A DNA stretch of 64,000 nt, from assembly GCF_000226975.2 (NCBI RefSeq), contig NZ_CP019285.1, positions 2,046,001-2,110,000 of the forward strand, in the 5' to 3' direction. Shown here piece by piece: positions 1 to 64,000 of this stretch (positions are counted from its first letter, which is position 1; every line of letters starts with the position of its first letter). The position numbers and the translations under genes were made by a program. The notes beneath the pieces are model-generated. The model did no database searches. It was not told the DNA's origin and was given only the letters and a program-made list of their open reading frames with translations. Source of the DNA: Halobiforma lacisalsi AJ5 (GTDB lineage: Archaea > Halobacteriota > Halobacteria > Halobacteriales > Natrialbaceae).

Positions 1-218
1 TGCTCTCGTTCATGTACGCGTCGCGGCTGTTCGCTCGGGAGGCCGGCCTCCTTACTGACCGCGTCGCGGAGACGATCGCCGAGGTCGCCGCGGCGGACGG
101 CCAGGCGTCGATGGCCATGCTCGGCGAGACCGTCTTCGCGCTCGGGACCGGCCTCTCGGACGCAGGGTACGAGCCTTCGGTCTGTGCGACCCACCCTGCA
201 GGCGCGGTACTCAAGTAG
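1..218 (+). CDS. Pantoate kinase, C-terminal end (partial)
   Basis: This is the last 71 or so residues of a reading frame already open at the window edge. Pantoate kinase is a GHMP-family enzyme that phosphorylates pantoate in the archaeal route to CoA. The tail has the small-residue stretch SMAMLGETVFALG, which I recognise from the C-terminal end of archaeal pantoate kinases. The ATP-binding part lies outside the window. Support comes from the context: the enzyme for the next step, phosphopantothenate synthetase, lies at 3634 on the same strand. The two are separated by one repeat protein. The identification rests on a short tail plus that neighbour. Confidence 0.72.
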   Translation, partial: LSFMYASRLFAREAGLLTDRVAETIAEVAAADGQASMAMLGETVFALGTGLSDAGYEPSVCATHPAGAVLK

Positions 219-534
219 TCCTCACCTACCAGCCGTCTTACACTGTCTCGAGCGGCCGCCGGAATCGCCGTACGGTTCGGCGGTACCCGGGTTGATTTTT
301 CGCTGGGAAGGTCGAATTTCAGCTTTCGACCGGTCGGGTATTACGCTCGCCGACCCGTAATCGGCCGCGTGGATACCCGATCCGTCCGGTCTGGAGGTTC
401 CGTCGGGACGGCGGTCGAACGCTACCGTCTGCGGGGATCCCGAGGGCAAATGCGTCTCCGAAGACATATAATTCATCGTATCTATGGCCGAAGCTTTATT
501 ATATTACGTCAGAGTTATGCGCCCGAGATTACGA
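219..534. other. Intergenic region with promoter and one inverted repeat
   Basis: I see no gene here. A 7-bp inverted repeat (ggtcgaa / ttcgacc) lies at 310-331 with an 8-base loop. A TATA-like box sits near the downstream end (see 495-504). Nothing else stands out. Confidence 0.6.
495..504 (+). promoter_or_regulatory. TATA-like box for the DUF1508 repeat protein
   Basis: The AT-rich box tttattatat interrupts GC-rich DNA. It lies 31-40 bases before the ATG at 535, which fits a leaderless or nearly leaderless haloarchaeal transcript. It also lies inside the longer open frame that begins at 484, so the upstream ATG at 484 is unlikely to be the true start. Confidence 0.55.
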
Positions 535-3456
535 ATGTCAGTCGCAGGCGAAATTCATCAGAGCCTATACAGGCTTTACGAACACTACGTTGGGGAACCG
601 GACTCGGGGAAGGACGTATACGGCTACTGGCTGTTCATTCTCGGTTACATCATCGGGGCCGCGGGTATCGTCGGCTTCATCGTCGGCTACGGTGGCAACA
701 TCGCCGAGGAGATGATGATCCGTATCTCGGGGGTCGCGGCATCGGCCGGACTCGCGTTCTGTCTGTTCGGGATCGGGTTGATGCTCCCGGTACGACGACG
801 GGGGATTCAGGCGAGCGTCGTCGGGTTGCTCGTTTCGCTGGTCGGCGTCGCGGCGTTCGGGGTCGTCTACCCCGACGACTGGCGGCATCTCGGGCGGGGG
901 CTCGACGTCGAAGTGATCTCGATATACGCGGCCGGTATCGCCATCATCACAGGTGTCGCAGCCCTCGTTCCGGTGTTTACGGGGCAGAAAGGGATGTTCG
1001 TCGAAGAAGAGGGGACGACGGAAGATCCACCGATTCTCACCGGCAATGCGCTCGAGGACGCGCAGTTCGCCGTCTTCAGGAACGAGAACGGCGACTGGAA
1101 GTGGAACGTGCTCCACCGGGAGGCACTCGCCACGAGCGACAAGAGCGCCGTCACGCGCCCGGAGGCCCGCGAGGGAATCGAGCGGGTCAAGTCCCAGATC
1201 AGCTCTGCGGGGCTGATGGAGCTGACGACTTCGGCGTTCCGGCTCTACGAGGACCGCGACGGCACCTGGCAATGGACGCTCGCACGTGACGACGGGAGCG
1301 TCGTCGCCGACTGCGGGCTCGAGTTCGACCAGCGGGACGGCGCGGAGGAGTCGGTGAGCTTCCTGAAGGATCGCGGCCCGGAGGCCGACGTCATCGAGAT
1401 CGAGGGGGCGGCGTTTACCTACTCGGAGGACCGCGGCCAGTGGTACTGGCAACTGGTCGACGACGACCACACGCCGCTTGCGGGACACGACGATGGCTAC
1501 AGGGACAAGGACGAGGCCGAGAGCGCGGCCCGGACCTTCGCCGAGCGGTTCGAGGACGCCCGGCTGCTCGACGTCGGGCATCTCGGGGTCGAACTCTACG
1601 AGGTGGACGGGGACTGGACCTGGCGGTTCGTCGACGACGCGGACGACGTCGTCGCCGACGCCGTCGCCGCCTACGACACGCGCCGCGACGCCGAGGAGGC
1701 CGCCGAGGCGCTGCTGCCGGCCCTCGAGTCGGCGTCGGTCACGGTCGCCGGCGAGCCGACCTACGAACTGTACGAATCCGGCGAGGAGTGGCACTGGCGG
1801 CTCGTCGACGAGGGCGAGGACATCGTCGCTCGCAGTCCCGAGGGCGAGGCGGAGCACGGCCGGAGCGAGTGGCAGACCGAGCAGTTCGGCGAGAACGCTA
1901 CCGAAGCCGACGTCGTCGAGATCGAGGACGCGGAGTACGAGGTCTATCCGTCCGCTGACGCTACCGCCAGCGACGACACCGACGGAGACGCCGATGGCGA
2001 CCTCCCGGCCCCCTTCGAGGAGGCTGCAGCCACCGACGGCGGAACGGCCGTCACGTTCGAGGAGGGCGAGGACGGCGGCGAAGACGACGACCGGGACTGG
2101 CACTGGCGGCTCGTGACCGAGGACCGCGAGGTCGTCGCCGCGAGCACCGAGCCCCACCCCGACGCGGACGCCGCTTCCGACGCGATCGAACGCGTCCGCG
2201 AGCAGGCAAGCGAGGCCGACCTGATCGAGTTCGAACACGCGGCCTTCCAAGTCTACGAGGCCGACTCCGGCGAGTGGCGGTGGCGGCTGATCGACGAGGA
2301 CGGCAACGTCCTGGCCGACAGCGGCGAGGAACACACCTCCCGTAGCGAGGCCGCCGAGGCGATGATGACGCTGAAAGAGCAGGCCCCCGACGCCGAACTC
2401 CTCGAGATCGAAACGGCAGCCTTCGAGCTGTTCGTCAACGAGGACGACGAGTGGGGCTGGCGGCTCATCGACGAGGCCGGGAAGCTGGTCGCGGAGGACC
2501 CCGCGACCCACCCGACCCGCGGTGCCGCTCGTCAGGCGATGAACCGGCTGCTCGAGCACCTCGACTCCGACGTGCGGACGATGGATCGTGCGGCGTTCCA
2601 GACGTACGTCGCCGAGGACTGGCACTGGCGGTTCGTCCTGCCGTCCGGCGACGTCGTCGCGGTCGACGACGGCTCCTACCCGACCCGGGACGCGCTCGTC
2701 GACGACCTGGACTCGATTCGGCGCGGAGCCACCCAGGCTCGCCGGTCGACGATCGGCGACGCGACGATCCAGCTCTACCGCAACGGCGACTGGGCGTGGC
2801 GGCTGCTCGACCGCGACCGCGAGGAGATCGCCGACGGCGCGGTCGCGTACGACGACCGCGAGGCGGCGATCGACCACGTCGACGAGTGGCGCGACCACGC
2901 CGTTGACGCGCCGATCTTCACCATCGAGGACGCGGCGATCCGCCTCGAGGAAGGCGAGGACGGCTGGCGCTGGGACCTCGTCGACGAGGAACGGACGGTC
3001 CTCGCGAGCGGGGAAACCGGGGCGGACGAGAAGGACGCGGCCCTCGAGCGGGTCGACGAGATCCGTCAACTCGCCCCGATGGCCGGCCGGGTCGACTTCG
3101 ACGTCGCCTCGTTCGAACTCGTCGCCGACGAGGACGACCGCTGGCGCTGGCGGCTCATCGACGAGGACGGCACGCCGGTCGCGACCGGGACCGAGGCGTA
3201 CGACTCGAGCGAGGCCGCACGCGCCGCGCTCGACGACGCTCGCGACCTGATCGAGAACGCGAGCATCCTCGAGATCGACAGCGTCTCGTTCGAACTCCAC
3301 ACCGACGAGGACGGCTGGGTGTGGCGGCTGGTCGACGAGTTCGGCTCGACGATGGCCGAGAGCACCCAGACCTACGAGAACCGCACCGAGGCCCGCGAAG
3401 CGATGAACGCAGTGAAGTCTCACGCGCCGGACGGCTGGATTACGTTCACGGAGTGA
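535..3456 (+). CDS. Membrane protein with about 13 tandem DUF1508-like repeats
   Basis: A 973-residue protein of unknown function. Residues about 28-150 hold four hydrophobic segments, so the N-terminus is membrane-anchored. The rest is about 13 repeats of 57-60 residues. Each has a beta-rich core around W-x-W-R-L-x-D-E, then an S/T-R-x-E-A helix, then a linker ending A-x-x-x-E-I-E. The pattern matches DUF1508 (YegP-like) modules, usually present in one or two copies. Repeat 6 carries a roughly 35-residue acidic insertion. The start at 535 is chosen over 484 because a TATA box lies between them. The gene sits between the two enzymes that make phosphopantothenate. The repeat family is clear; what it binds is not known. 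Confidence 0.8.
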   Translation: MSVAGEIHQSLYRLYEHYVGEPDSGKDVYGYWLFILGYIIGAAGIVGFIVGYGGNIAEEMMIRISGVAASAGLAFCLFGIGLMLPVRRRGIQASVVGLLVSLVGVAAFGVVYPDDWRHLGRGLDVEVISIYAAGIAIITGVAALVPVFTGQKGMFVEEEGTTEDPPILTGNALEDAQFAVFRNENGDWKWNVLHREALATSDKSAVTRPEAREGIERVKSQISSAGLMELTTSAFRLYEDRDGTWQWTLARDDGSVVADCGLEFDQRDGAEESVSFLKDRGPEADVIEIEGAAFTYSEDRGQWYWQLVDDDHTPLAGHDDGYRDKDEAESAARTFAERFEDARLLDVGHLGVELYEVDGDWTWRFVDDADDVVADAVAAYDTRRDAEEAAEALLPALESASVTVAGEPTYELYESGEEWHWRLVDEGEDIVARSPEGEAEHGRSEWQTEQFGENATEADVVEIEDAEYEVYPSADATASDDTDGDADGDLPAPFEEAAATDGGTAVTFEEGEDGGEDDDRDWHWRLVTEDREVVAASTEPHPDADAASDAIERVREQASEADLIEFEHAAFQVYEADSGEWRWRLIDEDGNVLADSGEEHTSRSEAAEAMMTLKEQAPDAELLEIETAAFELFVNEDDEWGWRLIDEAGKLVAEDPATHPTRGAARQAMNRLLEHLDSDVRTMDRAAFQTYVAEDWHWRFVLPSGDVVAVDDGSYPTRDALVDDLDSIRRGATQARRSTIGDATIQLYRNGDWAWRLLDRDREEIADGAVAYDDREAAIDHVDEWRDHAVDAPIFTIEDAAIRLEEGEDGWRWDLVDEERTVLASGETGADEKDAALERVDEIRQLAPMAGRVDFDVASFELVADEDDRWRWRLIDEDGTPVATGTEAYDSSEAARAALDDARDLIENASILEIDSVSFELHTDEDGWVWRLVDEFGSTMAESTQTYENRTEAREAMNAVKSHAPDGWITFTE

Positions 3457-3604
3457 TCGGCCCCCCGGCGGGGATCGAAGCCCGTCGATCGACCGACCGT
3501 CGCACGATCGGCGGCGCACTGACGTGACGATTTTTTCGATGTCCGCGGACCGCTCTGGCCTCGAGTCGTCGATCCGTTCGGCGGCGTCGGAGAGACCGTT
3601 CGGC

Positions 3605-3611
3605 TTTTTAT
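3605..3611 (+). promoter_or_regulatory. TATA-like box for phosphopantothenate synthetase
   Basis: The box tttttat lies 23 bases before the GTG start at 3634. No Shine-Dalgarno sequence is present, which again fits leaderless transcription. It implies the synthetase gene has its own promoter, separate from the repeat-protein gene. Confidence 0.5.
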
Positions 3612-3633
3612 CACCCGTCTCCAGTGATCGATC

Positions 3634-4410
3634 GTGACCGACTACGACACCGTCTCGGCCGACGTCGACGACGAGGAGGAGATCCCGGAGGACCACCCGA
3701 GATACCAGGACCTGCTCACGCGCCATCGGATCGAGGAGGGCGTCGAGAAGGGCATCACCCACCTCCAGGGGATGCACGCGGAGGGACGGGGCAGCGCGTT
3801 CGACTACCTGCTCGGCGAGGAGACGATCCCGACGGCGGACGAGGCGGAACGGGCGGCGGCCGCCCACCTCCTCCTCGCCGACCGTCCCGTGCTCTCGATC
3901 AACGGCAACGTCGCGGCGCTGGTCCCCGGCGAGATGGTCGACCTCGCCGAGGCCGTCGACGCCGACCTCGAGGTGAACCTGTTCAATCGCACGCCGGAGC
4001 GGATGGAGGCGATCGCCGACCACCTGCGCGACCACGGTGCCGAGGACGTGAAGGGGCTCGAGGCCGATGCCCGAATTCCCAACCTCGACCACCAGCGCGC
4101 GAAAGTCGACGAGGAAGGCATTTACGCGGCCGACGTCGTGCTCGTCCCTCTCGAGGACGGCGACCGCGCGGAGGCCCTAGAGGAGATGGGCAAGACCGAG
4201 ATCGTCGTCGACCTCAACCCGCTCTCGCGGTCGCCGCAGGTCGCGGACGTGCCGATCGTCGACAACATCATTCGGGCGATCCCGAACGTGACCGCACACG
4301 CGCGGGACCTGGCCGACGCCGACGAGGACCGTCTCTGGGAGATCGTCGAGGAGTTCGACCCGGACCACGCGCTCGAGGCGGCAGAGGAGCGGATTCGAAA
4401 CGGCCTGTGA
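3634..4410 (+). CDS. 4-phosphopantoate--beta-alanine ligase (phosphopantothenate synthetase)
   Basis: This ATP-dependent cytoplasmic enzyme joins 4-phosphopantoate to beta-alanine to give 4-phosphopantothenate, replacing bacterial PanC/PanK in archaea. The 258 residues match the family's usual length. Visible family stretches include a helical N-terminus (HPRYQDLLTRHRIEEG), the SINGNVAALVPGEM segment near residue 90, NLFNRTPER, and VVDLNPLSRSP followed by VDNIIRAIPN near residues 190-215. It starts with GTG, 23 bases after a T-rich box. The preceding pathway enzyme, pantoate kinase, ends at 218 on the same strand. The order is therefore kinase, repeat protein, synthetase. Confidence 0.88.
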   Translation: MTDYDTVSADVDDEEEIPEDHPRYQDLLTRHRIEEGVEKGITHLQGMHAEGRGSAFDYLLGEETIPTADEAERAAAAHLLLADRPVLSINGNVAALVPGEMVDLAEAVDADLEVNLFNRTPERMEAIADHLRDHGAEDVKGLEADARIPNLDHQRAKVDEEGIYAADVVLVPLEDGDRAEALEEMGKTEIVVDLNPLSRSPQVADVPIVDNIIRAIPNVTAHARDLADADEDRLWEIVEEFDPDHALEAAEERIRNGL

Positions 4411-4582
4411 CCAACACAGGGTGGTACGCGGACGGTCCCCGCAACGTCCGGGAGCGGTCTCGATCTATCGGTGTCTCTGCCTACGTGCTAATTTTATAAG
4501 CTGTTCGCGAAGGAATTATATTCCGCCACGATCCACAATCTAAAAAAGTGTGTAGTCGGCTATCTCCGGGGGAGGGGATACT

Positions 4583-5362
4583 ATGAAGTCTCTTAAACTG
4601 GACATGGTCCAGTACGACTGTCCGTACATCCGGACGACCCGGGAACACGACGTCGCCTTTCACGCCCAACACTGGGACTTCAACCACGCGGACCGAACGC
4701 TCGAGACGCGGCTCATGGTGATCGGGGAGAGCCGCGAGGAGCTAAGCGGGGGACTCGAGACGCTCGGGGAGTACCAGATGTTGCGGGACTACGATCTGCT
4801 CGCGCGAAAGGAGAACACGGCCGTGCTGCGGTCCCGGATCGACGAGACCGACGCGATGCGAACGATCCTGCACAACGACGGCTACGTGACGGGGCCGTTC
4901 GTCATCCGTAACGGGAGCGAACTCTGGAACGTCGGCTTCGACAGGGGCGAACAGGCCGACGACGCGCTCGCCGAACTCGACCGGAACAACGAGTTCACGG
5001 TGAAAAACGACGACTCGATCCACATCGACGAGTTCTTCGACGTCATGCAGAACGTGGACTCGCTGTGTGCCCTGCTGTCGGCGCTGCAGGGTCTCACCGA
5101 CACCGAGCGGGCGACCCTCGAGGCCGCCGTCGAGAAGGGCTACTTCTCGACGCCCCGGCAGACCAATCTCGAGGGGCTGGCCGACGAGTTCGACATCTCG
5201 AAGATGGGGGCCTCGAAGAATCTCCGGCGGAGCCAGCGGAAGGTTCTCACGGAACTCGTGCGGGTCATCAACGACGTCGAGGCGCAACTGGACCTCGAGG
5301 AAGGCCCGCGGGTCAGCGGCGGCAGCGACGAGTCGCGGGATCCAGAGCCGATCAGCGAATGA
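4583..5362 (+). CDS. HTH-10 (Bat-type) transcriptional regulator
   Basis: A 259-residue haloarchaeal regulator. The C-terminal part (about residues 160-225) is an HTH-10 helix-turn-helix. It contains GLTDTERATLEAAVEKGYF, PRQTNLEGLADEF and SKMGASKNLRRSQRKVL, the hallmark of Bat-like regulators. The N-terminal 150 residues show no obvious PAS or GAF motif; they may be a sensor domain but I do not recognise it. The frame ends inside the last 11 bases of the convergent CoA-transferase beta gene at 5352. A regulatory link with that operon is plausible but inferred from position only. AT-rich boxes lie at 4514-4522 and 4541-4546. Confidence 0.85.
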   Translation: MKSLKLDMVQYDCPYIRTTREHDVAFHAQHWDFNHADRTLETRLMVIGESREELSGGLETLGEYQMLRDYDLLARKENTAVLRSRIDETDAMRTILHNDGYVTGPFVIRNGSELWNVGFDRGEQADDALAELDRNNEFTVKNDDSIHIDEFFDVMQNVDSLCALLSALQGLTDTERATLEAAVEKGYFSTPRQTNLEGLADEFDISKMGASKNLRRSQRKVLTELVRVINDVEAQLDLEEGPRVSGGSDESRDPEPISE

Positions 5363-6128
5363 CGCCCCGGGGGTCGATCTCCTCGCGGAGGAGGCGGAGC
5401 TGTTCCGCGGTGGGTTCGGGGCTTCGCTCGTAGTCCCCGACCGTGATCTCGAAACTACTGTTTTCCTGGACCGTTTCCACGTCGACGCCCGGGTGGAGGA
5501 GTTCGAGTTCCATCTCGCGGGTGTCCTCGTCGAAGCCGTAGACGCCGTACTGGGTGATGACGTTCTGCGGACCCGTGTCGGCGGGGAGGCCGGCTTCCTC
5601 GCGGGCGCCGGGACCGTCGAGGTAGCCCGGCGTCGTCCGGAAGTCCAGTTCGTCGACGAAGCTCTGGTCGTCCTGGCGCATCGCGACGATAGTCGAGTTC
5701 GCGAGCGAGCCGATGTCGTTCGCCCCGCCGCTACCAGGGAACCGGACCGCGGGCTCCTCCCAGTCGCCGATGACGGTCGAGTTCAGGTTGCCGTACTTGT
5801 CGATCTGGGCCGCGCCGAGGAAGCCGTAGTCGACGAAGCCGGCCTGCATGTACGACATCACGTCGTGCATGCCGGCGGCTTTCACGCCGCGGTGGAACGT
5901 CCGCTCGTCGCCGACCGAGACGGGAAGTTCGGGCGCGTCGGGCCCGATGCCGCCCGCCTCGTAGATCATCGTCGCGTCCGGCGCGTGAGTCTTCTGGGCC
6001 AGCATCGCCGCGAGCATCGGCATTCCGGTGCCGACGATGACCGTGCTCTCGTCCTCGATCAGGGTCGACGCGACCGTCGTCAGCAGTTCGGTTGGCGTGT
6101 ACTCCTCGCCCTCGGCAGCGTCGCTCAT
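5352..6128 (-). CDS. CoA-transferase subunit beta (glutaconate/IpdB-like)
   Basis: The second subunit of a family I CoA-transferase-like enzyme, 258 residues. It shows the typical VGTGMPMLAAMLAQKTHAP block near residues 32-50. IYEAGGIG follows at about 55-62, where glutaconate CoA-transferase has its catalytic Glu, and then LPVSVGD. Its start ATG overlaps the stop of the alpha gene by ATGA, so the two are translationally coupled. Some relatives (IpdAB) act as hydrolases on CoA-linked steroid-ring diones instead of transferring CoA, so the substrate cannot be assigned. It is the last gene of the thiolase / OB-fold / alpha / beta operon. Confidence 0.85.
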   Translation of the reverse strand: MSDAAEGEEYTPTELLTTVASTLIEDESTVIVGTGMPMLAAMLAQKTHAPDATMIYEAGGIGPDAPELPVSVGDERTFHRGVKAAGMHDVMSYMQAGFVDYGFLGAAQIDKYGNLNSTVIGDWEEPAVRFPGSGGANDIGSLANSTIVAMRQDDQSFVDELDFRTTPGYLDGPGAREEAGLPADTGPQNVITQYGVYGFDEDTREMELELLHPGVDVETVQENSSFEITVGDYERSPEPTAEQLRLLREEIDPRGVIR

Positions 6129-7147
6129 GCGTGATCACCTCCCTCCGGACCGCCCGACTCCGGACGCTCGTAGTTCTCGATCGCCTCGAGTTCGGCCAGC
6201 CGTTCCGCGCCGCCGACCGCCTCGAGGTACTCCTCGAACTCGTCGGTGCCGGTGACGTACGTCTCGAGGTACTCCTGGGTGCCCTCCTCGGTCTCGGTGA
6301 GTTCCATCCACTCCTCGAGGTGGTCGTCGTCGAAGTAGTAGTGGTAGGGCATCTCGCCGGGGTGGCTGCCGTACGGTGCTTCGACGACCGCGTCGACCTG
6401 GAAGAACGGGATCTCGACGTCCTTCGGCCGGTCGCGGAGTTCGTCGTCGTCGACGATCTCCTCGGCGGTGACGATGAGTCGCTTGGCCGCGCCCGCCAGT
6501 TGCGGGTCCTCGACGCTGATGCCCTCGATGACGGCGTTGCCGTACTTATCGGCCTTGTCGACGTGGATACAGACAGCGTCGGGGTAACAGGCCGGCACGA
6601 GCGTGACCGGGTCGCCGCTCCAGGGGTCCTCGACGACCTTCGCGGAACTCTTCTCGAACGTGTCCGTCCCGTTGAGGATCCGCGTCGGGACGAACGGGAC
6701 GCCCATCTTCGCGGCGAGGAACCGCCACTGGAGCGTCGCGTTGCTGGCCTCGGAGACGACCTCGACCTCGCCGTTCTCGACCTTCCGACGGCCGGCTGGC
6801 GCGAGGCCGCGGGTCTCGTGGGCGAAACAGTAGGCGTTCTCGACCCGCGAGACCGCGCCGGCCGCGATCAGCAGGTCGGCGTCGAAGACCGTGGTCTTGC
6901 CCATGAGCGTGAGGTCCTCGATACCCTGGCGGACGATCTCGTGGAGGACCGGCGTCGAGATGCGGACGTGGCCGAAGCCGCCGCTCGCGACGACGTCGCC
7001 GTCGTCGACGTAGCGCTCGACCGCCTCGGCGGCGCTCATGCGCTTGTCCTCGTAGGCGCGCGTTCGGTTCTCCCTGTTCCACCGTCGGACCTCGTCCGGG
7101 TGTTCCCACCCGACGAGTTCGCCGTCGCCTTCTGCGTGTACGTTCAT
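6125..7147 (-). CDS. CoA-transferase subunit alpha (glutaconate/IpdA-like)
   Basis: A 340-residue alpha subunit, partner of the beta subunit downstream. Family blocks visible are the glycine-rich ASGGFGHVRI near residue 45-54, DLLIAAGAVSRVE, the LVPACYPDAVCIHVDKADKYGN stretch (about 190-210) and VDAVVEAPYGSHPG (about 255-270). The open frame runs far upstream. The start at 7147 is chosen because it gives the 4-base ATGA overlap with the OB-fold gene and begins where the similarity starts. The pair would move CoA between an acyl-CoA and a free acid, or hydrolyse a cyclic dione. The cytoplasm is the expected location. Confidence 0.86.
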   Translation of the reverse strand: MNVHAEGDGELVGWEHPDEVRRWNRENRTRAYEDKRMSAAEAVERYVDDGDVVASGGFGHVRISTPVLHEIVRQGIEDLTLMGKTTVFDADLLIAAGAVSRVENAYCFAHETRGLAPAGRRKVENGEVEVVSEASNATLQWRFLAAKMGVPFVPTRILNGTDTFEKSSAKVVEDPWSGDPVTLVPACYPDAVCIHVDKADKYGNAVIEGISVEDPQLAGAAKRLIVTAEEIVDDDELRDRPKDVEIPFFQVDAVVEAPYGSHPGEMPYHYYFDDDHLEEWMELTETEEGTQEYLETYVTGTDEFEEYLEAVGGAERLAELEAIENYERPESGGPEGGDHA

Positions 7148-7560
7148 CGTTCTGATGGGTTCGCTTCGACGGGAATGAACCCGACGAACCGCGATTCGGT
7201 GTGGTCCTCGTTCTCGCCTTTCGATACCACCGTCGGCTCCACCGCGAGCCCGCGCTCGAGGTCGGATGCCTCGGGATCGACGCCGCGAACCTGGCCGGTC
7301 AGCCGGACCGGGCCGAACGACGCCACCGCGATCGCGTACGGCGCGTCGTCGCCGAAGTCGGGATGCGGGACGTGGATCGTGCTCACCGCTTCGATCGTCC
7401 CCGTCCCGGGGAGCGGTTCGCGCTCGAGGCCGCCGCGGCCCGGGGCCGGCGGGACCGTCGCCTCGTCCTCGCCGTTTCGCAGGTAGAACCCGTCGCCGTC
7501 GGCGAGGGCGTCGAGCCACTCGTCGTAACTGACTCGCGAGGCGGCGTCGCCTTCGCTCAT
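7144..7560 (-). CDS. DUF35-like OB-fold acyl-CoA-associated protein lacking the zinc ribbon
   Basis: A 138-residue protein placed between the thiolase and CoA-transferase genes, with 4-base overlaps on both sides. Position and the pattern G-T-G-x-I-x-x-x-S-T-I-H near residue 52 suggest the OB-fold half of DUF35 proteins. These usually pair with SCP-x-type thiolases and can channel acyl-CoA substrates. Classical members have an N-terminal rubredoxin-like zinc ribbon with four cysteines; this protein has no cysteine at all. The call depends on context and the beta-rich core more than on a signature motif. Confidence 0.68.
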   Translation of the reverse strand: MSEGDAASRVSYDEWLDALADGDGFYLRNGEDEATVPPAPGRGGLEREPLPGTGTIEAVSTIHVPHPDFGDDAPYAIAVASFGPVRLTGQVRGVDPEASDLERGLAVEPTVVSKGENEDHTESRFVGFIPVEANPSER

Positions 7561-8744
7561 GCTCCCACCTCCTCGACGTCGACCGCCTCGAGCACGTGGA
7601 CCGCCGCGGTGGCGACCGTCCCGCCCGCGTTGTGGGTGACGGCCGTCGACGCCTCGGGTACCGCATCGGCGTTCGGGTGCGTGCCGGCGAGCAGCTTCGT
7701 CGCCTCGACGAGCTGGGAAACGCCGGTCGCGCCGACCGGATGGCCCTTGGCCTTCAGCCCGCCCGAGAGGTTGACCGGGATCGAGCCGTCGCGAGTGGTT
7801 TCGCCGTCGCGGGCGGCATCGATCGCCTCGCCGTGTTCGTACAGGCCGAGCGCCTCGAGCGCGAGGACTTCGGCGATCGTAAAGCAGTCGTGGACCTCCG
7901 CGAAGTCGACGTCGCCGGGGCCGATCCCCGCCTGTTCGTAGGCGGTCTCAGCCGCCGCCTCGGCCGCAGGCGTTCGGGTCAGGTCGTCACGGCCCTGCAG
8001 GGGGAGCGCGTCGGTTCCCCGGCCCGATCCCGTCACGACCGCCTTCGGCTCGAGGCCGGCGGTGTCGGCGTACTCCGGTGAGACGAGGACCGCCGCGCCG
8101 GCCCCGTCGGTGATCGGGCAGGCGTCGTACAGTCCGAGCGGGGAGGCGACCGTGGGTGCCTCGAGGGCGTCCTCGACCGTGATCTCCCGTCTGTACTGGG
8201 CCTTCGGGTTGGTCGTCGCGTTCGCGTGGTTCTTGACCGCGACGTGGGCCAGGTCCTCCCGCGTGCCGTCGTGGCGGTCCAGATAGGCGTCCGCGAGCAG
8301 GCCGTACGCGCCAGGGAAGGTCATCCCGGCGCTAATCTCGTACAGTTCGTCGGCGGCCCGGGCAAGCGAGGCCGTCGTTCCCTCGGTGCCGAGGGTAGTC
8401 ATCCGCTCCATGCCGCCCACGAGTACGACGTCGGCCGCCCCGCTGCGGATCGCCCTGACCCCTTCGGCGACCGCGTAGCCGCCCGACGCACAGGCGTTCT
8501 CGATGCGGGTCGCCTCGAGTCCCGACGAGCCGAGCCCCTCGGCCATCAGCGGTGCCTGATGGCTCTGACCCTCGGCAGTCTCGCCCATGAAGTTCCCGTA
8601 GTAGAGGGCGGCCACCTCGTCGGGCGGAACGGCACTTCGCTCGAGCGCCAGTGACCGCGCCTCGGCGAACAGGTCCCGACCGGTTCTGTCGGGGTGCTCG
8701 CCGAAGTCGGTCGCGCCGACGCCGGCTATCAATACGTCTCTCAT
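7557..8744 (-). CDS. Thiolase family protein (SCP-x / acetyl-CoA acetyltransferase-like)
   Basis: A 395-residue thiolase that would cleave or form a 3-oxoacyl-CoA. The acylation cysteine is Cys85 in ENACASGGY. The C-terminal half has EVHDCF with its histidine and the GHPVGATG block. The start is set at 8744 (MRDVLIAGVG); the longer open frame to 8927 has no family resemblance. It is the first gene of a coupled operon (thiolase, OB-fold, CoA-transferase alpha and beta). SCP-x-type thiolases commonly sit with a DUF35 partner, which matches the next gene. The substrate is unknown; four-carbon or branched acids fit the neighbourhood. Confidence 0.88.
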   Translation of the reverse strand: MRDVLIAGVGATDFGEHPDRTGRDLFAEARSLALERSAVPPDEVAALYYGNFMGETAEGQSHQAPLMAEGLGSSGLEATRIENACASGGYAVAEGVRAIRSGAADVVLVGGMERMTTLGTEGTTASLARAADELYEISAGMTFPGAYGLLADAYLDRHDGTREDLAHVAVKNHANATTNPKAQYRREITVEDALEAPTVASPLGLYDACPITDGAGAAVLVSPEYADTAGLEPKAVVTGSGRGTDALPLQGRDDLTRTPAAEAAAETAYEQAGIGPGDVDFAEVHDCFTIAEVLALEALGLYEHGEAIDAARDGETTRDGSIPVNLSGGLKAKGHPVGATGVSQLVEATKLLAGTHPNADAVPEASTAVTHNAGGTVATAAVHVLEAVDVEEVGA

Positions 8745-9175
8745 ACGTGTATCGTGGCAGTAGACGGTGGAAAAACGGCGGGTTGACATGTAATCCTCGA
8801 GAGCCGGGCGCTGAACGACGTAAGACGACCATATTCGCTCCCTACTGTGTGGTGGGAGACCTCGTACCGTGCTGGCAACTACCATTCGATTGAGCGGATC
8901 CAAAATCGTTTCGGCGGCCGGTCGCAACGGTCTCGTCCGGCACTGCCTCGAGGGGCGTCGGCGACGATCCGGGCGATCCGTCGACGGGGATCGCGGTTTT
9001 CGACGCCGCTACTCGAGGTTTACGCCTAAACCCGGCCGTTTACCCGGTCGCCACGGCATCTACTAATACCGAGTGATCGATCCGGAACGATCGAGGCCGA
9101 GGCTTGGCGGTCGCGTCGGGAAACCGGCCGTCGCCGACCACACCTCGACCGATCGATCCAGACGCGAGAATATAC
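8745..9175. other. Divergent intergenic region, no gene seen
   Basis: About 430 bases between the thiolase operon (leftward) and the symporter operon (rightward). Open frames here are short, arginine-rich and unlike the acidic proteins around them, so I read no gene. The region should hold both promoters. AT-rich spots occur at about 8769-8776 and 9061-9067, but no box is as clear as elsewhere. Confidence 0.5.
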
Positions 9176-9691
9176 ATGTTAGACAGGAAAATCGACGTCG
9201 AACCCTACGTCACTCATCTCATGGTCGCGGGAGCGGCCCTGTGGCTCGGCTCGCTCCTGCTGGGGGTGGCAGGGTACTGGTTCGAAGCACTGCTCGTAAC
9301 CGTCTTCGTGTTCCACCCGTACTTCGTCGTGGGTGCGGCCCACGACCACGAGATCAGCCTGAAGCTTCTGGTGTACCCGCTCGGGGTGTTCACCGTACTC
9401 GGACTCGCCGGCTTCGGCGGGGCCCAGTACTACAGCGAGGCCTTCATGGGCCAGACCCCCGAGTTCCTGATTACCGGAATGCACCCGTCGTTCGCGGCGG
9501 TCTTCTGGCTGTACTGGATCGGCGGGTTCATGAGCGTCAACCTCGCCTACGGCCTCTTCTACCGCGAACACTTCCTGCCTGACGGGGCCTGGGACGAGTT
9601 CCTCGCCGAACTCGAGGCGATCGAAGACGAAGAGACCGCGGCGTCGGAGTCGGCGTCCGAACCGGTAGCGGAAGCGACGGAGGTGAACTGA
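9176..9691 (+). CDS. Four-helix membrane protein in the symporter operon
   Basis: I do not recognise the family. The protein has 171 residues with four hydrophobic segments (about 14-33, 36-56, 67-83 and 107-125) and an acidic tail of about 45 residues. The start at 9176 is chosen over 9104 because the extra 24 residues are basic and proline-rich, unlike the rest. The stop codon lies one base before the GTG of the SSF symporter, so the two are co-translated. By position it may be an accessory subunit of that transporter, but it is longer than the known small subunits of bacterial SSF carriers. Confidence 0.8.
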   Translation: MLDRKIDVEPYVTHLMVAGAALWLGSLLLGVAGYWFEALLVTVFVFHPYFVVGAAHDHEISLKLLVYPLGVFTVLGLAGFGGAQYYSEAFMGQTPEFLITGMHPSFAAVFWLYWIGGFMSVNLAYGLFYREHFLPDGAWDEFLAELEAIEDEETAASESASEPVAEATEVN

Positions 9692-9692
9692 C

Positions 9693-11231
9693 GTGACACT
9701 CGCATCGTGGCTCGAGGGGGTACAGGTCGTCCAGACGGCGTTCGTGATCCTGTTCGTGATCTCGACGGTCCTCGTGGGGCTGTGGGCCGAACGGCTGATC
9801 TCCGACCCCGACGAGTACTACGGCGCGACGAAGCTGTTCGGGGCGGCAGTGATCACGCTCGCGAGTATGTCGGGGATCATGTCGGCGTTCGGGTTCATCG
9901 GCGGACCCGGCCTGGTCTACCAGATGGGGACGTCCTCGCTGTACATGACCTTCGCGGCGGGGCTCGGCTTCGCGATGGCCTACTGGATGGTCGGCAAGCG
10001 CGTCCGCGGGATGGCCGACGCTGCCGACATCGGGACGCTGCCGGACATCGTCGACGAACGGTTCCAGAGCCCGGCCGCGCGCGGACTGCTCGCGCTGATC
10101 CTCTTTATCGCGTGTATCTCCTATCTGGCCTCGCAGGTGGCCGGCGGCGGCTACGTCCTCTCCGTACTGCTCGGCGTGAGCATGGAGGTCGCCGTCTGGA
10201 CCGTCTTCGGCGCGATCATCCTCTACATCGCCTTCGGCGGGATGGCGGCCGCTCAGCTGTCCGGCGCCTACACCGGCGCGGTGATGCTTATCGGTGCGGC
10301 CGGCGCGGTCGTCGGGTTCTTCCAGGTCGCCGGCGGGATGACGGAAGTGACCATGACCGTCGCCGAGGCCGGCGAGGTGTCCAACGGCGACATCGTGAAG
10401 GCGTTCACGCCGCAGATGCTGGACGGCTTCGGGCTCGCGAAAGCGTCCGCGCCCGGCCTGTTGCTCATCTGGCCCATCGTCTTCTCGGTCGGCGTCGTGG
10501 GTCAGCCCCAGGTCCTCCAGCGGATGTACTCGATCGACGACCCCGAGGGGCTCCGTACCGTCGGGCTCATCAGCGGAATCACCTACGCGGTCGGCAGCCT
10601 CCTGTGGCTGCTGATCGGCTTCGCGGCGCTGGAGATGGTCGCCGACGGAACGGTCGCGCCGATGGCCGACCCCGACTTCGCCGCGCTCCAGTTCGTCGAG
10701 CAACTCCACATCGGCATCCAGTTGATCATCTACGCGGGACTGGTCGCGGCGATCATGTCCACGGCCGGTTTCTTCCTGTCGGTGGCCTCGGGTGCGATCG
10801 CCCGGGACTTCGTCCGGATGTTCGACTGGGATCTGAGCCAGTCCCGCGAGACGTGGGTCGGCCGAATCACGACGCTGGTCGTCGGCGTTCTCTCGGTCCT
10901 GTTCGGCCTCTACGGGGGGCACCTCGTGGCGATCCTCGGCACCTTCGGCTGGGGAACCTTCGTCAGCGGGACCTTCCCCGCGGTCGTGATCGGACTCCTC
11001 TGGAAGGACTGCAGCAGGGAGGGCGTCGTCGCCGGCCTCTCGACGGCGGTGTTGCTGAACGTCGCCCTGCTGATCGCGACCCAGCTCGGGTACTCGTTCC
11101 CGATCGGGATGGACTTCTACTTCATCGCGATCGTCGCAGCGATCGTCGTGACGGTCGCCGTCTCGCTGGTGACGAACGGTGCGAGCGGCGAAAACATGCC
11201 CGAGCGACTCAAACCGGTGTTCGACCTGTAA
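9693..11231 (+). CDS. Sodium:solute symporter family (SSF) transporter
   Basis: A 512-residue integral membrane protein with about 13 hydrophobic segments, normal for SSF carriers that couple solute uptake to sodium. The glycine-rich early helix (FGFIGGPGLVYQMG, about residues 68-81), TLPDIVDERF after helix 3 and YIAFGGMAAAQLSGAY (about 177-192) match the family. The GTG start lies one base after the upstream stop. Downstream a strong ribosome-binding site leads a 25-residue membrane protein. The thiolase, CoA-transferase and hydroxybutyrate-dehydrogenase-like neighbours suggest a small organic acid as substrate; that is inference. Confidence 0.88.
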   Translation: MTLASWLEGVQVVQTAFVILFVISTVLVGLWAERLISDPDEYYGATKLFGAAVITLASMSGIMSAFGFIGGPGLVYQMGTSSLYMTFAAGLGFAMAYWMVGKRVRGMADAADIGTLPDIVDERFQSPAARGLLALILFIACISYLASQVAGGGYVLSVLLGVSMEVAVWTVFGAIILYIAFGGMAAAQLSGAYTGAVMLIGAAGAVVGFFQVAGGMTEVTMTVAEAGEVSNGDIVKAFTPQMLDGFGLAKASAPGLLLIWPIVFSVGVVGQPQVLQRMYSIDDPEGLRTVGLISGITYAVGSLLWLLIGFAALEMVADGTVAPMADPDFAALQFVEQLHIGIQLIIYAGLVAAIMSTAGFFLSVASGAIARDFVRMFDWDLSQSRETWVGRITTLVVGVLSVLFGLYGGHLVAILGTFGWGTFVSGTFPAVVIGLLWKDCSREGVVAGLSTAVLLNVALLIATQLGYSFPIGMDFYFIAIVAAIVVTVAVSLVTNGASGENMPERLKPVFDL

Positions 11232-11239
11232 GGAGGTGA
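11231..11239 (+). promoter_or_regulatory. Strong Shine-Dalgarno site before the symporter microprotein
   Basis: The sequence aggaggtga matches the anti-Shine-Dalgarno end of archaeal 16S rRNA perfectly. It lies 6 bases before the ATG at 11246 and starts at the last base of the symporter stop codon. Most genes in this window have no such site, so this strongly supports translation of the tiny frame that follows. Confidence 0.8.
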
Positions 11240-11245
11240 CAACGC

Positions 11246-11323
11246 ATGGAACTCCCACTCTGGCTGATCGGCTTCGTCGGGATGGTGCTGATCAACCTGA
11301 TCGTCGCGTTCATGAAGATCTAG
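11246..11323 (+). CDS. 25-residue single-helix membrane microprotein
   Basis: A very short gene starting MELPLW and ending AFMKI, with one hydrophobic segment that spans nearly its whole length and a single lysine near the C-terminus. It follows the SSF symporter by 14 bases and has a perfect Shine-Dalgarno site (11231-11239), so it is the third gene of the operon. Tiny one-helix accessory proteins are known for other sodium symporters (for example MetS-type subunits of NSS carriers). I infer a similar stabilising role here. No enzyme motif is possible at this size. Confidence 0.72.
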   Translation: MELPLWLIGFVGMVLINLIVAFMKI

Positions 11324-11467
11324 CGGAGGAGCGCCGAACCGAACTATAACACATTCGGGTTTTCCCATTATTAGTCCCTACTATTACAAGTATTTTTATT
11401 TATACTATCGGTCCGAATGCGCCACAGAAACCGAACAAAATCGGTCTAAAGCCGGATTCGATTACGA

Positions 11468-11485
11468 TGGGGTCGGACGACCCCA
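11468..11485. terminator. Hairpin between symporter operon and SDR gene
   Basis: A perfect 7-bp stem (tggggtc / gacccca) with a 4-base loop lies in AT-rich DNA 145 bases after the microprotein stop and before the SDR promoter. It has no T-run directly after it, so termination is a guess; it could also be a protein-binding site. Confidence 0.35.
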
Positions 11486-11497
11486 CGATCTGATGCT

Positions 11498-11518
11498 TTA
11501 GATATAATAAGATATATC
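11498..11518 (+). promoter_or_regulatory. AT-rich TATA region of the SDR gene
   Basis: The stretch from ttagatataataag to gatatat is the most AT-rich spot near this gene. It ends 26 bases before the ATG at 11544, the expected distance for an archaeal TATA box and a short leader. Confidence 0.5.
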
Positions 11519-11543
11519 CTGATAGCAATGGAAGTCACGGACG

Positions 11544-12395
11544 ATGTCAGAAGACACCGTAGCGCCGGCCGAACTCGAGCGGTCGGACATCGAGCGATTC
11601 AGCGACGAGCGATTTACCGGCGACAACGTGGCCATCGTCACCGGGGGCGCATCGGGGATCGGCCGGGCGACGGCCATCGTCCTCGCGGAAAACGGGGTGA
11701 CGACGGTCGCGACCGACGTCGACGAGGACGGCCTCGAGGGGACCGTCGAGAAGGGCGAGGAACTGGGCGTCGAGGGTGAGATCCACGCGCTGCCGGGCGA
11801 CCTCACCGACGATGCCGAGATGGCGGCCGTCGTCGAAGAGGCGGCGGAACTGGGCGATATCCGGTTCCTCGCGAACATCGCCGGGATACAACACATCGAC
11901 GCCATCGAGGACTTCCCGATGGACACCTACGACGTGATGCACCAGGTGATGCTTCGCGGGCCGCTGTACCTCTCGAAGCTCTGTCTACCTCACATGGAGG
12001 AGGCCGGCGGCGGCGTGATCGGGAACATGGCCTCCGTCCACGGCCACTACGTCACCCGCGACAAGGTCGCGTACAACATGATGAAGTTCGGGATCCGCGG
12101 CCTGACGCGATCGATCGCCGCCGAGGGCGAGGGCCAGAACCGCTCGTTCTCGATCAGTACCGGCTACGTGAAGACGCCGCTCGTGATGAACCAGATCGAA
12201 GACACCGCCGAGAGCCGCGGCATCACCGAGCGCGAGGTCGTCGAGGACGTCATGCTCGGCCAGGCCCGCACGAAGGAGATGATGGAACCCGTCGAGGTCG
12301 GGAACCTCTTCGCGTTCGGCTTCTCCCAGAACGCGCGCCACCTCAACGGGAACGACCTGCTGTGGGACGGCGGCTACACCCACACCTACGAGTAA
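11544..12395 (+). CDS. SDR-family dehydrogenase, 3-hydroxybutyrate dehydrogenase-like
   Basis: A 283-residue short-chain dehydrogenase. The NAD-binding motif TGGASGIG is at about residues 33-40. NIAGIQH follows at about 111, a serine near residue 163 (ASVHGHY), and the catalytic YxxxK as YNMMK at about 177-181. The blocks IQHIDAIEDFP, GYVKTPLV and ESRGITEREVVEDVML resemble D-3-hydroxybutyrate dehydrogenases, which oxidise 3-hydroxybutyrate to acetoacetate with NAD. The gene has its own TATA region. Its product would feed a CoA-transferase and thiolase like those encoded at 5.3-8.7 kb. The substrate assignment is by resemblance and neighbourhood. Confidence 0.82.
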   Translation: MSEDTVAPAELERSDIERFSDERFTGDNVAIVTGGASGIGRATAIVLAENGVTTVATDVDEDGLEGTVEKGEELGVEGEIHALPGDLTDDAEMAAVVEEAAELGDIRFLANIAGIQHIDAIEDFPMDTYDVMHQVMLRGPLYLSKLCLPHMEEAGGGVIGNMASVHGHYVTRDKVAYNMMKFGIRGLTRSIAAEGEGQNRSFSISTGYVKTPLVMNQIEDTAESRGITEREVVEDVMLGQARTKEMMEPVEVGNLFAFGFSQNARHLNGNDLLWDGGYTHTYE

Positions 12396-12429
12396 CCCGC
12401 TTGTCTCCGCAACGGGACGCGACTGGTGC

Positions 12430-13086
12430 TCAAAACTCCGCGATCCGGGGCGATACGTCGTCCCGTTCGTCTTCCCGATCGATCGTGAGCGTGTCCTGCG
12501 AGTCCTCGAGGACCGGAACTCGAGACCGGAGCGACCCGACTGCCTCGATGCCGCGATAGTAGGACAACGACAGGTACTCGCTGACGCGTCGGGCGAGCGA
12601 ATCGTCGATCTCGTATGCAATCCCGTCGGCCGCCTCGAGCCCGTCACCGTCGAGGTTCACGAGCCAGCGTCGGGCGAGCGCGACGCCGATCTCGGCGTCG
12701 TACCCCCGCGTGACGTAGTGTTTGTAGGGGTGGCGGATCCAGGAACACTCCCAGTGGGCGTAGACGTCGACGCCCTCGGCACCCTCGAGGTCGTGGAGGA
12801 CGACGTGTAGCTGGTTGGAAGCGAGGGGCGACGCTCGCCACACCCACGACCCCTCGGAGGTGTTGCCGTCCAGTCGAACCTTCAGCGAGGCGATCGGGTT
12901 CCGCGAGAAGCCGAGTTCGTCGAGCACGTCCTCGAGGGTGTCTTCCGTACAGTGGGCAGTCAGCACGTATTCGTCGGCGGTAGTGTGGCTGACCGCGTAG
13001 CCGCCGAAGGTACCCCGAAAGAGGTAGTGGAGCTGGGGAAGGAAGCTCCGGCGCACCGCATTGACGAAGTCGTCGGTGTAGCCCAT
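12430..13086 (-). CDS. Conserved haloarchaeal hypothetical protein
   Basis: I do not recognise this 218-residue acidic soluble protein. It has no membrane segment or catalytic motif that I can name. It contains FRGTFGGYAVSHTTADEYVLTAHCTEDTL near the start, a tryptophan- and histidine-rich stretch (HWECSWIRHPYKHYVTRGYD) around residues 111-130 and a helical C-terminal third. Codon use and acidity match the real genes nearby, and no overlapping frame is better. It is convergent with the SDR gene, with 34 bases between the stops. Confidence 0.75.
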   Translation of the reverse strand: MGYTDDFVNAVRRSFLPQLHYLFRGTFGGYAVSHTTADEYVLTAHCTEDTLEDVLDELGFSRNPIASLKVRLDGNTSEGSWVWRASPLASNQLHVVLHDLEGAEGVDVYAHWECSWIRHPYKHYVTRGYDAEIGVALARRWLVNLDGDGLEAADGIAYEIDDSLARRVSEYLSLSYYRGIEAVGSLRSRVPVLEDSQDTLTIDREDERDDVSPRIAEF

Positions 13087-13280
13087 CCGTCGGTCGTAGG
13101 CAAGGCGGGATCGAGAGCGTTCGGCAAGCAGTTTCCGAGTCCCCCAGCCGTGCGGACGCTGGGGGGACGGACGTGATCGGCCGAGGAACCCGGTTCGATC
13201 GGCCAGTAGCTACGTTATACCGAAGTCGCCTGCAACGGCTGGTCCAACGGTTACGGCGCCGCGCCGGGACTATCCGATAG

Positions 13281-13571
13281 ATGACAGGGCCGATCGACTC
13301 CGTCGACGAGGATATCGTCGCACAGCAACGGCTCGAGACCGAGCAGGAAACCCCCGCGACGCAGATCGTCGAGATCGTCGCCGAACTCGAGGGGGCCGAT
13401 CCGATGAACGTCTCTCCGATCTACAACTGCATCGACTCGTTGATCGGGGATCTGTTCTCCTCGCCGCCGCCCGAGGAAGCCGACGCGACGGTGACGTTCT
13501 CGTATCTGGGGTACCGGATCCGCGTCGAACAGGACGGGACGACGACGGTGTTCCAGGGGTCGGAGGCCTGA
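13281..13571 (+). CDS. HalOD1 output-domain protein
   Basis: A 96-residue stand-alone HalOD1 domain, a small alpha-beta module common in haloarchaea as an output domain or single-domain protein. The pattern I-V-E-I-V-A-E-L-E-G-x-D-P, then P-x-Y-x-x-I-D-x-L-I and a C-terminal beta pair (TVTFSYLGYRIRVEQDG) fits the family. Its biochemical function is not established. It is followed by a short glycine-rich frame and tyrS. No receiver or PAS domain is attached here. Confidence 0.82.
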   Translation: MTGPIDSVDEDIVAQQRLETEQETPATQIVEIVAELEGADPMNVSPIYNCIDSLIGDLFSSPPPEEADATVTFSYLGYRIRVEQDGTTTVFQGSEA

Positions 13572-13675
13572 TCTGGGCCGGTTCCGGACCGATCCGGTTT
13601 ATGTTCCGGGTCCGTGATCGGGGCACGGCTGGGTCTCCCCAACGACTATTGTACCGAGGCTCGAACCCGCAGCCG

Positions 13676-13873
13676 ATGCCATCGCTCGAGCCACCGTGTC
13701 TGCGGTCGGAGCACGCGTCGAAGGGAGCGGCCGAGGGAGCGAAACTCGGCGGCAAGGTCGGCCGCGTCGCCGGTCCCGCCGGGGGCGCGGTCGGTGCCGG
13801 CGTCGGCGCGGCGACGGGGTATCTCGCCGGGACGGCCCGCGACCGCGTCGAATCGGTGCTAAAGCCCTTCTAG
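13676..13873 (+). CDS. Small glycine-zipper protein (uncertain)
   Basis: A possible 65-residue protein. The C-terminal 50 residues form a clear small-residue pattern: GAKLGGKVGRVAGPAGGAV, then GAGVGAATGYLAG, then a charged helix ending VLKPF. That resembles glycine-zipper membrane-associated proteins. The first 15 residues (proline, cysteine, arginine) look less natural, and no promoter box is visible, so the true start may differ. The open frame extends upstream to 13601. It lies between the HalOD1 gene and tyrS on the same strand. Confidence 0.42.
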   Translation: MPSLEPPCLRSEHASKGAAEGAKLGGKVGRVAGPAGGAVGAGVGAATGYLAGTARDRVESVLKPF

Positions 13874-13971
13874 CGTCGCGGCGGTCGACAGCAAAGCGGC
13901 GTGTGACCGTCCGGTATACGACCGTCGTTCAAGAAGTCATAAATCCGTCCGTGGATACCACTCGGACAGTG

Positions 13972-14952
13972 ATGGATACCTACGACCTGATCACCCGGAA
14001 CGCCGAGGAGGTCGTCACGGAGGAGGAGGTGCGGGAACTGGCCGACGATCCTGACGGAAAGCGGGTTTACGTCGGCTACGAGCCCTCCGGCGTACTCCAC
14101 CTCGGACACCTACTGACCGCGAACAAGCTCATCGACCTCCAGGAGGCCGGTATGGAGGTCGTCGTCCTGCTGGCGGACGTCCACGCATACCTCAACGGGA
14201 AGGGCACCTTCGAGGAGATCCGCGACACTGCCGAGCAGATGAAGGCGCAGTTTATTGCGTACGGCCTCGACGAGGCAAACACGGAGTTCGTCTACGGCTC
14301 CGAGTTCCAGCTCGACGAGGAGTACACCCTCGACCTGCACGAACTCGAGCTCTCGACCACGCTCAACCGCGCCCAGCGCGCGATGGCCGAGATCCAGAGC
14401 GGCGAGACCGCGAAGGTGAGCCACGTCGTCTACCCGCTGATGCAGACGCTCGACATCGAGTACCTCGACCTCGACCTCGCCGTCGGCGGCCTAGACCAGC
14501 GGAAGGTCCACATGCTCGCCCGCGAGGAACTGCCCGAACTCGGCTACGACGTCCGGCCCGCTTTGCATACGCCGATCGTCGCCGACCTCACCTCCGGCGA
14601 GGGGAAGATGTCCTCGAGCGAGGGCGTCACCATCTCGATGGAGGACTCGACCGAGGACCTCGAGGAGAAGGTCAACTCGGCGTTCTGTCCGCCGACCCGC
14701 GACCCCGAGGGCGACCTCGAGAACCCCGTGCTCGAACTGTTCGAGTACCACGTCTTCCCGCGGTTCGACGAGATCGTCGTCGAGCGACCCGAGAAGTACG
14801 GCGGCGACCTCACCTACCAGGAGTACGAGTCGCTGGCCGCGGACCTCGAGTCGGGCGAACTCCACCCAGCGGACGCGAAGGGGACGCTGGCGACGTACCT
14901 CGACGACCTGATCGCGCCGGGTCGCGAGAAGTTGCGTGAGATTCGGGACTGA
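13972..14952 (+). CDS. tyrS: Tyrosine--tRNA ligase
   Basis: A class I aminoacyl-tRNA synthetase that charges tRNA-Tyr. Its 326 residues match the compact archaeal form, which lacks the bacterial S4-like tail. The HIGH signature appears as PSGVLHLGHLL (about residues 37-47) and the KMSKS loop as KMSSS at about 212-216. GGLDQRKVHMLARE near 172-185 is typical of TyrRS. The start at 13972 is preceded by a TATA-like cataaat 28 bases upstream, so the longer frame from 13696 is not the gene. Confidence 0.95.
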   Translation: MDTYDLITRNAEEVVTEEEVRELADDPDGKRVYVGYEPSGVLHLGHLLTANKLIDLQEAGMEVVVLLADVHAYLNGKGTFEEIRDTAEQMKAQFIAYGLDEANTEFVYGSEFQLDEEYTLDLHELELSTTLNRAQRAMAEIQSGETAKVSHVVYPLMQTLDIEYLDLDLAVGGLDQRKVHMLAREELPELGYDVRPALHTPIVADLTSGEGKMSSSEGVTISMEDSTEDLEEKVNSAFCPPTRDPEGDLENPVLELFEYHVFPRFDEIVVERPEKYGGDLTYQEYESLAADLESGELHPADAKGTLATYLDDLIAPGREKLREIRD

Positions 14953-15079
14953 ACCGGGATCGAACCCAAGGCCCCGATAGTGCCGCGATCGGCGTCGCGC
15001 GACCGGACGGAAACCGTTATATTCTCGCCGATCGTTTCGCTCGAGTAACACGTCCGTCGACGACGGACGGCGGTCTCCT

Positions 15080-15580
15080 ATGACCCCCACGACGACCCTC
15101 CTCGACGTCGCCTCGACGCTCGAGAGCACGACCGGCGTCTCCCAGTACCTGCTCGTGTTCGCCCTCGCGATGGTTCCCGCAGTCGAACCCTTCGTCGTGA
15201 TTCCGGTCGCGATCGGTCTCGGGCTGGATCCGTTTCTGACCGGCGTCGCTGCGTTCGGTGGCAGCGTCGCTGCGGTCGTCGCAATCGTCCTTGCCCGGAG
15301 CCGGCTCACCGAGTGGTGGCGACGGCAGACCGGCACCGACGTAACGAACGCGAGCGACCGGTACGGTCGGGCCCGGCGGGTCTGGAAGCGGTACGGGCTC
15401 GCCGGCCTCGCCGTGGCGGGACCGATACTCGCGGGCATTCACCTCACGGCGCTGCTGGCGAGCGTCGTCGGTCCGGACGACCGGGTGACGATCGCGTGGC
15501 TCGTCGCCGGCCTCGCGGCCTGGACGGGCGCCCTCGTCGCAGCCTCGGTCGCGGGGCTGTCGGTGCTCGGAATCTCGTAA
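15080..15580 (+). CDS. Small multi-drug export family membrane protein
   Basis: A 166-residue inner-membrane protein with about four hydrophobic segments. The stretch AMVPAVEPFVVIPVAIGLGLDP (about residues 30-51) and a second half with RYGLAGLAVAGPILAGIH resemble the small multi-drug export family (PF06695-type). Transport activity in this family is only loosely established. It is followed 49 bases later by birA on the same strand. The ATG at 15080 is the first in frame. Confidence 0.75.
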   Translation: MTPTTTLLDVASTLESTTGVSQYLLVFALAMVPAVEPFVVIPVAIGLGLDPFLTGVAAFGGSVAAVVAIVLARSRLTEWWRRQTGTDVTNASDRYGRARRVWKRYGLAGLAVAGPILAGIHLTALLASVVGPDDRVTIAWLVAGLAAWTGALVAASVAGLSVLGIS

Positions 15581-15629
15581 GTCGGCGGACCCGTGTACCT
15601 TGAAGTACGAGCGGTACCCTCGAGCGCGT

Positions 15630-16580
15630 ATGAACGAGACGCGACGCGCGATCCTCGAGGAACTCTCCGCCGGCCCGGTCTCGGGCCCGGAACTCGCCGA
15701 CGCGCTCGGGGTCTCTCGAGCCGCGATCTGGAAACACGTCGAGGAACTTCGGGAGGCGGGGTTCGAGATCGAGAGCGAACCGACCGGCTACCGGTTCGAG
15801 GGCGTCGCCGCCTACGACGGGCCGACGGTCGAGTTCGGACTCGAGGCCCCCTTCGAGGTCGAGTATCACGACGCTGTCGGAAGCACGAACGACCGCGCCC
15901 GAGAACTCGCAACCGAGGGAGCCGAGGACGTCGTCGTCCTCGCGGACGAACAGACCGGCGGCCGGGGACGACTCGAGCGCGAGTGGGCCGCGCCGTCCGG
16001 CGGCGTCTGGGCCAGCGCGGTCCTCCGGCCGGGGATCGCGCCGCTCCGTGCGCCGCTTTTTACGCTCGCCGCGGCGGTCGCGACGGCTCGAGCGGCCCGC
16101 GAGGCGGGCGTCGACGCGGGGATCAAGTGGCCGAACGACGTGGTGGTCCCCGGCGACGAAGACGACGGAGACGATACCGGCTACCGAAAACTCGCCGGCA
16201 TCCTCACCGAGATGGAGGGCGAAACCGACCGCATCGAGTGGCTCGTCGTCGGCATCGGCGTCAACGCGAACATCGACGCCGACGACCTGCCGGCGGGCGC
16301 GACCAGCATCCGCGACGAGGCGGGCGACGTCGACCGTCGCCGGTTCGTCCAGCGGCTTCTCGAGGAGTTCGACGCCCTCCGGACCGACCTCGATTCGATC
16401 GTACCCGCCTGGCGTGACCTGGCGCTGACGATCGGTCAGCGGGTTCGCGTCGACCGACCGAGCGGGGAGGTCGTCGGCGAGGCAGTCGACGTGACCGACA
16501 CCGGCGCGCTCGTCGTGGAAACGGACGACCGCAGGGAGATGGTGACCGCGGGCGACTGCGAACACCTGCGCCCGGTTTGA
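15630..16580 (+). CDS. birA: Biotin--[acetyl-CoA-carboxylase] ligase / BirA
   Basis: A 316-residue biotin protein ligase that attaches biotin to carboxylase carrier domains. Residues 1-60 are a winged helix (PVSGPELADALGVSRAAIWKHVEEL), so it can also act as a DNA-binding repressor like E. coli BirA. The catalytic domain has GSTNDRARE (about 92-100), the biotin-binding GGRGRLEREW (about 117-126) and KWPNDVVV (about 166-173). The C-terminal SH3-like domain covers about 270-316. A short acidic insertion (EDDGDD) follows KWPNDVV. The start at 15630 is preferred over 15600 since it begins at the HTH. Confidence 0.93.
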   Translation: MNETRRAILEELSAGPVSGPELADALGVSRAAIWKHVEELREAGFEIESEPTGYRFEGVAAYDGPTVEFGLEAPFEVEYHDAVGSTNDRARELATEGAEDVVVLADEQTGGRGRLEREWAAPSGGVWASAVLRPGIAPLRAPLFTLAAAVATARAAREAGVDAGIKWPNDVVVPGDEDDGDDTGYRKLAGILTEMEGETDRIEWLVVGIGVNANIDADDLPAGATSIRDEAGDVDRRRFVQRLLEEFDALRTDLDSIVPAWRDLALTIGQRVRVDRPSGEVVGEAVDVTDTGALVVETDDRREMVTAGDCEHLRPV

Positions 16581-16639
16581 CGGCGGTATCGACGCCGCTC
16601 TGTGGGGTAGCGTGATCGAAAAACGGTCCGAGCGATGCC

Positions 16640-17113
16640 TCACTCCGCTGCGACCTTGCGTTCCGGTTCCTCGTCCGTCTCCTGGGGATCGACGTGGACG
16701 GTCAACACCGGTACCGGTGCGCGGCGAACGACCCGTTCGGTGACGCTGCCCAGCAGGAGCCGATCGATCCCACCACGGCCGTGGGTCCCCATCACGATCA
16801 GGTCGCAGTCGCCGGTCGACGCCTGGTCGACGATGATCCGGCTCGGCGCGCCCTCGAGCACCTCGGTTTCGACCGCGAGGTCCTCGGGCGCGAGCTCCCG
16901 GGCGCGACTGACCGCCTCGCGTCCCTCGTCCCGGAGCGCGTCGCTGATCCCCTCCCAGGCGGTTTCCATCGGCAGGCCGCCGTAGTTGGCGGCGTTGACG
17001 ACGTAGATCACCCGGGCGGTCGCGTCGTGGGCCTCGGCGAGGTCGAACCCGTACTCGAGCGCACGCTCGACCTCGGAGGACCCGTCCGTCGGGACGAGGA
17101 TACGGTCGTACAT
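16640..17113 (-). CDS. Universal stress protein (UspA family)
   Basis: A 157-residue cytoplasmic UspA-fold protein. It begins ILVPTDGS. The ATP-binding loop is complete: GTHGRGGIDRLLLGSVTE near residues 112-129 fits G-x2-G-x9-G-S/T. It is therefore likely an ATP-binding member. It is convergent with birA. Its direct role is unknown; the family is tied to stress responses. The C-terminal 20 residues are charged and probably disordered. Confidence 0.92.
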   Translation of the reverse strand: MYDRILVPTDGSSEVERALEYGFDLAEAHDATARVIYVVNAANYGGLPMETAWEGISDALRDEGREAVSRARELAPEDLAVETEVLEGAPSRIIVDQASTGDCDLIVMGTHGRGGIDRLLLGSVTERVVRRAPVPVLTVHVDPQETDEEPERKVAAE

Positions 17114-17218
17114 CGTGTTATGTGATAACGTACTACCTCCGACTGTAATAACGTTGTCGTGCGTTTCGCCGCGAACCGACGCAGACGGCGGAACCGCAGG
17201 CGAAAAGAACGGGGGCGG

Positions 17219-18241
17219 TCACCCGGCCGTCACGACCTCGCGAACGTCGTCGACGCCGGCCCGCCGAACGACCGCACGAACCGGATCGCGCGCGCCCTCG
17301 AGGTTCGGCGTCTCGCCGTCCAGGACCGTCAGTCGCGCCTTCCGTCCCGGCTCGATCAGCCCGTACTCGAGGTCGGCGATCTCGGCCCCGTTGACGGTCG
17401 CCGCCCGGAGCACGTCGGGCGCGGAGAGGTCGGAGAACTTGGCGAGGAACTCCATCTCGCGGAACATCGACGGCGAGTTGAGCATCACGTTGTCGGTACC
17501 GAGCGCGACCGTCGTCCGCTCGTGGAGGTCTTCGACCGGCGGGAGTCCGGCGTCGGTCACGAGGTTCGACCGGGGACAGACGACGATCGGCACCTCGGTC
17601 TCGGCGACCCGCTCGAGGTGATCGGGTTCGGGGTGGACCATGTGCACGAGGAAGTCCGGCTCGAGATCCAGCGCGGGGTCGATGTCGGTCTCGTCGACCT
17701 CGCCGGCGTGGATCCCGAACGGTTTGCCCGCCTCGCGGGTCGCCCGGCGCTCGTATTCGAAGTCGTCGTCGTTGGCCCCGCTCGCACCGAAGCCGTCGCC
17801 TTCCTCCATCGCCTCGACGGAGCCGCGGGCGAACGCGAGGGCGTCGACGTCGGTCCCGTCGGCCGCTTCCTTCAGCGCGCGGACCCCCGCCACGTCGCCC
17901 TCGCGGAAATCCAGGCAGGCCGCGGTGCCGCTCTCGTGCATAAATCGCAGCGGGGTGCCCATTGCCTCGACCAGTTCCGCCTGCGAGGCGTCACGGAGTA
18001 GCCGGTGTTTCAGGCCGTCGGGGGGTGCGACCAGTTCCTCGAGCGAGAGCCCGCGGCCGGCCTCCTTGGCGATCGAGTCGCCGATGTGGGTGTGGGCGTT
18101 GACGAACGCCGGGAGAACGATGTCCGAACTCTCGACGGCCGTCTCTTCGATAGCCTCGATTCGACCCTCGTCGTCGACGACGACTCGTCCCTCGACGGGT
18201 TCGAACGTTCGCCCGCGGAGGATCGTGCCGGTGAGTTCCAT
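17219..18241 (-). CDS. Amidohydrolase family protein
   Basis: A 340-residue metal-dependent hydrolase with the amidohydrolase TIM-barrel motifs. It has HTHIGDS (HxH, about residues 50-56), GIHAGEVDE with a metal-ligand histidine (about 175), HMVHPEPDHL (about 195-204) and the catalytic Asp in LGTDNVM (about 246). The layout resembles cytosine deaminase / chlorohydrolase-type enzymes that act on C-N bonds of heterocycles. The exact substrate cannot be read. It stands alone, with no operon partner in the same direction nearby. Confidence 0.86.
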   Translation of the reverse strand: MELTGTILRGRTFEPVEGRVVVDDEGRIEAIEETAVESSDIVLPAFVNAHTHIGDSIAKEAGRGLSLEELVAPPDGLKHRLLRDASQAELVEAMGTPLRFMHESGTAACLDFREGDVAGVRALKEAADGTDVDALAFARGSVEAMEEGDGFGASGANDDDFEYERRATREAGKPFGIHAGEVDETDIDPALDLEPDFLVHMVHPEPDHLERVAETEVPIVVCPRSNLVTDAGLPPVEDLHERTTVALGTDNVMLNSPSMFREMEFLAKFSDLSAPDVLRAATVNGAEIADLEYGLIEPGRKARLTVLDGETPNLEGARDPVRAVVRRAGVDDVREVVTAG

Positions 18242-18345
18242 ACCCGTCGTTCGGACGCGATCACTTCAACGTCTCCGGTTCCGGCCTGTGAGAGAGGCGG
18301 GATGGATTGGTTCCTCGAGCGCGGGATCGCACCGACGGGTCGCGA

Positions 18346-19584
18346 TCAGTCCACGAACTGATCCAGCGTCGTCTCGAGGTCGTCGCCGTTCCGGACCTCG
18401 CTGACCAGCGCGCCGTCGATGTCCAGGCCGAGCACCTTCACGGCGGCCTGGCCGACCCGCTCGCGGACGCTCGGCGGCGAGTAAACGCCGAGCCGCCACT
18501 GGGAGTACTGGGCCGCCCGGAGCGCCTCGACCAGCGGCGACTGCTGCTCGAGGCGACGGATCTCGCCGCTGACCATCACGCGGGACGTCGATTCCTTCAT
18601 CGACGGACGGCTCGGCACGTCGAGGATGACGTCCTCGCCGTCGACGTCCGCGGCGTCGGCGATCTCGCGCTCGAACGACCGGATCTTGTCGTGGTCGGCC
18701 TCGATGACCCCACCCGGGACGGCGTCGATTTCGGCCCAGACGGCCCGCTTGAACAGGTCCCGCTCGTCGAGCCGGCGGGAGAACTCGCTCGTTGCGTCAC
18801 ACGAGCGCAGGGCGACGAGCAGGTCGGGGTCGTCCATCCGCTGGAGCGAGGCGGCGTCGACGTCGGTTTCGGGGTCGTCGAGCAGTCGTTCGGCCGCCCG
18901 GCGCAACATCGCCTTGCTGATCCGGGCGACGCTGTGGCTGTAGACGGTCGGGTTCATCAGCGCGCGGGCAACCAGCAGGCTCTCGGCGGCCTGGACGTTG
19001 CCCTCGTCCAGGACGAGTTCGCCGTCGACGAAGACGAGTTCCCGCAGGATGCGTCCGGGGTCGATCGTCCCGTAGGGGACGCCGGTGTGGTGGGCGTCAC
19101 GCACCAGGTAGTCCATGCGGTCGACGTCGAGTTCGCCGGAGACGAGCTGGCCGAACCGACCCTCGCCGGCGACCAGATCGGCGACCGTCTCGGGCTCGAG
19201 GTCGTGCTCCCGGAGGACCTCGCCGACCTCGCCGTCGGCCAGCAGGTCGTGGACGTCGTCGTGGTAGCGGCCGGTGCGCCGGTAGGTCAGCGACTCGAGG
19301 TTGTGGCTGAAGGGGCCGTGGCCGACGTCGTGGAGCATCGCGGCGGCCTGGACGCGCTCGGCGCGTTTCCCGTCGACGTCGAGTTGCTCGAGGGCCTCGC
19401 AGGCGAGGTGGTAGACGCCGATGCTGTGTTCGAAGCGGGTGTGGTTCGCGGAAGGGTAGACGAGCGAGACGGTTCCGAGCTGGCGGATCCGGCGGAGGCG
19501 CTGGAGCGCGGGCGTATCGAGGAGGGCGCGGGCGACCCCGTCAACCTGGATGTGGTCGTGGACGCTGTCCTTGATGACTTTCAT
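18346..19584 (-). CDS. HD-domain phosphohydrolase (SAMHD1/dGTPase-like)
   Basis: A 412-residue HD-superfamily enzyme. It starts MKVIKDSVHDHI, a common opening of the archaeal and bacterial SAMHD1-like family. The metal site is visible: H in RFEHSIGVYHL (about residues 51-60), HD in MLHDVGHGPFSH (about 84-95) and D in LDVDRMDYLVRDAHHTG (about 152-168). Members hydrolyse dNTPs or related phosphoesters; the substrate here is not known. The C-terminal third has no motif I recognise. A 33-residue membrane protein is encoded divergently about 100 bases upstream. Confidence 0.9.
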   Translation of the reverse strand: MKVIKDSVHDHIQVDGVARALLDTPALQRLRRIRQLGTVSLVYPSANHTRFEHSIGVYHLACEALEQLDVDGKRAERVQAAAMLHDVGHGPFSHNLESLTYRRTGRYHDDVHDLLADGEVGEVLREHDLEPETVADLVAGEGRFGQLVSGELDVDRMDYLVRDAHHTGVPYGTIDPGRILRELVFVDGELVLDEGNVQAAESLLVARALMNPTVYSHSVARISKAMLRRAAERLLDDPETDVDAASLQRMDDPDLLVALRSCDATSEFSRRLDERDLFKRAVWAEIDAVPGGVIEADHDKIRSFEREIADAADVDGEDVILDVPSRPSMKESTSRVMVSGEIRRLEQQSPLVEALRAAQYSQWRLGVYSPPSVRERVGQAAVKVLGLDIDGALVSEVRNGDDLETTLDQFVD

Positions 19585-19685
19585 GCCGGGCTTTCGGCGG
19601 GTCCGTACAAAAAACGTCGGCGAATCGACGTGCCGTGGAGCCAGAAGAGCGATACTGCTTAGGAGGACGATTTCGAACCGTCGGT

Positions 19686-19787
19686 ATGGACGTTCCGGGA
19701 CCGCCGCTGTTGACGATCGCGCTGTTCGTCGTCGTCATCCTCTGTCTGATCGCGCTGCTGTACATCTCGACTCACTGGGAGGAGTAG
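19686..19787 (+). CDS. 33-residue single-helix membrane microprotein
   Basis: A short frame starting MDVPGPPLLT and ending STHWEE. Nearly all of it is one hydrophobic helix (about residues 8-28), followed by an acidic end. An aggagga sequence at 19661-19667 lies 18 bases before the ATG, which is too far for an ideal ribosome-binding site. It is divergent from the HD phosphohydrolase. The composition is unlike random GC-rich frames, but evidence for translation is modest. Confidence 0.5.
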   Translation: MDVPGPPLLTIALFVVVILCLIALLYISTHWEE

Positions 19788-19862
19788 GAGTGAGCCGCCC
19801 CTCAAAAGGCCCCGTCACCTGACGCGGGGTCGTTTACCCGCACGGCCGTCGTCGTACCGACG

Positions 19863-20114
19863 ATGACCGAACTGACGATTCCGCCAGACGCCGACGGGAC
19901 GCGAGCCGCCGAACTCGTCGCCGATCACGTCGAGGTCGGTGACGTGGTCGAGGTCCGGGAGATGGACCGCACCGGGGGCGACGACCCCGAGACGACCGGC
20001 GAGGTGACCGGGATCGAAGCCGGCTACCTCGAGTTGGACGGCAATCCGCCGGCCGAGGGGAGTCCGCGCTACGACGAGATTCACACCCTCGTCAAACTCG
20101 ACGACACCGGGTAG
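19863..20114 (+). CDS. Small acidic haloarchaeal protein
   Basis: An 83-residue soluble acidic protein of unknown function. It may fold as a small beta barrel: alternating hydrophobic strands include VGDVVEVREM, TGEVTGIEAGYLELDG and IHTLVKLDD. It has no cysteines or membrane segment. The stop lies 5 bases before the stop of the convergent Gfo/Idh/MocA gene. The acidity and regular codon use support a real gene. Confidence 0.7.
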   Translation: MTELTIPPDADGTRAAELVADHVEVGDVVEVREMDRTGGDDPETTGEVTGIEAGYLELDGNPPAEGSPRYDEIHTLVKLDDTG

Positions 20115-20119
20115 TTAAC

Positions 20120-21250
20120 TCACTCGAGGGAGACCCACTCGCCGCGCTCGTCGCCCTCCTGGATCGCCGCGAGGATCCGCTGGGCCGCGAGCCCGTCCTC
20201 GAAACTGGGCTCGAACGCGTCGGCCTCGCCCGCTGCGACCGCCGAGAGGAACTCGTAGTTCTCGTGGACGAACGTGTGCTCCCAGCCCAGGACGTGGCCC
20301 GGCGGCCACCAGTGATCGACGTAGGGGTCGTCCTCGTCGGTCACCAGGATCGTCTCGTAGCCGCGGTCGCCCTCGCGATGGACCTCGAGTTCGTTCAGCC
20401 GCTCGAGCGAGAACCGCAGGCTGCCCTGCGAGCCGTGGATCTCGATCGTGTGGTCGTTCTTGTGGCCCGTCGCGTAGCGGGAGGCCTCGAGGGTGCCGAC
20501 CGCGCCGTTTGCGAACTCGAGTTGGGCGGAGTAGGCGTCGTCGACGGTGACGGGGCGCGTCTCATCCTGGCCTTCTACAGGCCGCTCGTCGACGAACGTC
20601 TGCAGGTGGCCGCTGAGTCGTTCGATATCGCCCGCGAGGTCGTCGTCGCCCACGAGGAACCGGACCAGGTCGACCGTGTGCGCGCCCAGGTCGCCGAGCA
20701 CGCCCGACCCCGCCATCTCCTCGTCGAGCCGCCAGGACCACGGCGCGTCGGGATCGACCAGCCAGTCCTGCAGGTAGCGGCCGCGGACGTGGCGGATCTC
20801 GCCGAGTTCGCCGTCCTCGAGCAGCCCCTTCGCGTACTGGATCGCGGGGACGAACCGGTAGTTGAACGCACAGCCGGCGGGCACGTCGTCGCCGGCCTCG
20901 CGGGCCGCCTCGGCCATCCGCTCGGCCTCCTCGAGCGTCGGCGCGAGCGGTTTCTCGCAGAAGACGGGTGTGCCGGCCTCGAGCGCGGCGATCGACGGCT
21001 CGGGGTGGACGTGGTTCGGACCGAGGTTGTAAAAGACGTCGACGTCGTCGACGACCGCCTCCCAGTCGGTCGCGGTCGATTCGAAGCCGAACCGGTCGGC
21101 GGCGTCGGCGAGCGCCTCCTCGTCGCGGCCGACGAGCACCGAGCGTTCGATCTCCGGTGCATCCGGGAAGAACATCGGCAGCCGAGCCATCGCGTTCGCG
21201 TGTGCCTTGCCCATGAACCGATAACCGAGTACACCGACCTCGAGTGTCAT
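20120..21250 (-). CDS. Gfo/Idh/MocA family oxidoreductase
   Basis: A 376-residue NAD(P)-dependent sugar or polyol dehydrogenase. The N-terminal Rossmann domain begins GVLGYRFMGKAHANA (about residues 5-19). The conserved FCEKPLAPTLEEA motif with its lysine is at about 96-108. The C-terminal half is the beta-sheet substrate domain, with GDLGAHTVDL and its probable catalytic histidine near 188. The start at 21250 is chosen over 21292 because similarity begins at MTLEVGVLG. It is near a TIM-barrel isomerase and a PfkB kinase, pointing to sugar or cyclitol catabolism. The substrate is unknown. Confidence 0.9.
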   Translation of the reverse strand: MTLEVGVLGYRFMGKAHANAMARLPMFFPDAPEIERSVLVGRDEEALADAADRFGFESTATDWEAVVDDVDVFYNLGPNHVHPEPSIAALEAGTPVFCEKPLAPTLEEAERMAEAAREAGDDVPAGCAFNYRFVPAIQYAKGLLEDGELGEIRHVRGRYLQDWLVDPDAPWSWRLDEEMAGSGVLGDLGAHTVDLVRFLVGDDDLAGDIERLSGHLQTFVDERPVEGQDETRPVTVDDAYSAQLEFANGAVGTLEASRYATGHKNDHTIEIHGSQGSLRFSLERLNELEVHREGDRGYETILVTDEDDPYVDHWWPPGHVLGWEHTFVHENYEFLSAVAAGEADAFEPSFEDGLAAQRILAAIQEGDERGEWVSLE

Positions 21251-21357
21251 GCGTAGAAGTTCACAATACGTGTAGTTAGAGGTTTTCGTCACGGCGGAAT
21301 CCGGTATCTCCCCCAGCAGCGCCTCAGTTCCGTCATTCCAAAACTGTTATTCATAAC

Positions 21358-21369
21358 AAATATAATATT
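21358..21369 (+). promoter_or_regulatory. TATA-like box of the riboflavin synthase gene
   Basis: The AT-only run aaatataatatt ends 21 bases before the ATG at 21391. The surrounding 21330-21372 is clearly AT-richer than the flanking genes. Confidence 0.5.
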
Positions 21370-21390
21370 CCTGTCCCTCGGTTCGGTCGC

Positions 21391-21981
21391 ATGTATACTG
21401 GAGTCGTCGAATCCACGGGACGGATTCAGGACGTGAGTCGATACGAAAACGGAGCGAGAGTCCGGATAGCTGCGGATACGACGGGTATCAAGCCGGAGGA
21501 TAGTGTCAACGTCAGCGGCGTCTGTCTGACCGTGGAATCGGTCGACGACGACGGGTTCGAGGCGTTTCTCTCGAGCGAAACGGTTCGCCGAACGTATCTC
21601 GCGGATCTCACGCCCCCGGTTGCGGTCAACATCGAACGGCCGCTTTCGACGACGGGACGGTTCGACGGGCACGTCGTCAAGGGGACGGTCGATACCGTTA
21701 CCGAAGTCGTCGACGTGACGCGTCTCGGCGACGACCGGCGGTTTACGTTCTCGATTCCCGAGGGGTATCGGCAGTATCTCGTCGAAAAAGGAGCAGTCGC
21801 CCTCGACGGGATCAGTCTGACCGTCACCGACTGTGCCGAAGAAACGTTCAGCGTTGCCGTCGTCCCCACGACTGACGAGGTAACCGCGCTCTCGGAGAAG
21901 ACGGTCGGCGATCCCGTTCACTTCGAGGCGGACATTCTCGCGAAGTACGTCGAACGACAACGAACGATAGCGGGGTATTAA
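21391..21981 (+). CDS. ribE: Riboflavin synthase (lumazine-binding, RibE type)
   Basis: A 196-residue protein with two lumazine-binding repeats. The first opens MYTGVVESTGRI with VNVSGVCLTV at about residue 40-49. The second opens FDGHVVKGTVDTV (about 91-103) with VALDGISLTV at about 134-143. Riboflavin synthase converts two molecules of dimethyllumazine to riboflavin plus a pyrimidine. In most homologues the second repeat reads GHxVxGHVD; here the second histidine is threonine. It lies alone on the plus strand between two leftward sugar-metabolism genes, and its base use is a little less GC-rich. No FMN riboswitch is visible upstream. Confidence 0.88.
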   Translation: MYTGVVESTGRIQDVSRYENGARVRIAADTTGIKPEDSVNVSGVCLTVESVDDDGFEAFLSSETVRRTYLADLTPPVAVNIERPLSTTGRFDGHVVKGTVDTVTEVVDVTRLGDDRRFTFSIPEGYRQYLVEKGAVALDGISLTVTDCAEETFSVAVVPTTDEVTALSEKTVGDPVHFEADILAKYVERQRTIAGY

Positions 21982-22003
21982 CGAATACGACGTACTGCGC
22001 CGA

Positions 22004-22972
22004 CTACTCCGCCCAGTAGGCTTCGCCGGGCTGGGTCCGGAAGACGGCCCGGTCGAGCAGTTCGACGGCCTTCTCGAGGCCCTCGCGACCGCTGGTCAGC
22101 GAGTCCTCGTGTTCGATGCTGAGCGTGCCGTCGTAGCCGACCATCCGCAGCGTCGAGACGACGTCTTTCCAGTGGGACTCGCCGTGGCCGTAGCCGACCG
22201 AGCGGAACAGCCACGAGCGGTTGGGTTCGTCGTCGTAGGCGGTCGTGTCGAGGACGCCCTTCTCGCGGGCCTGCTCCTCGTAGACCTTCGTGTCCTTGGC
22301 GTGGACGTGGTGGATGGCGTCGCGCTCGCCGAGGAAGCGGATCGCATCGGTGATCGAGATTCCCTGCCAGTAGAGATGCGAGGGGTCGAAGTTCGCCCCG
22401 ACGCGTTCGTTCGTCGCCTCGCGCAGTCGGGCCATCCCGTGGGGCTCGTAGACCAGCATGTTGGGGTGCATCTCGATCGCCAGGTCGACGCCGTGATCGT
22501 CGGCGAACGCCGCGAGATCCGACCAGTAGTCGACGGCGACCTCCCACTGGTACTCGTGGGCGTCGGCGTGTTCCGACGGCCAGGGGGCGGTGATCCAGTT
22601 CGGAACGTCGTCCTCGGGGCCGCCCGCGGGCAGGCCGGAGAAGCAGGTGACGACGTCGACCTCGAGCTGGTCGGCCAGTCGAATGGCCTCCCGGAGTTCC
22701 GTATCGGCCTCCTCTGCTCGCCCGTCGTCGGGGTGCAGGGGGTTGTTGTGCGTCGCGAGCGCGCTAATGTGTATGTCGTGCTCGTCGAGGACCGCCTCGA
22801 GTTCCGCCTGGGCGTCCTCGTCGTCGAGGTACTCCCGTCGCGGGAGGTGGTCCTCGCCGGGATACCCTCCGACGCCGGGTTCGATCGCGTCGACCCCGAT
22901 CTCGGCGAGGTAGGCGAGCGCTCCCTCGAGCGATTCGTCGGCCAGCGGTGGCGTGTGGACACCGATATCCAT
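22004..22972 (-). CDS. Sugar phosphate isomerase/epimerase (xylose-isomerase-like TIM barrel)
   Basis: A 322-residue TIM-barrel protein of the AP-endonuclease-2 superfamily. Putative metal ligands lie in IEMHPNM (about residues 168-174), NFDPSHL (about 196-202), HVHAKD (about 224-229) and LSIEHED (about 284-290). It probably isomerises or epimerises a sugar or keto-polyol. It points the same way as the PfkB kinase upstream (185 bases away) and as the Gfo/Idh/MocA dehydrogenase downstream, past the inserted riboflavin synthase gene. Such pairs are common in inositol and rare-sugar pathways; the substrate is unknown. Confidence 0.86.
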   Translation of the reverse strand: MDIGVHTPPLADESLEGALAYLAEIGVDAIEPGVGGYPGEDHLPRREYLDDEDAQAELEAVLDEHDIHISALATHNNPLHPDDGRAEEADTELREAIRLADQLEVDVVTCFSGLPAGGPEDDVPNWITAPWPSEHADAHEYQWEVAVDYWSDLAAFADDHGVDLAIEMHPNMLVYEPHGMARLREATNERVGANFDPSHLYWQGISITDAIRFLGERDAIHHVHAKDTKVYEEQAREKGVLDTTAYDDEPNRSWLFRSVGYGHGESHWKDVVSTLRMVGYDGTLSIEHEDSLTSGREGLEKAVELLDRAVFRTQPGEAYWAE

Positions 22973-23157
22973 ACGCGTGGCTACTGTACCGACTGATAAG
23001 TTGTTTACTGTTATTCGGGTGAATTATCCGAACAACGGGATCGCCGAGCGACAGGAGTGATAACTTCGGCGAACGTTCCCCGCCGTGATCGCCGCTCGAG
23101 GCGTCCCGTCCGGTGGTAAACTGGCGGTTTCGTGCCCGGATCGCTTCGGCACGGGTC

Positions 23158-24117
23158 TCACTCCTCGTCGGCCGGGTCCGTGTTTCCGTCGGCGATCGAC
23201 GCGACGCCCTCGCGGTCCGGAAGCGCCGCCATCGCGCCCGCAGCGGTCGTCGCAGCGGCCCCGACCGCGTTGGCGAACGCGAGCGTCTCGCTCGGCTCCC
23301 GCCCCTCGTGCAGGCCGGCGATCGTCCCGGCGACGAACGCGTCTCCCGCGCCGGTCGTATCGACCACGTCGGGGCCGTAGCCGGGATGGCTCGCGGTTCC
23401 CTCGTCGGTGACGGCGATCGCACCGGAGCCGCCACGGGTGACGAAGACCGAGTCCGGTCCGGCTTCCCTCGCCGCGCGGGCGAGCGCCGTCGCCGACTCC
23501 CCCTCGAGCCCGAGCGCGGCGAGTTCGTCTTCGGTCGCTTTCAGTACGTCGACGTGTGCGAGTGCGTCCTCGACGACCGCACGGTAGGTCTCGTCGTCCG
23601 GCCATAGCTCCGGTCGGTGGTTCGGGTCGAACGAGACCGTACAGCCCTGTGCGGCCGCACGCTCGAGCAGGTCCAGCGTCGCCTCCCGCGACCGACCGCT
23701 CGAGAGCGTGACGCCGCCGGCGTGGACCCACTCGCAGTCCGCCAGCGTCGCGTCGTCGATCCTGCCGGGCTCGAGCCTGGTGTCGGCCGTCCCGTCGCGA
23801 TAGAACGAGAACTCCCGGTCGCCGGTCTCGTCGTGGGTGACGAACGCGAGGCTCGTCTTGGCCGTCGGATCGGTCTCGAGAAATCGATCCGGGAGCCCCT
23901 GCTCCTCGAGAATCTCGAGGAGGTATCGCCCGAAGGGGTCCTCGCCCACGCGCGTCCAGAACAGCGGCGTCCGCTCGAGTCGCGAGAGCGCCACGGCGAC
24001 GTTTGCCGGTGCGCCACCGGGCCGGCGGTCGAACCCCTCGACGCTCGAAATCGGGCCGGGTTCCTCGGGGAGGAAGTCGATCAGGGTCTCGCCGGCGACC
24101 AGTATCTCGTGGCTCAT
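23158..24117 (-). CDS. PfkB-family carbohydrate kinase
   Basis: A 319-residue ribokinase-family kinase. It has the opening VAGETLIDFLPEEPG, the substrate-side RRPGGAPANVAVALSRL (about residues 31-47) and the ATP/anion-hole signature DTTGAGDAFVAG (about 253-264), where the Asp is the catalytic base. The GE-LIDF opening is like fructokinases, but related enzymes also act on ribose, nucleosides or ketodeoxysugars. The start at 24117 is chosen because the upstream frame to 24288 is arginine-rich and out of character. It lies downstream of a nucleoside/sugar-type ABC transporter. Confidence 0.9.
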   Translation of the reverse strand: MSHEILVAGETLIDFLPEEPGPISSVEGFDRRPGGAPANVAVALSRLERTPLFWTRVGEDPFGRYLLEILEEQGLPDRFLETDPTAKTSLAFVTHDETGDREFSFYRDGTADTRLEPGRIDDATLADCEWVHAGGVTLSSGRSREATLDLLERAAAQGCTVSFDPNHRPELWPDDETYRAVVEDALAHVDVLKATEDELAALGLEGESATALARAAREAGPDSVFVTRGGSGAIAVTDEGTASHPGYGPDVVDTTGAGDAFVAGTIAGLHEGREPSETLAFANAVGAAATTAAGAMAALPDREGVASIADGNTDPADEE

Positions 24118-24172
24118 GGCCGCCTGTTCGACCCGCCGTCCACAAGACGTTACGGATCCCTCGAGAGACGGA

Positions 24173-24562
24173 TCACTTCTCGTCGTCCCAGTCGATCGCT
24201 GCCGTCCGCTCCACGCGTCGAAGGATGAAGGGGCCGAGCGAGCCGGTCCGCTTCGAGACCGTCGCGATCCGCAGGACGTAGGCCGCAAGCAAGAAGAAGG
24301 GAACGAGCGCGACCGTCGTGCTGGCGCTGACGAGCCAGACGAGGTCGTCCACGCCGAACGTCGTCCCCGGAGCCAGTCCCGGATCGAGGTACAGCACCGT
24401 CCCCGTCGCGACGATCACGCCCGGCAGCCCGGCGTACAGGATCGATCGCGTCAGGTGGACCAGTTCCCACTGGAAGTACAGCGACTTGAAATGCTCGAGA
24501 GCGGGTCCTCCATACCTCGAGTTCGACTGGCGGACGAAAAGCCGTTGAGCCTGAAACGAGGG
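24173..24562 (-). pseudogene. N-terminally truncated haloarchaeal membrane protein
   Basis: From a GTG at 24418 the frame encodes 81 residues with two membrane segments and a conserved-looking tail (LGPFILRRVERTAAIDWDDEK). The same frame stays open upstream and clearly encodes more of the same protein: it reads YGGPALEHFKSLYFQWEL and then LTRSILYAG just before the GTG. No ATG, GTG or TTG occurs there, and the open frame runs into the next gene. The original N-terminus seems to have been lost, with the remnant abutting the ABC permease stop at 24582. It may still be translated from 24418, which would remove the first helix boundary. The exact left edge of the homology is my estimate. Confidence 0.55.
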
Positions 24563-24581
24563 GAGAACGGCCGACGGGCGA

Positions 24582-25616
24582 CTACTCTTCGCTCTCGTAC
24601 GGTTCGCCGACGGACGACGGCATCCGCGTCTTCCCCCAGGCTGAGAGGACGACGATCACGGCGGCGTAGGGAAGGAGGTTGACCAGCCGCGCCGACGCCT
24701 CGATTCCGACCGTCTGGAACTGGACGTTCAGCATGTCCAGGGCGCCGAACAGCAACGCCGCGGCGGCCGCACCGATCGGGTTGTAGTTCCCGAACAGGTA
24801 GGCGACGATACCGATCCAGCCGCGCCCGTCGACCATCGTCTCGCCCGTACCGACGAAGTTGCCGGCGTGAGCCAGCAGCACCGCACCGCCCAGTCCCGCC
24901 ATCGCACCGGAGAAGATCACCGTCGCGTACCGGACGCGATTGACGTCGATTCCGGCGGTGTCCAGCGCTTCCGGGTTCTCGCCCGCTGCCTGTACCCAGT
25001 AGCCGTACTGGGTTCGGTAGAGGAACACCCAGGAGGCGAGCACGACCAGGACCGTGAGTAACACGAACGGCGACTGGCCGAACGCGACCGTGGCGACGCT
25101 CTCGAGTCCGGGACTCGAGCGACTGCCCCAGATGACGGCCGCCGTAAACGGTGCGAACCCGAGACCGAGGAACCAGACCGCCAGGCCCGCGACGATCTGA
25201 TCCGCCTTGTACCGGATCAGCAGGACGGCGAAGACGACGGTCAGCAATGCCGTGACGATCGTCGCGGCGAGGACGGCGACCCAGACGTGGCCCTGCGAGG
25301 GCGACGTCCCTCCGAGGAAGTACATCGTCGCTGCGGCACTGAACGCGCCGAAGATCATGAATCCCTCGAGGCCGATGTTGAACACGCCGCTTTTTTCGGC
25401 GTACAGCCCACCGATAGCCGCGAGCGCGATCGGTGTCGCCATCTCGAGCGACCGGGTTATGAACCCGTACGTGAAGATCCGTCGGACCGTTACCAGGAGT
25501 TCGTCGGGCGACACGTCGAACCGAAGCGCCAGTACTGCGCTGCCGACGAGCAGGGAGAGCACCAGGAGCGTCCCGATTCGAACTCTGTTTCGCGTCACGT
25601 CTTCGGCGAGACTCAT
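24582..25616 (-). CDS. BMP/Nup-type ABC transporter permease (second permease)
   Basis: A 344-residue membrane permease with about nine hydrophobic segments. It is typical of nucleoside or simple-sugar importers (BPD_transp_2 family). Visible family signatures are AAIGGLYAEKSGVFNIGLEG (about residues 66-85), AGLAVWFLGLG, AGENPEALDTAGID (about 210-223) and GAMAGLGGAV. Its ATG overlaps the stop of the first permease by 4 bases. It forms the channel with the adjacent permease and takes energy from the double-domain ATPase upstream. Confidence 0.92.
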   Translation of the reverse strand: MSLAEDVTRNRVRIGTLLVLSLLVGSAVLALRFDVSPDELLVTVRRIFTYGFITRSLEMATPIALAAIGGLYAEKSGVFNIGLEGFMIFGAFSAAATMYFLGGTSPSQGHVWVAVLAATIVTALLTVVFAVLLIRYKADQIVAGLAVWFLGLGFAPFTAAVIWGSRSSPGLESVATVAFGQSPFVLLTVLVVLASWVFLYRTQYGYWVQAAGENPEALDTAGIDVNRVRYATVIFSGAMAGLGGAVLLAHAGNFVGTGETMVDGRGWIGIVAYLFGNYNPIGAAAAALLFGALDMLNVQFQTVGIEASARLVNLLPYAAVIVVLSAWGKTRMPSSVGEPYESEE

Positions 25617-26737
25617 TCCGCGTCACCTCCTAGGCCCGTCCGCTGTGCGAGCATCCGGAACAGTTCCGGGACGGCGACGAACAGGACGACCAGTCCGACG
25701 ATGCCGTCGATCAACTGGACGGGCACGTCGCTGTTGATCTGGACGTGTGAGCCGGCCGACTCGAGGCCGCCGAACAGCAGTCCCGCGGGGATGACGCCGA
25801 CGGGGTTGTTCGCCGCAAGCAGACTGACCGCGATGGCGTCGAACCCGTAGTTGCCGATCCCCGACGGATCGGTGAAGTACCCCTGGATCATGATCGCGAA
25901 GATCGCACCCGCCAGGCCGGCGACCATCCCGGAGAAGGTCATCGTCGAGACGATCATCCGTTTCGCGTCCACGCCCGAGTAGGTCGCGGCGCGCTCCTGG
26001 TGGCCGCTGGTCACCATGTCGTAGCCGAACCGGGTTCGGGTCATGATCGCGGCGACGAGCGCGACGACCGCGAGCGTGACGACGATCCCGACGATGGAGA
26101 GGTTCGGATCGTCGAACAGGATCGACGGAAACCCGACGTTGTCCGGAAGTCGCTCTGTTCGGGTCGCCGTCGCCTCCGGATCGCCGAACCGGCCGGCGAC
26201 GAGCCAGCCGACGAACCCGATGGCGATGAAGTTCAGCATGATCGTCGTGATGATCTCGTTCGCGTCGCCGTAGGCCTTCAACACGCCCGGGAACGCGGCG
26301 TACAGGCCGCCGGCGACGATGGCCGCGACCGTCCCGACGACGACCAGTACGACGCCGCCGATCGTCCCCTCGGGCAGGTACGGCGCGAGCGAGACGATCG
26401 TGACGACGGTCGTGAAGCCGCCGACGACGAACTGTCCCTGGACGCCGATGTTGAACACGCCCGCACGGAAGGCGATGGCTACGGCGACCCCGGCGAGCAC
26501 GAAAAGCACCGAGTACCGCAGCGTCCGCGCCACAGCCCGGCCGCTCCCGAACGAGCCGACGATCAACTGATAGGCGAACCGCGCCGGGTTGTGCCCCGCC
26601 GCCGCGACGATCACCAGGCCGATGAGCAACGCAAGCGCCGTCGACGCGATCGCGATGCCGATCCGCTCGAGGACGGACGCCTCGAGCATCCGCGATGCCG
26701 CGCGATCGAGCACCGAACTACCCGTTCGCTCGCTCAC
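25613..26737 (-). CDS. BMP/Nup-type ABC transporter permease (first permease)
   Basis: A 374-residue permease of the same family as its downstream neighbour. It has AIAFRAGVFNIGVQGQFVVGG (about residues 88-108), the NEIITTIMLNFIA segment (about 160-172), and the cytoplasmic SGHQERAATYSGVDAKRM loop (about 246-263). It starts with GTG, and that start overlaps the ATPase stop (GTGA). Nucleoside importers of this class use two different permeases, as here. The preceding gene supplies ATP hydrolysis and the lipoprotein supplies substrate. Confidence 0.91.
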   Translation of the reverse strand: MSERTGSSVLDRAASRMLEASVLERIGIAIASTALALLIGLVIVAAAGHNPARFAYQLIVGSFGSGRAVARTLRYSVLFVLAGVAVAIAFRAGVFNIGVQGQFVVGGFTTVVTIVSLAPYLPEGTIGGVVLVVVGTVAAIVAGGLYAAFPGVLKAYGDANEIITTIMLNFIAIGFVGWLVAGRFGDPEATATRTERLPDNVGFPSILFDDPNLSIVGIVVTLAVVALVAAIMTRTRFGYDMVTSGHQERAATYSGVDAKRMIVSTMTFSGMVAGLAGAIFAIMIQGYFTDPSGIGNYGFDAIAVSLLAANNPVGVIPAGLLFGGLESAGSHVQINSDVPVQLIDGIVGLVVLFVAVPELFRMLAQRTGLGGDAE

Positions 26738-28305
26738 GCCTGAACACCTCTATCGGTCTCGCCGTCGCTCGTCTCCTCGAGCGACTGGCCGGCCATCAGC
26801 AGGCCGATCTCCTCCTCGGTGACCGCCTCCGGATCGACGATGTCGATGAACTCACCTTCGTACATGACCGCGATGCGGTCGGCCAGTTTCCGGATCTCTT
26901 CGAGCTTCGAGGAGACGACGACGATCGCCAGTCCCTCGTCACGGAGTTCGATCAGTCGATTGTGGATGAACTCGATCGAGCCGATGTCGACCCCACGGGT
27001 CGGGTGGGAGGCGATCATGACCTCCGGGTCGTGTCCGATCTCCCGACCGACGATGAACTTCTGCTGGTTCCCGCCGGACAGCGACGCCGCGTCGGTGTCG
27101 GGATTTGGCGGCTGGACGTCGAACTCCTCGATGATCTCTTCTGCATGGCGTCTGACCGCAGACCAGTCGAGGATCCCGTCGTCGGCATACGGCTCGACGG
27201 TCTGGTTCCCGAGCAGGGCGTTCCGGACGAGCGTGTAGTCCTGGACGAGCCCCTCGGTCTGTCTGTCCTCGGGGATGTAGGCGATGCCGGCTTCGATCCG
27301 GTCTCGACGGCTCATCCCGGTGATCTCCGTCCCTCGGAGCCGAACGGCGCCGTCCTCGACGGACCGAAGACCGGTGATCCCCTCGACGAGTTCGCTCTGG
27401 CCGTTCCCCTGAACGCCGGCGATGCCGAGAATTTCGCCCTCACGGACGGTCAGATCGACCCCGTGGACGGACTCGCGACCGCGATCGCTCCGCATTCGGA
27501 GTTCCTCGACCTCGAGGACGGAATCGCCGGTGCTCGTCTCTCGAGAGAGTCGGTCGAACACGACCTCGCGGCCGACCATCATTCTCGCCAGGTCCTGTTC
27601 GGTGGCCTCGTCGGCGGGGACGGTGCCGACGGCTTCGCCGTCCCGGAGGACGGTGATCTCGTCGGCGACCGAGAGCGCCTCATCGAGTTTGTGAGTGATG
27701 AAGATCAGCGATCGGCCGTCGTCCCGGAGATCGGTCATGACGTCGATCAGGCTCTCGACTTCCTGTGGCGTCAGCACTGCCGTCGGCTCGTCGAGGATGA
27801 GGACCTCCGCACCGCGGTAGAGGCTCTTGACGATCTCGACGCGCTGCTGGATGCCGAGGTCGAGTTCTTCGACCGGCGAGTCCAGATGCCGATCGACGTC
27901 GAAGTCGTACCGCGAACAGATCGCTTCGATCTCCTCGCGTGCGGCCGCCTCGTCGACCAGCCCGTTCTCGGTCGGCTCGTGGCCCAGTACGACGTTCTGA
28001 AGTACCGTCATCGGTTTCACGAGCTGGAAGTGCTGGTGGATCATGCCGACCCCGGCCTCCATCGCGTCCTTGGGCGACTCGAACGTCCGCGGTTTCCCGT
28101 CGACGTGGATCGTCCCCTCGTTCTGGTCGTAGAGCCCGTAGAGAACGCTCATGAGGGTCGTCTTCCCGGACCCGTTCTCGCCGAGCAGGGCGTGAATCGA
28201 CCCCTGGGAGACGGTGAGGTCGACGTCGTCGTTGGCGACGACGTCACCGAACCGCTTGGTGATCCCCTCGAGGTGGACTGCGGGCGGCGTACTATCTCTC
28301 GTCAT
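26734..28305 (-). CDS. BMP/Nup-type ABC transporter ATP-binding protein (two ABC domains)
   Basis: A 523-residue protein with two fused ATPase domains, as in sugar and nucleoside importers. Domain 1 has Walker A GENGSGKTTLM (about residues 48-58), the Q-loop, and Walker B VLILDEPTAVL (about 169-179). Domain 2 has a degenerate P-loop region (GVQGNGQSEL, about 303-312), the signature SLSGGNQQKF (about 418-427) and ASHPTRGVDI. One competent and one degenerate nucleotide site is normal for this class. It lies 37 bases after the binding-protein gene and overlaps the first permease. Confidence 0.93.
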   Translation of the reverse strand: MTRDSTPPAVHLEGITKRFGDVVANDDVDLTVSQGSIHALLGENGSGKTTLMSVLYGLYDQNEGTIHVDGKPRTFESPKDAMEAGVGMIHQHFQLVKPMTVLQNVVLGHEPTENGLVDEAAAREEIEAICSRYDFDVDRHLDSPVEELDLGIQQRVEIVKSLYRGAEVLILDEPTAVLTPQEVESLIDVMTDLRDDGRSLIFITHKLDEALSVADEITVLRDGEAVGTVPADEATEQDLARMMVGREVVFDRLSRETSTGDSVLEVEELRMRSDRGRESVHGVDLTVREGEILGIAGVQGNGQSELVEGITGLRSVEDGAVRLRGTEITGMSRRDRIEAGIAYIPEDRQTEGLVQDYTLVRNALLGNQTVEPYADDGILDWSAVRRHAEEIIEEFDVQPPNPDTDAASLSGGNQQKFIVGREIGHDPEVMIASHPTRGVDIGSIEFIHNRLIELRDEGLAIVVVSSKLEEIRKLADRIAVMYEGEFIDIVDPEAVTEEEIGLLMAGQSLEETSDGETDRGVQA

Positions 28306-28342
28306 TTCTGGATGTGTACATGCGAATGAAAAGCGGCGGTCG

Positions 28343-29443
28343 TTAGCAGCTGGTCGGCCCGCAGGTCAGTTCGATTTCGTCGTTTTCGAACGCTTCCTTC
28401 GCGTCCGCCAGAGTCTGTTCTACCGAGTCGGGCAGTTCGCCTTCGAACGCCTGTCCGACGACGAAGTCGATGCTGCCGTCCTCGATGCTCAGGTTCTGTT
28501 CCCCGACGACGCTCTCGAAGTCGTCTTCGACGACCGCCTCGGAGACCTGGTAGGTCGCTTCGTTGAGTGCCTTGACGGCGGAGCCGAGAATGACGTCCTG
28601 GTACTGCTCTTCCGTGACGGACTGGTCGACGTCGACCCCGAGCGCGAAGCGACCGTTGTCCTGCGCCGCCGAGAACGCGCCCGCACCGGCCGCCGACGCG
28701 GCGTGCCAGACGATATCCGCGCCGTCGTCGATCTGTGACTCGGCGACGTCGTTCGCCGCACCCGTGTCGGAGAAACTCCCGCCGTAGCCGGTCAGCACCT
28801 CGGCGTCGTCGTTGACCCACTCGACGCCCTCGACGTAGGACTGCTCGAAGGCCCGGATCAGCGGGATGTCCTCGCCGCCGACGAAGCCGACGATGGACTC
28901 GTCGGGGTTCGTCTCGCTATCTTCGTGGGCGAACTCCTCGTCGGTCATGACGCCAGCGACGACGCCCGCGAGGAACGACATCTCGTTGTTCATCTCGATC
29001 CAGCCGGAGACGTTGTCGGCACCGTCGATCATGTTGTTGATGAGCATCCAGTTCTGGTCCGGATACTGCTCGACGTTCGTCGCGAGCGGATCGGTGTGGT
29101 TGTCCCCGACGCAGATGATGAGGTCGTAACCGCTCTCGGCGGCGTCGGCCTGAGTCGACTCGTACTGGGCCTCTTCGGTCTCCTCGATGGTAGTGTACTC
29201 GAGGTCGAAGTCGTTCGACGCTTCCTCGAGTCCCTCGACCGCGTTGTCGTTGAACGCGTTGTCGTCGAAGCCGGCCGGACTCGAGATGATCGCAACGTTC
29301 GTCCCGGCACTCTCACCGTCGTCACCCATACAGCCAGCGATGGTCGTCGCGGTGATCGTCGCTGCACCCGAAGCGAGCACCGTCCGTCGACCGATACCTT
29401 CGGACTCCCCACCCGTTCGCTTGCCTTTGTGATCGCGTGGCAT
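28343..29443 (-). CDS. BMP-family ABC substrate-binding lipoprotein
   Basis: A 366-residue exported binding protein. The N-terminus has a twin-arginine motif (IGRRTVLASG) and a lipobox with the cysteine in TIAGCMG near residue 38, so it is a Tat-exported lipoprotein. After it come the Bmp/PnrA fold landmarks: AIISSPAGFDDNAFNDNAVEG near residue 51, DLIICVGDNHTDP, GWIEMNNEMSFLAGVVAG and FVGGEDIPLIRAFEQSYVEG. Members bind purine nucleosides or related compounds. Unusually, the protein ends CGPTSC, with two cysteines in the last six residues. First gene of its ABC operon. Confidence 0.92.
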   Translation of the reverse strand: MPRDHKGKRTGGESEGIGRRTVLASGAATITATTIAGCMGDDGESAGTNVAIISSPAGFDDNAFNDNAVEGLEEASNDFDLEYTTIEETEEAQYESTQADAAESGYDLIICVGDNHTDPLATNVEQYPDQNWMLINNMIDGADNVSGWIEMNNEMSFLAGVVAGVMTDEEFAHEDSETNPDESIVGFVGGEDIPLIRAFEQSYVEGVEWVNDDAEVLTGYGGSFSDTGAANDVAESQIDDGADIVWHAASAAGAGAFSAAQDNGRFALGVDVDQSVTEEQYQDVILGSAVKALNEATYQVSEAVVEDDFESVVGEQNLSIEDGSIDFVVGQAFEGELPDSVEQTLADAKEAFENDEIELTCGPTSC

Positions 29444-29468
29444 TATACTCGCAACCTCATAGTCGACT

Positions 29469-29480
29469 ATTATAAATTTA
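29469..29480 (-). promoter_or_regulatory. TATA box of the BMP transporter operon
   Basis: On the minus strand aaatttataata ends 26 bases before the ATG at 29443. The 29444-29661 gap is AT-rich and also holds a small inverted repeat (cgacg / cgtcg) near 29534-29546 that could be an operator; that part is speculative. Confidence 0.5.
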
Positions 29481-29661
29481 CTCCTGTGGACGTACTATTT
29501 CGTCTGAATCATTTCACCATAGAATTCACCCAACGACGAACCGTCGCTAACTTATCAAAAGTCAGAACAACTTCCGTTGTGAATCGAACCTTTATATATG
29601 AAGGCAGATAGAGCGGCGGGAACGATCCACCGAAAAACGAACTTGCTGTCGGGAGCCGTCG

Positions 29662-30777
29662 TCAGTCGTCGGCCGGCGTCGGCGCACCGCGTTCGACGTC
29701 GATCTCGCCCGCGTCGAGGTCCTCCTCGACGTTGCGGGCCGCTTCGACCATGTTCGCCATCTTGCCGTAGGCCACCTCTCGCGGGAGGAGCTTCACACCG
29801 CAGTCCGGCGAGACCACGAGCTGTTCCGGCGGGACGACCTCGAGTCCCTTCTTGATGTTCTCCTCGATCTGTTCGACGGACTCCACTTCCGCGACGTGGG
29901 CGTCACAGACGCCGAGCGCCAGGTCCTTCGTGAACTCGGGGTCCTTGAAGACGTCCAGCTGCTCGTAGTCGCCGTTGGCGAGCTCGAGGTCGAACTCGTC
30001 GACGGGGAACTCGAGGATCTCGGGGTAGATACGGGAGTAGTCGCCGTAACAGACGTGAAGGCCGATCCGCACTTCTTCGGGAACACCGTCGGACTCGTCC
30101 GACGAGCCTCCGCTCGCGTCGCTCGCGGAGATACCGTCGACGATGCGCTCGAGACACTCGCCGACGATGGCGTGGTCGTCGGGGGTCGTGGCGAGTGCGG
30201 GCTCGTCGATCTGGATGTACCGCGCGCCGGCGTCGACGAGTTTCTCGATCTCCTCGTTGACGAGGTCCGCGAGGTCGTAGGCGAGTTCCTCGTCGTCCTC
30301 GTAGGCCTCGTTAAAGGACCAGTTCGCGAGGGTGTACGGTCCGGTGATGGGAACCTTGACCGGGCGGTCGCTTGCCGCCGCAGTGAACTCGTACTCGTCG
30401 ACCAGCCAGTTCTCGTCGTACTCGACCTCGCGCACGACGGAGGGCTTGTCGAAGTAGTTGTGGCCCCAGACCTTCACGGGCCCGTTGAACTCGTAGCCCT
30501 CGATCCGGTGGGCGAAGAACTCGACCATCTCGTTTCTGCGCATCTCACCGTCGACGACGACGTCCAGGCCGGCGCGTTCGTGCTCGTCGGTGATGAGCCG
30601 TGCGGCGTCGTCTTTGGCCTCCTGCCAGTCCTCGGCGTCGAACTCGTGGTCGGGGTCCTGGTAGAGTTCCTTCGCGCGGTTGAGCCACTTGGGCTTCGGG
30701 TAGGAGCCGACGACGGTCGTCAGCAGGAAGTTGTCGTTCGGGTGGTCCTCGGGTCGGAACTGATCCTTGGTAGTCAT
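29662..30777 (-). CDS. metE: MetE-type methionine synthase (catalytic, zinc-binding half)
   Basis: A 371-residue homologue of the C-terminal half of cobalamin-independent methionine synthase, which methylates homocysteine. It has the TTVVGSYPKP opening (about residues 20-29), VDGEMRRNEMVEFF (about 75-88), ITGPYTLANWSF (about 144-155) and IQIDEPAL (about 189-196). The zinc ligands are present as LHVCYGD (about 239-245) and SPDCGVKLLP (Cys about 325). An Asp/Ser-rich insertion (about 212-228) precedes the zinc motif. Its ATG overlaps the stop of the upstream paralogue. In archaea the methyl donor is probably not a polyglutamate folate as in bacteria. Confidence 0.9.
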   Translation of the reverse strand: MTTKDQFRPEDHPNDNFLLTTVVGSYPKPKWLNRAKELYQDPDHEFDAEDWQEAKDDAARLITDEHERAGLDVVVDGEMRRNEMVEFFAHRIEGYEFNGPVKVWGHNYFDKPSVVREVEYDENWLVDEYEFTAAASDRPVKVPITGPYTLANWSFNEAYEDDEELAYDLADLVNEEIEKLVDAGARYIQIDEPALATTPDDHAIVGECLERIVDGISASDASGGSSDESDGVPEEVRIGLHVCYGDYSRIYPEILEFPVDEFDLELANGDYEQLDVFKDPEFTKDLALGVCDAHVAEVESVEQIEENIKKGLEVVPPEQLVVSPDCGVKLLPREVAYGKMANMVEAARNVEEDLDAGEIDVERGAPTPADD

Positions 30778-31778
30778 GCTGCTTTCACCTCCGCGAGGTC
30801 CGCGGCCTCGGCAAGGACGGCCAGTTTCTCCTCGAACTTGCCGTAGGGCAGGTAGAACGTCTCGGTGTTGGTCGTCAGGTAGACCGTCTCGAACTCCGTC
30901 ACCGGGATCTGGTCGTACACCCAGTCGACGCGGTCCCGGATCGCCTCGGGGTCCTCGACCAGCGTGTTCTGACCGTCGGCGAGCCCGAGCGAGACGGCGT
31001 CCGTCGCGCCGTACTCCTGGAGGTTGTAGACGTTGTCCTCCTGGTTCGCGACGAAGTCGAAGCCGACGGCGTCGATGTCGGCGTCGAGCAGGTGGGCGTA
31101 GACCTTCTCCTCGAGCGCGCCCCAGTAGGGCTGGACGACGACGTCGGCGTCGGTCGCGGACGCGACGGTGTCGATCGCCTCGCTAGCTCGTTCGTCGACG
31201 CCGTCTTCGGGCGCATTCTCGACCAGCGAGGGCTCGAGCAGGAACAGCGTCTCGTGGGTGGGGAACGCCTCGACCTCGCCGGCGAGGAAGTCCGCAATGG
31301 CTGCGAGGAAGTCGGCCTCGTCGCCGTAGTGTTCGTCGGTCGCGAGGTCGGCCAGCGAGTACGGGCCGGGGAGCACGGCCTGGAGGGCGTCGCCGCCGGC
31401 CAGTTCGGCTGCCGACTCGAGTTCGGAGGCGACGTCTCCGGAGAACGCCAGATCGTCCTGGACGACGGGTTCGCGATAGAAATTGTTGTTGTCGTAGTAG
31501 CGGACGATCCCGCGGGTCTCGACGGCGTCGTGAACCGCGAGCGGGTGCGCGAGCATGTCGTCCCACCGGAGCTGGCCCTCGACGACGCGGTCGAGGCCGG
31601 CCTCCCCCTGGATCCCGATCACTTCCTCGCGCGCCTCGTCGTAGGCCGCGGTGATCTCCTCGTCCTCGTCGCCGCTGATGAGGTCGCCCTTCTGGTGACC
31701 TTTCAGGTCCGAGAGGTCGTCTTTCGCCCAGTCCGGGAGCGGAAAGAGCCCCGGCGTGGTCGAGACGTAGTCAGTCAT
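30774..31778 (-). CDS. MetE N-terminal-domain-like protein lacking zinc ligands
   Basis: A 334-residue paralogue of the gene downstream, with the same barrel landmarks (PGPYSLADLA, QLRWDDMLAHPLAV, FLLEPSLV). The zinc-binding HxC is replaced by VVQPYWG and the second cysteine motif by TTNTETFYLP, so it cannot bind the catalytic zinc in the usual way. That is what is seen in the N-terminal domain of full-length MetE. The gene pair therefore looks like a split MetE whose two halves are co-translated (ATGA overlap). The start at 31778 is preferred over 31820. A TATA-like box on the minus strand lies at 31808-31817. Confidence 0.85.
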   Translation of the reverse strand: MTDYVSTTPGLFPLPDWAKDDLSDLKGHQKGDLISGDEDEEITAAYDEAREEVIGIQGEAGLDRVVEGQLRWDDMLAHPLAVHDAVETRGIVRYYDNNNFYREPVVQDDLAFSGDVASELESAAELAGGDALQAVLPGPYSLADLATDEHYGDEADFLAAIADFLAGEVEAFPTHETLFLLEPSLVENAPEDGVDERASEAIDTVASATDADVVVQPYWGALEEKVYAHLLDADIDAVGFDFVANQEDNVYNLQEYGATDAVSLGLADGQNTLVEDPEAIRDRVDWVYDQIPVTEFETVYLTTNTETFYLPYGKFEEKLAVLAEAADLAEVKAA

Positions 31779-31952
31779 CGTATACACGGCTAGGCTATAC
31801 CGCTGCTTAATATTTTTCATCCTGTTTGATGCGCATTAGTAATCCGCCGCGGCGACGTCGGTCGGTCCGAGGACCGGCTGGCCGCAGGATCACCGGTGTG
31901 AGTCGCCAGGGCAGCCGTCGAGAATTATACGCCCGGCCGCGATACGTCCGGT

Positions 31953-32804
31953 ATGGACCTCACTGTCGACCACGTTCCCTTCGCGTTCGGGGATCTCGAG
32001 TCGATCACCGAGGAGTTCGTTCGACTCGGACTCGAGCCCGAGTACGGCGGCGTCCACGGCAACGGCGTCACCCACATGAGCGTGCTCGGGTTCGACGATC
32101 GCTCGTACGTGGAACTGATCGCCGAACGCGAGGGGAAGAAAGGCGAGGACCACGACTTCTGGCCCGAACACATCCGTGCCGACGCGGGGCCGGCCGCGTG
32201 GTGTTGCCGCGTTCCCGACGTCCGCGAGGAGTGTAAACGGACCCTAGAGCGTGGCTACGCGGTCCACGGCCCGCTGTCGGGCTCGCGCGAGCGCGAGGAC
32301 GGAACGCTCGTCGAGTGGGAGATGGCCGAGTTCGGGTCGGGGGCCGACGAACGCGTGCCGTTCCCCTTCGTCATCGCCGACCGGACGCCGCTCTCCTATC
32401 GCGTCGAACCCGCCGCGAGCGTCTCCGGTGGACCCCTCGAGGGCATCGGCCAGGTCGTCCTCGGGGTCGACCCGAACCGACTCGAGGACGTGTTCCGAGC
32501 GTTCCGGGACTGCTACGGGATTCCGACGCCGATCCGCGACTCGCCGGCCGGGTTCGGTACCGTCGCGTCGGTCCCCGGTCAGCCGGTGGCGTTCGCGGCC
32601 CCTGACGGCGACGGCTGGCTCGCCGACCGCCTCGAGCGGTTCCCCGGCTCCCCGTGTAGCTGCCTGCTGGCGACCGAGGACCTCGAGGCCGTCCGGGAGG
32701 TCTACCCGCTGGGGGAGCCGCTCGAGTGGCCTGAGGGACAGGTCGCCTTCTTCGACTCGGACGTCCTCGGGCGGCGGCTGGGCGTCCTCGAGCGACAGTC
32801 CTGA
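31953..32804 (+). CDS. VOC-superfamily (glyoxalase-like) protein
   Basis: A 283-residue protein with two glyoxalase-like halves. The start MDLTVDHVPFAFGDL places a possible metal-ligand histidine at residue 7. A Y-V-E-L-I-A-E motif near 51-57 gives a possible Glu ligand. The second half repeats the pattern from about residue 160. The family covers dioxygenases, lyases and resistance proteins; the reaction here cannot be assigned. It is divergent from the MetE pair and followed by a strong hairpin. Confidence 0.8.
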   Translation: MDLTVDHVPFAFGDLESITEEFVRLGLEPEYGGVHGNGVTHMSVLGFDDRSYVELIAEREGKKGEDHDFWPEHIRADAGPAAWCCRVPDVREECKRTLERGYAVHGPLSGSREREDGTLVEWEMAEFGSGADERVPFPFVIADRTPLSYRVEPAASVSGGPLEGIGQVVLGVDPNRLEDVFRAFRDCYGIPTPIRDSPAGFGTVASVPGQPVAFAAPDGDGWLADRLERFPGSPCSCLLATEDLEAVREVYPLGEPLEWPEGQVAFFDSDVLGRRLGVLERQS

Positions 32805-33133
32805 TACGGATCCCTGTACCGGTGTATCGGCGCAACCGCGACCCGCGCGGCGGTTGCGCCGGAACTGACGGACAGTAAACCGTATGAATCGATCGCCGAC
32901 TTCGGGACTCGAACGGGTACCACCGAGAATCCTGGAATCCAGACGTCTGCACGAGCGCGTGAGAAGGCCTCGAGGCTCGGTCCAATTCGGTCGCCAAACG
33001 CGTTCTGGACACGATCACAGTCCTCGTCTAGCCCATGAAAGCCCAGTAGGTTGCTCCTACACGCCAAAACTATAGCCTTTCAACCGTTTTGAAGAGGTGC
33101 CTTACAATAAGCGTAGCCACGGCCCTTGCGGGC
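32805..33133. other. Intergenic region with hairpin and asnB promoter
   Basis: No gene is seen in these 329 bases. They hold the hairpin at 32829-32860, a tRNA-like but incomplete T-arm string (minus strand, about 32902-32916) that does not fold into a tRNA, and a TATA-like cttacaataa at 33101-33110 located 23 bases before asnB. Confidence 0.5.
32829..32860. terminator. 11-bp hairpin after the VOC gene
   Basis: A perfect 11-bp inverted repeat (ggcgcaaccgc / gcggttgcgcc) encloses a 10-base loop, 24 bases after the VOC stop. There is no T-run directly after it, so it may stabilise the transcript end and not act as a true terminator. Confidence 0.45.
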
Positions 33134-35029
33134 ATGTGCGGTATCGTCGGTGCGTACGGCGAAGCGGACGAGCGAATGCTCTCCGAGATGCTGGACTGGA
33201 TCGAGAACAGGGGGCCGGACGAGGAGGGGTCGTACGTCGACCGGGACGCCGGACTCATGATGGGTGCACGTCGGCTTTCGATCGTCGATCTCACCGGCGG
33301 TTCGCAGCCGAAAGTCAACGAGGACGGGTCGGTCCGTGTCGTCTTCAACGGGGAGATCTACAACCACGTTGAACTGCGCGAATCGCTGAAACGGCAGGGA
33401 CACCGCTTCGAAAGCCGGTCCGACACCGAGGTTCTGGTCCACCTCTGGGAGGAGTACGGCGACGGGATGGTCGACCACCTGGAAGGGATGTTCGCGTTCT
33501 CCCTCTGGGACGAAACGGAGGAGACGGTCTTCCTCGCCCGCGATCGGCTCGGCATCAAGCCGCTGTACTACGGACGAACCGACTACGGGTACGTCTGGGG
33601 GAGTGAACTTCCGGCACTGCTGATCGGCGGCGTGGATCGGACCATCGATCCGGCAGCCGTGTACAATCACTTCTCGCTCGAGTACACGCCGGGGTCGCAG
33701 ACTCTCCTCCGGGACGTCAACAAGGTCAAGCCGGGCCATACGATCCGGATCGACCCCGACGGAGTGCGAGAGCGGGAGTACTGGAGCCTCCTCGACGTCG
33801 ACACCGGCAGCGCAACGATGAGCTTCGAGAGCGCGGCCGACCGGCTGACGGGCCTGTTAGAGCGGTCGGTCGAGCAGCGGCTCATGGCGGACGTTCCGGT
33901 CGGCGCGTTCCTTTCGGGGGGTCTCGACTCTTCCGCGATCGTCGGGATCGCGTCGGAGCTGACGGACCGACCGCTCAAGACGTACTCCCTGTCGTTCAGT
34001 AACGACCGGTTCGACGAGAGCGACGAGGCCCGACTGGTCGCCGACCACTTCGGAACCGATCACCACGAAGTCCACGTCGACCTCTCGTCGATGGACCTGT
34101 TCGACGAGATGATAACGTATCTGGGGGAACCGACCGGCCACCTGCAGATGCTCCCCATCTTCGCACTCTCCCGTCGCGCCAGCGAGGACGTGAAAGTCGC
34201 CCTCGCGGGGGAGGGCGCCGACGAGTTGTTCGCGGGGTATCCGCGGTACCAGCAGGTCGGGAACTACAAACGGAAAGTCGACCCCCTTCCCGGGATCGCA
34301 CACGACGTCGCCGGAACCGTCGCCCCCGTTTCGCCGATCGGAACGAAATACTTCAGGTACCTCTCGTGGCTGAAAAACAACACCGAGATGGTCTTACACC
34401 AGACGTGTGGGTTCATGCCGTTCAGACCCGAACCCGAGGACTTCCTCGAGACCGGCGAGACGGCCGAGACGTCGGGCCTCCGTCGGCGCGTCACGAGGGT
34501 GACCGACCACGTCGACGATCCGGCCCCCGAGCAACACATGACTGCCTTCGAGACACACTATACGCTCCCGGACTATCACCTCTACAAGGCCGACCACACG
34601 AGCATGGCCCACTCGCTGGAGCTTCGGGTCCCCTTCCTGTCGACGGATATCGTGGAGTTCGCCCACTCGTTGCCGATCCAGCACAAAATGACGGATCAGG
34701 ACGTGAAGCGGGTGCTCAAACGAGCGGTCAGTGACCTGCTCCCGGACGAGATCGTCGAGCGGGAGAAGCAAGGAATGCGACCGCCCGTCGAAGACTGGTT
34801 CCGCGACGAACACGAGGCTATCGAGTCGTGGTTTACGGAAGAAAAGCTCCGGAAAACGCCGTACGTCGACGCTGAAGAGGCCATGGCGTTGCGAATCGCT
34901 CACCGCCGCGGTGACAGATCCGTCGGTCGAACCCTCTGGATGATACTCATGTACGTCTCCTGGTATCACGTTTTTATCGACGAACGGACGTCGATCGTAA
35001 GTTCGCCCGTGGAACTGACCGTCCGATAG
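33134..35029 (+). CDS. asnB: Asparagine synthetase (glutamine-hydrolysing)
   Basis: A 631-residue class II amidotransferase. The start at 33134 puts the catalytic cysteine at residue 2 (MCGIVGAYG), as required after removal of Met1. The N-terminal glutaminase domain has RLSIVDL, VFNGEIYNH and RSDTEVLVH. The synthetase domain has the ATP-pyrophosphatase loop LSGGLDSSAI (about residues 260-269), FDESDEARLVA and ALAGEGADELFAGYPRY. It makes asparagine from aspartate, glutamine and ATP. Related AsnB proteins are also found in surface-polysaccharide loci, but no glycosyltransferase lies nearby. It stands as a single gene with its own TATA-like box at 33101-33110. Confidence 0.93.
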   Translation: MCGIVGAYGEADERMLSEMLDWIENRGPDEEGSYVDRDAGLMMGARRLSIVDLTGGSQPKVNEDGSVRVVFNGEIYNHVELRESLKRQGHRFESRSDTEVLVHLWEEYGDGMVDHLEGMFAFSLWDETEETVFLARDRLGIKPLYYGRTDYGYVWGSELPALLIGGVDRTIDPAAVYNHFSLEYTPGSQTLLRDVNKVKPGHTIRIDPDGVREREYWSLLDVDTGSATMSFESAADRLTGLLERSVEQRLMADVPVGAFLSGGLDSSAIVGIASELTDRPLKTYSLSFSNDRFDESDEARLVADHFGTDHHEVHVDLSSMDLFDEMITYLGEPTGHLQMLPIFALSRRASEDVKVALAGEGADELFAGYPRYQQVGNYKRKVDPLPGIAHDVAGTVAPVSPIGTKYFRYLSWLKNNTEMVLHQTCGFMPFRPEPEDFLETGETAETSGLRRRVTRVTDHVDDPAPEQHMTAFETHYTLPDYHLYKADHTSMAHSLELRVPFLSTDIVEFAHSLPIQHKMTDQDVKRVLKRAVSDLLPDEIVEREKQGMRPPVEDWFRDEHEAIESWFTEEKLRKTPYVDAEEAMALRIAHRRGDRSVGRTLWMILMYVSWYHVFIDERTSIVSSPVELTVR

Positions 35030-35292
35030 ACGTTCGCTGACTCCGTAGGGGAAGCGGGGACCGAAAACCGCTACCCGGCGACGTTCGAGCGACCCGGGTA
35101 CACTCCCTTCCCTCGAGCGACTGTCGGACGCGCCTCTGTCACGCCGACCGGCGGTATCTCCGAAACGTGCCCGTACATCGATACGCCACGGCACGTCTCG
35201 AGGAAGGGGGACTCGAGAACGGCGGTCCAGTAGACGCGCGCCACCATGAACCGGGCCAAACCCTCAGTTAAGAAGCAGCACGTTCAGCTACG

Positions 35293-35865
35293 TTATCGAA
35301 CCAGTTCGAGCACGGTCAGCGTCTCGAAGGGGAACGACTCATCGGCGACCGCGACGGCGCTGAACCCTTCCTCACCTGCACGTTCGACGACGTCGTCGAC
35401 CCCCGTCAGGCTGCTGACCAGCAGATAGACGGCGCCGTCTGGCGCGAGCACGCGGCCGACGCGCTCGAGGAACGGGTCGATCACGGCTCGGCCGTCCTCG
35501 CCGCCCGAGAGGGCCCGTTCCATCCAGTCGTCCCACTCGTTGTCCGGGTCGGTCGGCAGGTACGGCGGGTTGAAGAGGACGGCGTCGAACGCGCCGTCGG
35601 CGAACGGCGAGACGAGGTCCGCCCGGACGGTCTCGAGGCCTCGCTCGCGGGCCTGCCGGACCGCGTGGGGGTTCAGGTCGGCAGCGAGCACCCGCGCGTC
35701 GGTCTCCACGGCGACCCGGTCGGCGACGTAGCCGGAGCCGGTGCCGACCTCGAGGACGCGATCGCTCGCCTCGAGTCGCTCACGGGCCGCCTCGGCCAGC
35801 AGTTGCGAGTCCTCGGCGGGCTGATAGACCTCCGTTTCCACGTCCCGTCGGTCGCGCAGTCCCAT
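35293..35865 (-). CDS. HemK2/MTQ2-type protein methyltransferase
   Basis: A 190-residue SAM-dependent methyltransferase. The short form lacks the N-terminal domain of bacterial PrmC. It has YQPAEDSQLLAEA (about residues 14-26), the SAM-binding LEVGTGSGYVAD (about 38-49), an acidic residue at the end of strand 2 (AADLNPHAV) and the catalytic NPPYLP (about 99-104). Archaeal and eukaryotic members methylate the GGQ glutamine of release factor aRF1/eRF1. It is the last gene of the L21e-rpo4 operon; its ATG directly follows the mscS stop. Confidence 0.9.
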   Translation of the reverse strand: MGLRDRRDVETEVYQPAEDSQLLAEAARERLEASDRVLEVGTGSGYVADRVAVETDARVLAADLNPHAVRQARERGLETVRADLVSPFADGAFDAVLFNPPYLPTDPDNEWDDWMERALSGGEDGRAVIDPFLERVGRVLAPDGAVYLLVSSLTGVDDVVERAGEEGFSAVAVADESFPFETLTVLELVR

Positions 35866-37047
35866 CTAGTGATCCTCAGGTTGGCTCATGCGGTACTCGC
35901 GGCTCTCGCCGTTTCCGTCTTCGGATTCGGAGTTCGAGTCGTCGCCGTCGACGGTCCCTCTCGGCGTCTCGAGTCGGACGTCCGTCCGTTCCCGACTCGA
36001 GAGTTCACGCTGCGGATAGGGGATGTCGACCCCCTCCTCGTCGAACTCCCGTTTGATGGCGTTGATAGCGGCCGTCCGGGCCTGCCAGCGCCGGCGGGAA
36101 CTCGGCTTGTCGATCCAGAACCGCGCGCCCAGCACGACCGAGGAGTCGCCGAACTCCTTGGAGACGACCTGCGGTGCGGGCGCGTCGAGCGCCCGGTCGA
36201 GGTCAGAGAGGACGCCCTCCACGAGGTCGGCGGCACGCTCGACGTCCGCGTCGTAATCGACGCCGACGTCGATCTCGACCCGGAGCCGGCCCCGCCGCGA
36301 TCGGTTCGTCACCGTGCTCGAGGCGATGACGTCGTTGGGGATCATGATGTACTCGCCGTCGAACGACTTGATCCGCGTGTTCACGATCGAGATGTCGGTG
36401 ACGAGCCCCTCCTCGTCCTCGACGACGATCCAGTCGCCGATCTCGAACGGCCGGGCGAACATCAACACGAAGCCGGCGAGGACGGTCCCCAGCGTCTGTC
36501 GTGCGGCCATACCGACGACGATCCCCAGGAAGCCGGCCCCGACCAGCAGGCCGCCGAGGTCGTCGATCCAGACGCCGAGGACGACGACCAGTGACACCGA
36601 CCAGACGAGGACCTGCGTCATCCGGTGGGTGATCTCGCGCTGGTGGTCGGTGACGGCCGTCGCCGAGCCAAGCACCTCGTCGAGGACCCGTTTGAGAAAG
36701 CGAACGAAGATGTACGTCGCAACGAGCAGAATGAAGGAAACGATCGCTCGGGCGATGACCTCGCCGCCCAGCCCCCGCTCGGCGTAGATCGACTGGAGTT
36801 CGCTCGTCTGGCCCCACACGCCGACGACGATTGCCAGACTGAGCAGGCACGCGCCGGTGAGCAACGTGAAGGCGACGATATCGCCGTACAGCGGCCTGGA
36901 CCGTTCGGTAATCCAGCGTTGCACTCGCCGATAGCCGAACAATGAGACGAGCAAGAGCCCGACGGCCGCGACGGTCACCGCGAGACGTAGTTCTGTCGGC
37001 TCCACGGCCCGCGACAGCCAGTCGAGTCCGGTCAGTAGCGCCGACAT
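35866..37047 (-). CDS. MscS-family mechanosensitive channel
   Basis: A small-conductance mechanosensitive channel of 393 residues from the ATG at 37047 (a second ATG at 37068 would add 7 residues). Five hydrophobic segments precede the MscS pore region. GLLVGAGFLGIVVGMAARQTLG (about residues 165-186) is the pore helix TM3. Then come FEIGDWIVVEDEEGLVTDISIVNT (about 199-222) and the beta domain with IPNDVI. The C-terminus is a charged tail. Such channels open when the cell swells, which suits a halophile facing dilution. It lies between rsmA and hemK2. Confidence 0.92.
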   Translation of the reverse strand: MSALLTGLDWLSRAVEPTELRLAVTVAAVGLLLVSLFGYRRVQRWITERSRPLYGDIVAFTLLTGACLLSLAIVVGVWGQTSELQSIYAERGLGGEVIARAIVSFILLVATYIFVRFLKRVLDEVLGSATAVTDHQREITHRMTQVLVWSVSLVVVLGVWIDDLGGLLVGAGFLGIVVGMAARQTLGTVLAGFVLMFARPFEIGDWIVVEDEEGLVTDISIVNTRIKSFDGEYIMIPNDVIASSTVTNRSRRGRLRVEIDVGVDYDADVERAADLVEGVLSDLDRALDAPAPQVVSKEFGDSSVVLGARFWIDKPSSRRRWQARTAAINAIKREFDEEGVDIPYPQRELSSRERTDVRLETPRGTVDGDDSNSESEDGNGESREYRMSQPEDH

Positions 37048-37143
37048 GGTCGTTCTCTCTGCCACCAATCTGCCGCGGAGCTTTGAGTATCCGTTGGTCG
37101 GTGTCGGCGAGCCGTCGGCAGGTTTGGGGCTCTACGGCCCCGA

Positions 37144-37983
37144 TTAGTCGTCCTCGAGCCCACTGACCTCGAGTGCCAGTTCGGCGAGTGCGGCGAACTC
37201 CGCGGGTGCCATCGCGTCGGCCCGCTTTCCCAGGAGGTCCTCGTCGGCGGCATCGACGACTGCGTCCGGATCCGCCAGCCCGGAGATGTGGGCCGTGTTC
37301 CGGATCCCGTTGCGGATCGTCTTCCGTCGCTGGGTGAACAGGGCCTTCACGAACCGCAGGAAAAAGTCCTCGTCGGCGACGTCGTACTCGGGATCGCGCG
37401 GCACCGCACGGACCACCGCGCTCTCGACGGCCGGCGGCGGCGAGAACGCCTCCTTCGGGACCGTCTCGACGAGTTCGACGTCGGCGTAGTGTTGCGTCGA
37501 GACCGACAGCCGACCGTACTCGGACGTGCCGGGATCGGCGACCATCCGTTCGGCGAACTCCTGCTGGAACATCAACACCAGCGGCCGCCCCTCCGGGAGC
37601 AGGCGGAACGTAATCTCGCTCGAGACGCCGTACGGGAGGTTCGACACCGACGCCGTAAAGTCGGGGAGGTCGACCTCGAGAGCGTCGCCCTCGATCACCG
37701 TCAGCCGACCGTTGTCGATCGCATCTGCGAACTCCTCGCGCAGGAAGGCCGCGAGGTCGGGGTCGCGTTCGACGACGGTCACCTCGTCGCCGAGATCGAG
37801 GAGGCGATCGGTCAGCGCCCCCGTTCCGCCGCCGATCTCGAGCAGGTGGTTCGTCTCGGCATCGATCTCCTCGAGGTAGGTGGGGAGTCGATCGAGGACG
37901 CGATCGTCGACGAGGAAGTGCTGGTCGCGGTCCGGGTCGCCGCGGACGCCGGCCCGGGCGATCAGCGCGTCGGGGTCTCTCAT
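37144..37983 (-). CDS. rsmA: 16S rRNA dimethyladenosine methyltransferase RsmA (KsgA)
   Basis: A 279-residue enzyme that dimethylates the two adjacent adenosines near the 3' end of 16S rRNA. It has DQHFLVDDRVLDR (about residues 19-31), the SAM site LLEIGGGTGALTDRL (about 47-61), VVERD, GDAL and the catalytic SNLPYGVSSE (about 113-122). The C-terminal domain contains FFLRFVKALFTQRRKTIRNG, typical of the family. The gene follows DUF655, a conserved archaeal order that supports the call. Confidence 0.95.
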   Translation of the reverse strand: MRDPDALIARAGVRGDPDRDQHFLVDDRVLDRLPTYLEEIDAETNHLLEIGGGTGALTDRLLDLGDEVTVVERDPDLAAFLREEFADAIDNGRLTVIEGDALEVDLPDFTASVSNLPYGVSSEITFRLLPEGRPLVLMFQQEFAERMVADPGTSEYGRLSVSTQHYADVELVETVPKEAFSPPPAVESAVVRAVPRDPEYDVADEDFFLRFVKALFTQRRKTIRNGIRNTAHISGLADPDAVVDAADEDLLGKRADAMAPAEFAALAELALEVSGLEDD

Positions 37984-38033
37984 TGCCGGCGGTTGGGGGG
38001 CGGCGGGTGTAAACGCACCGTCTCGGTCCCGTC

Positions 38034-38633
38034 TTACTGGTCCTGCTGTCGGCCGACGAACGTCTGGTACTTCAGGTCGTCGTCCCGCAGTTCCTGGAGG
38101 ATACGTTCGACGAGCACCTCGTCGGGGTCATGCAGCCCCGAGACCCGCTCGGAGAGGTCCTCGAAGCTCTCGAAGGGCTTGCGCTTTCGCTCGTCGAGGA
38201 TGCTGTTTCGCAGTTTCTTGCCGATCCCCGGAAGCAGATTCAGCTGGTGGAGCCGCAGCGTGATCGGCTGGGCCTCGTTGTAGAAGTCGACGAACCGATC
38301 CTCGTTCTCCTCGACCAAGTCCTGGACGACGTACTCGAGTTCGGACTGGGCACCCGAGGAGAGATCGTCGTACTCGACCTCGTTGCACTCGGTGACCACG
38401 TCGCGCTCGGCGGGCGGCTCGACGACGACCTTCGTACCGATCGTGAGCCGTTCGTCCTCGTCGAACGCGACCTGGTACAGCTGGAAGTCCTCGACGCCGA
38501 GGGCGTACCCCGCGGGGGACTTCTCGTACTGCGGTCGTCCGTCGTCCGACAGGCCGTGGGCGAGGTAATCCAACACGACTGCGCGCCGAACGTCATCGTC
38601 CGCGTCCGTCCCATCGCTGTCGGCTTCGCTCAT
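38034..38633 (-). CDS. DUF655 protein (HhH-containing, RNA-associated)
   Basis: A 199-residue archaeal protein of the DUF655 family, conserved next to rpo4 and L21e. The first half is an OB-like beta domain (RAVVLDYLAHG and LTIGTKVVVEP). The second half has a helix-hairpin-helix motif, LNLLPGIGKKLRNSILDERK (about residues 132-151), suited to nucleic-acid binding. The precise role is not known; the neighbourhood points to transcription or ribosome biogenesis. Confidence 0.9.
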   Translation of the reverse strand: MSEADSDGTDADDDVRRAVVLDYLAHGLSDDGRPQYEKSPAGYALGVEDFQLYQVAFDEDERLTIGTKVVVEPPAERDVVTECNEVEYDDLSSGAQSELEYVVQDLVEENEDRFVDFYNEAQPITLRLHQLNLLPGIGKKLRNSILDERKRKPFESFEDLSERVSGLHDPDEVLVERILQELRDDDLKYQTFVGRQQDQ

Positions 38634-38737
38634 AACGGGTAGATACGAGGACGGCTTACTTAAAGAATCGGCCCGCCCGCGGACGATCGGACCGCCGCCA
38701 GGTCCTCGATGCTCGAGACGGTCGGAAAGACTCGTCG

Positions 38738-39094
38738 TCAGGCGTACTGCGCGACGACGTTGAGAATCTCGTCGAGTTCGTCCCCCGACAGCGAGTAGCG
38801 TTGCTGTGCGTACACGGAGCGGAGTTCGTCCCGGTTGCGCGGCAGGAGGTTGGCGATCTTGTACGCGGTCGCTTCGTCGACCTTCTCCAGGTCCTGGATG
38901 TCGTCGACCAGCTGCTGGGCCTCCTCGGGCTCGAGGTGGGCGAAGCGGTTGACGTGTTCGATCGCTCGCGCGAGTTCGTAGGGGAGCTCGCGGTCCTCGT
39001 CTAACGCGCGTTCGGCTTCGATGTCGGCGAGCAGTTCCTTCGTTTCCGAGACCGTCAGGAACTCCTCGTCGACGATCTCTTTGAAGATCGTCAT
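38738..39094 (-). CDS. rpo4: DNA-directed RNA polymerase subunit Rpo4 (RpoF)
   Basis: A 118-residue Rpb4-family subunit. It begins with the short beta region MTIFKEIVDEEFLTVSETKE and continues as a helical HRDC-like domain (LEPEEAQQLVDDIQDLEKVDEATAYKIANLLP). It pairs with Rpo7 to form the stalk of archaeal RNA polymerase, helping promoter opening and RNA binding. It lies 22 bases after L21e and before DUF655, the usual archaeal order. Confidence 0.95.
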   Translation of the reverse strand: MTIFKEIVDEEFLTVSETKELLADIEAERALDEDRELPYELARAIEHVNRFAHLEPEEAQQLVDDIQDLEKVDEATAYKIANLLPRNRDELRSVYAQQRYSLSGDELDEILNVVAQYA

Positions 39095-39116
39095 GCTGTG
39101 TTCGGGTGAGGAGCGT

Positions 39117-39425
39117 TCAGACCCGGTCCTCGGCGCGTTCCTGTGCGCGCATGTGGGCGGCGGTGACGATCAGCGTTTTGTCCTTGCCGCCGTCGTTGAT
39201 CTGCACCTTGAACGCGTCGCCTTGCTTGCCGACGACTTCGCCGGTGAGACCGTCGAAGCGCGGGTGGAAGCGACCCTTGTGGACGCTCGGGTCGATCTTG
39301 AGGTGGACCTTCTCGCCCTCCTCGTACTCCTGAATCGCACGCTGTGGCGGCGATGCTCCGCGTTCTCGGGGATCGTTCGAGAGTTTGTTCCGGGTTCCCT
39401 GACGAGGGCCATTAGAGTTCGGCAT
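39117..39425 (-). CDS. rpl21e: Ribosomal protein L21e (eL21)
   Basis: A 102-residue protein of the large ribosomal subunit. It starts [20 protein letters not shown], the family opening, then continues with an SH3-like barrel ([37 protein letters not shown]). It is basic at the N-terminus, unlike most proteins here. It is the first gene of the operon with rpo4, DUF655, rsmA, mscS and hemK2. A minus-strand TATA box (ttttataac, 39454-39462) lies 29 bases upstream. Confidence 0.96.
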
Positions 39426-39776
39426 AGTCGTACGACCCTCTTACTTGGTGACCGTTATAAAACGCACGTTCCGGGTTCGTCACGACTGTGCGTCGCTCGC
39501 CCGGGACGCCGATTCGATCCCGTCTCGATTCGACCCCGATAGTTGGATAACCAACAAGTTTACAGGGGCGGACCGTGTAGGAACGGCTGGCAGGGGATTG
39601 GGGGAATCAGTCGTTGCCAGATCGGTTCCGTCCACTATGTGACATCGTCCCCTGCCCGTCCCACTCGCCTGTGACTGACATCCTGCCAGTGGGACGTTTT
39701 GCGGCCGGAACGTCGGACTTTCCGACGGCAGAAGAGGATGGACAGACGTAACTTTCGTCCGCGCATCGTGGCGACC
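39426..39776. other. Divergent intergenic region between L21e and cystathionine synthase genes
   Basis: No gene is seen. Besides the L21e TATA box (39454-39462), it has a small hairpin (gttgg / ccaac) at 39542-39555 and a longer-range 8-bp inverted repeat, gcagggga at 39590-39597 against tcccctgc at 39648-39655. The promoter of the rightward gene is not obvious. Confidence 0.5.
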
Positions 39777-40955
39777 ATGAGCGACGAGCACGACAGCAGT
39801 TCCGACTATCGGATCGAGACCCGGTCGATCCACGCCGGACAGGACCCCGACGAGGAGACCGGCGCGCTGATGACGCCGATCCACGCCAACTCGACCTACC
39901 AGCAGGACGCTCCCGGCGAGCACCGCGGCTATGAGTACTCCCGGACCGGCAACCCCACGCGAACCGACCTCGAGGAGAACCTCGCCAGCCTCGAGAACGC
40001 CGAGTACGGACGCGCCTTCGCCTCGGGGATGGCCTCGATCAACACCGTCCTCAACCTGCTCGAGGCCGGCGACCACGTCGTCACCGGCAACGACGTCTAC
40101 GGCGGCACCCACCGCATCTTCACACAGGTCTACGAGGACTACGACGTCGAGTTTAGCTTCGTCGATATGACGGATTTGGAGGCGATCGAGGCGGCGTTCC
40201 AGGAGAACACGGAACTGCTGTGGCTCGAGACCCCGACGAACCCGCTCATGTCGATCGTCGACATCGCGGGCGCGGCCGAGATCGCCCACGACCACGACGC
40301 CCTCTGTGCGATCGACAACACGTTCGCGACGCCGTACCTCCAGAACCCGCTCGACCTCGGAGCTGACATCGTCTCGCACTCGCTGACCAAGTACCTCGGC
40401 GGCCACTCGGACGTCGTCGGCGGCGCCTTGCTGACGAACGACGAGGACCTCGACGAGGAGTTCGGCTTCTACCAGAACTCCGTCGGCGCGACGCCCGGCC
40501 CGTTCGAGTCGTTCCTCGTCCTCCGCGGGACGAAGACGCTGCCGGTCCGCATGGACCGACACTGCGAGAACGCCCGGCAGATCGCGGACTGGCTCCAGGA
40601 CCGGCCGGAGGTCGACCGCGTCTACTACCCCGGCCTCGAGTCCCATCCGGGCCACGAGATCGCACGCGAGCAGATGGATGACTTCGGCGGGATGCTGAGC
40701 TTCGAACTCGACGCGAGCATGGAGGAGGCGAGCGAGGTCGTCTCCTCGACGGAGGTGTTCACCCTCGCGGAGAGTCTGGGCGGCGTCGAGAGCCTGATCG
40801 AACAGCCCGCGCCGATGACCCACGCTGCGATCCCCCGCGAGGAGCGCATCGAGGCCGGCCTGACGGACGGCCTGATTCGCGTCTCGGTGGGGATCGAACA
40901 CGTCGACGACCTGATCGCCGACCTCGAGCGAGCTTTCGAGACCGGACTCGAGTAA
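39777..40955 (+). CDS. Cystathionine gamma-synthase/lyase family PLP enzyme
   Basis: A 392-residue Cys/Met-metabolism PLP enzyme. It has the family opening TRSIHAGQDPDEETGA, EYSRTGNPTR (about residues 58-67) and the PLP lysine in SHSLTKYLGGHSD (Lys about 205). GGVESLIEQPAPMTHA follows near 335-350, then LIRVSVGIEHVDDLI. It either joins cysteine to an activated homoserine or cleaves cystathionine; sequence alone does not separate these. The start at 39777 is chosen because the frame upstream is basic and not family-like. It lies beside a ubiquitin-like / sulfur-carrier cassette, which may be relevant to cysteine supply. Confidence 0.92.
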   Translation: MSDEHDSSSDYRIETRSIHAGQDPDEETGALMTPIHANSTYQQDAPGEHRGYEYSRTGNPTRTDLEENLASLENAEYGRAFASGMASINTVLNLLEAGDHVVTGNDVYGGTHRIFTQVYEDYDVEFSFVDMTDLEAIEAAFQENTELLWLETPTNPLMSIVDIAGAAEIAHDHDALCAIDNTFATPYLQNPLDLGADIVSHSLTKYLGGHSDVVGGALLTNDEDLDEEFGFYQNSVGATPGPFESFLVLRGTKTLPVRMDRHCENARQIADWLQDRPEVDRVYYPGLESHPGHEIAREQMDDFGGMLSFELDASMEEASEVVSSTEVFTLAESLGGVESLIEQPAPMTHAAIPREERIEAGLTDGLIRVSVGIEHVDDLIADLERAFETGLE

Positions 40956-41014
40956 GCCGTCGAGCCCGGACCGATCGCTGAACACCTAACTGCGTCCCGT
41001 ACGAACGGACGCGC

Positions 41015-41716
41015 ATGTCACGACAGGAGGACGACGTCGGATTGCACGCGCTCCCGATCGCGGTCGACCACGGCGGCCGCGAGCTAACCGTTACGCCCGC
41101 GCTGGTCGAAACCGAGCGCGGCCTCGTCCTGATAGACGCCGGCCCCGAGGGGAGCCTCGAGTCGCTTCGAACGCACGTCCGGAGCCTCGGCCACGAACTC
41201 GCGGACGTCTGGCTGGTCGTCGTCACCCACCACGATGCCGACCACGCGGGCGGGCTCGCGGCCCTGCTCGAGCACACCGACGCAGTCGTTGCGACCCACC
41301 GCGAGGAAGCGCCGTTCCTGACCGGCGAACGTGATCCCCTCGGGAGCGACGGCGACGGCGACGGCGACCGCTACCCCCCGGTCGAGGTCGACCTGGAACT
41401 CGCCGGCGGCGTCCGGATCCCGACGCTCGCCGGCCCGATGGAAGTCGTCGAGACGCCCGGCCACGCACCCGGGCACGTGTCGCTGTACTTCCCCGAGAGC
41501 GGGGTGTTGCTCGCCGGCGACGCGCTCGTCGCGGACGGAACGGAGACGCTCGAGGGCCCCAAACCGGAGTTCACGCCGGACATGGATCGCGCGATCGAAT
41601 CGGTCGGCGACCTCGCGGGCCTCGAGATCGACGGCGTGGTCTGTTACCACGGCGGCTACGCCGAGGCGGGAACCGAGCGACTCGAGGAGCTACACCGAGA
41701 ACTACGCGAGAAGTGA
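41015..41716 (+). CDS. MBL-fold metallo-hydrolase
   Basis: A 233-residue metallo-beta-lactamase-fold enzyme. It has the HxHxDH motif variant THHDADHAGG (about residues 70-79), the later histidine in VVETPGHAPGHVSLY (about 144-158), GDALVAD with its bridging Asp and a final histidine in VCYHGGY (about 209-215). It should bind two metal ions. The substrate could be a thioester, lactone or phosphodiester. It lies 59 bases after the cystathionine gene and converges on the ubiquitin-like gene. Confidence 0.88.
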   Translation: MSRQEDDVGLHALPIAVDHGGRELTVTPALVETERGLVLIDAGPEGSLESLRTHVRSLGHELADVWLVVVTHHDADHAGGLAALLEHTDAVVATHREEAPFLTGERDPLGSDGDGDGDRYPPVEVDLELAGGVRIPTLAGPMEVVETPGHAPGHVSLYFPESGVLLAGDALVADGTETLEGPKPEFTPDMDRAIESVGDLAGLEIDGVVCYHGGYAEAGTERLEELHRELREK

Positions 41717-41728
41717 GAACCCGGGGAC

Positions 41729-41995
41729 CTACCGCGAGCCGCCGCTGGCCGCCGGAATGACCCGGATCTGGGACCCTTCATCGACGGGCTCCTCGAGGTC
41801 CGAGACCTCGTCACCGTCGACGTAGACGTTGATGAACTCCTTGATCTCGCCGTCCTCGATCACGCTGTCGCGCAGCGACTTGCCGTGTTCTGCGGCGTGA
41901 GCGTCGAAGGCCTCGCGAAGGGTCTCCCCCTCGACTTCGACGCGCGAGGACGCGCCGCCGCCGCTCAGTACGGCTGGTACCTTGATGGTTGGCAT
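41729..41995 (-). CDS. Ubiquitin-like beta-grasp protein (SAMP/CysO/MoaD-like) with masked diglycine
   Basis: An 88-residue beta-grasp protein of the ThiS/MoaD/CysO type. It opens MPTIKVPAVLSGGG, has a VEVEGETLREAFDAHAAEHG strand-helix unit and the hallmark EFINVYVDGDEV, then GSQIRVIPAASGG. Active carriers normally end exactly at GG so that an E1 can adenylate the C-terminus. Here two more residues (Ser-Arg) follow before the stop. Its E1-like partner is divergent at 42121 and a JAMM protease follows at 42994-43452. The opening VPxxL pattern is closer to mycobacterial CysO than to Haloferax SAMP1/3, by recall. It may serve sulfur transfer, protein modification or both. Confidence 0.85.
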   Translation of the reverse strand: MPTIKVPAVLSGGGASSRVEVEGETLREAFDAHAAEHGKSLRDSVIEDGEIKEFINVYVDGDEVSDLEEPVDEGSQIRVIPAASGGSR

Positions 41996-42120
41996 ACCCG
42001 GCGGTTGGCGACACCGTCCTAAAAGGCCCCCGCCCTCGGCAAGAACGGCTCTCGTCGCGGATGGCGGCAGATGACGCCGACGGAGGGGTCCTTATTCCGC
42101 GCCGGTGCCAACGGCGGACG

Positions 42121-42978
42121 ATGAGCGACCTGGATCTCTCGCCGACGCAACTGGACCGATACTCGAGACACATCATCATGGACGAGGTCGGGCCGGAGGG
42201 ACAGAGCGACCTGCTCGACTCGCGCGTGCTGGTGATCGGCGCGGGCGGGCTCGGCTCGCCGATCATCCAGTACCTCGCGGCGGCCGGGGTCGGAACGATC
42301 GGCATCGCCGACGACGACGAGGTGGAACTCTCGAACCTCCAGCGGCAGGTCATCCACGACGACGACGACGTGGGACGCAAGAAAGTCGACAGCGCCGCGG
42401 AGTACGTCGAGACGATCAACCCCGACGTCGACGTCGAGAAACACGAACTCCGCGTCTCGCCCGACAACGTTGAGGACCTGATCGAGGGCTACGACTTCGT
42501 GATCGACGGCGCTGACAACTTCGAAACCCGCTATCTCGTCAACGACGCCTGTACCCTCGCCGGCGTCCCCTTCTCCCACGGCTCGATCTTCAAGTTCGAG
42601 GGCCAGATCACCACCTTCGCCGGCGGCAAGGACTCGCCGTGTTACCGCTGTATGTTCCCCGAAGCTCCGCCGGCGGGGATGGTCCCCAACTGCGCGACGG
42701 CTGGCGTGCTGGGGGTCCTCCCCGGCACCGTCGGCTGTATCCAGGCCACCGAGGCCGTGAAGTTCCTGCTCGGGAAAGGCGACCTCCTCGACGGCCGGAT
42801 GGTCTTCTACGACGCCCTGAACATGGAGTTCGACACCGTCGAGATCACCAAGAAAGACGACTGTCCGGTCTGTGGTGACGATCCCGCGATCGACTCGGTT
42901 CACGACGTCGAGTACACGGCCTCCTGTTCGATCGACGGGACGGCCAAGGAACCGGAGATCGAAGCCAGTGACGACTAA
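42121..42978 (+). CDS. ubaA: E1-like ubiquitin-activating/adenylyltransferase UbaA (MoeB/ThiF family)
   Basis: A 285-residue E1-like enzyme that adenylates the C-terminal glycine of ubiquitin-like proteins. It has QLDRYSRHIIMDEVGPEGQ (about residues 9-27), the nucleotide loop VIGAGGLGSP (about 37-46), NLQRQVIH, DGADNFETRYLVND (about 130-143) and the probable catalytic Cys in VPNCATAGVLG (about 187-197). Two CxxC pairs (CYRC about 173, CPVC about 247) bind zinc. In Haloferax UbaA serves protein sampylation, tRNA thiolation and molybdopterin synthesis. It is divergent from the beta-grasp gene and convergent with the JAMM gene. Confidence 0.93.
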   Translation: MSDLDLSPTQLDRYSRHIIMDEVGPEGQSDLLDSRVLVIGAGGLGSPIIQYLAAAGVGTIGIADDDEVELSNLQRQVIHDDDDVGRKKVDSAAEYVETINPDVDVEKHELRVSPDNVEDLIEGYDFVIDGADNFETRYLVNDACTLAGVPFSHGSIFKFEGQITTFAGGKDSPCYRCMFPEAPPAGMVPNCATAGVLGVLPGTVGCIQATEAVKFLLGKGDLLDGRMVFYDALNMEFDTVEITKKDDCPVCGDDPAIDSVHDVEYTASCSIDGTAKEPEIEASDD

Positions 42979-42993
42979 CGCGACTGACGACGA

Positions 42994-43452
42994 TTAACGA
43001 CAACTAACGGGGTCGTCACCGTCCCCTTCGCTACGGCTCGAGACCACGCGCACCCGCTCCCCCTCGAACCGCTCTTCGTCCTCGCGCCAGCGCCACGAAC
43101 CCACGAACGGGTAGCCGTCGAGCGCGACGATGACGTACGAGAAATCGGGCCAGGTCGCCCGCGCCGCGTCCGTCTCGCTGGGTTCGGCCGGCCCCGCCGG
43201 GTGGGAGTGGTAGAAGCCGGCGACCTCGAGGCCCGCCTCCTCGATCCGTTCGGTGATCTCGAACTGTTCCTCGGGATCGATCGCGTACCGGATCTCGGGG
43301 TTGTCGGCGACGTTTTCGGCCGGATAGGCGTCGGTGACGACGGTGTGGTCCGGGTCGTACTCGCCGGCGAGGATCCCACAGACTTCCCGTTCGTCGCCGT
43401 CGTAGGCCTGATAGACGATCTCGTCGTACGCCGACCGCGACAGTTCGATCAT
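42994..43452 (-). CDS. JAMM/MPN+ metalloprotease (desampylase / Mec+-like)
   Basis: A 152-residue zinc isopeptidase. The full JAMM signature is visible: Glu23 in REVCGILAGE, His82 and His84 in FYHSHPAGPAEPSETD, then Ser92 and Asp95 with the exact H-x-H-x7-S-x2-D spacing. Haloferax HvJAMM1 of this type removes SAMPs from proteins. Mycobacterial Mec+ cuts cysteine from CysO, and QbsD trims a pre-carrier to expose its diglycine. With an extended carrier tail nearby, all three roles are possible. It is convergent with ubaA, with 15 bases between the stops. Confidence 0.92.
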   Translation of the reverse strand: MIELSRSAYDEIVYQAYDGDEREVCGILAGEYDPDHTVVTDAYPAENVADNPEIRYAIDPEEQFEITERIEEAGLEVAGFYHSHPAGPAEPSETDAARATWPDFSYVIVALDGYPFVGSWRWREDEERFEGERVRVVSSRSEGDGDDPVSCR

Positions 43453-43709
43453 GCGCGTGGCTGGGGGTTGCAGCGTCTTAAGCTATCCACTCCGGATCGG
43501 CGATATCGGCCCGAACAGGTCGCGGCGAGGCCGATCATAGATAGGAGCCAGTGTTGCCGGGGCCTCAGAGTTCCCGCCCTCCCGGTATCGCGCTGAGGCG
43601 GCCGTATCGGTTACCGAAGCACCGTATTTCGTCCTGAGGGCCGTCATCGATCCGTGCAGAGGTTCCCGTAACGGGGGCGGTTTAGGACCGGCAGTGAGAA
43701 CGACCGGTG

Positions 43710-44876
43710 ATGACATCGACGCTGCTCGTCGCGGCGGTGGTCGGCCTCGGACTGGGTATCTTCCTCCAGAAGGGCCGGTTCTGTTTCGTCCACGCGTTTC
43801 GCGACCTGTTCGCGTTCAAGGACACCCGAGTTACCAAGGGCGTCCTCGTCGCGGTGGTATCGACGATGCTGGGCTGGAGCGTGCTCTACCAGCTCGGCTA
43901 CTACCAGGGGTTCTGGACCCCCGACTGGGGCCTGACGGGGCTTGTCGGCGGCTTCGTCTTCGGCGTCGGGATGACCTACGCCGGCGGCTGTGCGAGTGGG
44001 ACTCTCTATCGGGCCGGCCAGGGGTACCTCCACTTCTGGCTGACCCTGCTGTTCATGGGCGTCGGCTACGCGGCCTTCTCCGTCGCCTTTCCGACGCTCC
44101 AGTCGACGTACTTCGCGCCGTTGACGTTCGGCGAGGGCGTCACGCTCTTCGAGGCGTCCTCGCTTCCCGCGCCGCTCGTGGCGCTGCTGGCCTCGGCGCT
44201 GATCGGGCTCGCGTACGTCACCGTCGTCGGCCGCGAGGCCGGCGAGACCGGGACGGGACGCGAGCAGGCCGCGGAGTTCCGCCCGGTCGTCCTCGCGACG
44301 CCCGTCGTCGGAACCCGGCGACTCCTCGAGGGGACGCGCTCGTACGTTCGGGGCTTCCGCGAGATCGACGACCCGATAGCCGCCTCGAAGCAGCCGTGGG
44401 ACCCGCGGACGGCCGCGCTCGGGATCACCGCCGTCGCGGTCGTCTGGTTCTCGCAGGTCTCGATCGTCGGCGTCACCGGCCCCGAGGCACGCTGGACGGG
44501 CTACCTGCTCCAGCAGGTCGGCGTCGACGCGGGCTCCTACGAGTACTGGGGATCGATCCTGTTCGCGGGCGAGGGCGTCTCCGTTACCGTCGACATGATC
44601 ATGATCGCGATGGTCATCGTCGGCGCGGGGATCGCTGCCGCCTGGAGCGGCGACTTCTCCGTGCGGACGCCCAAGCTCCAGCGGCTCCCCAACGCCGTCG
44701 TCGGCGGCTTCCTGATGGGAGCGGGCTCCCGGCTCGCGCCCGGCTGTAACATCGGGAACATCTACTCGGGGATCGCCTCGCTGTCGATCCACTCGTTCAT
44801 CGCGGCCGTGGGGATCGTGCTTGGCGTCTACGTGATGACCCACTGGCTCTACCGCGAGGTCGGCTGCGCGATCTGA
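43710..44876 (+). CDS. YeeE/YedE-family sulfur-compound transporter
   Basis: A 388-residue membrane protein with about ten hydrophobic segments in two similar halves. Each half holds the conserved pore cysteine motif: AGGCASGTLYRAGQG (about residues 91-105) and APGCNIGNIYSG (about 347-358). A first Cys in QKGRFCFVHAFRD (about 20-32) is also typical. Family members import thiosulfate or deliver sulfur. ATG 43710 is chosen over GTG 43707. It lies one gene away from the sulfur-carrier / E1 / JAMM cassette, which may explain the grouping. Confidence 0.92.
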   Translation: MTSTLLVAAVVGLGLGIFLQKGRFCFVHAFRDLFAFKDTRVTKGVLVAVVSTMLGWSVLYQLGYYQGFWTPDWGLTGLVGGFVFGVGMTYAGGCASGTLYRAGQGYLHFWLTLLFMGVGYAAFSVAFPTLQSTYFAPLTFGEGVTLFEASSLPAPLVALLASALIGLAYVTVVGREAGETGTGREQAAEFRPVVLATPVVGTRRLLEGTRSYVRGFREIDDPIAASKQPWDPRTAALGITAVAVVWFSQVSIVGVTGPEARWTGYLLQQVGVDAGSYEYWGSILFAGEGVSVTVDMIMIAMVIVGAGIAAAWSGDFSVRTPKLQRLPNAVVGGFLMGAGSRLAPGCNIGNIYSGIASLSIHSFIAAVGIVLGVYVMTHWLYREVGCAI

Positions 44877-44976
44877 TCCGACGAGTCTCCCTCCCTTTCG
44901 CGCTCGAGAACTCCCGTGTTCCCACAGCCCCGGAGTTCGCCGTGAGTACAAGTGGACGAGCGACGACGACTCATTC

Positions 44977-45285
44977 ATGCCAGAACGTACGTCGCTCGAG
45001 TCGCTCACCGACACCCCACACGCGGTCGCGTTCGACGACGAGCCCCGAACCGTTCGTCTCGAACTCGAGGGGGACCAGCGGATCCCCGAACATCGACACC
45101 CGGAGTCGCACGTCCTCTTCCACGTCCTCTCGGGGACCGTCGACCTCGACCTCGACGGGGAGACCTACGACCTCGAGGCGGGCGATCTCGTCCGGTTCGA
45201 CGGCGACCGGGAGGTCTCGCCACACGCCAGGGAGGAGAGCACGGCACTGGTCGTCTTCGCGCCGAAGACCGGCTCGGACGGCTAA
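44977..45285 (+). CDS. Cupin-domain protein
   Basis: A 102-residue single cupin barrel. The metal-site pattern is only partly present: HRHPESHVLFHVLSG (about residues 39-53) gives several histidines, and the second motif has DLVRFDGDREVSPHA. Such small cupins act as isomerases, dioxygenases or sensors. The gene is 42 bases before an R2lox-like diiron protein on the same strand, so the two are likely co-transcribed. No specific function is evident. Confidence 0.82.
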   Translation: MPERTSLESLTDTPHAVAFDDEPRTVRLELEGDQRIPEHRHPESHVLFHVLSGTVDLDLDGETYDLEAGDLVRFDGDREVSPHAREESTALVVFAPKTGSDG

Positions 45286-45327
45286 CCGAGCGATACCGTT
45301 TTTCCCGGCGGCGTCGAACGCCGTCAT

Positions 45328-46215
45328 ATGCCAACGAATGACTCGACAGGGCGGATCGATCACGACCGCCGCTCGTTTCGCTACTACCGCAACGCCGTCG
45401 AACGTCACTGGGATCCCCATGGGATCGACCTCGAGGCCGACCGCGATGCGATTCGAGGGGTTCCGGAACCGGCGTTCGACGGCCTGCGCGAGACGCTCGC
45501 GCTGTTCGGCGCGGGCGAGGAGGCCGTCACCGAGGACCTTTCGCCGCTGGGAGTCGTCCTCGAGGACGTCGCCGATCAATTGTTCGTGACGACGCAACTC
45601 TACGAGGAGGCCAAACACGCGGACTTCTTCGACCGGTACTGGCGGACGGTGATCACGCCCGAGGAACGGCGGCGAGGCCTCGAGCCGACCGCTCCGATCG
45701 ACGAGCGGTGGTTCTCCGACCCGTACGAGGAACTGTTCGAGCGCAACGAGACGGCGATGGGCCGATTACTGGTCGAGGACACGCCGGAAAACCGCGCGCT
45801 CGCGTACTGTCATTACCACATGGCGATCGAGGGAATTCTCGCCCAGACGGGCTACTACGGCGTCCAGCGGAACTTCAGCGGCGAGTACGCGGACCTCCCG
45901 CGGCTGCCGGGGCTGGTCGAGGGGTTCTCCAGCATCCGGAGCGACGAGGGCCGACACGTCGGCTTCGGGATGTGGAAACTCGAGCGGCTCGTCCACGAGG
46001 CGGGCGTCGATCCCGCCCTGATCGAGGGGACGGTCGGCGAACTCGCGATGCTCGTTCAGGGAATCGTCGGTGAGTCGGTCGAGGAGGGTGCGACCGGCGT
46101 CGACGACGAGACTCTCGTCGGCTACGCCGCGGAGAAACACCGCGACCGGATGGCACAGATCGTCGACGACGGCGAGTTGCCAGACGTCGAGGAACTGGTT
46201 CGTCTCGAGGAGTAG
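45328..46215 (+). CDS. R2-like ligand-binding oxidase-type (R2lox) metalloprotein
   Basis: A 295-residue ferritin-fold protein of the ribonucleotide reductase R2 superfamily. The metal ligands can be read as a Glu near 64-65, Glu94-x-x-His97 (in YEEAKHADFF), Glu168 (in YHMAIEGILAQ) and Glu207-x-x-His210 (in SDEGRHVGFG). The layout, the short length and tyrosines around 160-163 fit R2lox. R2lox binds an Fe/Mn site and a fatty-acid-like ligand and is not a reductase subunit. No large ribonucleotide reductase subunit is nearby, which supports that reading. Its physiological reaction is not known. Confidence 0.78.
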   Translation: MPTNDSTGRIDHDRRSFRYYRNAVERHWDPHGIDLEADRDAIRGVPEPAFDGLRETLALFGAGEEAVTEDLSPLGVVLEDVADQLFVTTQLYEEAKHADFFDRYWRTVITPEERRRGLEPTAPIDERWFSDPYEELFERNETAMGRLLVEDTPENRALAYCHYHMAIEGILAQTGYYGVQRNFSGEYADLPRLPGLVEGFSSIRSDEGRHVGFGMWKLERLVHEAGVDPALIEGTVGELAMLVQGIVGESVEEGATGVDDETLVGYAAEKHRDRMAQIVDDGELPDVEELVRLEE

Positions 46216-46310
46216 CGTGGGACGTGGCTTCGAGCCTGGTTGCGGTTTCGTTATACACAAACGTGGATAAAAATACGTTCTCGAGACGGCATTGAGGGCA
46301 CAAACACGGG

Positions 46311-46319
46311 ATTTTTATC
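46311..46319 (+). promoter_or_regulatory. TATA box of purF
   Basis: The box atttttatc lies 23 bases before the ATG at 46343. This spacing favours 46343 over the next in-frame ATG at 46382 and over the upstream ATG at 46292, which precedes the box. Confidence 0.55.
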
Positions 46320-46342
46320 GGGGGAGCACGCTACGGTCGACC

Positions 46343-47854
46343 ATGACTGATGGGCGGGGCGAGACTCCCCGGCGAACAGGGATGACCGAAAAGTGCGGCG
46401 TCGTCGGCGTCTCGCTGGCCGGTCGTTCGGCGGCGCGGCCGTTGTACTACGCGCTGTACGCGCTCCAGCACCGCGGCCAGGAGTCGGCCGGCATCGTCAC
46501 CCACGACGGCTTTCAACAGCACAGCCACGTCGAGATGGGCCTCGTGGGCGACGTTTTCGGCGAGGACGACCTCGACGGACTGGCGGGGTCGGCCGGCATC
46601 GGCCACGTCCGCTACCCGACCGCGGGCTCGGTCGACTCCTCCTGTGCCCAGCCGTTCTCCGTCTCGTTCAAGAGCGGCTCGCTCGGTCTCTCGCACAACG
46701 GCAACCTCGTCAACGCCGACGAGATCCGCGAGGAACTGGCCGCCGTCGGCCACGCTTTCACCAGCGACGGCGACACCGAGGTCATCGCCCACGACCTCGC
46801 GCGCAACCTCCTCGAGGAGGACCTCGTGCGCGCGGTCAAGCGCACGATGAACCGCATCCACGGCTCGTACTCGCTGACGATCAGCCACGACGACACCGTC
46901 CTCGGCGTTCGGGATCCGCAGGGGAACCGACCGCTCTGTATCGGGAAACTCGAGGACGGCTACATCCTCGCCTCGGAGTCGGCGGCCATCGACACCCTGG
47001 ACGGGGAGCTGGTCCGTGACGTCCGGCCCGGTGAACTGATCGTCCTGGAGGAAGACGGGCAGGGGTTCGACTCCTACCAGCTAGTCGAGCGGGACCATAC
47101 GGCCCACTGTTTCTTCGAACACGTCTACTTCGCCCGCCCGGACAGCGTCATCGACGACACGCTCGTCTACGAAGCCCGCCGAAATCTCGGCCGGAAACTC
47201 TGGGCGGAAAGCGGCGTCGAGACCGACGTCGTGATGCCGGTCCCCGACTCCGGCCGGGCGTTCGCTTCGGGCTACGCCGACGCGGCCGGCGAGACGACCG
47301 CCGACGGCGAGCCCCGCGACGCCGACGACGACGGCGTCGAGTTCGCCGAGGGCCTGATGAAGAACCGCTACGTCGGGCGTACGTTCATCATGCCGACCCA
47401 GGACGAACGCGAGCGGGCGGTCCGGCTGAAGCTCAATCCTATCAAGTCCACCGTCGAGGGCAAGACGGTCACGCTGATCGACGACTCGATCGTCCGCGGC
47501 ACGACCTCGACCCAGCTCGTCAAGCTCCTGAAAGATTCCGGCGCCGAGGCGGTCCACATGCGCATCGGCGCGCCCGAGATCGCCGCGCCGTGTTATATGG
47601 GGATCGACATGGCCACTCGCGAGGAGCTGATCGCCGCGGACAAGAGCGTCGACGAGATCCGCGAGGCCATCGACGCCGACAGCCTCGCCTATCTCTCGAC
47701 CGACGCCGTCGCGGACGTGCTCGGGAAAGACCGGATCGACCTCTGTCTGGGCTGTGTGACCGGCGAATACCCCTACGATATCGATGGCGAGGAGACCGAC
47801 CGCGACGTCACCCGCCCCGACCTCGAGGCAGGTCGGACGATGGCCGACGACTGA
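46343..47854 (+). CDS. purF: Amidophosphoribosyltransferase
   Basis: A 503-residue enzyme for the first committed step of purine synthesis, converting PRPP and glutamine to phosphoribosylamine. The glutaminase cysteine is in TEKCGVVGVS, about 15 residues from the chosen start, so an N-terminal propeptide of 16 residues would be removed. QHRGQESAGI, GHVRYPTAG and SHNGNLVN follow. The phosphoribosyl site is VTLIDDSIVRGTTS (about 375-388). An Asp-rich insertion lies near residues 313-333. The last 100 residues hold cysteines (LCLGCVTGEYP) as in iron-sulfur-type PurF. The gene is single. Confidence 0.94.
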   Translation: MTDGRGETPRRTGMTEKCGVVGVSLAGRSAARPLYYALYALQHRGQESAGIVTHDGFQQHSHVEMGLVGDVFGEDDLDGLAGSAGIGHVRYPTAGSVDSSCAQPFSVSFKSGSLGLSHNGNLVNADEIREELAAVGHAFTSDGDTEVIAHDLARNLLEEDLVRAVKRTMNRIHGSYSLTISHDDTVLGVRDPQGNRPLCIGKLEDGYILASESAAIDTLDGELVRDVRPGELIVLEEDGQGFDSYQLVERDHTAHCFFEHVYFARPDSVIDDTLVYEARRNLGRKLWAESGVETDVVMPVPDSGRAFASGYADAAGETTADGEPRDADDDGVEFAEGLMKNRYVGRTFIMPTQDERERAVRLKLNPIKSTVEGKTVTLIDDSIVRGTTSTQLVKLLKDSGAEAVHMRIGAPEIAAPCYMGIDMATREELIAADKSVDEIREAIDADSLAYLSTDAVADVLGKDRIDLCLGCVTGEYPYDIDGEETDRDVTRPDLEAGRTMADD

Positions 47855-48151
47855 CGGCTGGGAGAGGGATGACCTGCCGTCCATCGACCCTCTGGGCGGG
47901 AATCTCCCAGATAGTCGAAAAGCCACGTAGGACCGCGGTTTCTAGCTCCCGGATTTGGTCGTGACGCGTCTTGTGAGACGGTGACAGAAGGAATGCGATC
48001 TGATCGATGCTGAGAACCGTATCGGCAGACTATTCGTCTGCAGTTGAAAGCAGAATCAGCAGACAGCAGTTGCGTATCGGCGTACATTTCCGGAAGGAAT
48101 GCGGGGAAAGTCCGTGCGCATTTAAGTGGAGGGGGTTCGCGAGATGCGCCG

Positions 48152-48469
48152 TCAGGACTCGCGCCACTTGTGGCCACACTCGACGCAGGTTAACAGCCGA
48201 ACCTCGTAGGAACCGCCCGGTTTCGGCATCATCTCGGAGTAGGCCTGGTCGCTGTCGCAGTCGTCCGCTGGACAGGGCTCCTGCATCGTCTCAGTGGAGC
48301 CCTGGGTCGTGTCGGCCACGGCAGGTGCCCCGTCGTCTTGCTGCCCCTCCCGGATCGCCATCGCCGCTTCCGCGTTCGATTCCCGCGGGTCCTCGTTCTC
48401 ACAGGAGCGACACACCCACGTGTCGCCTTCCGTGTGCATTATCGAACCACACTCGTCGCAAAATTGCAT
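48152..48469 (-). CDS. tfs: Transcription elongation factor TFS
   Basis: A 105-residue archaeal TFIIS-like factor that stimulates RNA cleavage by stalled RNA polymerase. It has an N-terminal zinc ribbon (FCDECGSIM and CRSC, about residues 4-23) and a C-terminal ribbon (CPADDC and CVECGHKWRE, about 66-104). The usual acidic DE loop of the C-terminal ribbon is not clearly present: the region reads SDQAYSEMMPKPGG, without the common R-x-DE. A minus-strand TATA-like attaaaaacc lies at 48501-48510. Confidence 0.9.
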   Translation of the reverse strand: MQFCDECGSIMHTEGDTWVCRSCENEDPRESNAEAAMAIREGQQDDGAPAVADTTQGSTETMQEPCPADDCDSDQAYSEMMPKPGGSYEVRLLTCVECGHKWRES

Positions 48470-48951
48470 CGTAACTCAATCTACGCACGTGGCAGATATA
48501 GGTTTTTAATTCAACTACGTTCGGGAATCAAACGTATCGTCAAACGGTAAAATATACCGCAGTACAGCGATTCGACGGAGCCGTCAAAACACAAACCGAC
48601 GAGGAACTCGAGGGGATCATCGGCGAGAGGACCAACAATCTGCATTTTGAGACGACAAACGGAAATAGTACGATCATCGATCGAGTCCGCTACGGAAGCG
48701 CAATCGGGTCGAGCAATCGTCTCCGGCCGACTCGTATCGATCGACGTCGCTCTTGTATCGACTGGCGGAAGCGCACCTCAACGAGACGTAACCGGCCCCG
48801 AATTAGTGGGCTGAAGCGCGGAAATACGGGAGAACGACGATGATTGTTCCGGGTTGTTCGAACCGGCTCCGCTGTACTACAGGAGAGCGATACGACTCGA
48901 TCCGTTGAGTCCAGTCGGTCCGTTTTTTACTGGCCCCGTAGAACGTCCGCT
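48470..48951. other. Long AT-richer gap with a possible decayed reading frame
   Basis: The gap holds the TFS promoter (48501-48510) and a TATA-like cgttttttac at 48921-48930 for the next gene. The plus-strand frame 48502-48842 is open. Its first 70 codons look protein-like (for example TDEELEGIIGERTNN near 48589-48633), but it has no start codon and the second half turns arginine-rich. It may be the remains of a gene. Confidence 0.35.
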
Positions 48952-49095
48952 ATGGACGTAAACGAGTTTCTCGAGGGCGAATCGCTCACGGGCCGACAGG
49001 CGATACTCATCTTCTTCGGGTTCCTCATCCTGATCGTCATCGCTGGCCTCATATTGATCACGTTTAGCGATTTCTTCCAGCAACTGGTCACGTGA
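48952..49095 (+). CDS. 47-residue single-helix membrane protein
   Basis: A small protein with a charged, soluble N-terminus (MDVNEFLEGESLTGRQ) followed by one strongly hydrophobic helix (about residues 17-37) and a short polar end. The ATG at 48952 lies 21 bases after the T-rich box cgttttttac, which fixes the start and excludes the longer frame from 48844. The function is unknown. It is not in an operon with either neighbour. Confidence 0.68.
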   Translation: MDVNEFLEGESLTGRQAILIFFGFLILIVIAGLILITFSDFFQQLVT

Positions 49096-49266
49096 GGTAT
49101 CGGGACGAACCGAACGGAAGCGGAGTTCGAGCGGCCGGGTCTCGAGCGTCGACCGCTCATACTACCGGATAGCAGTCAATACGAAGTCGGTCGCGAATTC
49201 GTGGCCGTTCCGACGTGAAACGGCTGCACGTATGCGACCGGGTTTAGGTAGTTCTGTCCGGCAGTA

Positions 49267-49830
49267 TCAGTAGACGACGTGCAACAGGACGTAGACGACG
49301 ATCCCCAGGCTGAACGAGATCAGCCACAGGCTGGCGGCGATCCGGCCGAACCGGGCGTGGGCGGTCCGGGGCAGTTCCTCGATCGGGTACGCGAACCCGA
49401 GCAACAGCGCGTAGTAGAGGAACGGGATACAGACGACCGCGAGGAGGATGTGGATCGCCAGCACCGGCAGGTAGACGTACAGGTAGACGCTTTCCGGCCC
49501 CGGGAACGGCTGGGGGCCGCCCGTGGCCACGAGCCGGTAGAGATAGAGGGCGAGAAACGCCGCGAACAGCCCGAACGAGGTGATCATCGCGGCACGATGT
49601 CTGTCGACGTTTCCGCGACGGATCGCGCGCCAGCCGGCCGTGATCGTCCCGATCGCGGTCGCGCTGATGACGACGTTGACGTGGGGGATCAGATCGAGGA
49701 TCCACTCGGGGGCCGTCGGGACGGCCGACTGGGGGATCCGGCCGCCGGCGGCCGCGAAGACGACCGTCAGCGAAACGACGCTCAGGACGGCGGCGAGCGA
49801 CCGAACGCGCTCTCGAGGCACGTACTCCAT
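49267..49830 (-). CDS. DUF420 membrane protein
   Basis: A 187-residue protein with five hydrophobic segments, typical of DUF420. Histidines inside the membrane region (LIPHVNVVIS, DRHRAAMIT, LAIHILLAVV and LLHVVY) are at the family's usual places and could bind haem or metal. Relatives include CtaM-like factors linked to haem-copper oxidases. No oxidase gene is in the window. Its role in respiration is therefore only a family-based suggestion. Confidence 0.88.
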   Translation of the reverse strand: MEYVPRERVRSLAAVLSVVSLTVVFAAAGGRIPQSAVPTAPEWILDLIPHVNVVISATAIGTITAGWRAIRRGNVDRHRAAMITSFGLFAAFLALYLYRLVATGGPQPFPGPESVYLYVYLPVLAIHILLAVVCIPFLYYALLLGFAYPIEELPRTAHARFGRIAASLWLISFSLGIVVYVLLHVVY

Positions 49831-50201
49831 ACGTCGACCTTCGACCGATAGCGGAAAGCCGTTTCTGTCCCGGTCGACGCGTCTCGAGGTTTCGTGAACC
49901 GACCGCCACGTCCTCGCGTCTCCGGAGATGGGGGCGGTCGCGGCGTTCGTCGGTCTCGAGACGACGGGACGGTCAGCCGGACTGGTCGCTACCGGCAGCC
50001 CCGGTCGGAGTCAGTCGACGGGAGCTACCGCTGTCCGGCGTAGTTCTCGGAAGGAATTGTGCGTGGGTGATTTCCACGAAGGGAAATCACCTGCATCGTG
50101 TCGCTCGGCGGTGAACTGCATCACGGGCGAGCCCGTGGCAGCCGCGGGACGGGAGGCCCCGCGCTCGCCTCACGTTTCGCGGCGTCATGCCGCGCATGCG
50201 A
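49831..50201. other. Intergenic region next to tRNA-Leu with two compact hairpins
   Basis: I see no gene in these 371 bases. The right half holds two hairpins: gtgatttcc / ggaaatcac at 50067-50090 and cacggg / cccgtg at 50114-50129. Both are discussed below as a possible mobile-element remnant. Confidence 0.5.
50067..50129. repeat. Paired hairpins, possible IS200/IS605-type end relic
   Basis: Two perfect stems (9 bp with a 6-base loop, then 6 bp with a 4-base loop) lie 24 bases apart and 73 bases from a tRNA gene. The second, cacgggcgagcccgtg, resembles the hairpin I recall at the right ends of haloarchaeal IS1341/TnpB elements. No transposase or TnpB frame is left, so the call is tentative. 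Confidence 0.3.
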
Positions 50202-50286
<85 letters not shown>

Positions 50287-50425
50287 TCGCAGTCTCTTTC
50301 TTTTCCGCACTCAATCGTATCCAGCGTGATTATAAAAGACCTTTCTTTTCGGTCGATGCCTGCGGCGAGGTCACACGGAACGGGTGGAGCGGAGAGTTGA
50401 AATGGCGCAGTTGCCAAACTGTACC

Positions 50426-50974
50426 ATGGCCAAGTATTCGACGGGTTCGTCCTCCGGCGGCGGCGGGACGAACTGCGAACTCTGCGGTGCGGAAAGCGAC
50501 TCCCTCGAGCTCGCGTCGGTGGCCGGCGCGGAACTCGAGGTGTGCCCGGACTGTGCGCCACACGGCGAAGGGAAGCGGTCTGGGTCGAGGTCGGGTTCCG
50601 GATCGGGTTCGGCCTCGGCCTCGGCCGGCGGCGCGAGCGGGTCCGGTCAGGATGACGGCCCTAGTCGCAAGCAGAAAGCGGCTCAGAACGTCGCGAAGGC
50701 CAACCCGGTCTGGGACGGCGACTCCGAACACTGGGAGAAGGAGGGGACGAACTACGACGACGACCCCCTGCCGTACCTCGTCTCTGACTACGGTGAGAAA
50801 CTCGTCGAGGCCCGGCAGGAAGCCGGCCTCCAGCGCGAGGAACTCGCGGAGGAACTCGAGGCGCCGGAGAAAGACATCCTCGCCGTCGAGCAGGGCCGGG
50901 CAACCCAGGCCGGCGTCGGTGGCGGGCTGATCGCGGCCCTCGAGCAGCGGCTGGACGTCACGCTCTCCGAGTAA
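50426..50974 (+). CDS. mbf1: Multiprotein bridging factor 1 (MBF1) homologue
   Basis: A 182-residue archaeal MBF1. It has a zinc ribbon at the N-terminus (CELCGAE near residue 17, CPDCAPHGEG near 42). A Ser/Gly-rich linker of about 35 residues follows, then a HTH_3 domain (YGEKLVEARQEAGLQREELAEELEAPEKDILAVEQG). In eukaryotes MBF1 bridges activators and TBP; in archaea it associates with the ribosome and its role is unsettled. The start at 50426 is preferred because the extra 14 residues from 50384 are not family-like. Confidence 0.92.
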   Translation: MAKYSTGSSSGGGGTNCELCGAESDSLELASVAGAELEVCPDCAPHGEGKRSGSRSGSGSGSASASAGGASGSGQDDGPSRKQKAAQNVAKANPVWDGDSEHWEKEGTNYDDDPLPYLVSDYGEKLVEARQEAGLQREELAEELEAPEKDILAVEQGRATQAGVGGGLIAALEQRLDVTLSE

Positions 50975-51017
50975 GAGTCGCCGGTGTCGACGGCGCATCG
51001 GCGCGTCGGCGAGCAGA

Positions 51018-51024
51018 CTTTTAC
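51018..51024 (+). promoter_or_regulatory. TATA-like box of the AlaX gene
   Basis: The box cttttac ends 23 bases before the ATG at 51048. This favours 51048 over the ATG at 51039 as the start, though the difference is only three residues. Confidence 0.4.
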
Positions 51025-51047
51025 TGTCGGCCACCGGAGTGAAACCG

Positions 51048-52451
51048 ATGAGCGGGCAACTGGCGGCAGCCGAGCCGTACGCCACGCGGTTCGAGACCGA
51101 AGTGACGTCGATCGACGGGAAGCGGGTCTGGCTCGAACGAAGCTACTTCTACGCCGAAAGCGGCGGCCAGCCGGCCGACCGGGGCCGGATCGGCGACGCC
51201 GAAGTCGTCGACGTTCAACTAGAAGACGGCGAACCGGTCCACGTGCTGGCGGAGGAACCGTCGTTCCGGGTCGGAAGGCGAGTGCTGTGCTCGATCGACT
51301 GGTCGTTCCGAATGTACTGCATGCGCGCGCACACGGCCAGTCACGTCCTCTACGGGGCCGGGCGACGGCTCCTCGAGGACCTGGGCTACGGCGGGTTCGA
51401 CATCGGCGAGGAGAAGGTCCGGGTCGATCTCGAGACGGGTACCGAGATCGACGACGAGACGCTGATCGAGTTGAACGAACTGGTCAACCGCGCGGTCTGG
51501 GAATCCCGCCCCGTCTCCTGGGAGTCGGTGCCGGTCGCGGAGGCCCGCGAGCGCGAAGACGTGGCCTTCAACGAGGCGACCGAGGACGGTGCGTTCCGAA
51601 AAGGGCGCGTCAGAATCGTGACGATCGGCGGGAAAGACGAGAACGGGAACGGCGGCAACGGGGTCGGAACCGGTGGCTTCGGACGCAATGGCGCGGGACC
51701 GAAAGTCGTCACCTCGAGTGGCGGGGACGAGCCGATCGGTGACGGCTCGGGATCCGGACTTGGGGACGACACCTGGGACGTGGCCGCCTGCGGCGGAACC
51801 CACGTCCGAAACACTCGCGAGATCGGGCCGGTGACCGTGCTCGGCCGCTCGAACCCCGGCGAGGGCTTGACGCGGGTCGAGTTGGCCGTCGGGCCGGCCG
51901 CGATCGAACGGCGGACGGCCGAGAAGCGGGCAGTCTTCGACGCAAAGCGGACGCTCGGCGCATCGATCGCGGACGTCGGCGAGGAGGTAACACGCGTCGT
52001 CGATGACCGGGAAGAACTCGCCGACCGGGTAGCGACACGGGAACGACAGCTCGCGGCGTCACGTCTCACGGGCGAGGACGCGTGTGTTATCGAACGGGGC
52101 GGGGGCGGTGACGGTGACGGGAACGGGGACAGGGACGGGGAAAACTGGCTGGTGGCGACCGTCGGCGACCTCCCGGTCGACGCGGTCAGCGACGCTGTGC
52201 GGGAACACACGGGCCCGGACGGGGACGGCCCGGTCGACGCGGACGTCGTCGGTGTCGTCGCACTCGGGGGCGACGAGACCACGTTCGCAGTCGTCGGATC
52301 AGCTGCCCCCGAGGTCCAGCCTGCGACGGCCGTCCTCGAGGAGCTGGGGGCGGAGTTCGGCGGCGGTGGCGGCGGCTCGGATCGGTTGGCACAAGGGGGA
52401 GGGTTCGACGCCGCGCCCGAAACGATCGGGCGCTACCTCGACCGGGAGTAA
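51048..52451 (+). CDS. Alanyl-tRNA editing protein (long AlaX, with DHHA1 domain)
   Basis: A 467-residue trans-editing enzyme that hydrolyses mischarged tRNA-Ala. The zinc site is formed by HTASH (about residues 85-89) and CGGTH (about 246-250). The N-terminal part has FYAESGGQPADRG, typical of AlaX and AlaRS editing domains. Between the two zinc motifs, after DGAFRKGRVRIVTIGG, there is a Gly/Asn/Ser-rich insertion of about 50 residues. The C-terminal half is a DHHA1-like domain with another Gly/Asp-rich spacer and GGGGGGSDRLAQGGG. No aminoacylation domain is present. Confidence 0.9.
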   Translation: MSGQLAAAEPYATRFETEVTSIDGKRVWLERSYFYAESGGQPADRGRIGDAEVVDVQLEDGEPVHVLAEEPSFRVGRRVLCSIDWSFRMYCMRAHTASHVLYGAGRRLLEDLGYGGFDIGEEKVRVDLETGTEIDDETLIELNELVNRAVWESRPVSWESVPVAEAREREDVAFNEATEDGAFRKGRVRIVTIGGKDENGNGGNGVGTGGFGRNGAGPKVVTSSGGDEPIGDGSGSGLGDDTWDVAACGGTHVRNTREIGPVTVLGRSNPGEGLTRVELAVGPAAIERRTAEKRAVFDAKRTLGASIADVGEEVTRVVDDREELADRVATRERQLAASRLTGEDACVIERGGGGDGDGNGDRDGENWLVATVGDLPVDAVSDAVREHTGPDGDGPVDADVVGVVALGGDETTFAVVGSAAPEVQPATAVLEELGAEFGGGGGGSDRLAQGGGFDAAPETIGRYLDRE

Positions 52452-52683
52452 GCGTCGGGTGCTGTCGTGGACGATCGTGGGGACGTCCGGATAGGCATGA
52501 CCGACAGCAACTCGAATTGGGAATTACCGTAACTAAATACTTTCGTTCGTTCAATCGATCGAATGCTCGAGTCGCGAGCCGACAACTGGGGACGACCGAC
52601 GGACGAACTCGAGACCGGTGGGAGACGCCCGGCGTTCATTCGCCGGTGTAACCTATTCCTGAAGTCCGGGTGAAGGACGCCGC

Positions 52684-53922
52684 ATGGGCATCGATTACTC
52701 GAAATTGCGGGACCCGAACGCGGAGTACACGATGCGGGATCTGTCGGCGGAGACGATGAACGTGACCCGCGAGCGCGGGGACGGTCGAGACGTCGAGATC
52801 ACGGACGTCCAGACGACGATGGTCGACGGTAACTTCCCGTGGACGCTGGTTCGGGTCTATACGGACGCAGGCATCGTCGGCACGGGCGAGGCCTACTGGG
52901 GCGCGGGCGCGCCGGAACTCATCGAACGGATGGCGCCGTTCCTCCGCGGCGAGAACCCGCTGGATATCGACCGCCTCACGGAACACCTCGTCCAGAAGAT
53001 GTCCGGCGAGGGGTCGATCGGCGGCGTCACCGTCACCGCGATTTCGGGCATCGAGGTCGCACTGCACGATCTGGCGGGCAAAATCCTCGAGGTGCCGGCC
53101 TACCAGTTGCTCGGCGGGAAGTACCGCGACGAGGTCCGGGTCTACTGTGACTGCCACACCGAGGAAGAGGCCGATCCGATCGCGTGTGCCGACGAGGCCG
53201 AACGCGTCGTCACCGAACTCGGCTACGACGCCCTGAAGTTCGACCTCGACGTCCCTTCCGGCCACGAGAAGGACCGCGCGAACCGCCACCTCCGCGCACC
53301 CGAGATCGAACACAAGGCCTCGATCGTCGAGGCCGTGACCGAACGCGTCGGCTCCCGGGCCGACGTCGCCTTCGACTGTCACTGGTCGTTCTCCGCGGAG
53401 AGCGCGAAACGACTCACGAAGCGCCTCGAGGAATACAATGTCTGGTGGCTCGAGGACCCGGTGCCGCCGGAGAACCACGACGTCCAGCGGGAGATCACCA
53501 AGGGAACGGCGACGCCCGTCGCCGTCGGGGAGAACGTCTATCGGACCCACGGGCAGCGACAACTGTTGGAGGGGCAGGCGGTCGACATCATCGCGCCGGA
53601 CATGCCGAAGGTCGGCGGGATGCGCGAGACGGCCAAGATCGCGGACCTGGCGGATCTGTACTACGTTCCGGTCGCGATGCACAACGTCGCCTCGCCGGTC
53701 GCGACGATGGGGAGCGTCCACGTCGGTGCGGCGATCTCGAACGCGCTGGCGATCGAGTTCCACTCGTACGAACTCGAGTGGTGGGACGACCTCGTCGAGG
53801 AGGACGTCATCGAAGATGGCTACATCGAGGTTCCCGAGGAGCCCGGCCTCGGTGTGACCCTCGACCTGGACGCGGTCGAGGAGCACATGGTCGAGGGAGA
53901 GGAGTTGTTCGACGAAGCGTAG
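52684..53922 (+). CDS. gnaD: Gluconate/xylonate-type dehydratase (enolase superfamily)
   Basis: A 412-residue mandelate-racemase / muconate-lactonising-type enzyme. The length and opening (GIDYSKLRDPNAEYTMRDL) match what I recall of the haloarchaeal gluconate dehydratase, first step of the semi-phosphorylative Entner-Doudoroff route. Metal and acid-base features are DCHWSF (about residues 230-235), WWLEDPVPP (about 254-262), VGENVYRTHGQ (about 280-290) and the catalytic MHNVASP (about 331-337). The close relative xylonate dehydratase cannot be excluded. It sits beside a sugar ABC transporter and amylolytic genes. Its stop codon is part of the first hairpin of an array. Confidence 0.85.
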   Translation: MGIDYSKLRDPNAEYTMRDLSAETMNVTRERGDGRDVEITDVQTTMVDGNFPWTLVRVYTDAGIVGTGEAYWGAGAPELIERMAPFLRGENPLDIDRLTEHLVQKMSGEGSIGGVTVTAISGIEVALHDLAGKILEVPAYQLLGGKYRDEVRVYCDCHTEEEADPIACADEAERVVTELGYDALKFDLDVPSGHEKDRANRHLRAPEIEHKASIVEAVTERVGSRADVAFDCHWSFSAESAKRLTKRLEEYNVWWLEDPVPPENHDVQREITKGTATPVAVGENVYRTHGQRQLLEGQAVDIIAPDMPKVGGMRETAKIADLADLYYVPVAMHNVASPVATMGSVHVGAAISNALAIEFHSYELEWWDDLVEEDVIEDGYIEVPEEPGLGVTLDLDAVEEHMVEGEELFDEA

Positions 53923-54109
53923 CTTCGTTGAGCCAGCAAATCGCGGATTTGTGCTGTTTGACGAGGCATAGGCCTCGTCAAGTACGTTGAGCTCTGCTCA
54001 ACGGTGTTCGATGAAGCGTAGCTTCATCGGGCTCGTGAATCTTCGATTCACGGTGTTCGACGAAGCGCCTCGAGACTCGAGACTCGAGACGACCGGCCTC
54101 TGCCGGTCG
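53908..54109. repeat. Array of about seven short hairpins between convergent genes
   Basis: In order, the stems are: acgaagc/gcttcgt around the TAG stop (53912-53928), caaatc/gatttg (53937-53951), tgacgaggc/gcctcgtca (53959-53980), cgttgagc/gctcaacg (53985-54003), cgatgaagc/gcttcatcg (54009-54029), cgtgaatc/gattcacg (54034-54052), and cgaccggc/gccggtcg (54090-54109). Loops are three or four bases. The string gttcgaYgaagcg recurs at 53907, 54006 and 54055. Three ctcgag sites spaced by 7 bases lie at 54069-54088. The array fills the gap between the dehydratase stop and the ABC permease stop. Confidence 0.85.
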
Positions 54110-54157
54110 ACACTCGAGGAGAATAGGGGGAAGCGGGGAATGAAGAAGGCCGTCCCG

Positions 54158-55075
54158 TTAGCCTTCCATGCCGCCGAACGAGAGGCCGCTCTCGACGTAG
54201 TTCTGTGCCGCGAAGTAGATGATCGCGACGGGCAGCGCGAACAGGATCGCGAACGCCGCGAACTCGGTCCACGGCGTCTCGTAGTCGTCGACCAGCGCGT
54301 ACAGTTCGACCGAGAGCGTGTAGTTCTCCGGCTGCAGGAGCGTCTGGGCGATGATGAACTCGTTCCAGCCGGCAAGGAACGTGAAGATGAGCACGACGGC
54401 GATCCCCGGCTTCGCGAGCGGCAGGATCACCTCGCGGATGACCTGCCACTGGCTCGCTCCGTCGACGATTGCCGCCTCCTCGTAGGAGACGGGAATGTTG
54501 TCCATGAACGTCTTCAGCAGCCAGGTGTTGAACGGGATCGCTCCTGCGGCGTAGAACAGCCCGAGCACGAGCAAGTTGTTACTCAGCCCGAGGTTGACGA
54601 ACAGGGCGTACAGCGCGACGAGCGTCGCGATCGACAGCCCCGCACCGACCTGAGTGAAGAGGACGTAGCCGTAGAGGACTTTCTCACGGCCCGCGAACTT
54701 CCGCCTCGAGAGCGCGTACGCGCCGGGGATGATGACCGACAGCGAGACGCTGACGGTGACGAAGACGACGATCAGGCTGTTAAACAGCGCGCCGGGCTTG
54801 CCGACTTCGCCGTCCTCGAAGACGAAGTTCGACTCGAACAGCACCCAGCGGTAGGCGTCGAGGTTGTACGTCGAGGGGTCCGCGAACAGCCCCTCGGAAC
54901 TCATCAGGCCCGCGCCCTGCGAGAACGAGGCCGTGATGATCCAGTACACCGGGAACATCAACAGCAGTACCAGCACGGTGGCGCCGGTGCTTCCCGCGAT
55001 CGTCTTGCCGACGTCACCGAGGGTTCGTCGGCCGGTCTGTACCTGTTCGATGGTCTTTCGTACCGTATCGATCAT
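54158..55075 (-). CDS. Sugar ABC transporter permease, MalG-like
   Basis: A 305-residue inner-membrane permease with six main hydrophobic segments. The cytoplasmic EAA loop that docks to the ATPase reads EEAAIVDGASQWQVIREVILPLAKPG (about residues 199-224). VYWIITASFSQG near the first helix and FTFLAGWNEFIIAQ are typical of CUT1 carbohydrate importers. Its ATG overlaps the stop of the MalF-like permease. It ends 48 bases from the hairpin array. The ATPase partner is encoded on the other strand at 57535. Confidence 0.93.
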   Translation of the reverse strand: MIDTVRKTIEQVQTGRRTLGDVGKTIAGSTGATVLVLLLMFPVYWIITASFSQGAGLMSSEGLFADPSTYNLDAYRWVLFESNFVFEDGEVGKPGALFNSLIVVFVTVSVSLSVIIPGAYALSRRKFAGREKVLYGYVLFTQVGAGLSIATLVALYALFVNLGLSNNLLVLGLFYAAGAIPFNTWLLKTFMDNIPVSYEEAAIVDGASQWQVIREVILPLAKPGIAVVLIFTFLAGWNEFIIAQTLLQPENYTLSVELYALVDDYETPWTEFAAFAILFALPVAIIYFAAQNYVESGLSFGGMEG

Positions 55076-56106
55076 TCGTTACCCACCCCGTCAGCGAGGT
55101 CGCCTTTCTTCACCGCGATCCACATGAACATGCCGACGAACGCGAGCGCCGTGACCATGATCGCCGATGAGAGCCCGTACTCGTTGAGTTCGATCGCCTC
55201 GCGGAACCCGTAGACGAGGATGAGCTCGTTGTCCCGCGCGGGGCCTCCGCGGTTGAACACCCACGGGACCAGAAATTGCTGGAACGAGGCCGCCGCGGTG
55301 AGGATCGAGGCGAACATCACCGGTCGTTTGATCGCTGGCAGCGTGACGTGTCTGAACCGCTGGAGGTAGCCGGCACCGTCGACTTTCGCCGCGTCGTGCA
55401 GTTCCATCGGTACGTCCTGCAGGGCGCTGACGATGATGATCACCATGAACGGGTACGCCAGCCAGACTTCGGTCGTGACGTAGGAGCCGAAGGCGCCCCA
55501 GCGACTGCCCATCCACGCGACCGGAACGTCGGCGAGCAGGAACTCCGGTGCGTTGATCGACAGGAAGAACAGTACCGAGTCGATCGCGCCGACGACGGCC
55601 GTCACGGCCCCGTTGTACATCGAGAGGATCTGGTTGAACGGTCCGAACCGGGCGCTGCTGAACAGCCCTCGCCAGACCGTGATCGAGAAGATCTCCGGGA
55701 ACCCGAGCGGGACGATCACCAGCGCACGCATGTAGCGTTTCCCGCGGACGCGAGCGTGCGTGAGGACCACTGCGATGGCGATCCCGACGACGATCTTGGC
55801 GGTGACGCTCACCGCCATGAACAGCCAGGTCACTCCGAGGGAGTTCCAGAACTGCACGTCGGAGAACAGCGAGATGTAGTTGTCGAACCCGGTCAGATTC
55901 GCGCCGCCCCCGATGACGGTCCCGGTGTGGGTCGCGTCGGTAAAGGAGAGGTAGATCAGGAACGCGATCGGGAACAGCATGAACGACAGGAACAGGGCGA
56001 TACCCGGTGCAACGAGGAAGAACGCCAGCCAGTCGCGGTTCTCCAGGCGGTCCGGGAGCTGCTGCTGGCTGCGTTGTGAAAAGCGCTCGAAGAATGACGT
56101 GGACAT
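55072..56106 (-). CDS. Sugar ABC transporter permease, MalF-like
   Basis: A 344-residue permease of the CUT1 family and partner of the MalG-like gene. After a short cytoplasmic start it has six or so hydrophobic segments. The EAA loop reads ELHDAAKVDGAGYLQRFRHVTLPAIKRP (about residues 239-266). The motif SFTDATHTG after the first helix is typical. It lies 23 bases downstream of the binding-protein gene. A maltodextrin or glucose substrate is suggested by the glycosidases nearby. Confidence 0.93.
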   Translation of the reverse strand: MSTSFFERFSQRSQQQLPDRLENRDWLAFFLVAPGIALFLSFMLFPIAFLIYLSFTDATHTGTVIGGGANLTGFDNYISLFSDVQFWNSLGVTWLFMAVSVTAKIVVGIAIAVVLTHARVRGKRYMRALVIVPLGFPEIFSITVWRGLFSSARFGPFNQILSMYNGAVTAVVGAIDSVLFFLSINAPEFLLADVPVAWMGSRWGAFGSYVTTEVWLAYPFMVIIIVSALQDVPMELHDAAKVDGAGYLQRFRHVTLPAIKRPVMFASILTAAASFQQFLVPWVFNRGGPARDNELILVYGFREAIELNEYGLSSAIMVTALAFVGMFMWIAVKKGDLADGVGNE

Positions 56107-56129
56107 GATTGGATAGCGGCGTAGTGAGG

Positions 56130-57332
56130 TTACTCCCAGCGCCCCCGAATCTCTTCCGCTGCCGATTCCATCGCTTCCTGCGGCGTCGCCTGATCGTTGA
56201 ACACCTGCTCGAGGCCGGACTCGACAGGGTTCCAGACCTGGTCCATCCGCTCGTGGGCAGGCATCTGGACGCCCATGCTGACCGTCTCGGCGAAGGCAGC
56301 GACGTCTTCACCGAGGTCGTCCGAGTCGGTGTAGTCCCGGTGAACCGGGATGAAGCCGTGGTTCTCCGCGTTCGATAGGATCGCGTCCTCGTTCGTCGAG
56401 TGCCACTCGGCCCACTCGACGGCGGTTTCGACCTCCGCTTCGGGCGCGTCCTCGAGGTTCGTGGTGAAGTACCACAGCTGGATGCCGGTGTACGGCGTGG
56501 GGTCGCCGCCGTCGATGTCGGGCATCGAGGTGAGGCCGACGTCGATACCGCCGTCGCGGAAGCCGCCGACTTCCCACGGGCCGTTGATCGCGAACGGGGC
56601 GTTCCCGTCGGCGAAGACCGGAACCTGCGCGTCGTAGTCAGGGTCCTGCGGGACGTACGGCCAGATCCGGTCCCGGAGCAGTTCGACGCCCTCGACGAAC
56701 TCGTCGTCGTCGATGTGGGTGTCTTCCGTTTCCGAGTCGAAGAACCGGCCGCCGAAGGCCTGGACGAACGCGCTGATGAAGTAGGGATCTGCCGGCGGAC
56801 AGGACAGGCCGTACATGTTGCCCTCCGGATCGTGGTACTCCTCCATCACGTCGACCATCTCGTCGAGGGTCTCCGGGGCCTCGTCGACGAGGTCCTTGTT
56901 GTACATCAGCGTCGTCGTCTCAGCGGCGTACGGGAGCCCGTACACGCCGCCTTCCCACCGCGCAGCGTCGGCCGCGGCGTCGGTAAACGTGTCGTCGAGG
57001 TCGATCGAGAGGTCGTCGGACGCGTCGTAGACGAAGTCACGATCGTAGTAGGTGCCGACCCAGTCGTGGGCCCAGGCGAACGTCTCCGGCCCTTCGCCGG
57101 AGGGAATCGCCGTGTCCAGCTGGTCGACGATCTCGGGCACCTGCTCGACGTTGAGCTCCTCCTCGCGTCCCTCGTTGAACGTCGCCACCTGTTCCTCGAG
57201 GTCCTCTTGCTCGCCTTCGGTGAAGTCGTGCCAGAGAGTGGTCCCTTGCTCTTCGTTCCCGAGACAGCCCGCTGCGGTCAGCGTAGCCATCCCACCGATC
57301 CCCGCCAGGAGCTTCCTGCGTTGCATTGGCAT
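56130..57332 (-). CDS. Sugar ABC transporter substrate-binding lipoprotein
   Basis: A 400-residue extracellular binding protein. It starts with a twin-arginine-like MQRRKLLAGIGG and a lipobox in TAAGCLGN near residue 22, so it should be exported and lipid-anchored. The mature part shows the family-1 binding fold: TLWHDFTEGEQEDLEE, FAWAHDWVGTYYD, GVYGLPYAAETTTLMYNKDL, PFAINGPWEVG. This resembles maltodextrin/trehalose-binding proteins. It is first in its operon. A minus-strand TATA-like taaatatat is at 57358-57366. Met3 (57326) is an alternative start. Confidence 0.93.
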   Translation of the reverse strand: MPMQRRKLLAGIGGMATLTAAGCLGNEEQGTTLWHDFTEGEQEDLEEQVATFNEGREEELNVEQVPEIVDQLDTAIPSGEGPETFAWAHDWVGTYYDRDFVYDASDDLSIDLDDTFTDAAADAARWEGGVYGLPYAAETTTLMYNKDLVDEAPETLDEMVDVMEEYHDPEGNMYGLSCPPADPYFISAFVQAFGGRFFDSETEDTHIDDDEFVEGVELLRDRIWPYVPQDPDYDAQVPVFADGNAPFAINGPWEVGGFRDGGIDVGLTSMPDIDGGDPTPYTGIQLWYFTTNLEDAPEAEVETAVEWAEWHSTNEDAILSNAENHGFIPVHRDYTDSDDLGEDVAAFAETVSMGVQMPAHERMDQVWNPVESGLEQVFNDQATPQEAMESAAEEIRGRWE

Positions 57333-57445
57333 GAAAGTAGTTACGAATTATGTCTTCATATATTTAATCGTTAGGGTCCGCGTCGGGATGGCCGTTCGCT
57401 ATGTCGCCTCGAGAGGAGTTAGATCGGGGGAAAATCGGAGCAGAG

Positions 57446-57463
57446 CGAATTTCGAGAAATTCG
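57446..57463. promoter_or_regulatory. Palindromic operator candidate in the divergent sugar-transporter promoter
   Basis: A perfect 8-bp inverted repeat (cgaatttc / gaaattcg) with a 2-base spacer lies in the 202-base gap between the binding-protein gene and the ATPase gene. It is 41 bases upstream of the ATPase TATA box and about 80 bases upstream of the binding-protein TATA box. A TrmB-type regulator is encoded at 63269. The site could serve it or another regulator. Confidence 0.55.
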
Positions 57464-57504
57464 TGGTGAAATATTACATCTTAGATTGGCAATTTTGGGA
57501 AAGA

Positions 57505-57514
57505 CTTTATATTA
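57505..57514 (+). promoter_or_regulatory. TATA box of the sugar ABC ATPase gene
   Basis: The box ctttatatta lies 20 bases before the ATG at 57535. The longer frame from 57052 would have to read through the divergent promoter region, so 57535 is the start. Confidence 0.6.
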
Positions 57515-57534
57515 TCGGGACTAACTCCTGCCAA

Positions 57535-58668
57535 ATGGCACGGGTCACCATCGACTCCCTCCGGAAGGAGTACGACGTCGGACGGGTCGTCGCGGTCGAC
57601 GATCTGGACCTCGAGATCGAAGACGGTGAATTCGTCACCGTCGTGGGGCCGTCGGGTTGTGGGAAGACGACCACGCTGCGGATGCTGGCCGGCCTCGAGA
57701 AGCCGACGGACGGACGCATCGAGATCGGCGGACGGGACGTCACGGACGTGCACGCGAAGAACCGTGACGTCGCGATGGTCTTCCAGAACTATGCGCTGTA
57801 TCCCCACAAGACCGTCTTCGAGAACATGGCGTTCGGGCTCCGGATGAGCACGGACATGACCGAAGACGAGCGGGAACAGCGGGTCGTCGAGACTGCGGAG
57901 ATGATGGACATCGACGAGCTCCTCGACGACAAGCCGGACGAACTCTCCGGCGGACAGAAACAACGCGTCGCGCTCGGGCGGGCGATCGTCCGCGAGCCGG
58001 ACGTGTTCCTGTTCGACGAGCCGCTGTCGAACCTCGACGCGAAGCTGCGAACGAGCATGCGCGCGGAGATCCAGCGGCTCCAGGAGGAACTGGACATCAC
58101 CGCCGTCTACGTCACCCACGATCAGGAGGAGGCAATGACCATGGGGGACAAGATCGTCATCCTCAAAGACGGCAAACTCCAGCAGGTCGGTCATCCCAAC
58201 ACCGTCTACGACGAGCCCGCCAACCGGTTCGTCGGCGGCTTCATCGGCTCGCCCTCGATGAACTTCGTGCGCGTGGGCGTCGAACAGTCCGGCGACCGGC
58301 TGGTTCTGGACGACGACGCGGGCTTCCAATACGAGCTTTCGCCGACGTACTCGAAGGAAGCCCCCCTCGAGGCGGGCGACACCGTCGTCGCCGGCATCCG
58401 GCCGGAGCACATCGCTCCGACCGACGGCGGACGCGGCATCGAGACGACCGTCCGGGTGGTCGAACCCGTCGGCAGCGACAACTATCTCTATCTCGACCTC
58501 GGGGACGACAACGAGGAGTTCATGGCCCGAGTCGACGCCGACTTCGAACCGGAGCCGAACGAACGGATCGAGGTCACGTTCGACGAGAAGGACGTTCGCC
58601 TGTTCAACGACGAGACGGGCGAATCGCTGCTCCACGAGAACGCGGCGGCCACGACGCCGGCGCCCTGA
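57535..58668 (+). CDS. Sugar ABC transporter ATP-binding protein (MalK/UgpC-like)
   Basis: A 377-residue ATPase for CUT1 importers. It has Walker A VGPSGCGKTTTLRML (about residues 37-51), the Q-loop MVFQNYALYPH (about 82-92), the signature DELSGGQKQRVALGRA (about 138-153), Walker B VFLFDEPLSNLD (about 160-171) and H-loop YVTHDQEEAM. The C-terminal 130 residues form the TOBE/OB regulatory domain (GIRPEHIAPT). It is divergent from the binding-protein and permease operon. That split arrangement would be co-regulated through the shared promoter region. Confidence 0.95.
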   Translation: MARVTIDSLRKEYDVGRVVAVDDLDLEIEDGEFVTVVGPSGCGKTTTLRMLAGLEKPTDGRIEIGGRDVTDVHAKNRDVAMVFQNYALYPHKTVFENMAFGLRMSTDMTEDEREQRVVETAEMMDIDELLDDKPDELSGGQKQRVALGRAIVREPDVFLFDEPLSNLDAKLRTSMRAEIQRLQEELDITAVYVTHDQEEAMTMGDKIVILKDGKLQQVGHPNTVYDEPANRFVGGFIGSPSMNFVRVGVEQSGDRLVLDDDAGFQYELSPTYSKEAPLEAGDTVVAGIRPEHIAPTDGGRGIETTVRVVEPVGSDNYLYLDLGDDNEEFMARVDADFEPEPNERIEVTFDEKDVRLFNDETGESLLHENAAATTPAP

Positions 58669-58740
58669 CGTGGTCGGAAATTATGGTGTAATAATTCTTC
58701 ATCCATAAACGATAAATCGGCCCCGCTCGTTCGCATCCGT

Positions 58741-60888
58741 ATGCACCAGCCGGGCCCGCCGCGTTTCTGTGCCGTCGGCGAATCGGTCGAACTCGCTCCC
58801 CGGGATCCGAATCCCGAGCACGAGGCGAGCTACGAGTGGTCGATCATCGAGTCACCTCCCGACAGCGACCTCTCCGTACCGGATGATCCGGTGTGGCATC
58901 TCGAGCCGGACGCACCCGGCACCTACCGGTTCGAACTCGAAACCCCGGAGGGACGGTACGAACAGCGCATTCGCGCGTTCCCTGACGTCCGCCGGTCGAC
59001 GAGCTTTGACCTCGAGCGAGATCGACTCCCCGAGCACGACCCCGAGGAGGTGTCGATCATGGGGCCGTTCAACGAACACCTCTTCGACCGGGAGCATCCG
59101 ACGCTCGAGGGCGGTACCTATCGGTACGAGATCGACGCCGAACCGGGCACCCACCGGTACGGCTACGTTCCGGGCGACGACTTCGAGAACGCCGTCTGGG
59201 AGGAAGTGACTGTTCCGGGGCCCGGCAAGCCCCGCGTTTTCCTCGACGGGCCGGACGAGGCCGACGGCGACGCCGATACGACGACGGTCACGGCCGAGGC
59301 GACGCCGGGCACCGACAGCGAGTACGACGCGGACGAACTCGCTGTCGAGTTCTACGTCGACGACCGCGACGAACTGACCGACGCGGACCTCGAGGTCGAC
59401 GGCCACCGGGCCCGGGTTCCGGTCACCGACCTCGAGGAACCCGTTCGGATCCACGCGGTCGCCGTCGGGGAGCGCCACAGCGTCGCCGACTGCGTGATCG
59501 TCCACCCGGACGGACGCGTCGAGCGCCGCAACGACCCGCCCGAATGGGCCCGCGACGCCGTCGTCTACGAGATTTTCGTCCGCTCGTTCACCGACGAGGC
59601 CACGTTCGAATCGCTCGAACGCCGCGTGCCGTACCTCGAGTCGCTGGGGGTCGACTGCCTGTGGCTAACGCCGGTCCTCGAGAGCCCGACGAAACACGGC
59701 TACCACATCACCGACTACTTCGACACGTCCTCGGATCTCGGGACGCGCGAGGAGTTCGAGTCGTTCGTCGATCGCTGCCACGAGAGCGACATCCGGGTGG
59801 TCTTCGACCTCGTGATCAACCATACCGCGCGCGAGCACGCCGCCTTCGACATGAGCGCGGCCTGCGTCCCGGAGTACGAGGACTGGTACGTCTGGGAGGA
59901 CCTCGCGGAGACCGGGGTCGAGCCTGACGAGCTCGCGTCGGAGATCGGGGCCGAGAACCCCCGCGAGGACTACGCGCCGCCCGCCCGTACGACGCCCGAC
60001 GGCGAGACTGAGGTCGCCCAGTACTACTTTAACTGGCGCGGGATTCCGAACGTCAACTACGATTCGCTGGCCGTCCGCTCGTTCTTCCTCGAGGTCGTCG
60101 ACGAGTGGGTCGACGTCGTCGACGGGTTCCGCTGTGACGTCGCCTGGGGGGTTCCCCACGGCTTCTGGAAGGAGATCTACGAGCGGGTCAAGTCCCACGA
60201 CTCGGAGTTCCTGCTGCTGGACGAGACCGTTCCGCGCGAACCCGAGTATGCCGAGTCCGAGTTCGACGTCCACTACGATACGACGCTGTACTACGCGCTG
60301 CGGGACGTCGGCAACGGCGAGCGGCCCGCCAACGCCCTCCTCGAGGCCGCGCGAGCGCCCCGCCGGGAAGGGTTCCCCGAGTGGTCGCTACACATGCGGT
60401 ACGTCGAAAACCACGACGAGACGCGCTACCTCGAGGAGTGCGGGCCGGAGGCCCAGCGGGCGGCGGTGACGGCCGTCCTGACGATGCCGGGCGTGCCGAT
60501 GATCTACTACGGACAGGAACGGGGCGCGACGGAGTACCGCCAGTTGATGCCCTGGGAGGGCGACGGCGAGGCGACGACGTTCCACCGCCGGCTGGTGGCC
60601 GCGCGCCACGACTCGCCGGCGCTCTCGCGGGGCGACCTGGTCGACGTCGACCACGAGGCTGTCGGCGAGGAGTCGGACGCCGTCGTCGCCTACACTCGCG
60701 AAACCGACGACGAGGCCGTCGCCGTCGTCCTGAACTTTGGTGCAGAACCCGTGCACGTTCGAGTAGATCTCGACCTCGAGTCGATGGATCTCGTGACCGG
60801 TGAGGGACGGAATCTCGAACGGACCGACGGGGGAACCGTCCTCGAGGTCGAAGACGCGGCGGTCCTCCGAGTCGCCGACGACCGCTGA
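58741..60888 (+). CDS. GH13-family alpha-glucanase (neopullulanase/cyclomaltodextrinase-like)
   Basis: A 715-residue glycoside hydrolase. Residues 1-270 are beta-rich N-terminal domains with no export signal, so it is likely cytoplasmic and acts on imported maltodextrins. The GH13 barrel has VFDLVINHT (about residues 354-362), the nucleophile Asp in FRCDVAWG (about 463-470), the acid/base Glu in LLLDETVP (about 491-498) and the third acid in YVENHDE (about 555-561). A C-terminal beta domain follows. A TATA-like region (cataaacgataaa) lies about 25-37 bases upstream of the ATG. Exact product specificity cannot be read. Confidence 0.9.
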   Translation: MHQPGPPRFCAVGESVELAPRDPNPEHEASYEWSIIESPPDSDLSVPDDPVWHLEPDAPGTYRFELETPEGRYEQRIRAFPDVRRSTSFDLERDRLPEHDPEEVSIMGPFNEHLFDREHPTLEGGTYRYEIDAEPGTHRYGYVPGDDFENAVWEEVTVPGPGKPRVFLDGPDEADGDADTTTVTAEATPGTDSEYDADELAVEFYVDDRDELTDADLEVDGHRARVPVTDLEEPVRIHAVAVGERHSVADCVIVHPDGRVERRNDPPEWARDAVVYEIFVRSFTDEATFESLERRVPYLESLGVDCLWLTPVLESPTKHGYHITDYFDTSSDLGTREEFESFVDRCHESDIRVVFDLVINHTAREHAAFDMSAACVPEYEDWYVWEDLAETGVEPDELASEIGAENPREDYAPPARTTPDGETEVAQYYFNWRGIPNVNYDSLAVRSFFLEVVDEWVDVVDGFRCDVAWGVPHGFWKEIYERVKSHDSEFLLLDETVPREPEYAESEFDVHYDTTLYYALRDVGNGERPANALLEAARAPRREGFPEWSLHMRYVENHDETRYLEECGPEAQRAAVTAVLTMPGVPMIYYGQERGATEYRQLMPWEGDGEATTFHRRLVAARHDSPALSRGDLVDVDHEAVGEESDAVVAYTRETDDEAVAVVLNFGAEPVHVRVDLDLESMDLVTGEGRNLERTDGGTVLEVEDAAVLRVADDR

Positions 60889-60989
60889 GGGTCGGTTCAG
60901 CGAGGGTGGCTGATTTTCTCTCGAGCGAGGTCGACACGGGCCGTTGACGGGTAGAACCGTTCTCGGAGAGCCGACGGAGGAAAGAGGTG

Positions 60990-63101
60990 TCAGTCCTGTA
61001 CCGCCGGACCGTCCGCCTGCGCTTCCGCGTCGACCTCGTTCGCGTTGGCTTCGGAGAGTGCGGTCGCCGTTGCCAGCCGGAGCGCGTGCGGCCAACCAAG
61101 CGGCGTCGCACTATCGGCCGTCCCGTCGTCGAACAGCTGTTCCGGCAGGTACTCGCCGTCCCGCCGGAGCTGCCCGCCTGGCTCGACCAGCGCGAGCAGG
61201 TCCCGTGCACGCTCGTCGAACTCGGCGGCCCCCTCCTGATCGCGTGCTGCCAGCAGCTCGCTCAGTTCGGCCGCAGCGTGGGCACCCCATGCCGTCGTCA
61301 CCGTCCACACCTTCGGCTCGCCCTGGTCGCTGACCCGCCAGGGATCGTCCTCGAACCGCGCGAGGCCCTCGATCGGTCCGTCGGGGTCCCGGTAGAGGCC
61401 GTCGACCGTCGTCTCGAGGTGGGAGCGGAGCCGTGCGAGCCGATCGTCGTCGACGGCGAGGTCCGGGACGGCGTCGTACTCGGCGTGGGCGCCGGCCAGC
61501 GCGAAGGTGCTCCCGTCGAGGCGGTCGTCGAGGTCGCCGTCGTCGAGACGCAGGCCGTAACACCCGCGTTCGGGGACCCACAGCGCGTCGATCCCCTCGT
61601 AGATCTCGCGCGCGCCCTCGAGTGCTCGCTCGCGGTACTCGTCGGCGAGCGGCGCGCGGGCGATCGCGGCGTAGGCCTCGAGGTAGGTCGCGGCGGTGTG
61701 TGTAAACCGGCCGGTCATGTTTTCCCAGGCGTTTTGGACGCGCTCGGGGAGTCCGTCGTCCTCGAGGGTGTCGTCGAGGCCGTCGAGCGCGGAAACGAGT
61801 GCGGCCCGGACGTCTGCGTCCTCGTCCTCGTCGTCGACGACCCGGAGGTACGTGGCGAGATAGGTCGCGACGCTCGCCGTCTGGTCGGCCTGGTAGTCGA
61901 CGCCCGCCGATCCCTGCTCGAGGCGGCCGTTGGCCCAGCCGGGAGCGATCTCGCCGTTGTGGGGCCAGACGCGGTGGGGCCAGGTGCCGTCCTCGAGTTG
62001 TGTCTCGACGTAGAACCGGGCGCTTCGGCGGTGCCACTCCTCCAGACCGAGGTCGGCACGTCGGTCGGCAGCGAGGAGGAACGACGCGATTTCGGCGTCG
62101 TCGCGGAACCAGGTGTAGCCGTAACCGCCGGAGTACCTGAAGAAGGGGTCGAACTCGGGGCCGGCAATCCGGGATCCGTTCGAGCCCCGCAGGAGAGCGA
62201 GGGTTCGCAGGTCGTCGACCGCGTCGCCGATCGTCCCGTTTCCGACCGTGCTCGAAGTGTCACCAGCGCCCAGAAGTCCCCGCGCCTGGGTCCGGCCGAC
62301 CTCGAGGATCGTCTCGCGGTCGGAATGGTCGGCGACGCCGGCACGGACCCGTTCGAGGGCCTCGAGCCGGTCGCCGTCGGAGGCGTCCGCGAGGAGCGTC
62401 GCGACCGTCGCGCTCGGGTCGTCGCCGGTCAGCGTGACCTCGAGCATCGCGATCGGGCTGAGGGAGGTCTCCTCGTATCGGCCGGCGGCGTCCGGACGGG
62501 GAAACTCGACCGGCTCCTCGTCGAGCAGTTCCTCGAAGTTCGGCGGCACCTGTCCCGCGACCTCGAGCGGCGTCGAGGCGGCGACGAAATCGCGTTCGCG
62601 GTCGTGATAGATCTCGACGACGTCCTCGTGTCGGAGCTGTCCGGTCCGGCCGACCCGACCCTCGGGGGCGAAACCGAGACAGGCGTGGATCGACGGCTCC
62701 GAGGGGCTGTCCGTCCCGTCGGTACCCTCGAGTTCGAAGTGCGTGAGATGTAGTCGGCCGACGGTCACGTCGTGCTGGACGAGCGTGACCGGATCCGAGC
62801 TCGGTTCGGAATCGATCCGGTGGACGGTTTCGACGACCGCGGTGTCGCCGACGTAGCGCTGTTGGCCACCCTCGAGCCAGTGGGTTCCGTTACCCAGTTC
62901 GACCCCGAACCGGGACTTCTCGATGCCGACGAGCCCCGAGACGGGATAGGAGTAGTCCCTGACCGACCCGTCGGGGGCGACGTGGACGAGCCGATCGTCG
63001 AGCCCCGAGAACAGCCCCGACGTCGACCGTCGCTCGCCGGGAAACCGACGAGAGTCGCCCCGCGATCGCTTGACGTCGTTCAGGGCGCTGTGAAGTTTCA
63101 T
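60990..63101 (-). CDS. GH15-family glucoamylase-like glycosidase
   Basis: A 703-residue glucan 1,4-alpha-glucosidase-type protein. Residues 1-260 form a beta-sandwich domain typical of prokaryotic GH15 enzymes. The (alpha/alpha)6 barrel begins near residue 280, with YGYTWFRDDAEIASFLL (about 326-342), TWPHRVWPHNGE and then LEQGSAGVDYQADQTAS. No signal peptide is seen, so it is probably cytoplasmic. It releases glucose from maltodextrins, complementing the GH13 enzyme. It converges on the GH13 gene and is divergent from trmB. The start at 63101 is preferred over 63125; a minus-strand AT-rich box lies at 63131-63140. Confidence 0.88.
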   Translation of the reverse strand: MKLHSALNDVKRSRGDSRRFPGERRSTSGLFSGLDDRLVHVAPDGSVRDYSYPVSGLVGIEKSRFGVELGNGTHWLEGGQQRYVGDTAVVETVHRIDSEPSSDPVTLVQHDVTVGRLHLTHFELEGTDGTDSPSEPSIHACLGFAPEGRVGRTGQLRHEDVVEIYHDRERDFVAASTPLEVAGQVPPNFEELLDEEPVEFPRPDAAGRYEETSLSPIAMLEVTLTGDDPSATVATLLADASDGDRLEALERVRAGVADHSDRETILEVGRTQARGLLGAGDTSSTVGNGTIGDAVDDLRTLALLRGSNGSRIAGPEFDPFFRYSGGYGYTWFRDDAEIASFLLAADRRADLGLEEWHRRSARFYVETQLEDGTWPHRVWPHNGEIAPGWANGRLEQGSAGVDYQADQTASVATYLATYLRVVDDEDEDADVRAALVSALDGLDDTLEDDGLPERVQNAWENMTGRFTHTAATYLEAYAAIARAPLADEYRERALEGAREIYEGIDALWVPERGCYGLRLDDGDLDDRLDGSTFALAGAHAEYDAVPDLAVDDDRLARLRSHLETTVDGLYRDPDGPIEGLARFEDDPWRVSDQGEPKVWTVTTAWGAHAAAELSELLAARDQEGAAEFDERARDLLALVEPGGQLRRDGEYLPEQLFDDGTADSATPLGWPHALRLATATALSEANANEVDAEAQADGPAVQD

Positions 63102-63268
63102 CGTGGAACCCGATACGACCTCCACCGTCTAAAATTTGTTGTAAAATGTATTCTCACTTTTCACCGATGGCGAAGCCGCCGTCGTCCGTGGAATCGACGG
63201 TCGGTCCGCTCGAGTCGAGCGCGAATCTTTTTCAGCCGTCGCTGCAATTCTTGCAACACTAACTACTC

Positions 63269-64000
63269 ATGGACACTGACGGCCTCGCCGGACTACTCGA
63301 GCAATTCGGCCTCTCGGAAAAGGAGATCGACACGTATCTCGCCATCCTGGATCACGGGGAATCGAAGGCGAGCACGATCGCGGACGCCGCCGACGTGTCG
63401 AAGCGGTACGTCTACAGCATCAGCGAAGAACTCGAGGAACGGGGGTTCGTCGAGGTCGACGACCACGCGGTACCGACGGTCATCCGGCCGGTCCAACCGG
63501 AGACGGTCGTCCAGCGGCTCACCCGCAGCGTCGAGCAGATGGAGCCGGAACTGGAGTCGCGGTACACGCGGACCGAACGCACCGGGGAGCAGTTCGAGGT
63601 GATCAAGTCCCGACAGACGGTCCTCAAGCGCATCGAAGAGTTGCTGCGAAACGCCGAAACCGAGGTGACGCTGTCGTTGCCCGCGTCGATACTCCCGCAG
63701 ATCCGGTCGACGCTCGAGGAGACCGTCGAACGGGACGTCCTCGTCCTCCTGCTCGTCGGGACGGCCGACGGCGAGCGGATCGATACTGCGTCGCTCGCCG
63801 GGACGGCGAGTACTGTCCGGACCTGGGACGCACTCGTCCCGACGATGTTGACGGTCGATCGAGTTCACGGGCTGTTGGCTCCGAACCAGATCCTTACGAG
63901 TTCCACGAGCGATACGCGTGCGATCGCCCTCTCACAGGAACAACTCGTCCCCGTACTCACTGGTTCCTTCCTGGCGAACTACTGGCCGATCGCGGAGGAG
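63269..64000 (+). CDS. TrmB-family sugar-responsive transcriptional regulator (partial)
   Basis: The gene starts at the ATG at 63269 and is still open at the window end, giving 244 residues. The N-terminal winged helix is the TrmB domain: LLEQFGLSEKEIDTYLAIL (about residues 9-27), then SKASTIADAADVSKRYVYSISEELEERGFVEV (about 32-63). After it come a helical segment (about 80-105) and the start of the effector-binding domain with VIKSRQTVLKRIEELLRNAETEV (about 110-132). TrmB proteins switch between sugar import/gluconeogenic and glycolytic gene sets, which fits the neighbouring island. A T-rich box lies at 63226-63231. Confidence 0.88.
   Translation, partial: MDTDGLAGLLEQFGLSEKEIDTYLAILDHGESKASTIADAADVSKRYVYSISEELEERGFVEVDDHAVPTVIRPVQPETVVQRLTRSVEQMEPELESRYTRTERTGEQFEVIKSRQTVLKRIEELLRNAETEVTLSLPASILPQIRSTLEETVERDVLVLLLVGTADGERIDTASLAGTASTVRTWDALVPTMLTVDRVHGLLAPNQILTSSTSDTRAIALSQEQLVPVLTGSFLANYWPIAEE

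Follow-up and report, generated by a model that had tools for sequence, protein, structure and literature searches.

How can a beta-grasp sulfur carrier be activated when its diglycine, the presumed point of cleavage and activation, is not at its C terminus? The question is raised by a small cassette in Halobiforma lacisalsi AJ5, found within a stretch of 64,000 nucleotides (the window). Here, a carrier gene stands head to head with a gene for an E1-like adenylating enzyme, which is followed by a convergent gene for a JAMM metalloprotease (Table 1). The initial annotation had placed these three proteins together, and both the coordinates and the Pfam families ThiS, ThiF, and Prok-JAB bear this out. 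It had also described a carrier whose diglycine is followed by Ser-Arg, which direct reading confirms (...IRVIPAASGG-SR-stop). On sequence-based evidence throughout, we consider it likely, at roughly 70%, that these genes serve cysteine synthesis as a sulfur carrier system of the CysO type in haloarchaea, in which a short tail would cap the carrier.

Table 1. Features of the carrier cassette and its neighbors, in window positions
Feature	Position	Strand	Basis
Cystathionine gamma-synthase-type PLP enzyme, an uncertain member of the system	39774..40955	+	PRK07811, 559 bits (cut-off 513)
Metallo-beta-lactamase-fold hydrolase, probably a neighbor only	41015..41716	+	Lactamase_B, E 1.4e-26; 3 loci, own genus only
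CysO-like beta-grasp sulfur carrier, precursor form, 88 aa	41729..41995	-	ThiS (Pfam), E 1.1e-7
Carrier stop codon (TAG)	41729..41731	-	
Ser-Arg tail codons 3' of the diglycine	41732..41737 (Ser 41735..41737, Arg 41732..41734)	-	Direct reading
Gly-Gly codons, where cleavage and activation are presumed to occur	41738..41743	-	PAASGG invariant in 43/43 distinct orthologues
Dedicated E1-like adenylating enzyme, encoded divergently from the carrier	42121..42978	+	ThiF (Pfam), E 3.4e-85; UbaA model, 476 bits (cut-off 450)
JAMM metalloprotease, HvJAMM1/desampylase type	42994..43452	-	Prok-JAB (Pfam), E 2.7e-22; desamp_Halo, 145 bits (cut-off 130)
YeeE/TsuA-like sulfur (thiosulfate) transporter, predicted; likely sulfur entry	43707..44876	+	Sulf_transp, E 2.2e-54; in 17 loci, a homologue lies near the carrier

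The tail after the diglycine

As the initial annotation had proposed, the residues past the diglycine were surveyed in homologous carriers. The set comprised 43 distinct orthologues from Halobiforma, Halobellus, Halorubrum, Salinarchaeum, Haloquadratum-like genomes, and deeper lineages represented by MAGs. PAASGG is unchanged in every one, and 39 carry one to three variable residues after it; this count required PAASGG, and a looser pattern likewise revealed no other ending. A lone R is the commonest tail (28 orthologues), followed by Q (2), while SR, AR, TRA, CSP, RR, QF, QA, TGQ, and G occur once each and four orthologues have none. Such strict conservation up to the diglycine, with little beyond it, is what would be expected if everything after GG were removed. 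Judged from these sequences, then, the carrier does have a tail, and its removal is almost certain. That Ser-Arg might be a sequencing or annotation error can be set aside, since a 97%-identical orthologue from an independent assembly reads GG-AR and the other tails likewise come from independent assemblies. In the halophilic archaeon J07HX64, two sets of carrier and E1 genes adjoin each other (L054:9016-14260), and both carriers end in GG-R.

The JAMM protease and other capped diglycines

What would remove the tail? The JAMM of the cassette has an intact catalytic motif (E23, H82-x-H84, S92, and D95, as HxH-x7-SxxD), and a JAMM is adjacent to or near the carrier in 25 of 29 distinct loci. HvJAMM1-type proteases are encoded by all 35 carrier genomes versus 260 of 356 others (P = 4.5e-5 by a Fisher test that ignores kinship). 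There is mostly exactly one such copy per genome, the cassette JAMM being the only one in H. lacisalsi. As the sole HvJAMM1-type enzyme in most of these genomes, it is probably also a general desampylase, removing SAMPs from proteins.

It was expected that carriers without a tail would also be without a JAMM. This expectation failed. Of the four carriers that end exactly in GG, two belong to Haloquadratum-like loci and two to deep-branching lineages, and a JAMM is near or adjacent in these loci, adjoining the carrier in the two deep lineages; the tail is therefore dispensable for the system. Two further genomes of the window's own genus (G080 and G083, loci L256 and L255) retain the JAMM next to a rhodanese, with the same two neighbors, R2lox and PurF, while the carrier and its E1 are gone and the dedicated cysteine synthase described below is absent at the similarity used. 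Since the JAMM persists without a tail or without a carrier, trimming is not its only job. The initial annotation had proposed that the carrier needs JAMM maturation, and the invariant PAASGG with its variable tail, the intact motif, and the linkage all speak for this, as long as trimming is not taken to be the protease's sole role. A JAMM that matures the carrier would probably also free cysteine from it, a role suggested by its linkage to both carrier and cysteine synthase and one that fits by analogy with Mec+. The R2-like ligand-binding oxidase homologue of the window (45328-46215, plus strand) scores under all curated cut-offs; within the genus, its place next to the JAMM is conserved.

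Is the masked diglycine special to this carrier, as had been supposed? It is not. SAMP1 proper, with the ending FPPVSGG, bears a tail in 19 of 71 haloarchaeal genomes with an HvJAMM1-type JAMM versus 0 of 11 that lack one (P = 0.06, with only 11 SAMP1 genes from JAMM-lacking genomes read and kinship not fully corrected). Masked diglycines are thus a wider haloarchaeal feature, and the statement that SAMPs end exactly in GG holds for the known Haloferax proteins but not across haloarchaea. H. lacisalsi has a second capped diglycine of its own, in a SAMP1-family carrier ending in FPPVAGG-CDGR (L004, C1:340367-340627). In the SAMP1 loci of Halorubrum-like genomes (L263 to L352), four-residue tails ending in GR recur (SVGR, SAGR, AVGR, and TVGR).

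Might the tail, then, be neutral? A JAMM able to cut behind any GG would be there in any case, leaving the stop codon free to drift downstream; trimming would still be needed, and the tail would have no regulatory role. This concerns the tail alone, is compatible with the cysteine pathway, and deserves somewhat less than even odds. The varied length and sequence of the tails, the few tail-less orthologues, and the confinement of SAMP1 tails to JAMM-positive genomes are all in keeping with it. It accounts less well for the frequency of tails, which are found on 39/43 of these carriers but on far fewer SAMP1 proteins (19/71), or for their endings: Arg closes 31 of 39 carrier tails and 16 of 19 SAMP1 tails (7 of 13 when counted roughly by lineage) versus 12% of acidic open reading frames, although kinship is not fully corrected in either comparison. 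Single-Arg tails could have arisen when a TGA stop became an Arg codon (CGA), but such a change is unable to explain the four-residue xxGR tails of SAMP1. The excess of Arg may instead reflect a preference of the protease or selection on the capped form. A more ambitious reading, which we regard as possible but doubtful, gives one JAMM three jobs: (i) it would unmask the carrier, (ii) it would free cysteine, and (iii) it would strip SAMPs from proteins. The cap would bar the wrong E1 until the JAMM admits the carrier, and the Arg-ending tail would be under selection. Were this true, protein desampylation would be tied to sulfur assimilation.

Carrier family, dedicated E1, and sulfur genes

To which family does the carrier belong? 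A profile built from 18 orthologues was compared with solved structures; its best match is the actinobacterial CysO 4n6e (E 4.8e-11), followed by CysO of Mycobacterium tuberculosis (3dwg; E 1.3e-6) and, more weakly, Haloferax SAMP1 (E 2.5e-5). The predicted structure of the carrier (pLDDT 87, falling below 50 in the last four residues, GGSR) gives the same ranking, with CysO structures on top (4n6e, Z 14.2; 3dwg, Z 13.6; 3dwm, Z 13.3) and SAMP1 structures below them (Z 10.4 to 11.0). By profile and predicted fold, therefore, the carrier is nearest to actinobacterial CysO, not SAMP1. It also fails the NCBIfam equivalog model for SAMP1 (43.3 bits versus a cut-off of 60). The genome encodes three further ThiS-family carriers, which score 55 to 125 bits against that model, all of them closer to it than this one. 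On model score and fold ranking, membership in SAMP1 was rejected.

These scores bear on whether the carrier is mainly a SAMP-type modifier, conjugated to lysines, with the JAMM as its desampylase. Such a role would suit an E1 that scores above the UbaA cut-off and a JAMM that does so for the desampylase model, usually as the one HvJAMM1-type enzyme of its genome. It is nonetheless unlikely, given the CysO-like fold, the low SAMP1 score beside three better-matching carriers in the same genome, and the cysteine synthase, rhodanese, TusA, and YeeE genes that travel with the carrier.

The E1 is likewise distinctive. It passes the NCBIfam equivalog model for UbaA, but in a tree the cassette E1s form one clade across families (support, 100/99) and do not group with UbaA, the single near-universal haloarchaeal E1. 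The second E1 of H. lacisalsi (C1:1432367-1433089) does group with UbaA, and at least one UbaA-type E1 is present in 386 of 391 haloarchaeal genomes. A second E1 copy occurs in 31 of the 35 carrier genomes versus 6 of the 356 others (P of about 1e-35, uncorrected for kinship).

What travels with the carrier and its E1? In related loci, the neighbors are a cysteine synthase-like PLP enzyme (21 loci), a rhodanese (21), TusA (18), and a YeeE-type transporter (17); less frequent are a DsrE-like protein and a tandem rhodanese, the latter named from its sequence. A dedicated homologue of cysteine synthase is found in 30 of 35 carrier genomes versus 3 of 356 others, figures to be read in the knowledge that the Fisher tests of co-occurrence ignore kinship, that Halorubrum dominates the sample, and that absences depend on thresholds and assemblies. 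The three exceptions have the cysteine synthase with the carrier undetected. In H. lacisalsi, the dedicated enzyme lies about 72 kb from the cassette, at C1:2160204-2161220, together with TusA and a rhodanese. In one locus (L159, genome G154), its gene is broken by an in-frame TGA and continues in a second piece, with the rest of the cluster intact.

More distant homologues of the cysteine synthase occur in other families, and no PAASGG-type carrier was found near them. In five loci of another family (L132, L133, L138, L144, and L146), about 3 kb at most separates the single E1, UbaA, from such a homologue (52 to 56%), again with no PAASGG carrier near, an arrangement hinting that another carrier may serve cysteine synthesis there.

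A different destination for the sulfur would be homocysteine or methionine, made by the adjacent cystathionine gamma-synthase-type enzyme; the Wolinella HcyS-HcyD-MetY system would be the model. We find this slightly less probable than a SAMP-type modifier. In the window and its genus, the PLP enzyme lies two genes away from the carrier, but it is a neighbor in just three loci, all of that genus, and the dedicated cysteine synthase tracks the carrier across families and is kept in H. lacisalsi itself. As the main partner, the gamma-synthase was judged a weak candidate because its linkage is restricted to the genus.

Together, the separate E1 clade, the CysO-like predicted fold, and the co-occurrence with cysteine synthase, rhodanese, TusA, and YeeE favor a role in making cysteine, thereby narrowing the choice that the initial annotation had left between a thiocarboxylate and a protein modifier. 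In the CysO-type pathway that we propose, the carrier would be translated as an inactive precursor with its diglycine capped by the short tail. The neighboring JAMM would cleave after GG and expose the glycine carboxylate, and the dedicated E1 would adenylate the exposed C terminus. Sulfur, probably as thiosulfate, would be imported by the YeeE-type transporter and passed on by the rhodanese and TusA, to end as a C-terminal thiocarboxylate on the carrier. The dedicated CysM/CysK-like enzyme would join this thiocarboxylate to an activated serine, giving a carrier-cysteine adduct from which the same JAMM, acting like Mec+, would free cysteine and regenerate the GG-ended carrier.

Comparison with known systems

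Little has been described of how haloarchaea make cysteine, and a literature search found no paper on a CysO-type route in these organisms. A candidate pathway can now be named, complete in its components, with E1s that form a clade apart and genes whose distribution is clear. Capped diglycines, moreover, are common among haloarchaeal ubiquitin-like proteins, SAMP1 included. Haloferax cannot reveal the processing of precursors, since its known SAMPs end in GG, and the step is directly testable in Halorubrum or Halobiforma.

Trimming of a carrier tail by a JAMM is not a new idea, as HvJAMM1, CsJAMM, and QbsE/HcyS provide precedents. What is new is that haloarchaea have a complete cassette of the CysO type, in which the carrier is capped and the E1 belongs to a clade of its own. 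In the QbsCDE system of Pseudomonas and the HcyS-HcyD system of Wolinella, both bacterial, one or two residues follow the GG of the carrier and are removed by a JAMM before activation; the former serves thioquinolobactin synthesis and the latter homocysteine synthesis.

An archaeal precedent is CsJAMM of Caldiarchaeum, which cleaves the tailed SAMP precursors Csub_C0702 and C1603 in vitro (PMC6043591). The likeness, as described in that report, lies in an archaeal JAMM that cuts tailed SAMP precursors, and the gene numbers suggest that Csub_C0702 and C0703 are neighbors. Unlike the haloarchaeal cassette, CsJAMM is not linked to cysteine synthesis in the parts of that report consulted. In Haloferax, HvJAMM1 cleaves a linear SAMP1-MoaE fusion precisely behind the GG of SAMP1, both in vitro and in vivo, and a fusion left uncut does not function in sulfur transfer (PMC4443979). 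That system shares with the present one the JAMM subfamily, a related E1 (UbaA), and the fold class, and differs in that the present carrier falls outside SAMP1, its E1 forms a separate clade, and its genes are clustered with those for sulfur assimilation.

The proposed pathway would be of the same kind as the CysO/CysM/Mec+ cysteine pathway established in mycobacteria (PMC3227635). The mycobacterial CysO-MoeZR-CysM-Mec+ system and the haloarchaeal cassette have in common the carrier fold, a PA-x-x-GG end, E1-type activation, a cysteine synthase partner, and a JAMM. The corresponding parts are at most moderately similar, however, and two differences stand out. The E1 of M. tuberculosis has a fused rhodanese domain, whereas the haloarchaeal rhodanese and TusA are separate proteins, and its CysO ends exactly in GG, whereas the haloarchaeal carrier is tailed.

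Follow-up and report, generated by a model that had tools for sequence, protein, structure and literature searches.

The window, by which we mean the whole 64,000-nucleotide stretch of Halobiforma lacisalsi AJ5 DNA that was analysed, carries a gene for a dehydratase of the enolase superfamily facing a gene for a sugar ABC transporter permease, and in the spacer between them lies a cluster of short palindromes (Table 1). The best NCBIfam matches of the dehydratase were gluconate/galactonate dehydratases, below the equivalog cut-off. Between 53912 and 54109 there are seven perfect hairpins with loops of 3-4 nt and arms of at least 6 nt, whereas Markov shuffles of the stretch gave 0.29 on average and 3 at most (n=500). 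The folding z score of the array stretch was -6.5 for the plus strand and -6.3 for the minus strand, both far below the shuffles. The first-pass annotation had described these seven hairpins as one array, and all seven were found again, but the seventh (54090-54109) belongs to a separate actcgag repeat. This hairpin is itself flanked by inverted ctcgag.

Table 1. Coordinates of the array and its neighbouring genes, numbered from the first base of the window
Feature	Positions	Strand	Evidence or remark
Dehydratase, enolase (mandelate racemase) superfamily, 412 aa, C-terminus ELFDEA-TAG	52684..53922	+	ORF; Pfam MR_MLE_N/MR_MLE_C
Unit 1, 49 nt: hairpin A1 (core stem 53909-53931, stop codon in loop/apex) and hairpin B1 (53934-53955, imperfect)	53907..53955	+	CM R1, E 9.6e-15
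Unit 2, 50 nt: hairpin A2 GTTTGACGAGGC-atag-GCCTCGTCAAGT and hairpin B2 CGTTGAGC-tct-GCTCAACG (53985-54003)	53956..54005	+	E 2.3e-14
Unit 3, 49 nt: hairpin A3 GTTCGATGAAGC-gta-GCTTCATCGGGC and hairpin B3 CGTGAATC-ttc-GATTCACG (54034-54052)	54006..54054	+	E 1.8e-17
Terminal half unit GTTCGACGAAGC, left arm only	54055..54066	+	Arrays of relatives commonly finish in such a half unit
Another repeat, outside the A+B family: gactcgag three times, with an unrelated hairpin (54090-54109)	54069..54119	.	
Sugar ABC transporter permease (MalG/GlcU-like), convergent to the dehydratase	54158..55075	-	

The array proper consists of three tandem A+B units (53907-54054) followed by the terminal half unit, which is probably a remnant of the ancestral gene end. 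In each unit a hairpin A (GTTYGACGARGC-loop-GCYTCGTCRRGC) is followed by a hairpin B with a variable stem and a free triloop, so that the two kinds of hairpin alternate with a period of 49-50 nt. In hairpin A the last 12 bases of the gene (GTTYGACGARGC) recur in inverted form, closed around the position of the stop codon; in unit 1 the dehydratase gene itself supplies the left arm, with its final 12 sense bases, and the loop, with its stop codon. The three copies of gttcgaYgaagcg that had been taken earlier for duplications of the gene end are present at 53907, 54006 and 54055, the first of them being the 3' end of the dehydratase gene (stop TAG at 53920-53922), and a fourth, diverged copy, gtttgacgaggc, was found at 53956. 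The C-G to T-A change compensated on both sides of the stem (acgaagc/gcttcgt at 53912-53928 against atgaagc/gcttcat) is also present, and the unit at 53956 has a second one that had been missed, A-T to G-C (gacgaggc/gcctcgtc). The array shares with CRISPR arrays its regular short repeats and, as the first-pass annotation held, it is not one of them: the units are palindromic and contiguous, without spacers. With the Rfam covariance models nothing scored above the gathering score, the sole weak match being CRISPR-DR31, far below cut-off and outside the array, and CRISPR and the Rfam families were rejected as its identity.

When this genome was searched by BLAST and with covariance models, the sole strong copy beyond the array itself was in the tail of a paralogous dehydratase gene 13.7 kb away, so a dispersed repeat was rejected; in 464 kb sampled from the genome there was no other cluster of at least three such hairpins (null 0). 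The pattern of unit A was found in 58 of 392 genomes of the order, with no control matches, and in 29 of 30 loci inspected from these genomes the unit lies exactly at the dehydratase stop codon. The other inspected locus (L154, G113:C65) has an A+B module at the stop of a putative HTH regulator gene ending in MVFDET. Among 84,980 bacterial and archaeal genomes 25 stretches matched, all of them in Halobacteria; 24 lie at a dehydratase end and the 25th stretch ends before its gene becomes visible. The best matches of the covariance model were likewise all at the dehydratase gene. Thus, in Halobacteria the unit sits almost only at the dehydratase 3' end. The pattern of unit A includes the dehydratase's own end and is therefore blind to arrays with other arms, for which reason a pattern of the constant parts only (TCGAGCTCG...GTGTTCGA) was also run. 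Its hairpin-bearing matches were at the dehydratase and at the gene for the DMSO-reductase type II iron-sulphur subunit (TIGR03478), with an additional one at a GH10 gene in one genome, and most of the remaining matches were chance matches in coding sequence. A generic scan for signatures of the form X - rcX - X was drowned by coding periodicity.

The searches also brought up hairpin families of other kinds. In genome G031 (L275:9110-9404, L287:10098-10339 and L271:5713-5811) and in L240 of G018 there is a different family of arrays, each with 4-10 triloop hairpins and with spacers that are conserved (tgactga, gaggtc, ttgatga and aaccac), at several sites in one genome, and the loop of one homologous hairpin is ttc in the one copy and gaa in a second. 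In L232-L237 (G046 and G044) dispersed hairpin pairs, GTTCGTGAATC-nnn-GATTCACGAGC and GCAAATC-nnn-GATTTGC, reach up to 33 model matches in a 1.9 Mb genome without the dehydratase.

At the DMSO-reductase iron-sulphur subunit gene the architecture is the same with different arms, which are copied from that gene's own end, e.g., GTTCGAAGATGAC...GTCATCTTCGAGC. Tracking of the gene end by the arms is clear by eye in several of these loci, and over all 30 it is only suggestive (p 0.08). Here the module lies inside an operon, where it separates two genes that overlap in relatives without an array, and it rebuilds the stop of the one gene and the start of the next. At one such gene (L359, G195:C1) the gene-end unit occurs at least five times in direct tandem after the iron-sulphur subunit.

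Relatives were also examined for covariation, a check proposed in the first-pass annotation, and the result was strong. In 34 units 95.1% of the cells were paired, double changes occurred in 12 of 20 pairs, and double-change cells numbered 107 compared to 28 after shuffling, a count that none of 500 shuffles reached, although the 107 leans toward structure because these units were picked for good pairing. In all 137 dehydratase ends, the gene's own flank paired better with it than flanks swapped in from orthologs with different ends (p 8e-12), and the same was found with 42 unusual dehydratase C-termini (p 2e-5). Where the C-terminus has changed from FDEA to FDPA, FDSA, FDAA, FDES, FDET or FAEA, the non-coding arm is altered to match. 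Such strong pairing and covariation, together with the folding z of the array and its site close to the stop codon, are what would be expected of a selected RNA element, that is, of hairpins in the 3' region of the dehydratase mRNA that end transcription or shield the end of the mRNA, with selection on the RNA maintaining their pairing. The GTAA/GTGA and GTA loops with C-G closure and a spacer (53923-54157) that has no T4 or A4 run, and thus no T-run terminator, also agree with this, as do the reports that one tested hairpin of Haloferax volcanii stopped 59% of transcripts (PMC7237163) and that hairpin clusters are proposed as bacterial terminators (PMC8355165). The array resembles both of these in having several hairpins just past a stop codon; it differs from them in having no U-tract, in its indifference to the direction of the downstream gene and in occurring also within an operon, and the T-run that follows the hairpin of an intrinsic terminator is absent.

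What weighs against selection on the RNA is, in the first place, the nature of the mismatches. If the plus-strand RNA were selected, a large excess of G-U over A-C mismatches would be expected, and there was none in either stem: 26 against 21 in stem A outside positions 2-3 and 19 against 15 in stem B. The first-pass annotation had argued that the compensatory change suggests selection for pairing. This does not follow, because template switching in DNA gives the same pattern and the wobbles observed here are without a bias for the RNA strand. Its further proposal, that the array could serve the convergent genes as a two-way terminator or as an insulator, is not supported, since arrays are found behind the dehydratase irrespective of the direction of the next gene: with an array the downstream gene was on the same strand in 23 cases and convergent in 18, and without an array in 22 and 13 (p 0.64). 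The lack of a T4 or A4 run in the spacer also speaks against it. In addition, the module is found between operon genes that otherwise overlap, where a terminator would do harm, the array is missing from about a third or more of the dehydratase orthologs, and turnover is too rapid for arrays to cluster on the tree. Hence, a selected RNA element appears unlikely as the explanation; the array may have a role in RNA 3' ends, and any such effect would be secondary.

The turnover is seen in a tree of 85 dehydratases, on which array presence needs 26 changes compared to 28.7 with shuffled labels, i.e., there is no clustering. Within the genus the coding regions of orthologs are 94% identical and those of paralogs 90%, whereas the arrays and the last 150 coding bases show the opposite and are closer to the paralog in the same genome than to the ortholog. 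Paralogous arrays therefore evolve in concert. Close relatives differ in the order of their units, in a manner that fits units having rotated into the place at the gene end. In the untranslated downstream units TAG, TAA or TGA is kept at the stop position in 30 of 41, while the B loops have changed freely. In a few downstream units loop A is the reverse complement of the usual one, TTAC against GTAA and TCAC against GTGA.

Patchy presence and quick turnover would also be given by a very small MITE- or REP-like mobile element, non-autonomous and with the terminal inverted repeats GCTTCGTCGRGC...GTTCGACGAAGC, that is put in at GTTYGACGA by a recombinase or Y1 transposase and survives only where the gene end is rebuilt. 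The constants of the module (TCGAGCTCG - B - GTGTTCGA) are common to two unrelated genes, an insert in one locus (L231) is flanked by 16-nt direct repeats, and Y1_Tnp genes are present in 43 of 61 genomes, including this one, in a search that does not separate RAYT from IS200 TnpA. Yet the arms copy the codons of the host gene, which an inserted element could not carry, there are no dispersed copies within a genome, and several array-bearing genomes (G014, G027, G040, G052 and G060) are without Y1_Tnp. Viral contigs searched with the unit pattern gave no match, which also led us to reject an origin from viruses. We consider such an element quite improbable, and the 'mobile repeat' of the first-pass annotation was right only in part, since the array is anchored to gene ends and not dispersed. 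The nearest known kind is the REP/BIME class, with which it shares short palindromes in alternating pairs and tandem arrays at gene ends, and REPs can give a TAG stop to neighbouring genes (PMC2817692, PMC3733652). The array is no REP/BIME: the high dispersed copy number of that class, more than 100 copies for REPs, was looked for and one or two anchored genes per genome were found instead, its arms copy the host gene, it is confined to Halobacteria and, in the genomes searched for Y1_Tnp, it showed no consistent link to a Y1 transposase. An array of this type is not described in the literature searched, which lay mostly outside subscription journals.

The explanation toward which we lean, by a modest degree, is that template switching and recombination in DNA have spread this gene-end palindromic array and keep it perfect. 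The observations behind it are the copies of the gene end, arms that track the codons of two unrelated host genes, rapid gain and loss, the concert of paralogs and the retained stop. A tandem palindromic array would grow from the gene's own 3' end, each unit repeating the final ~12 bases of the host gene first in inverted and then in direct orientation, on either side of hairpin B. We infer that hairpin-mediated template switching during DNA synthesis creates the units and keeps them perfect, equalising the arms and at times inverting a loop, and that recombination between units would add, delete and rotate them. An array at gene ends that begin with GTTYGA would now and then overwrite the last codons, and because every unit opens with a usable reading-frame end and a stop, such events would leave the enzyme nearly intact and the array would therefore be tolerated at these ends. 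The absence of a wobble bias, the independence of orientation and the position inside an operon fit template switching in DNA and recombination between units. Template switching has been reported to homogenise the arms of inverted repeats and to invert spacers (PMC8604942), and switching of this kind is also described in PMC3820800. The array resembles the products of quasipalindrome template-switch mutation (PMC7202029, PMC3820800, PMC8604942) in its identical inverted-repeat arms and inverted spacers; such mutations are known as single events, whereas here the result is a tandem array that recurs throughout a class and includes a second hairpin that is not from the gene. Of the hallmarks of template switching, arms homogenised with both sides changing together are found here, and spacer inversion is seen in the few inverted A loops only, the B loops remaining strand-biased.

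Some features do not sit easily with a purely mutational origin. The class-wide linkage to essentially two genes is odd considering that there are about 170 TTYGACGA sites within 464 kb of this genome. The B loops are strand-biased, with 100 pyrimidine-rich compared to 31 (p 1e-9), which rules out free loop inversion as the sole process; the closing pairs are nearly always C-G; and at position 2 of stem A the pair is mostly T-G, which is a wobble on the plus strand only. The loop bias and the closing pairs hint at selection or at a recognising protein. Template switching also leaves the origin of hairpin B unaccounted for. A self-propagating module of Halobacteria that homes to GTTYGA gene ends, rewrites its arms for each host gene and supplies the last codons and stop, and that would form a class unlike REPs, MITEs and CRISPRs, is conceivable, though we regard it as doubtful.

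On the reading by template switching and recombination, the array is probably near-neutral or selfish DNA. It would be a natural case in which covariation, the usual proof of RNA structure, may come from DNA copying instead, and in which the last codons of a metabolic enzyme have seemingly been overwritten repeatedly by a repeat. The class offers many states of the array at a single homologous gene end, so that a comparison of strains can set selection for pairing directly against the formation of palindromes by mutation.
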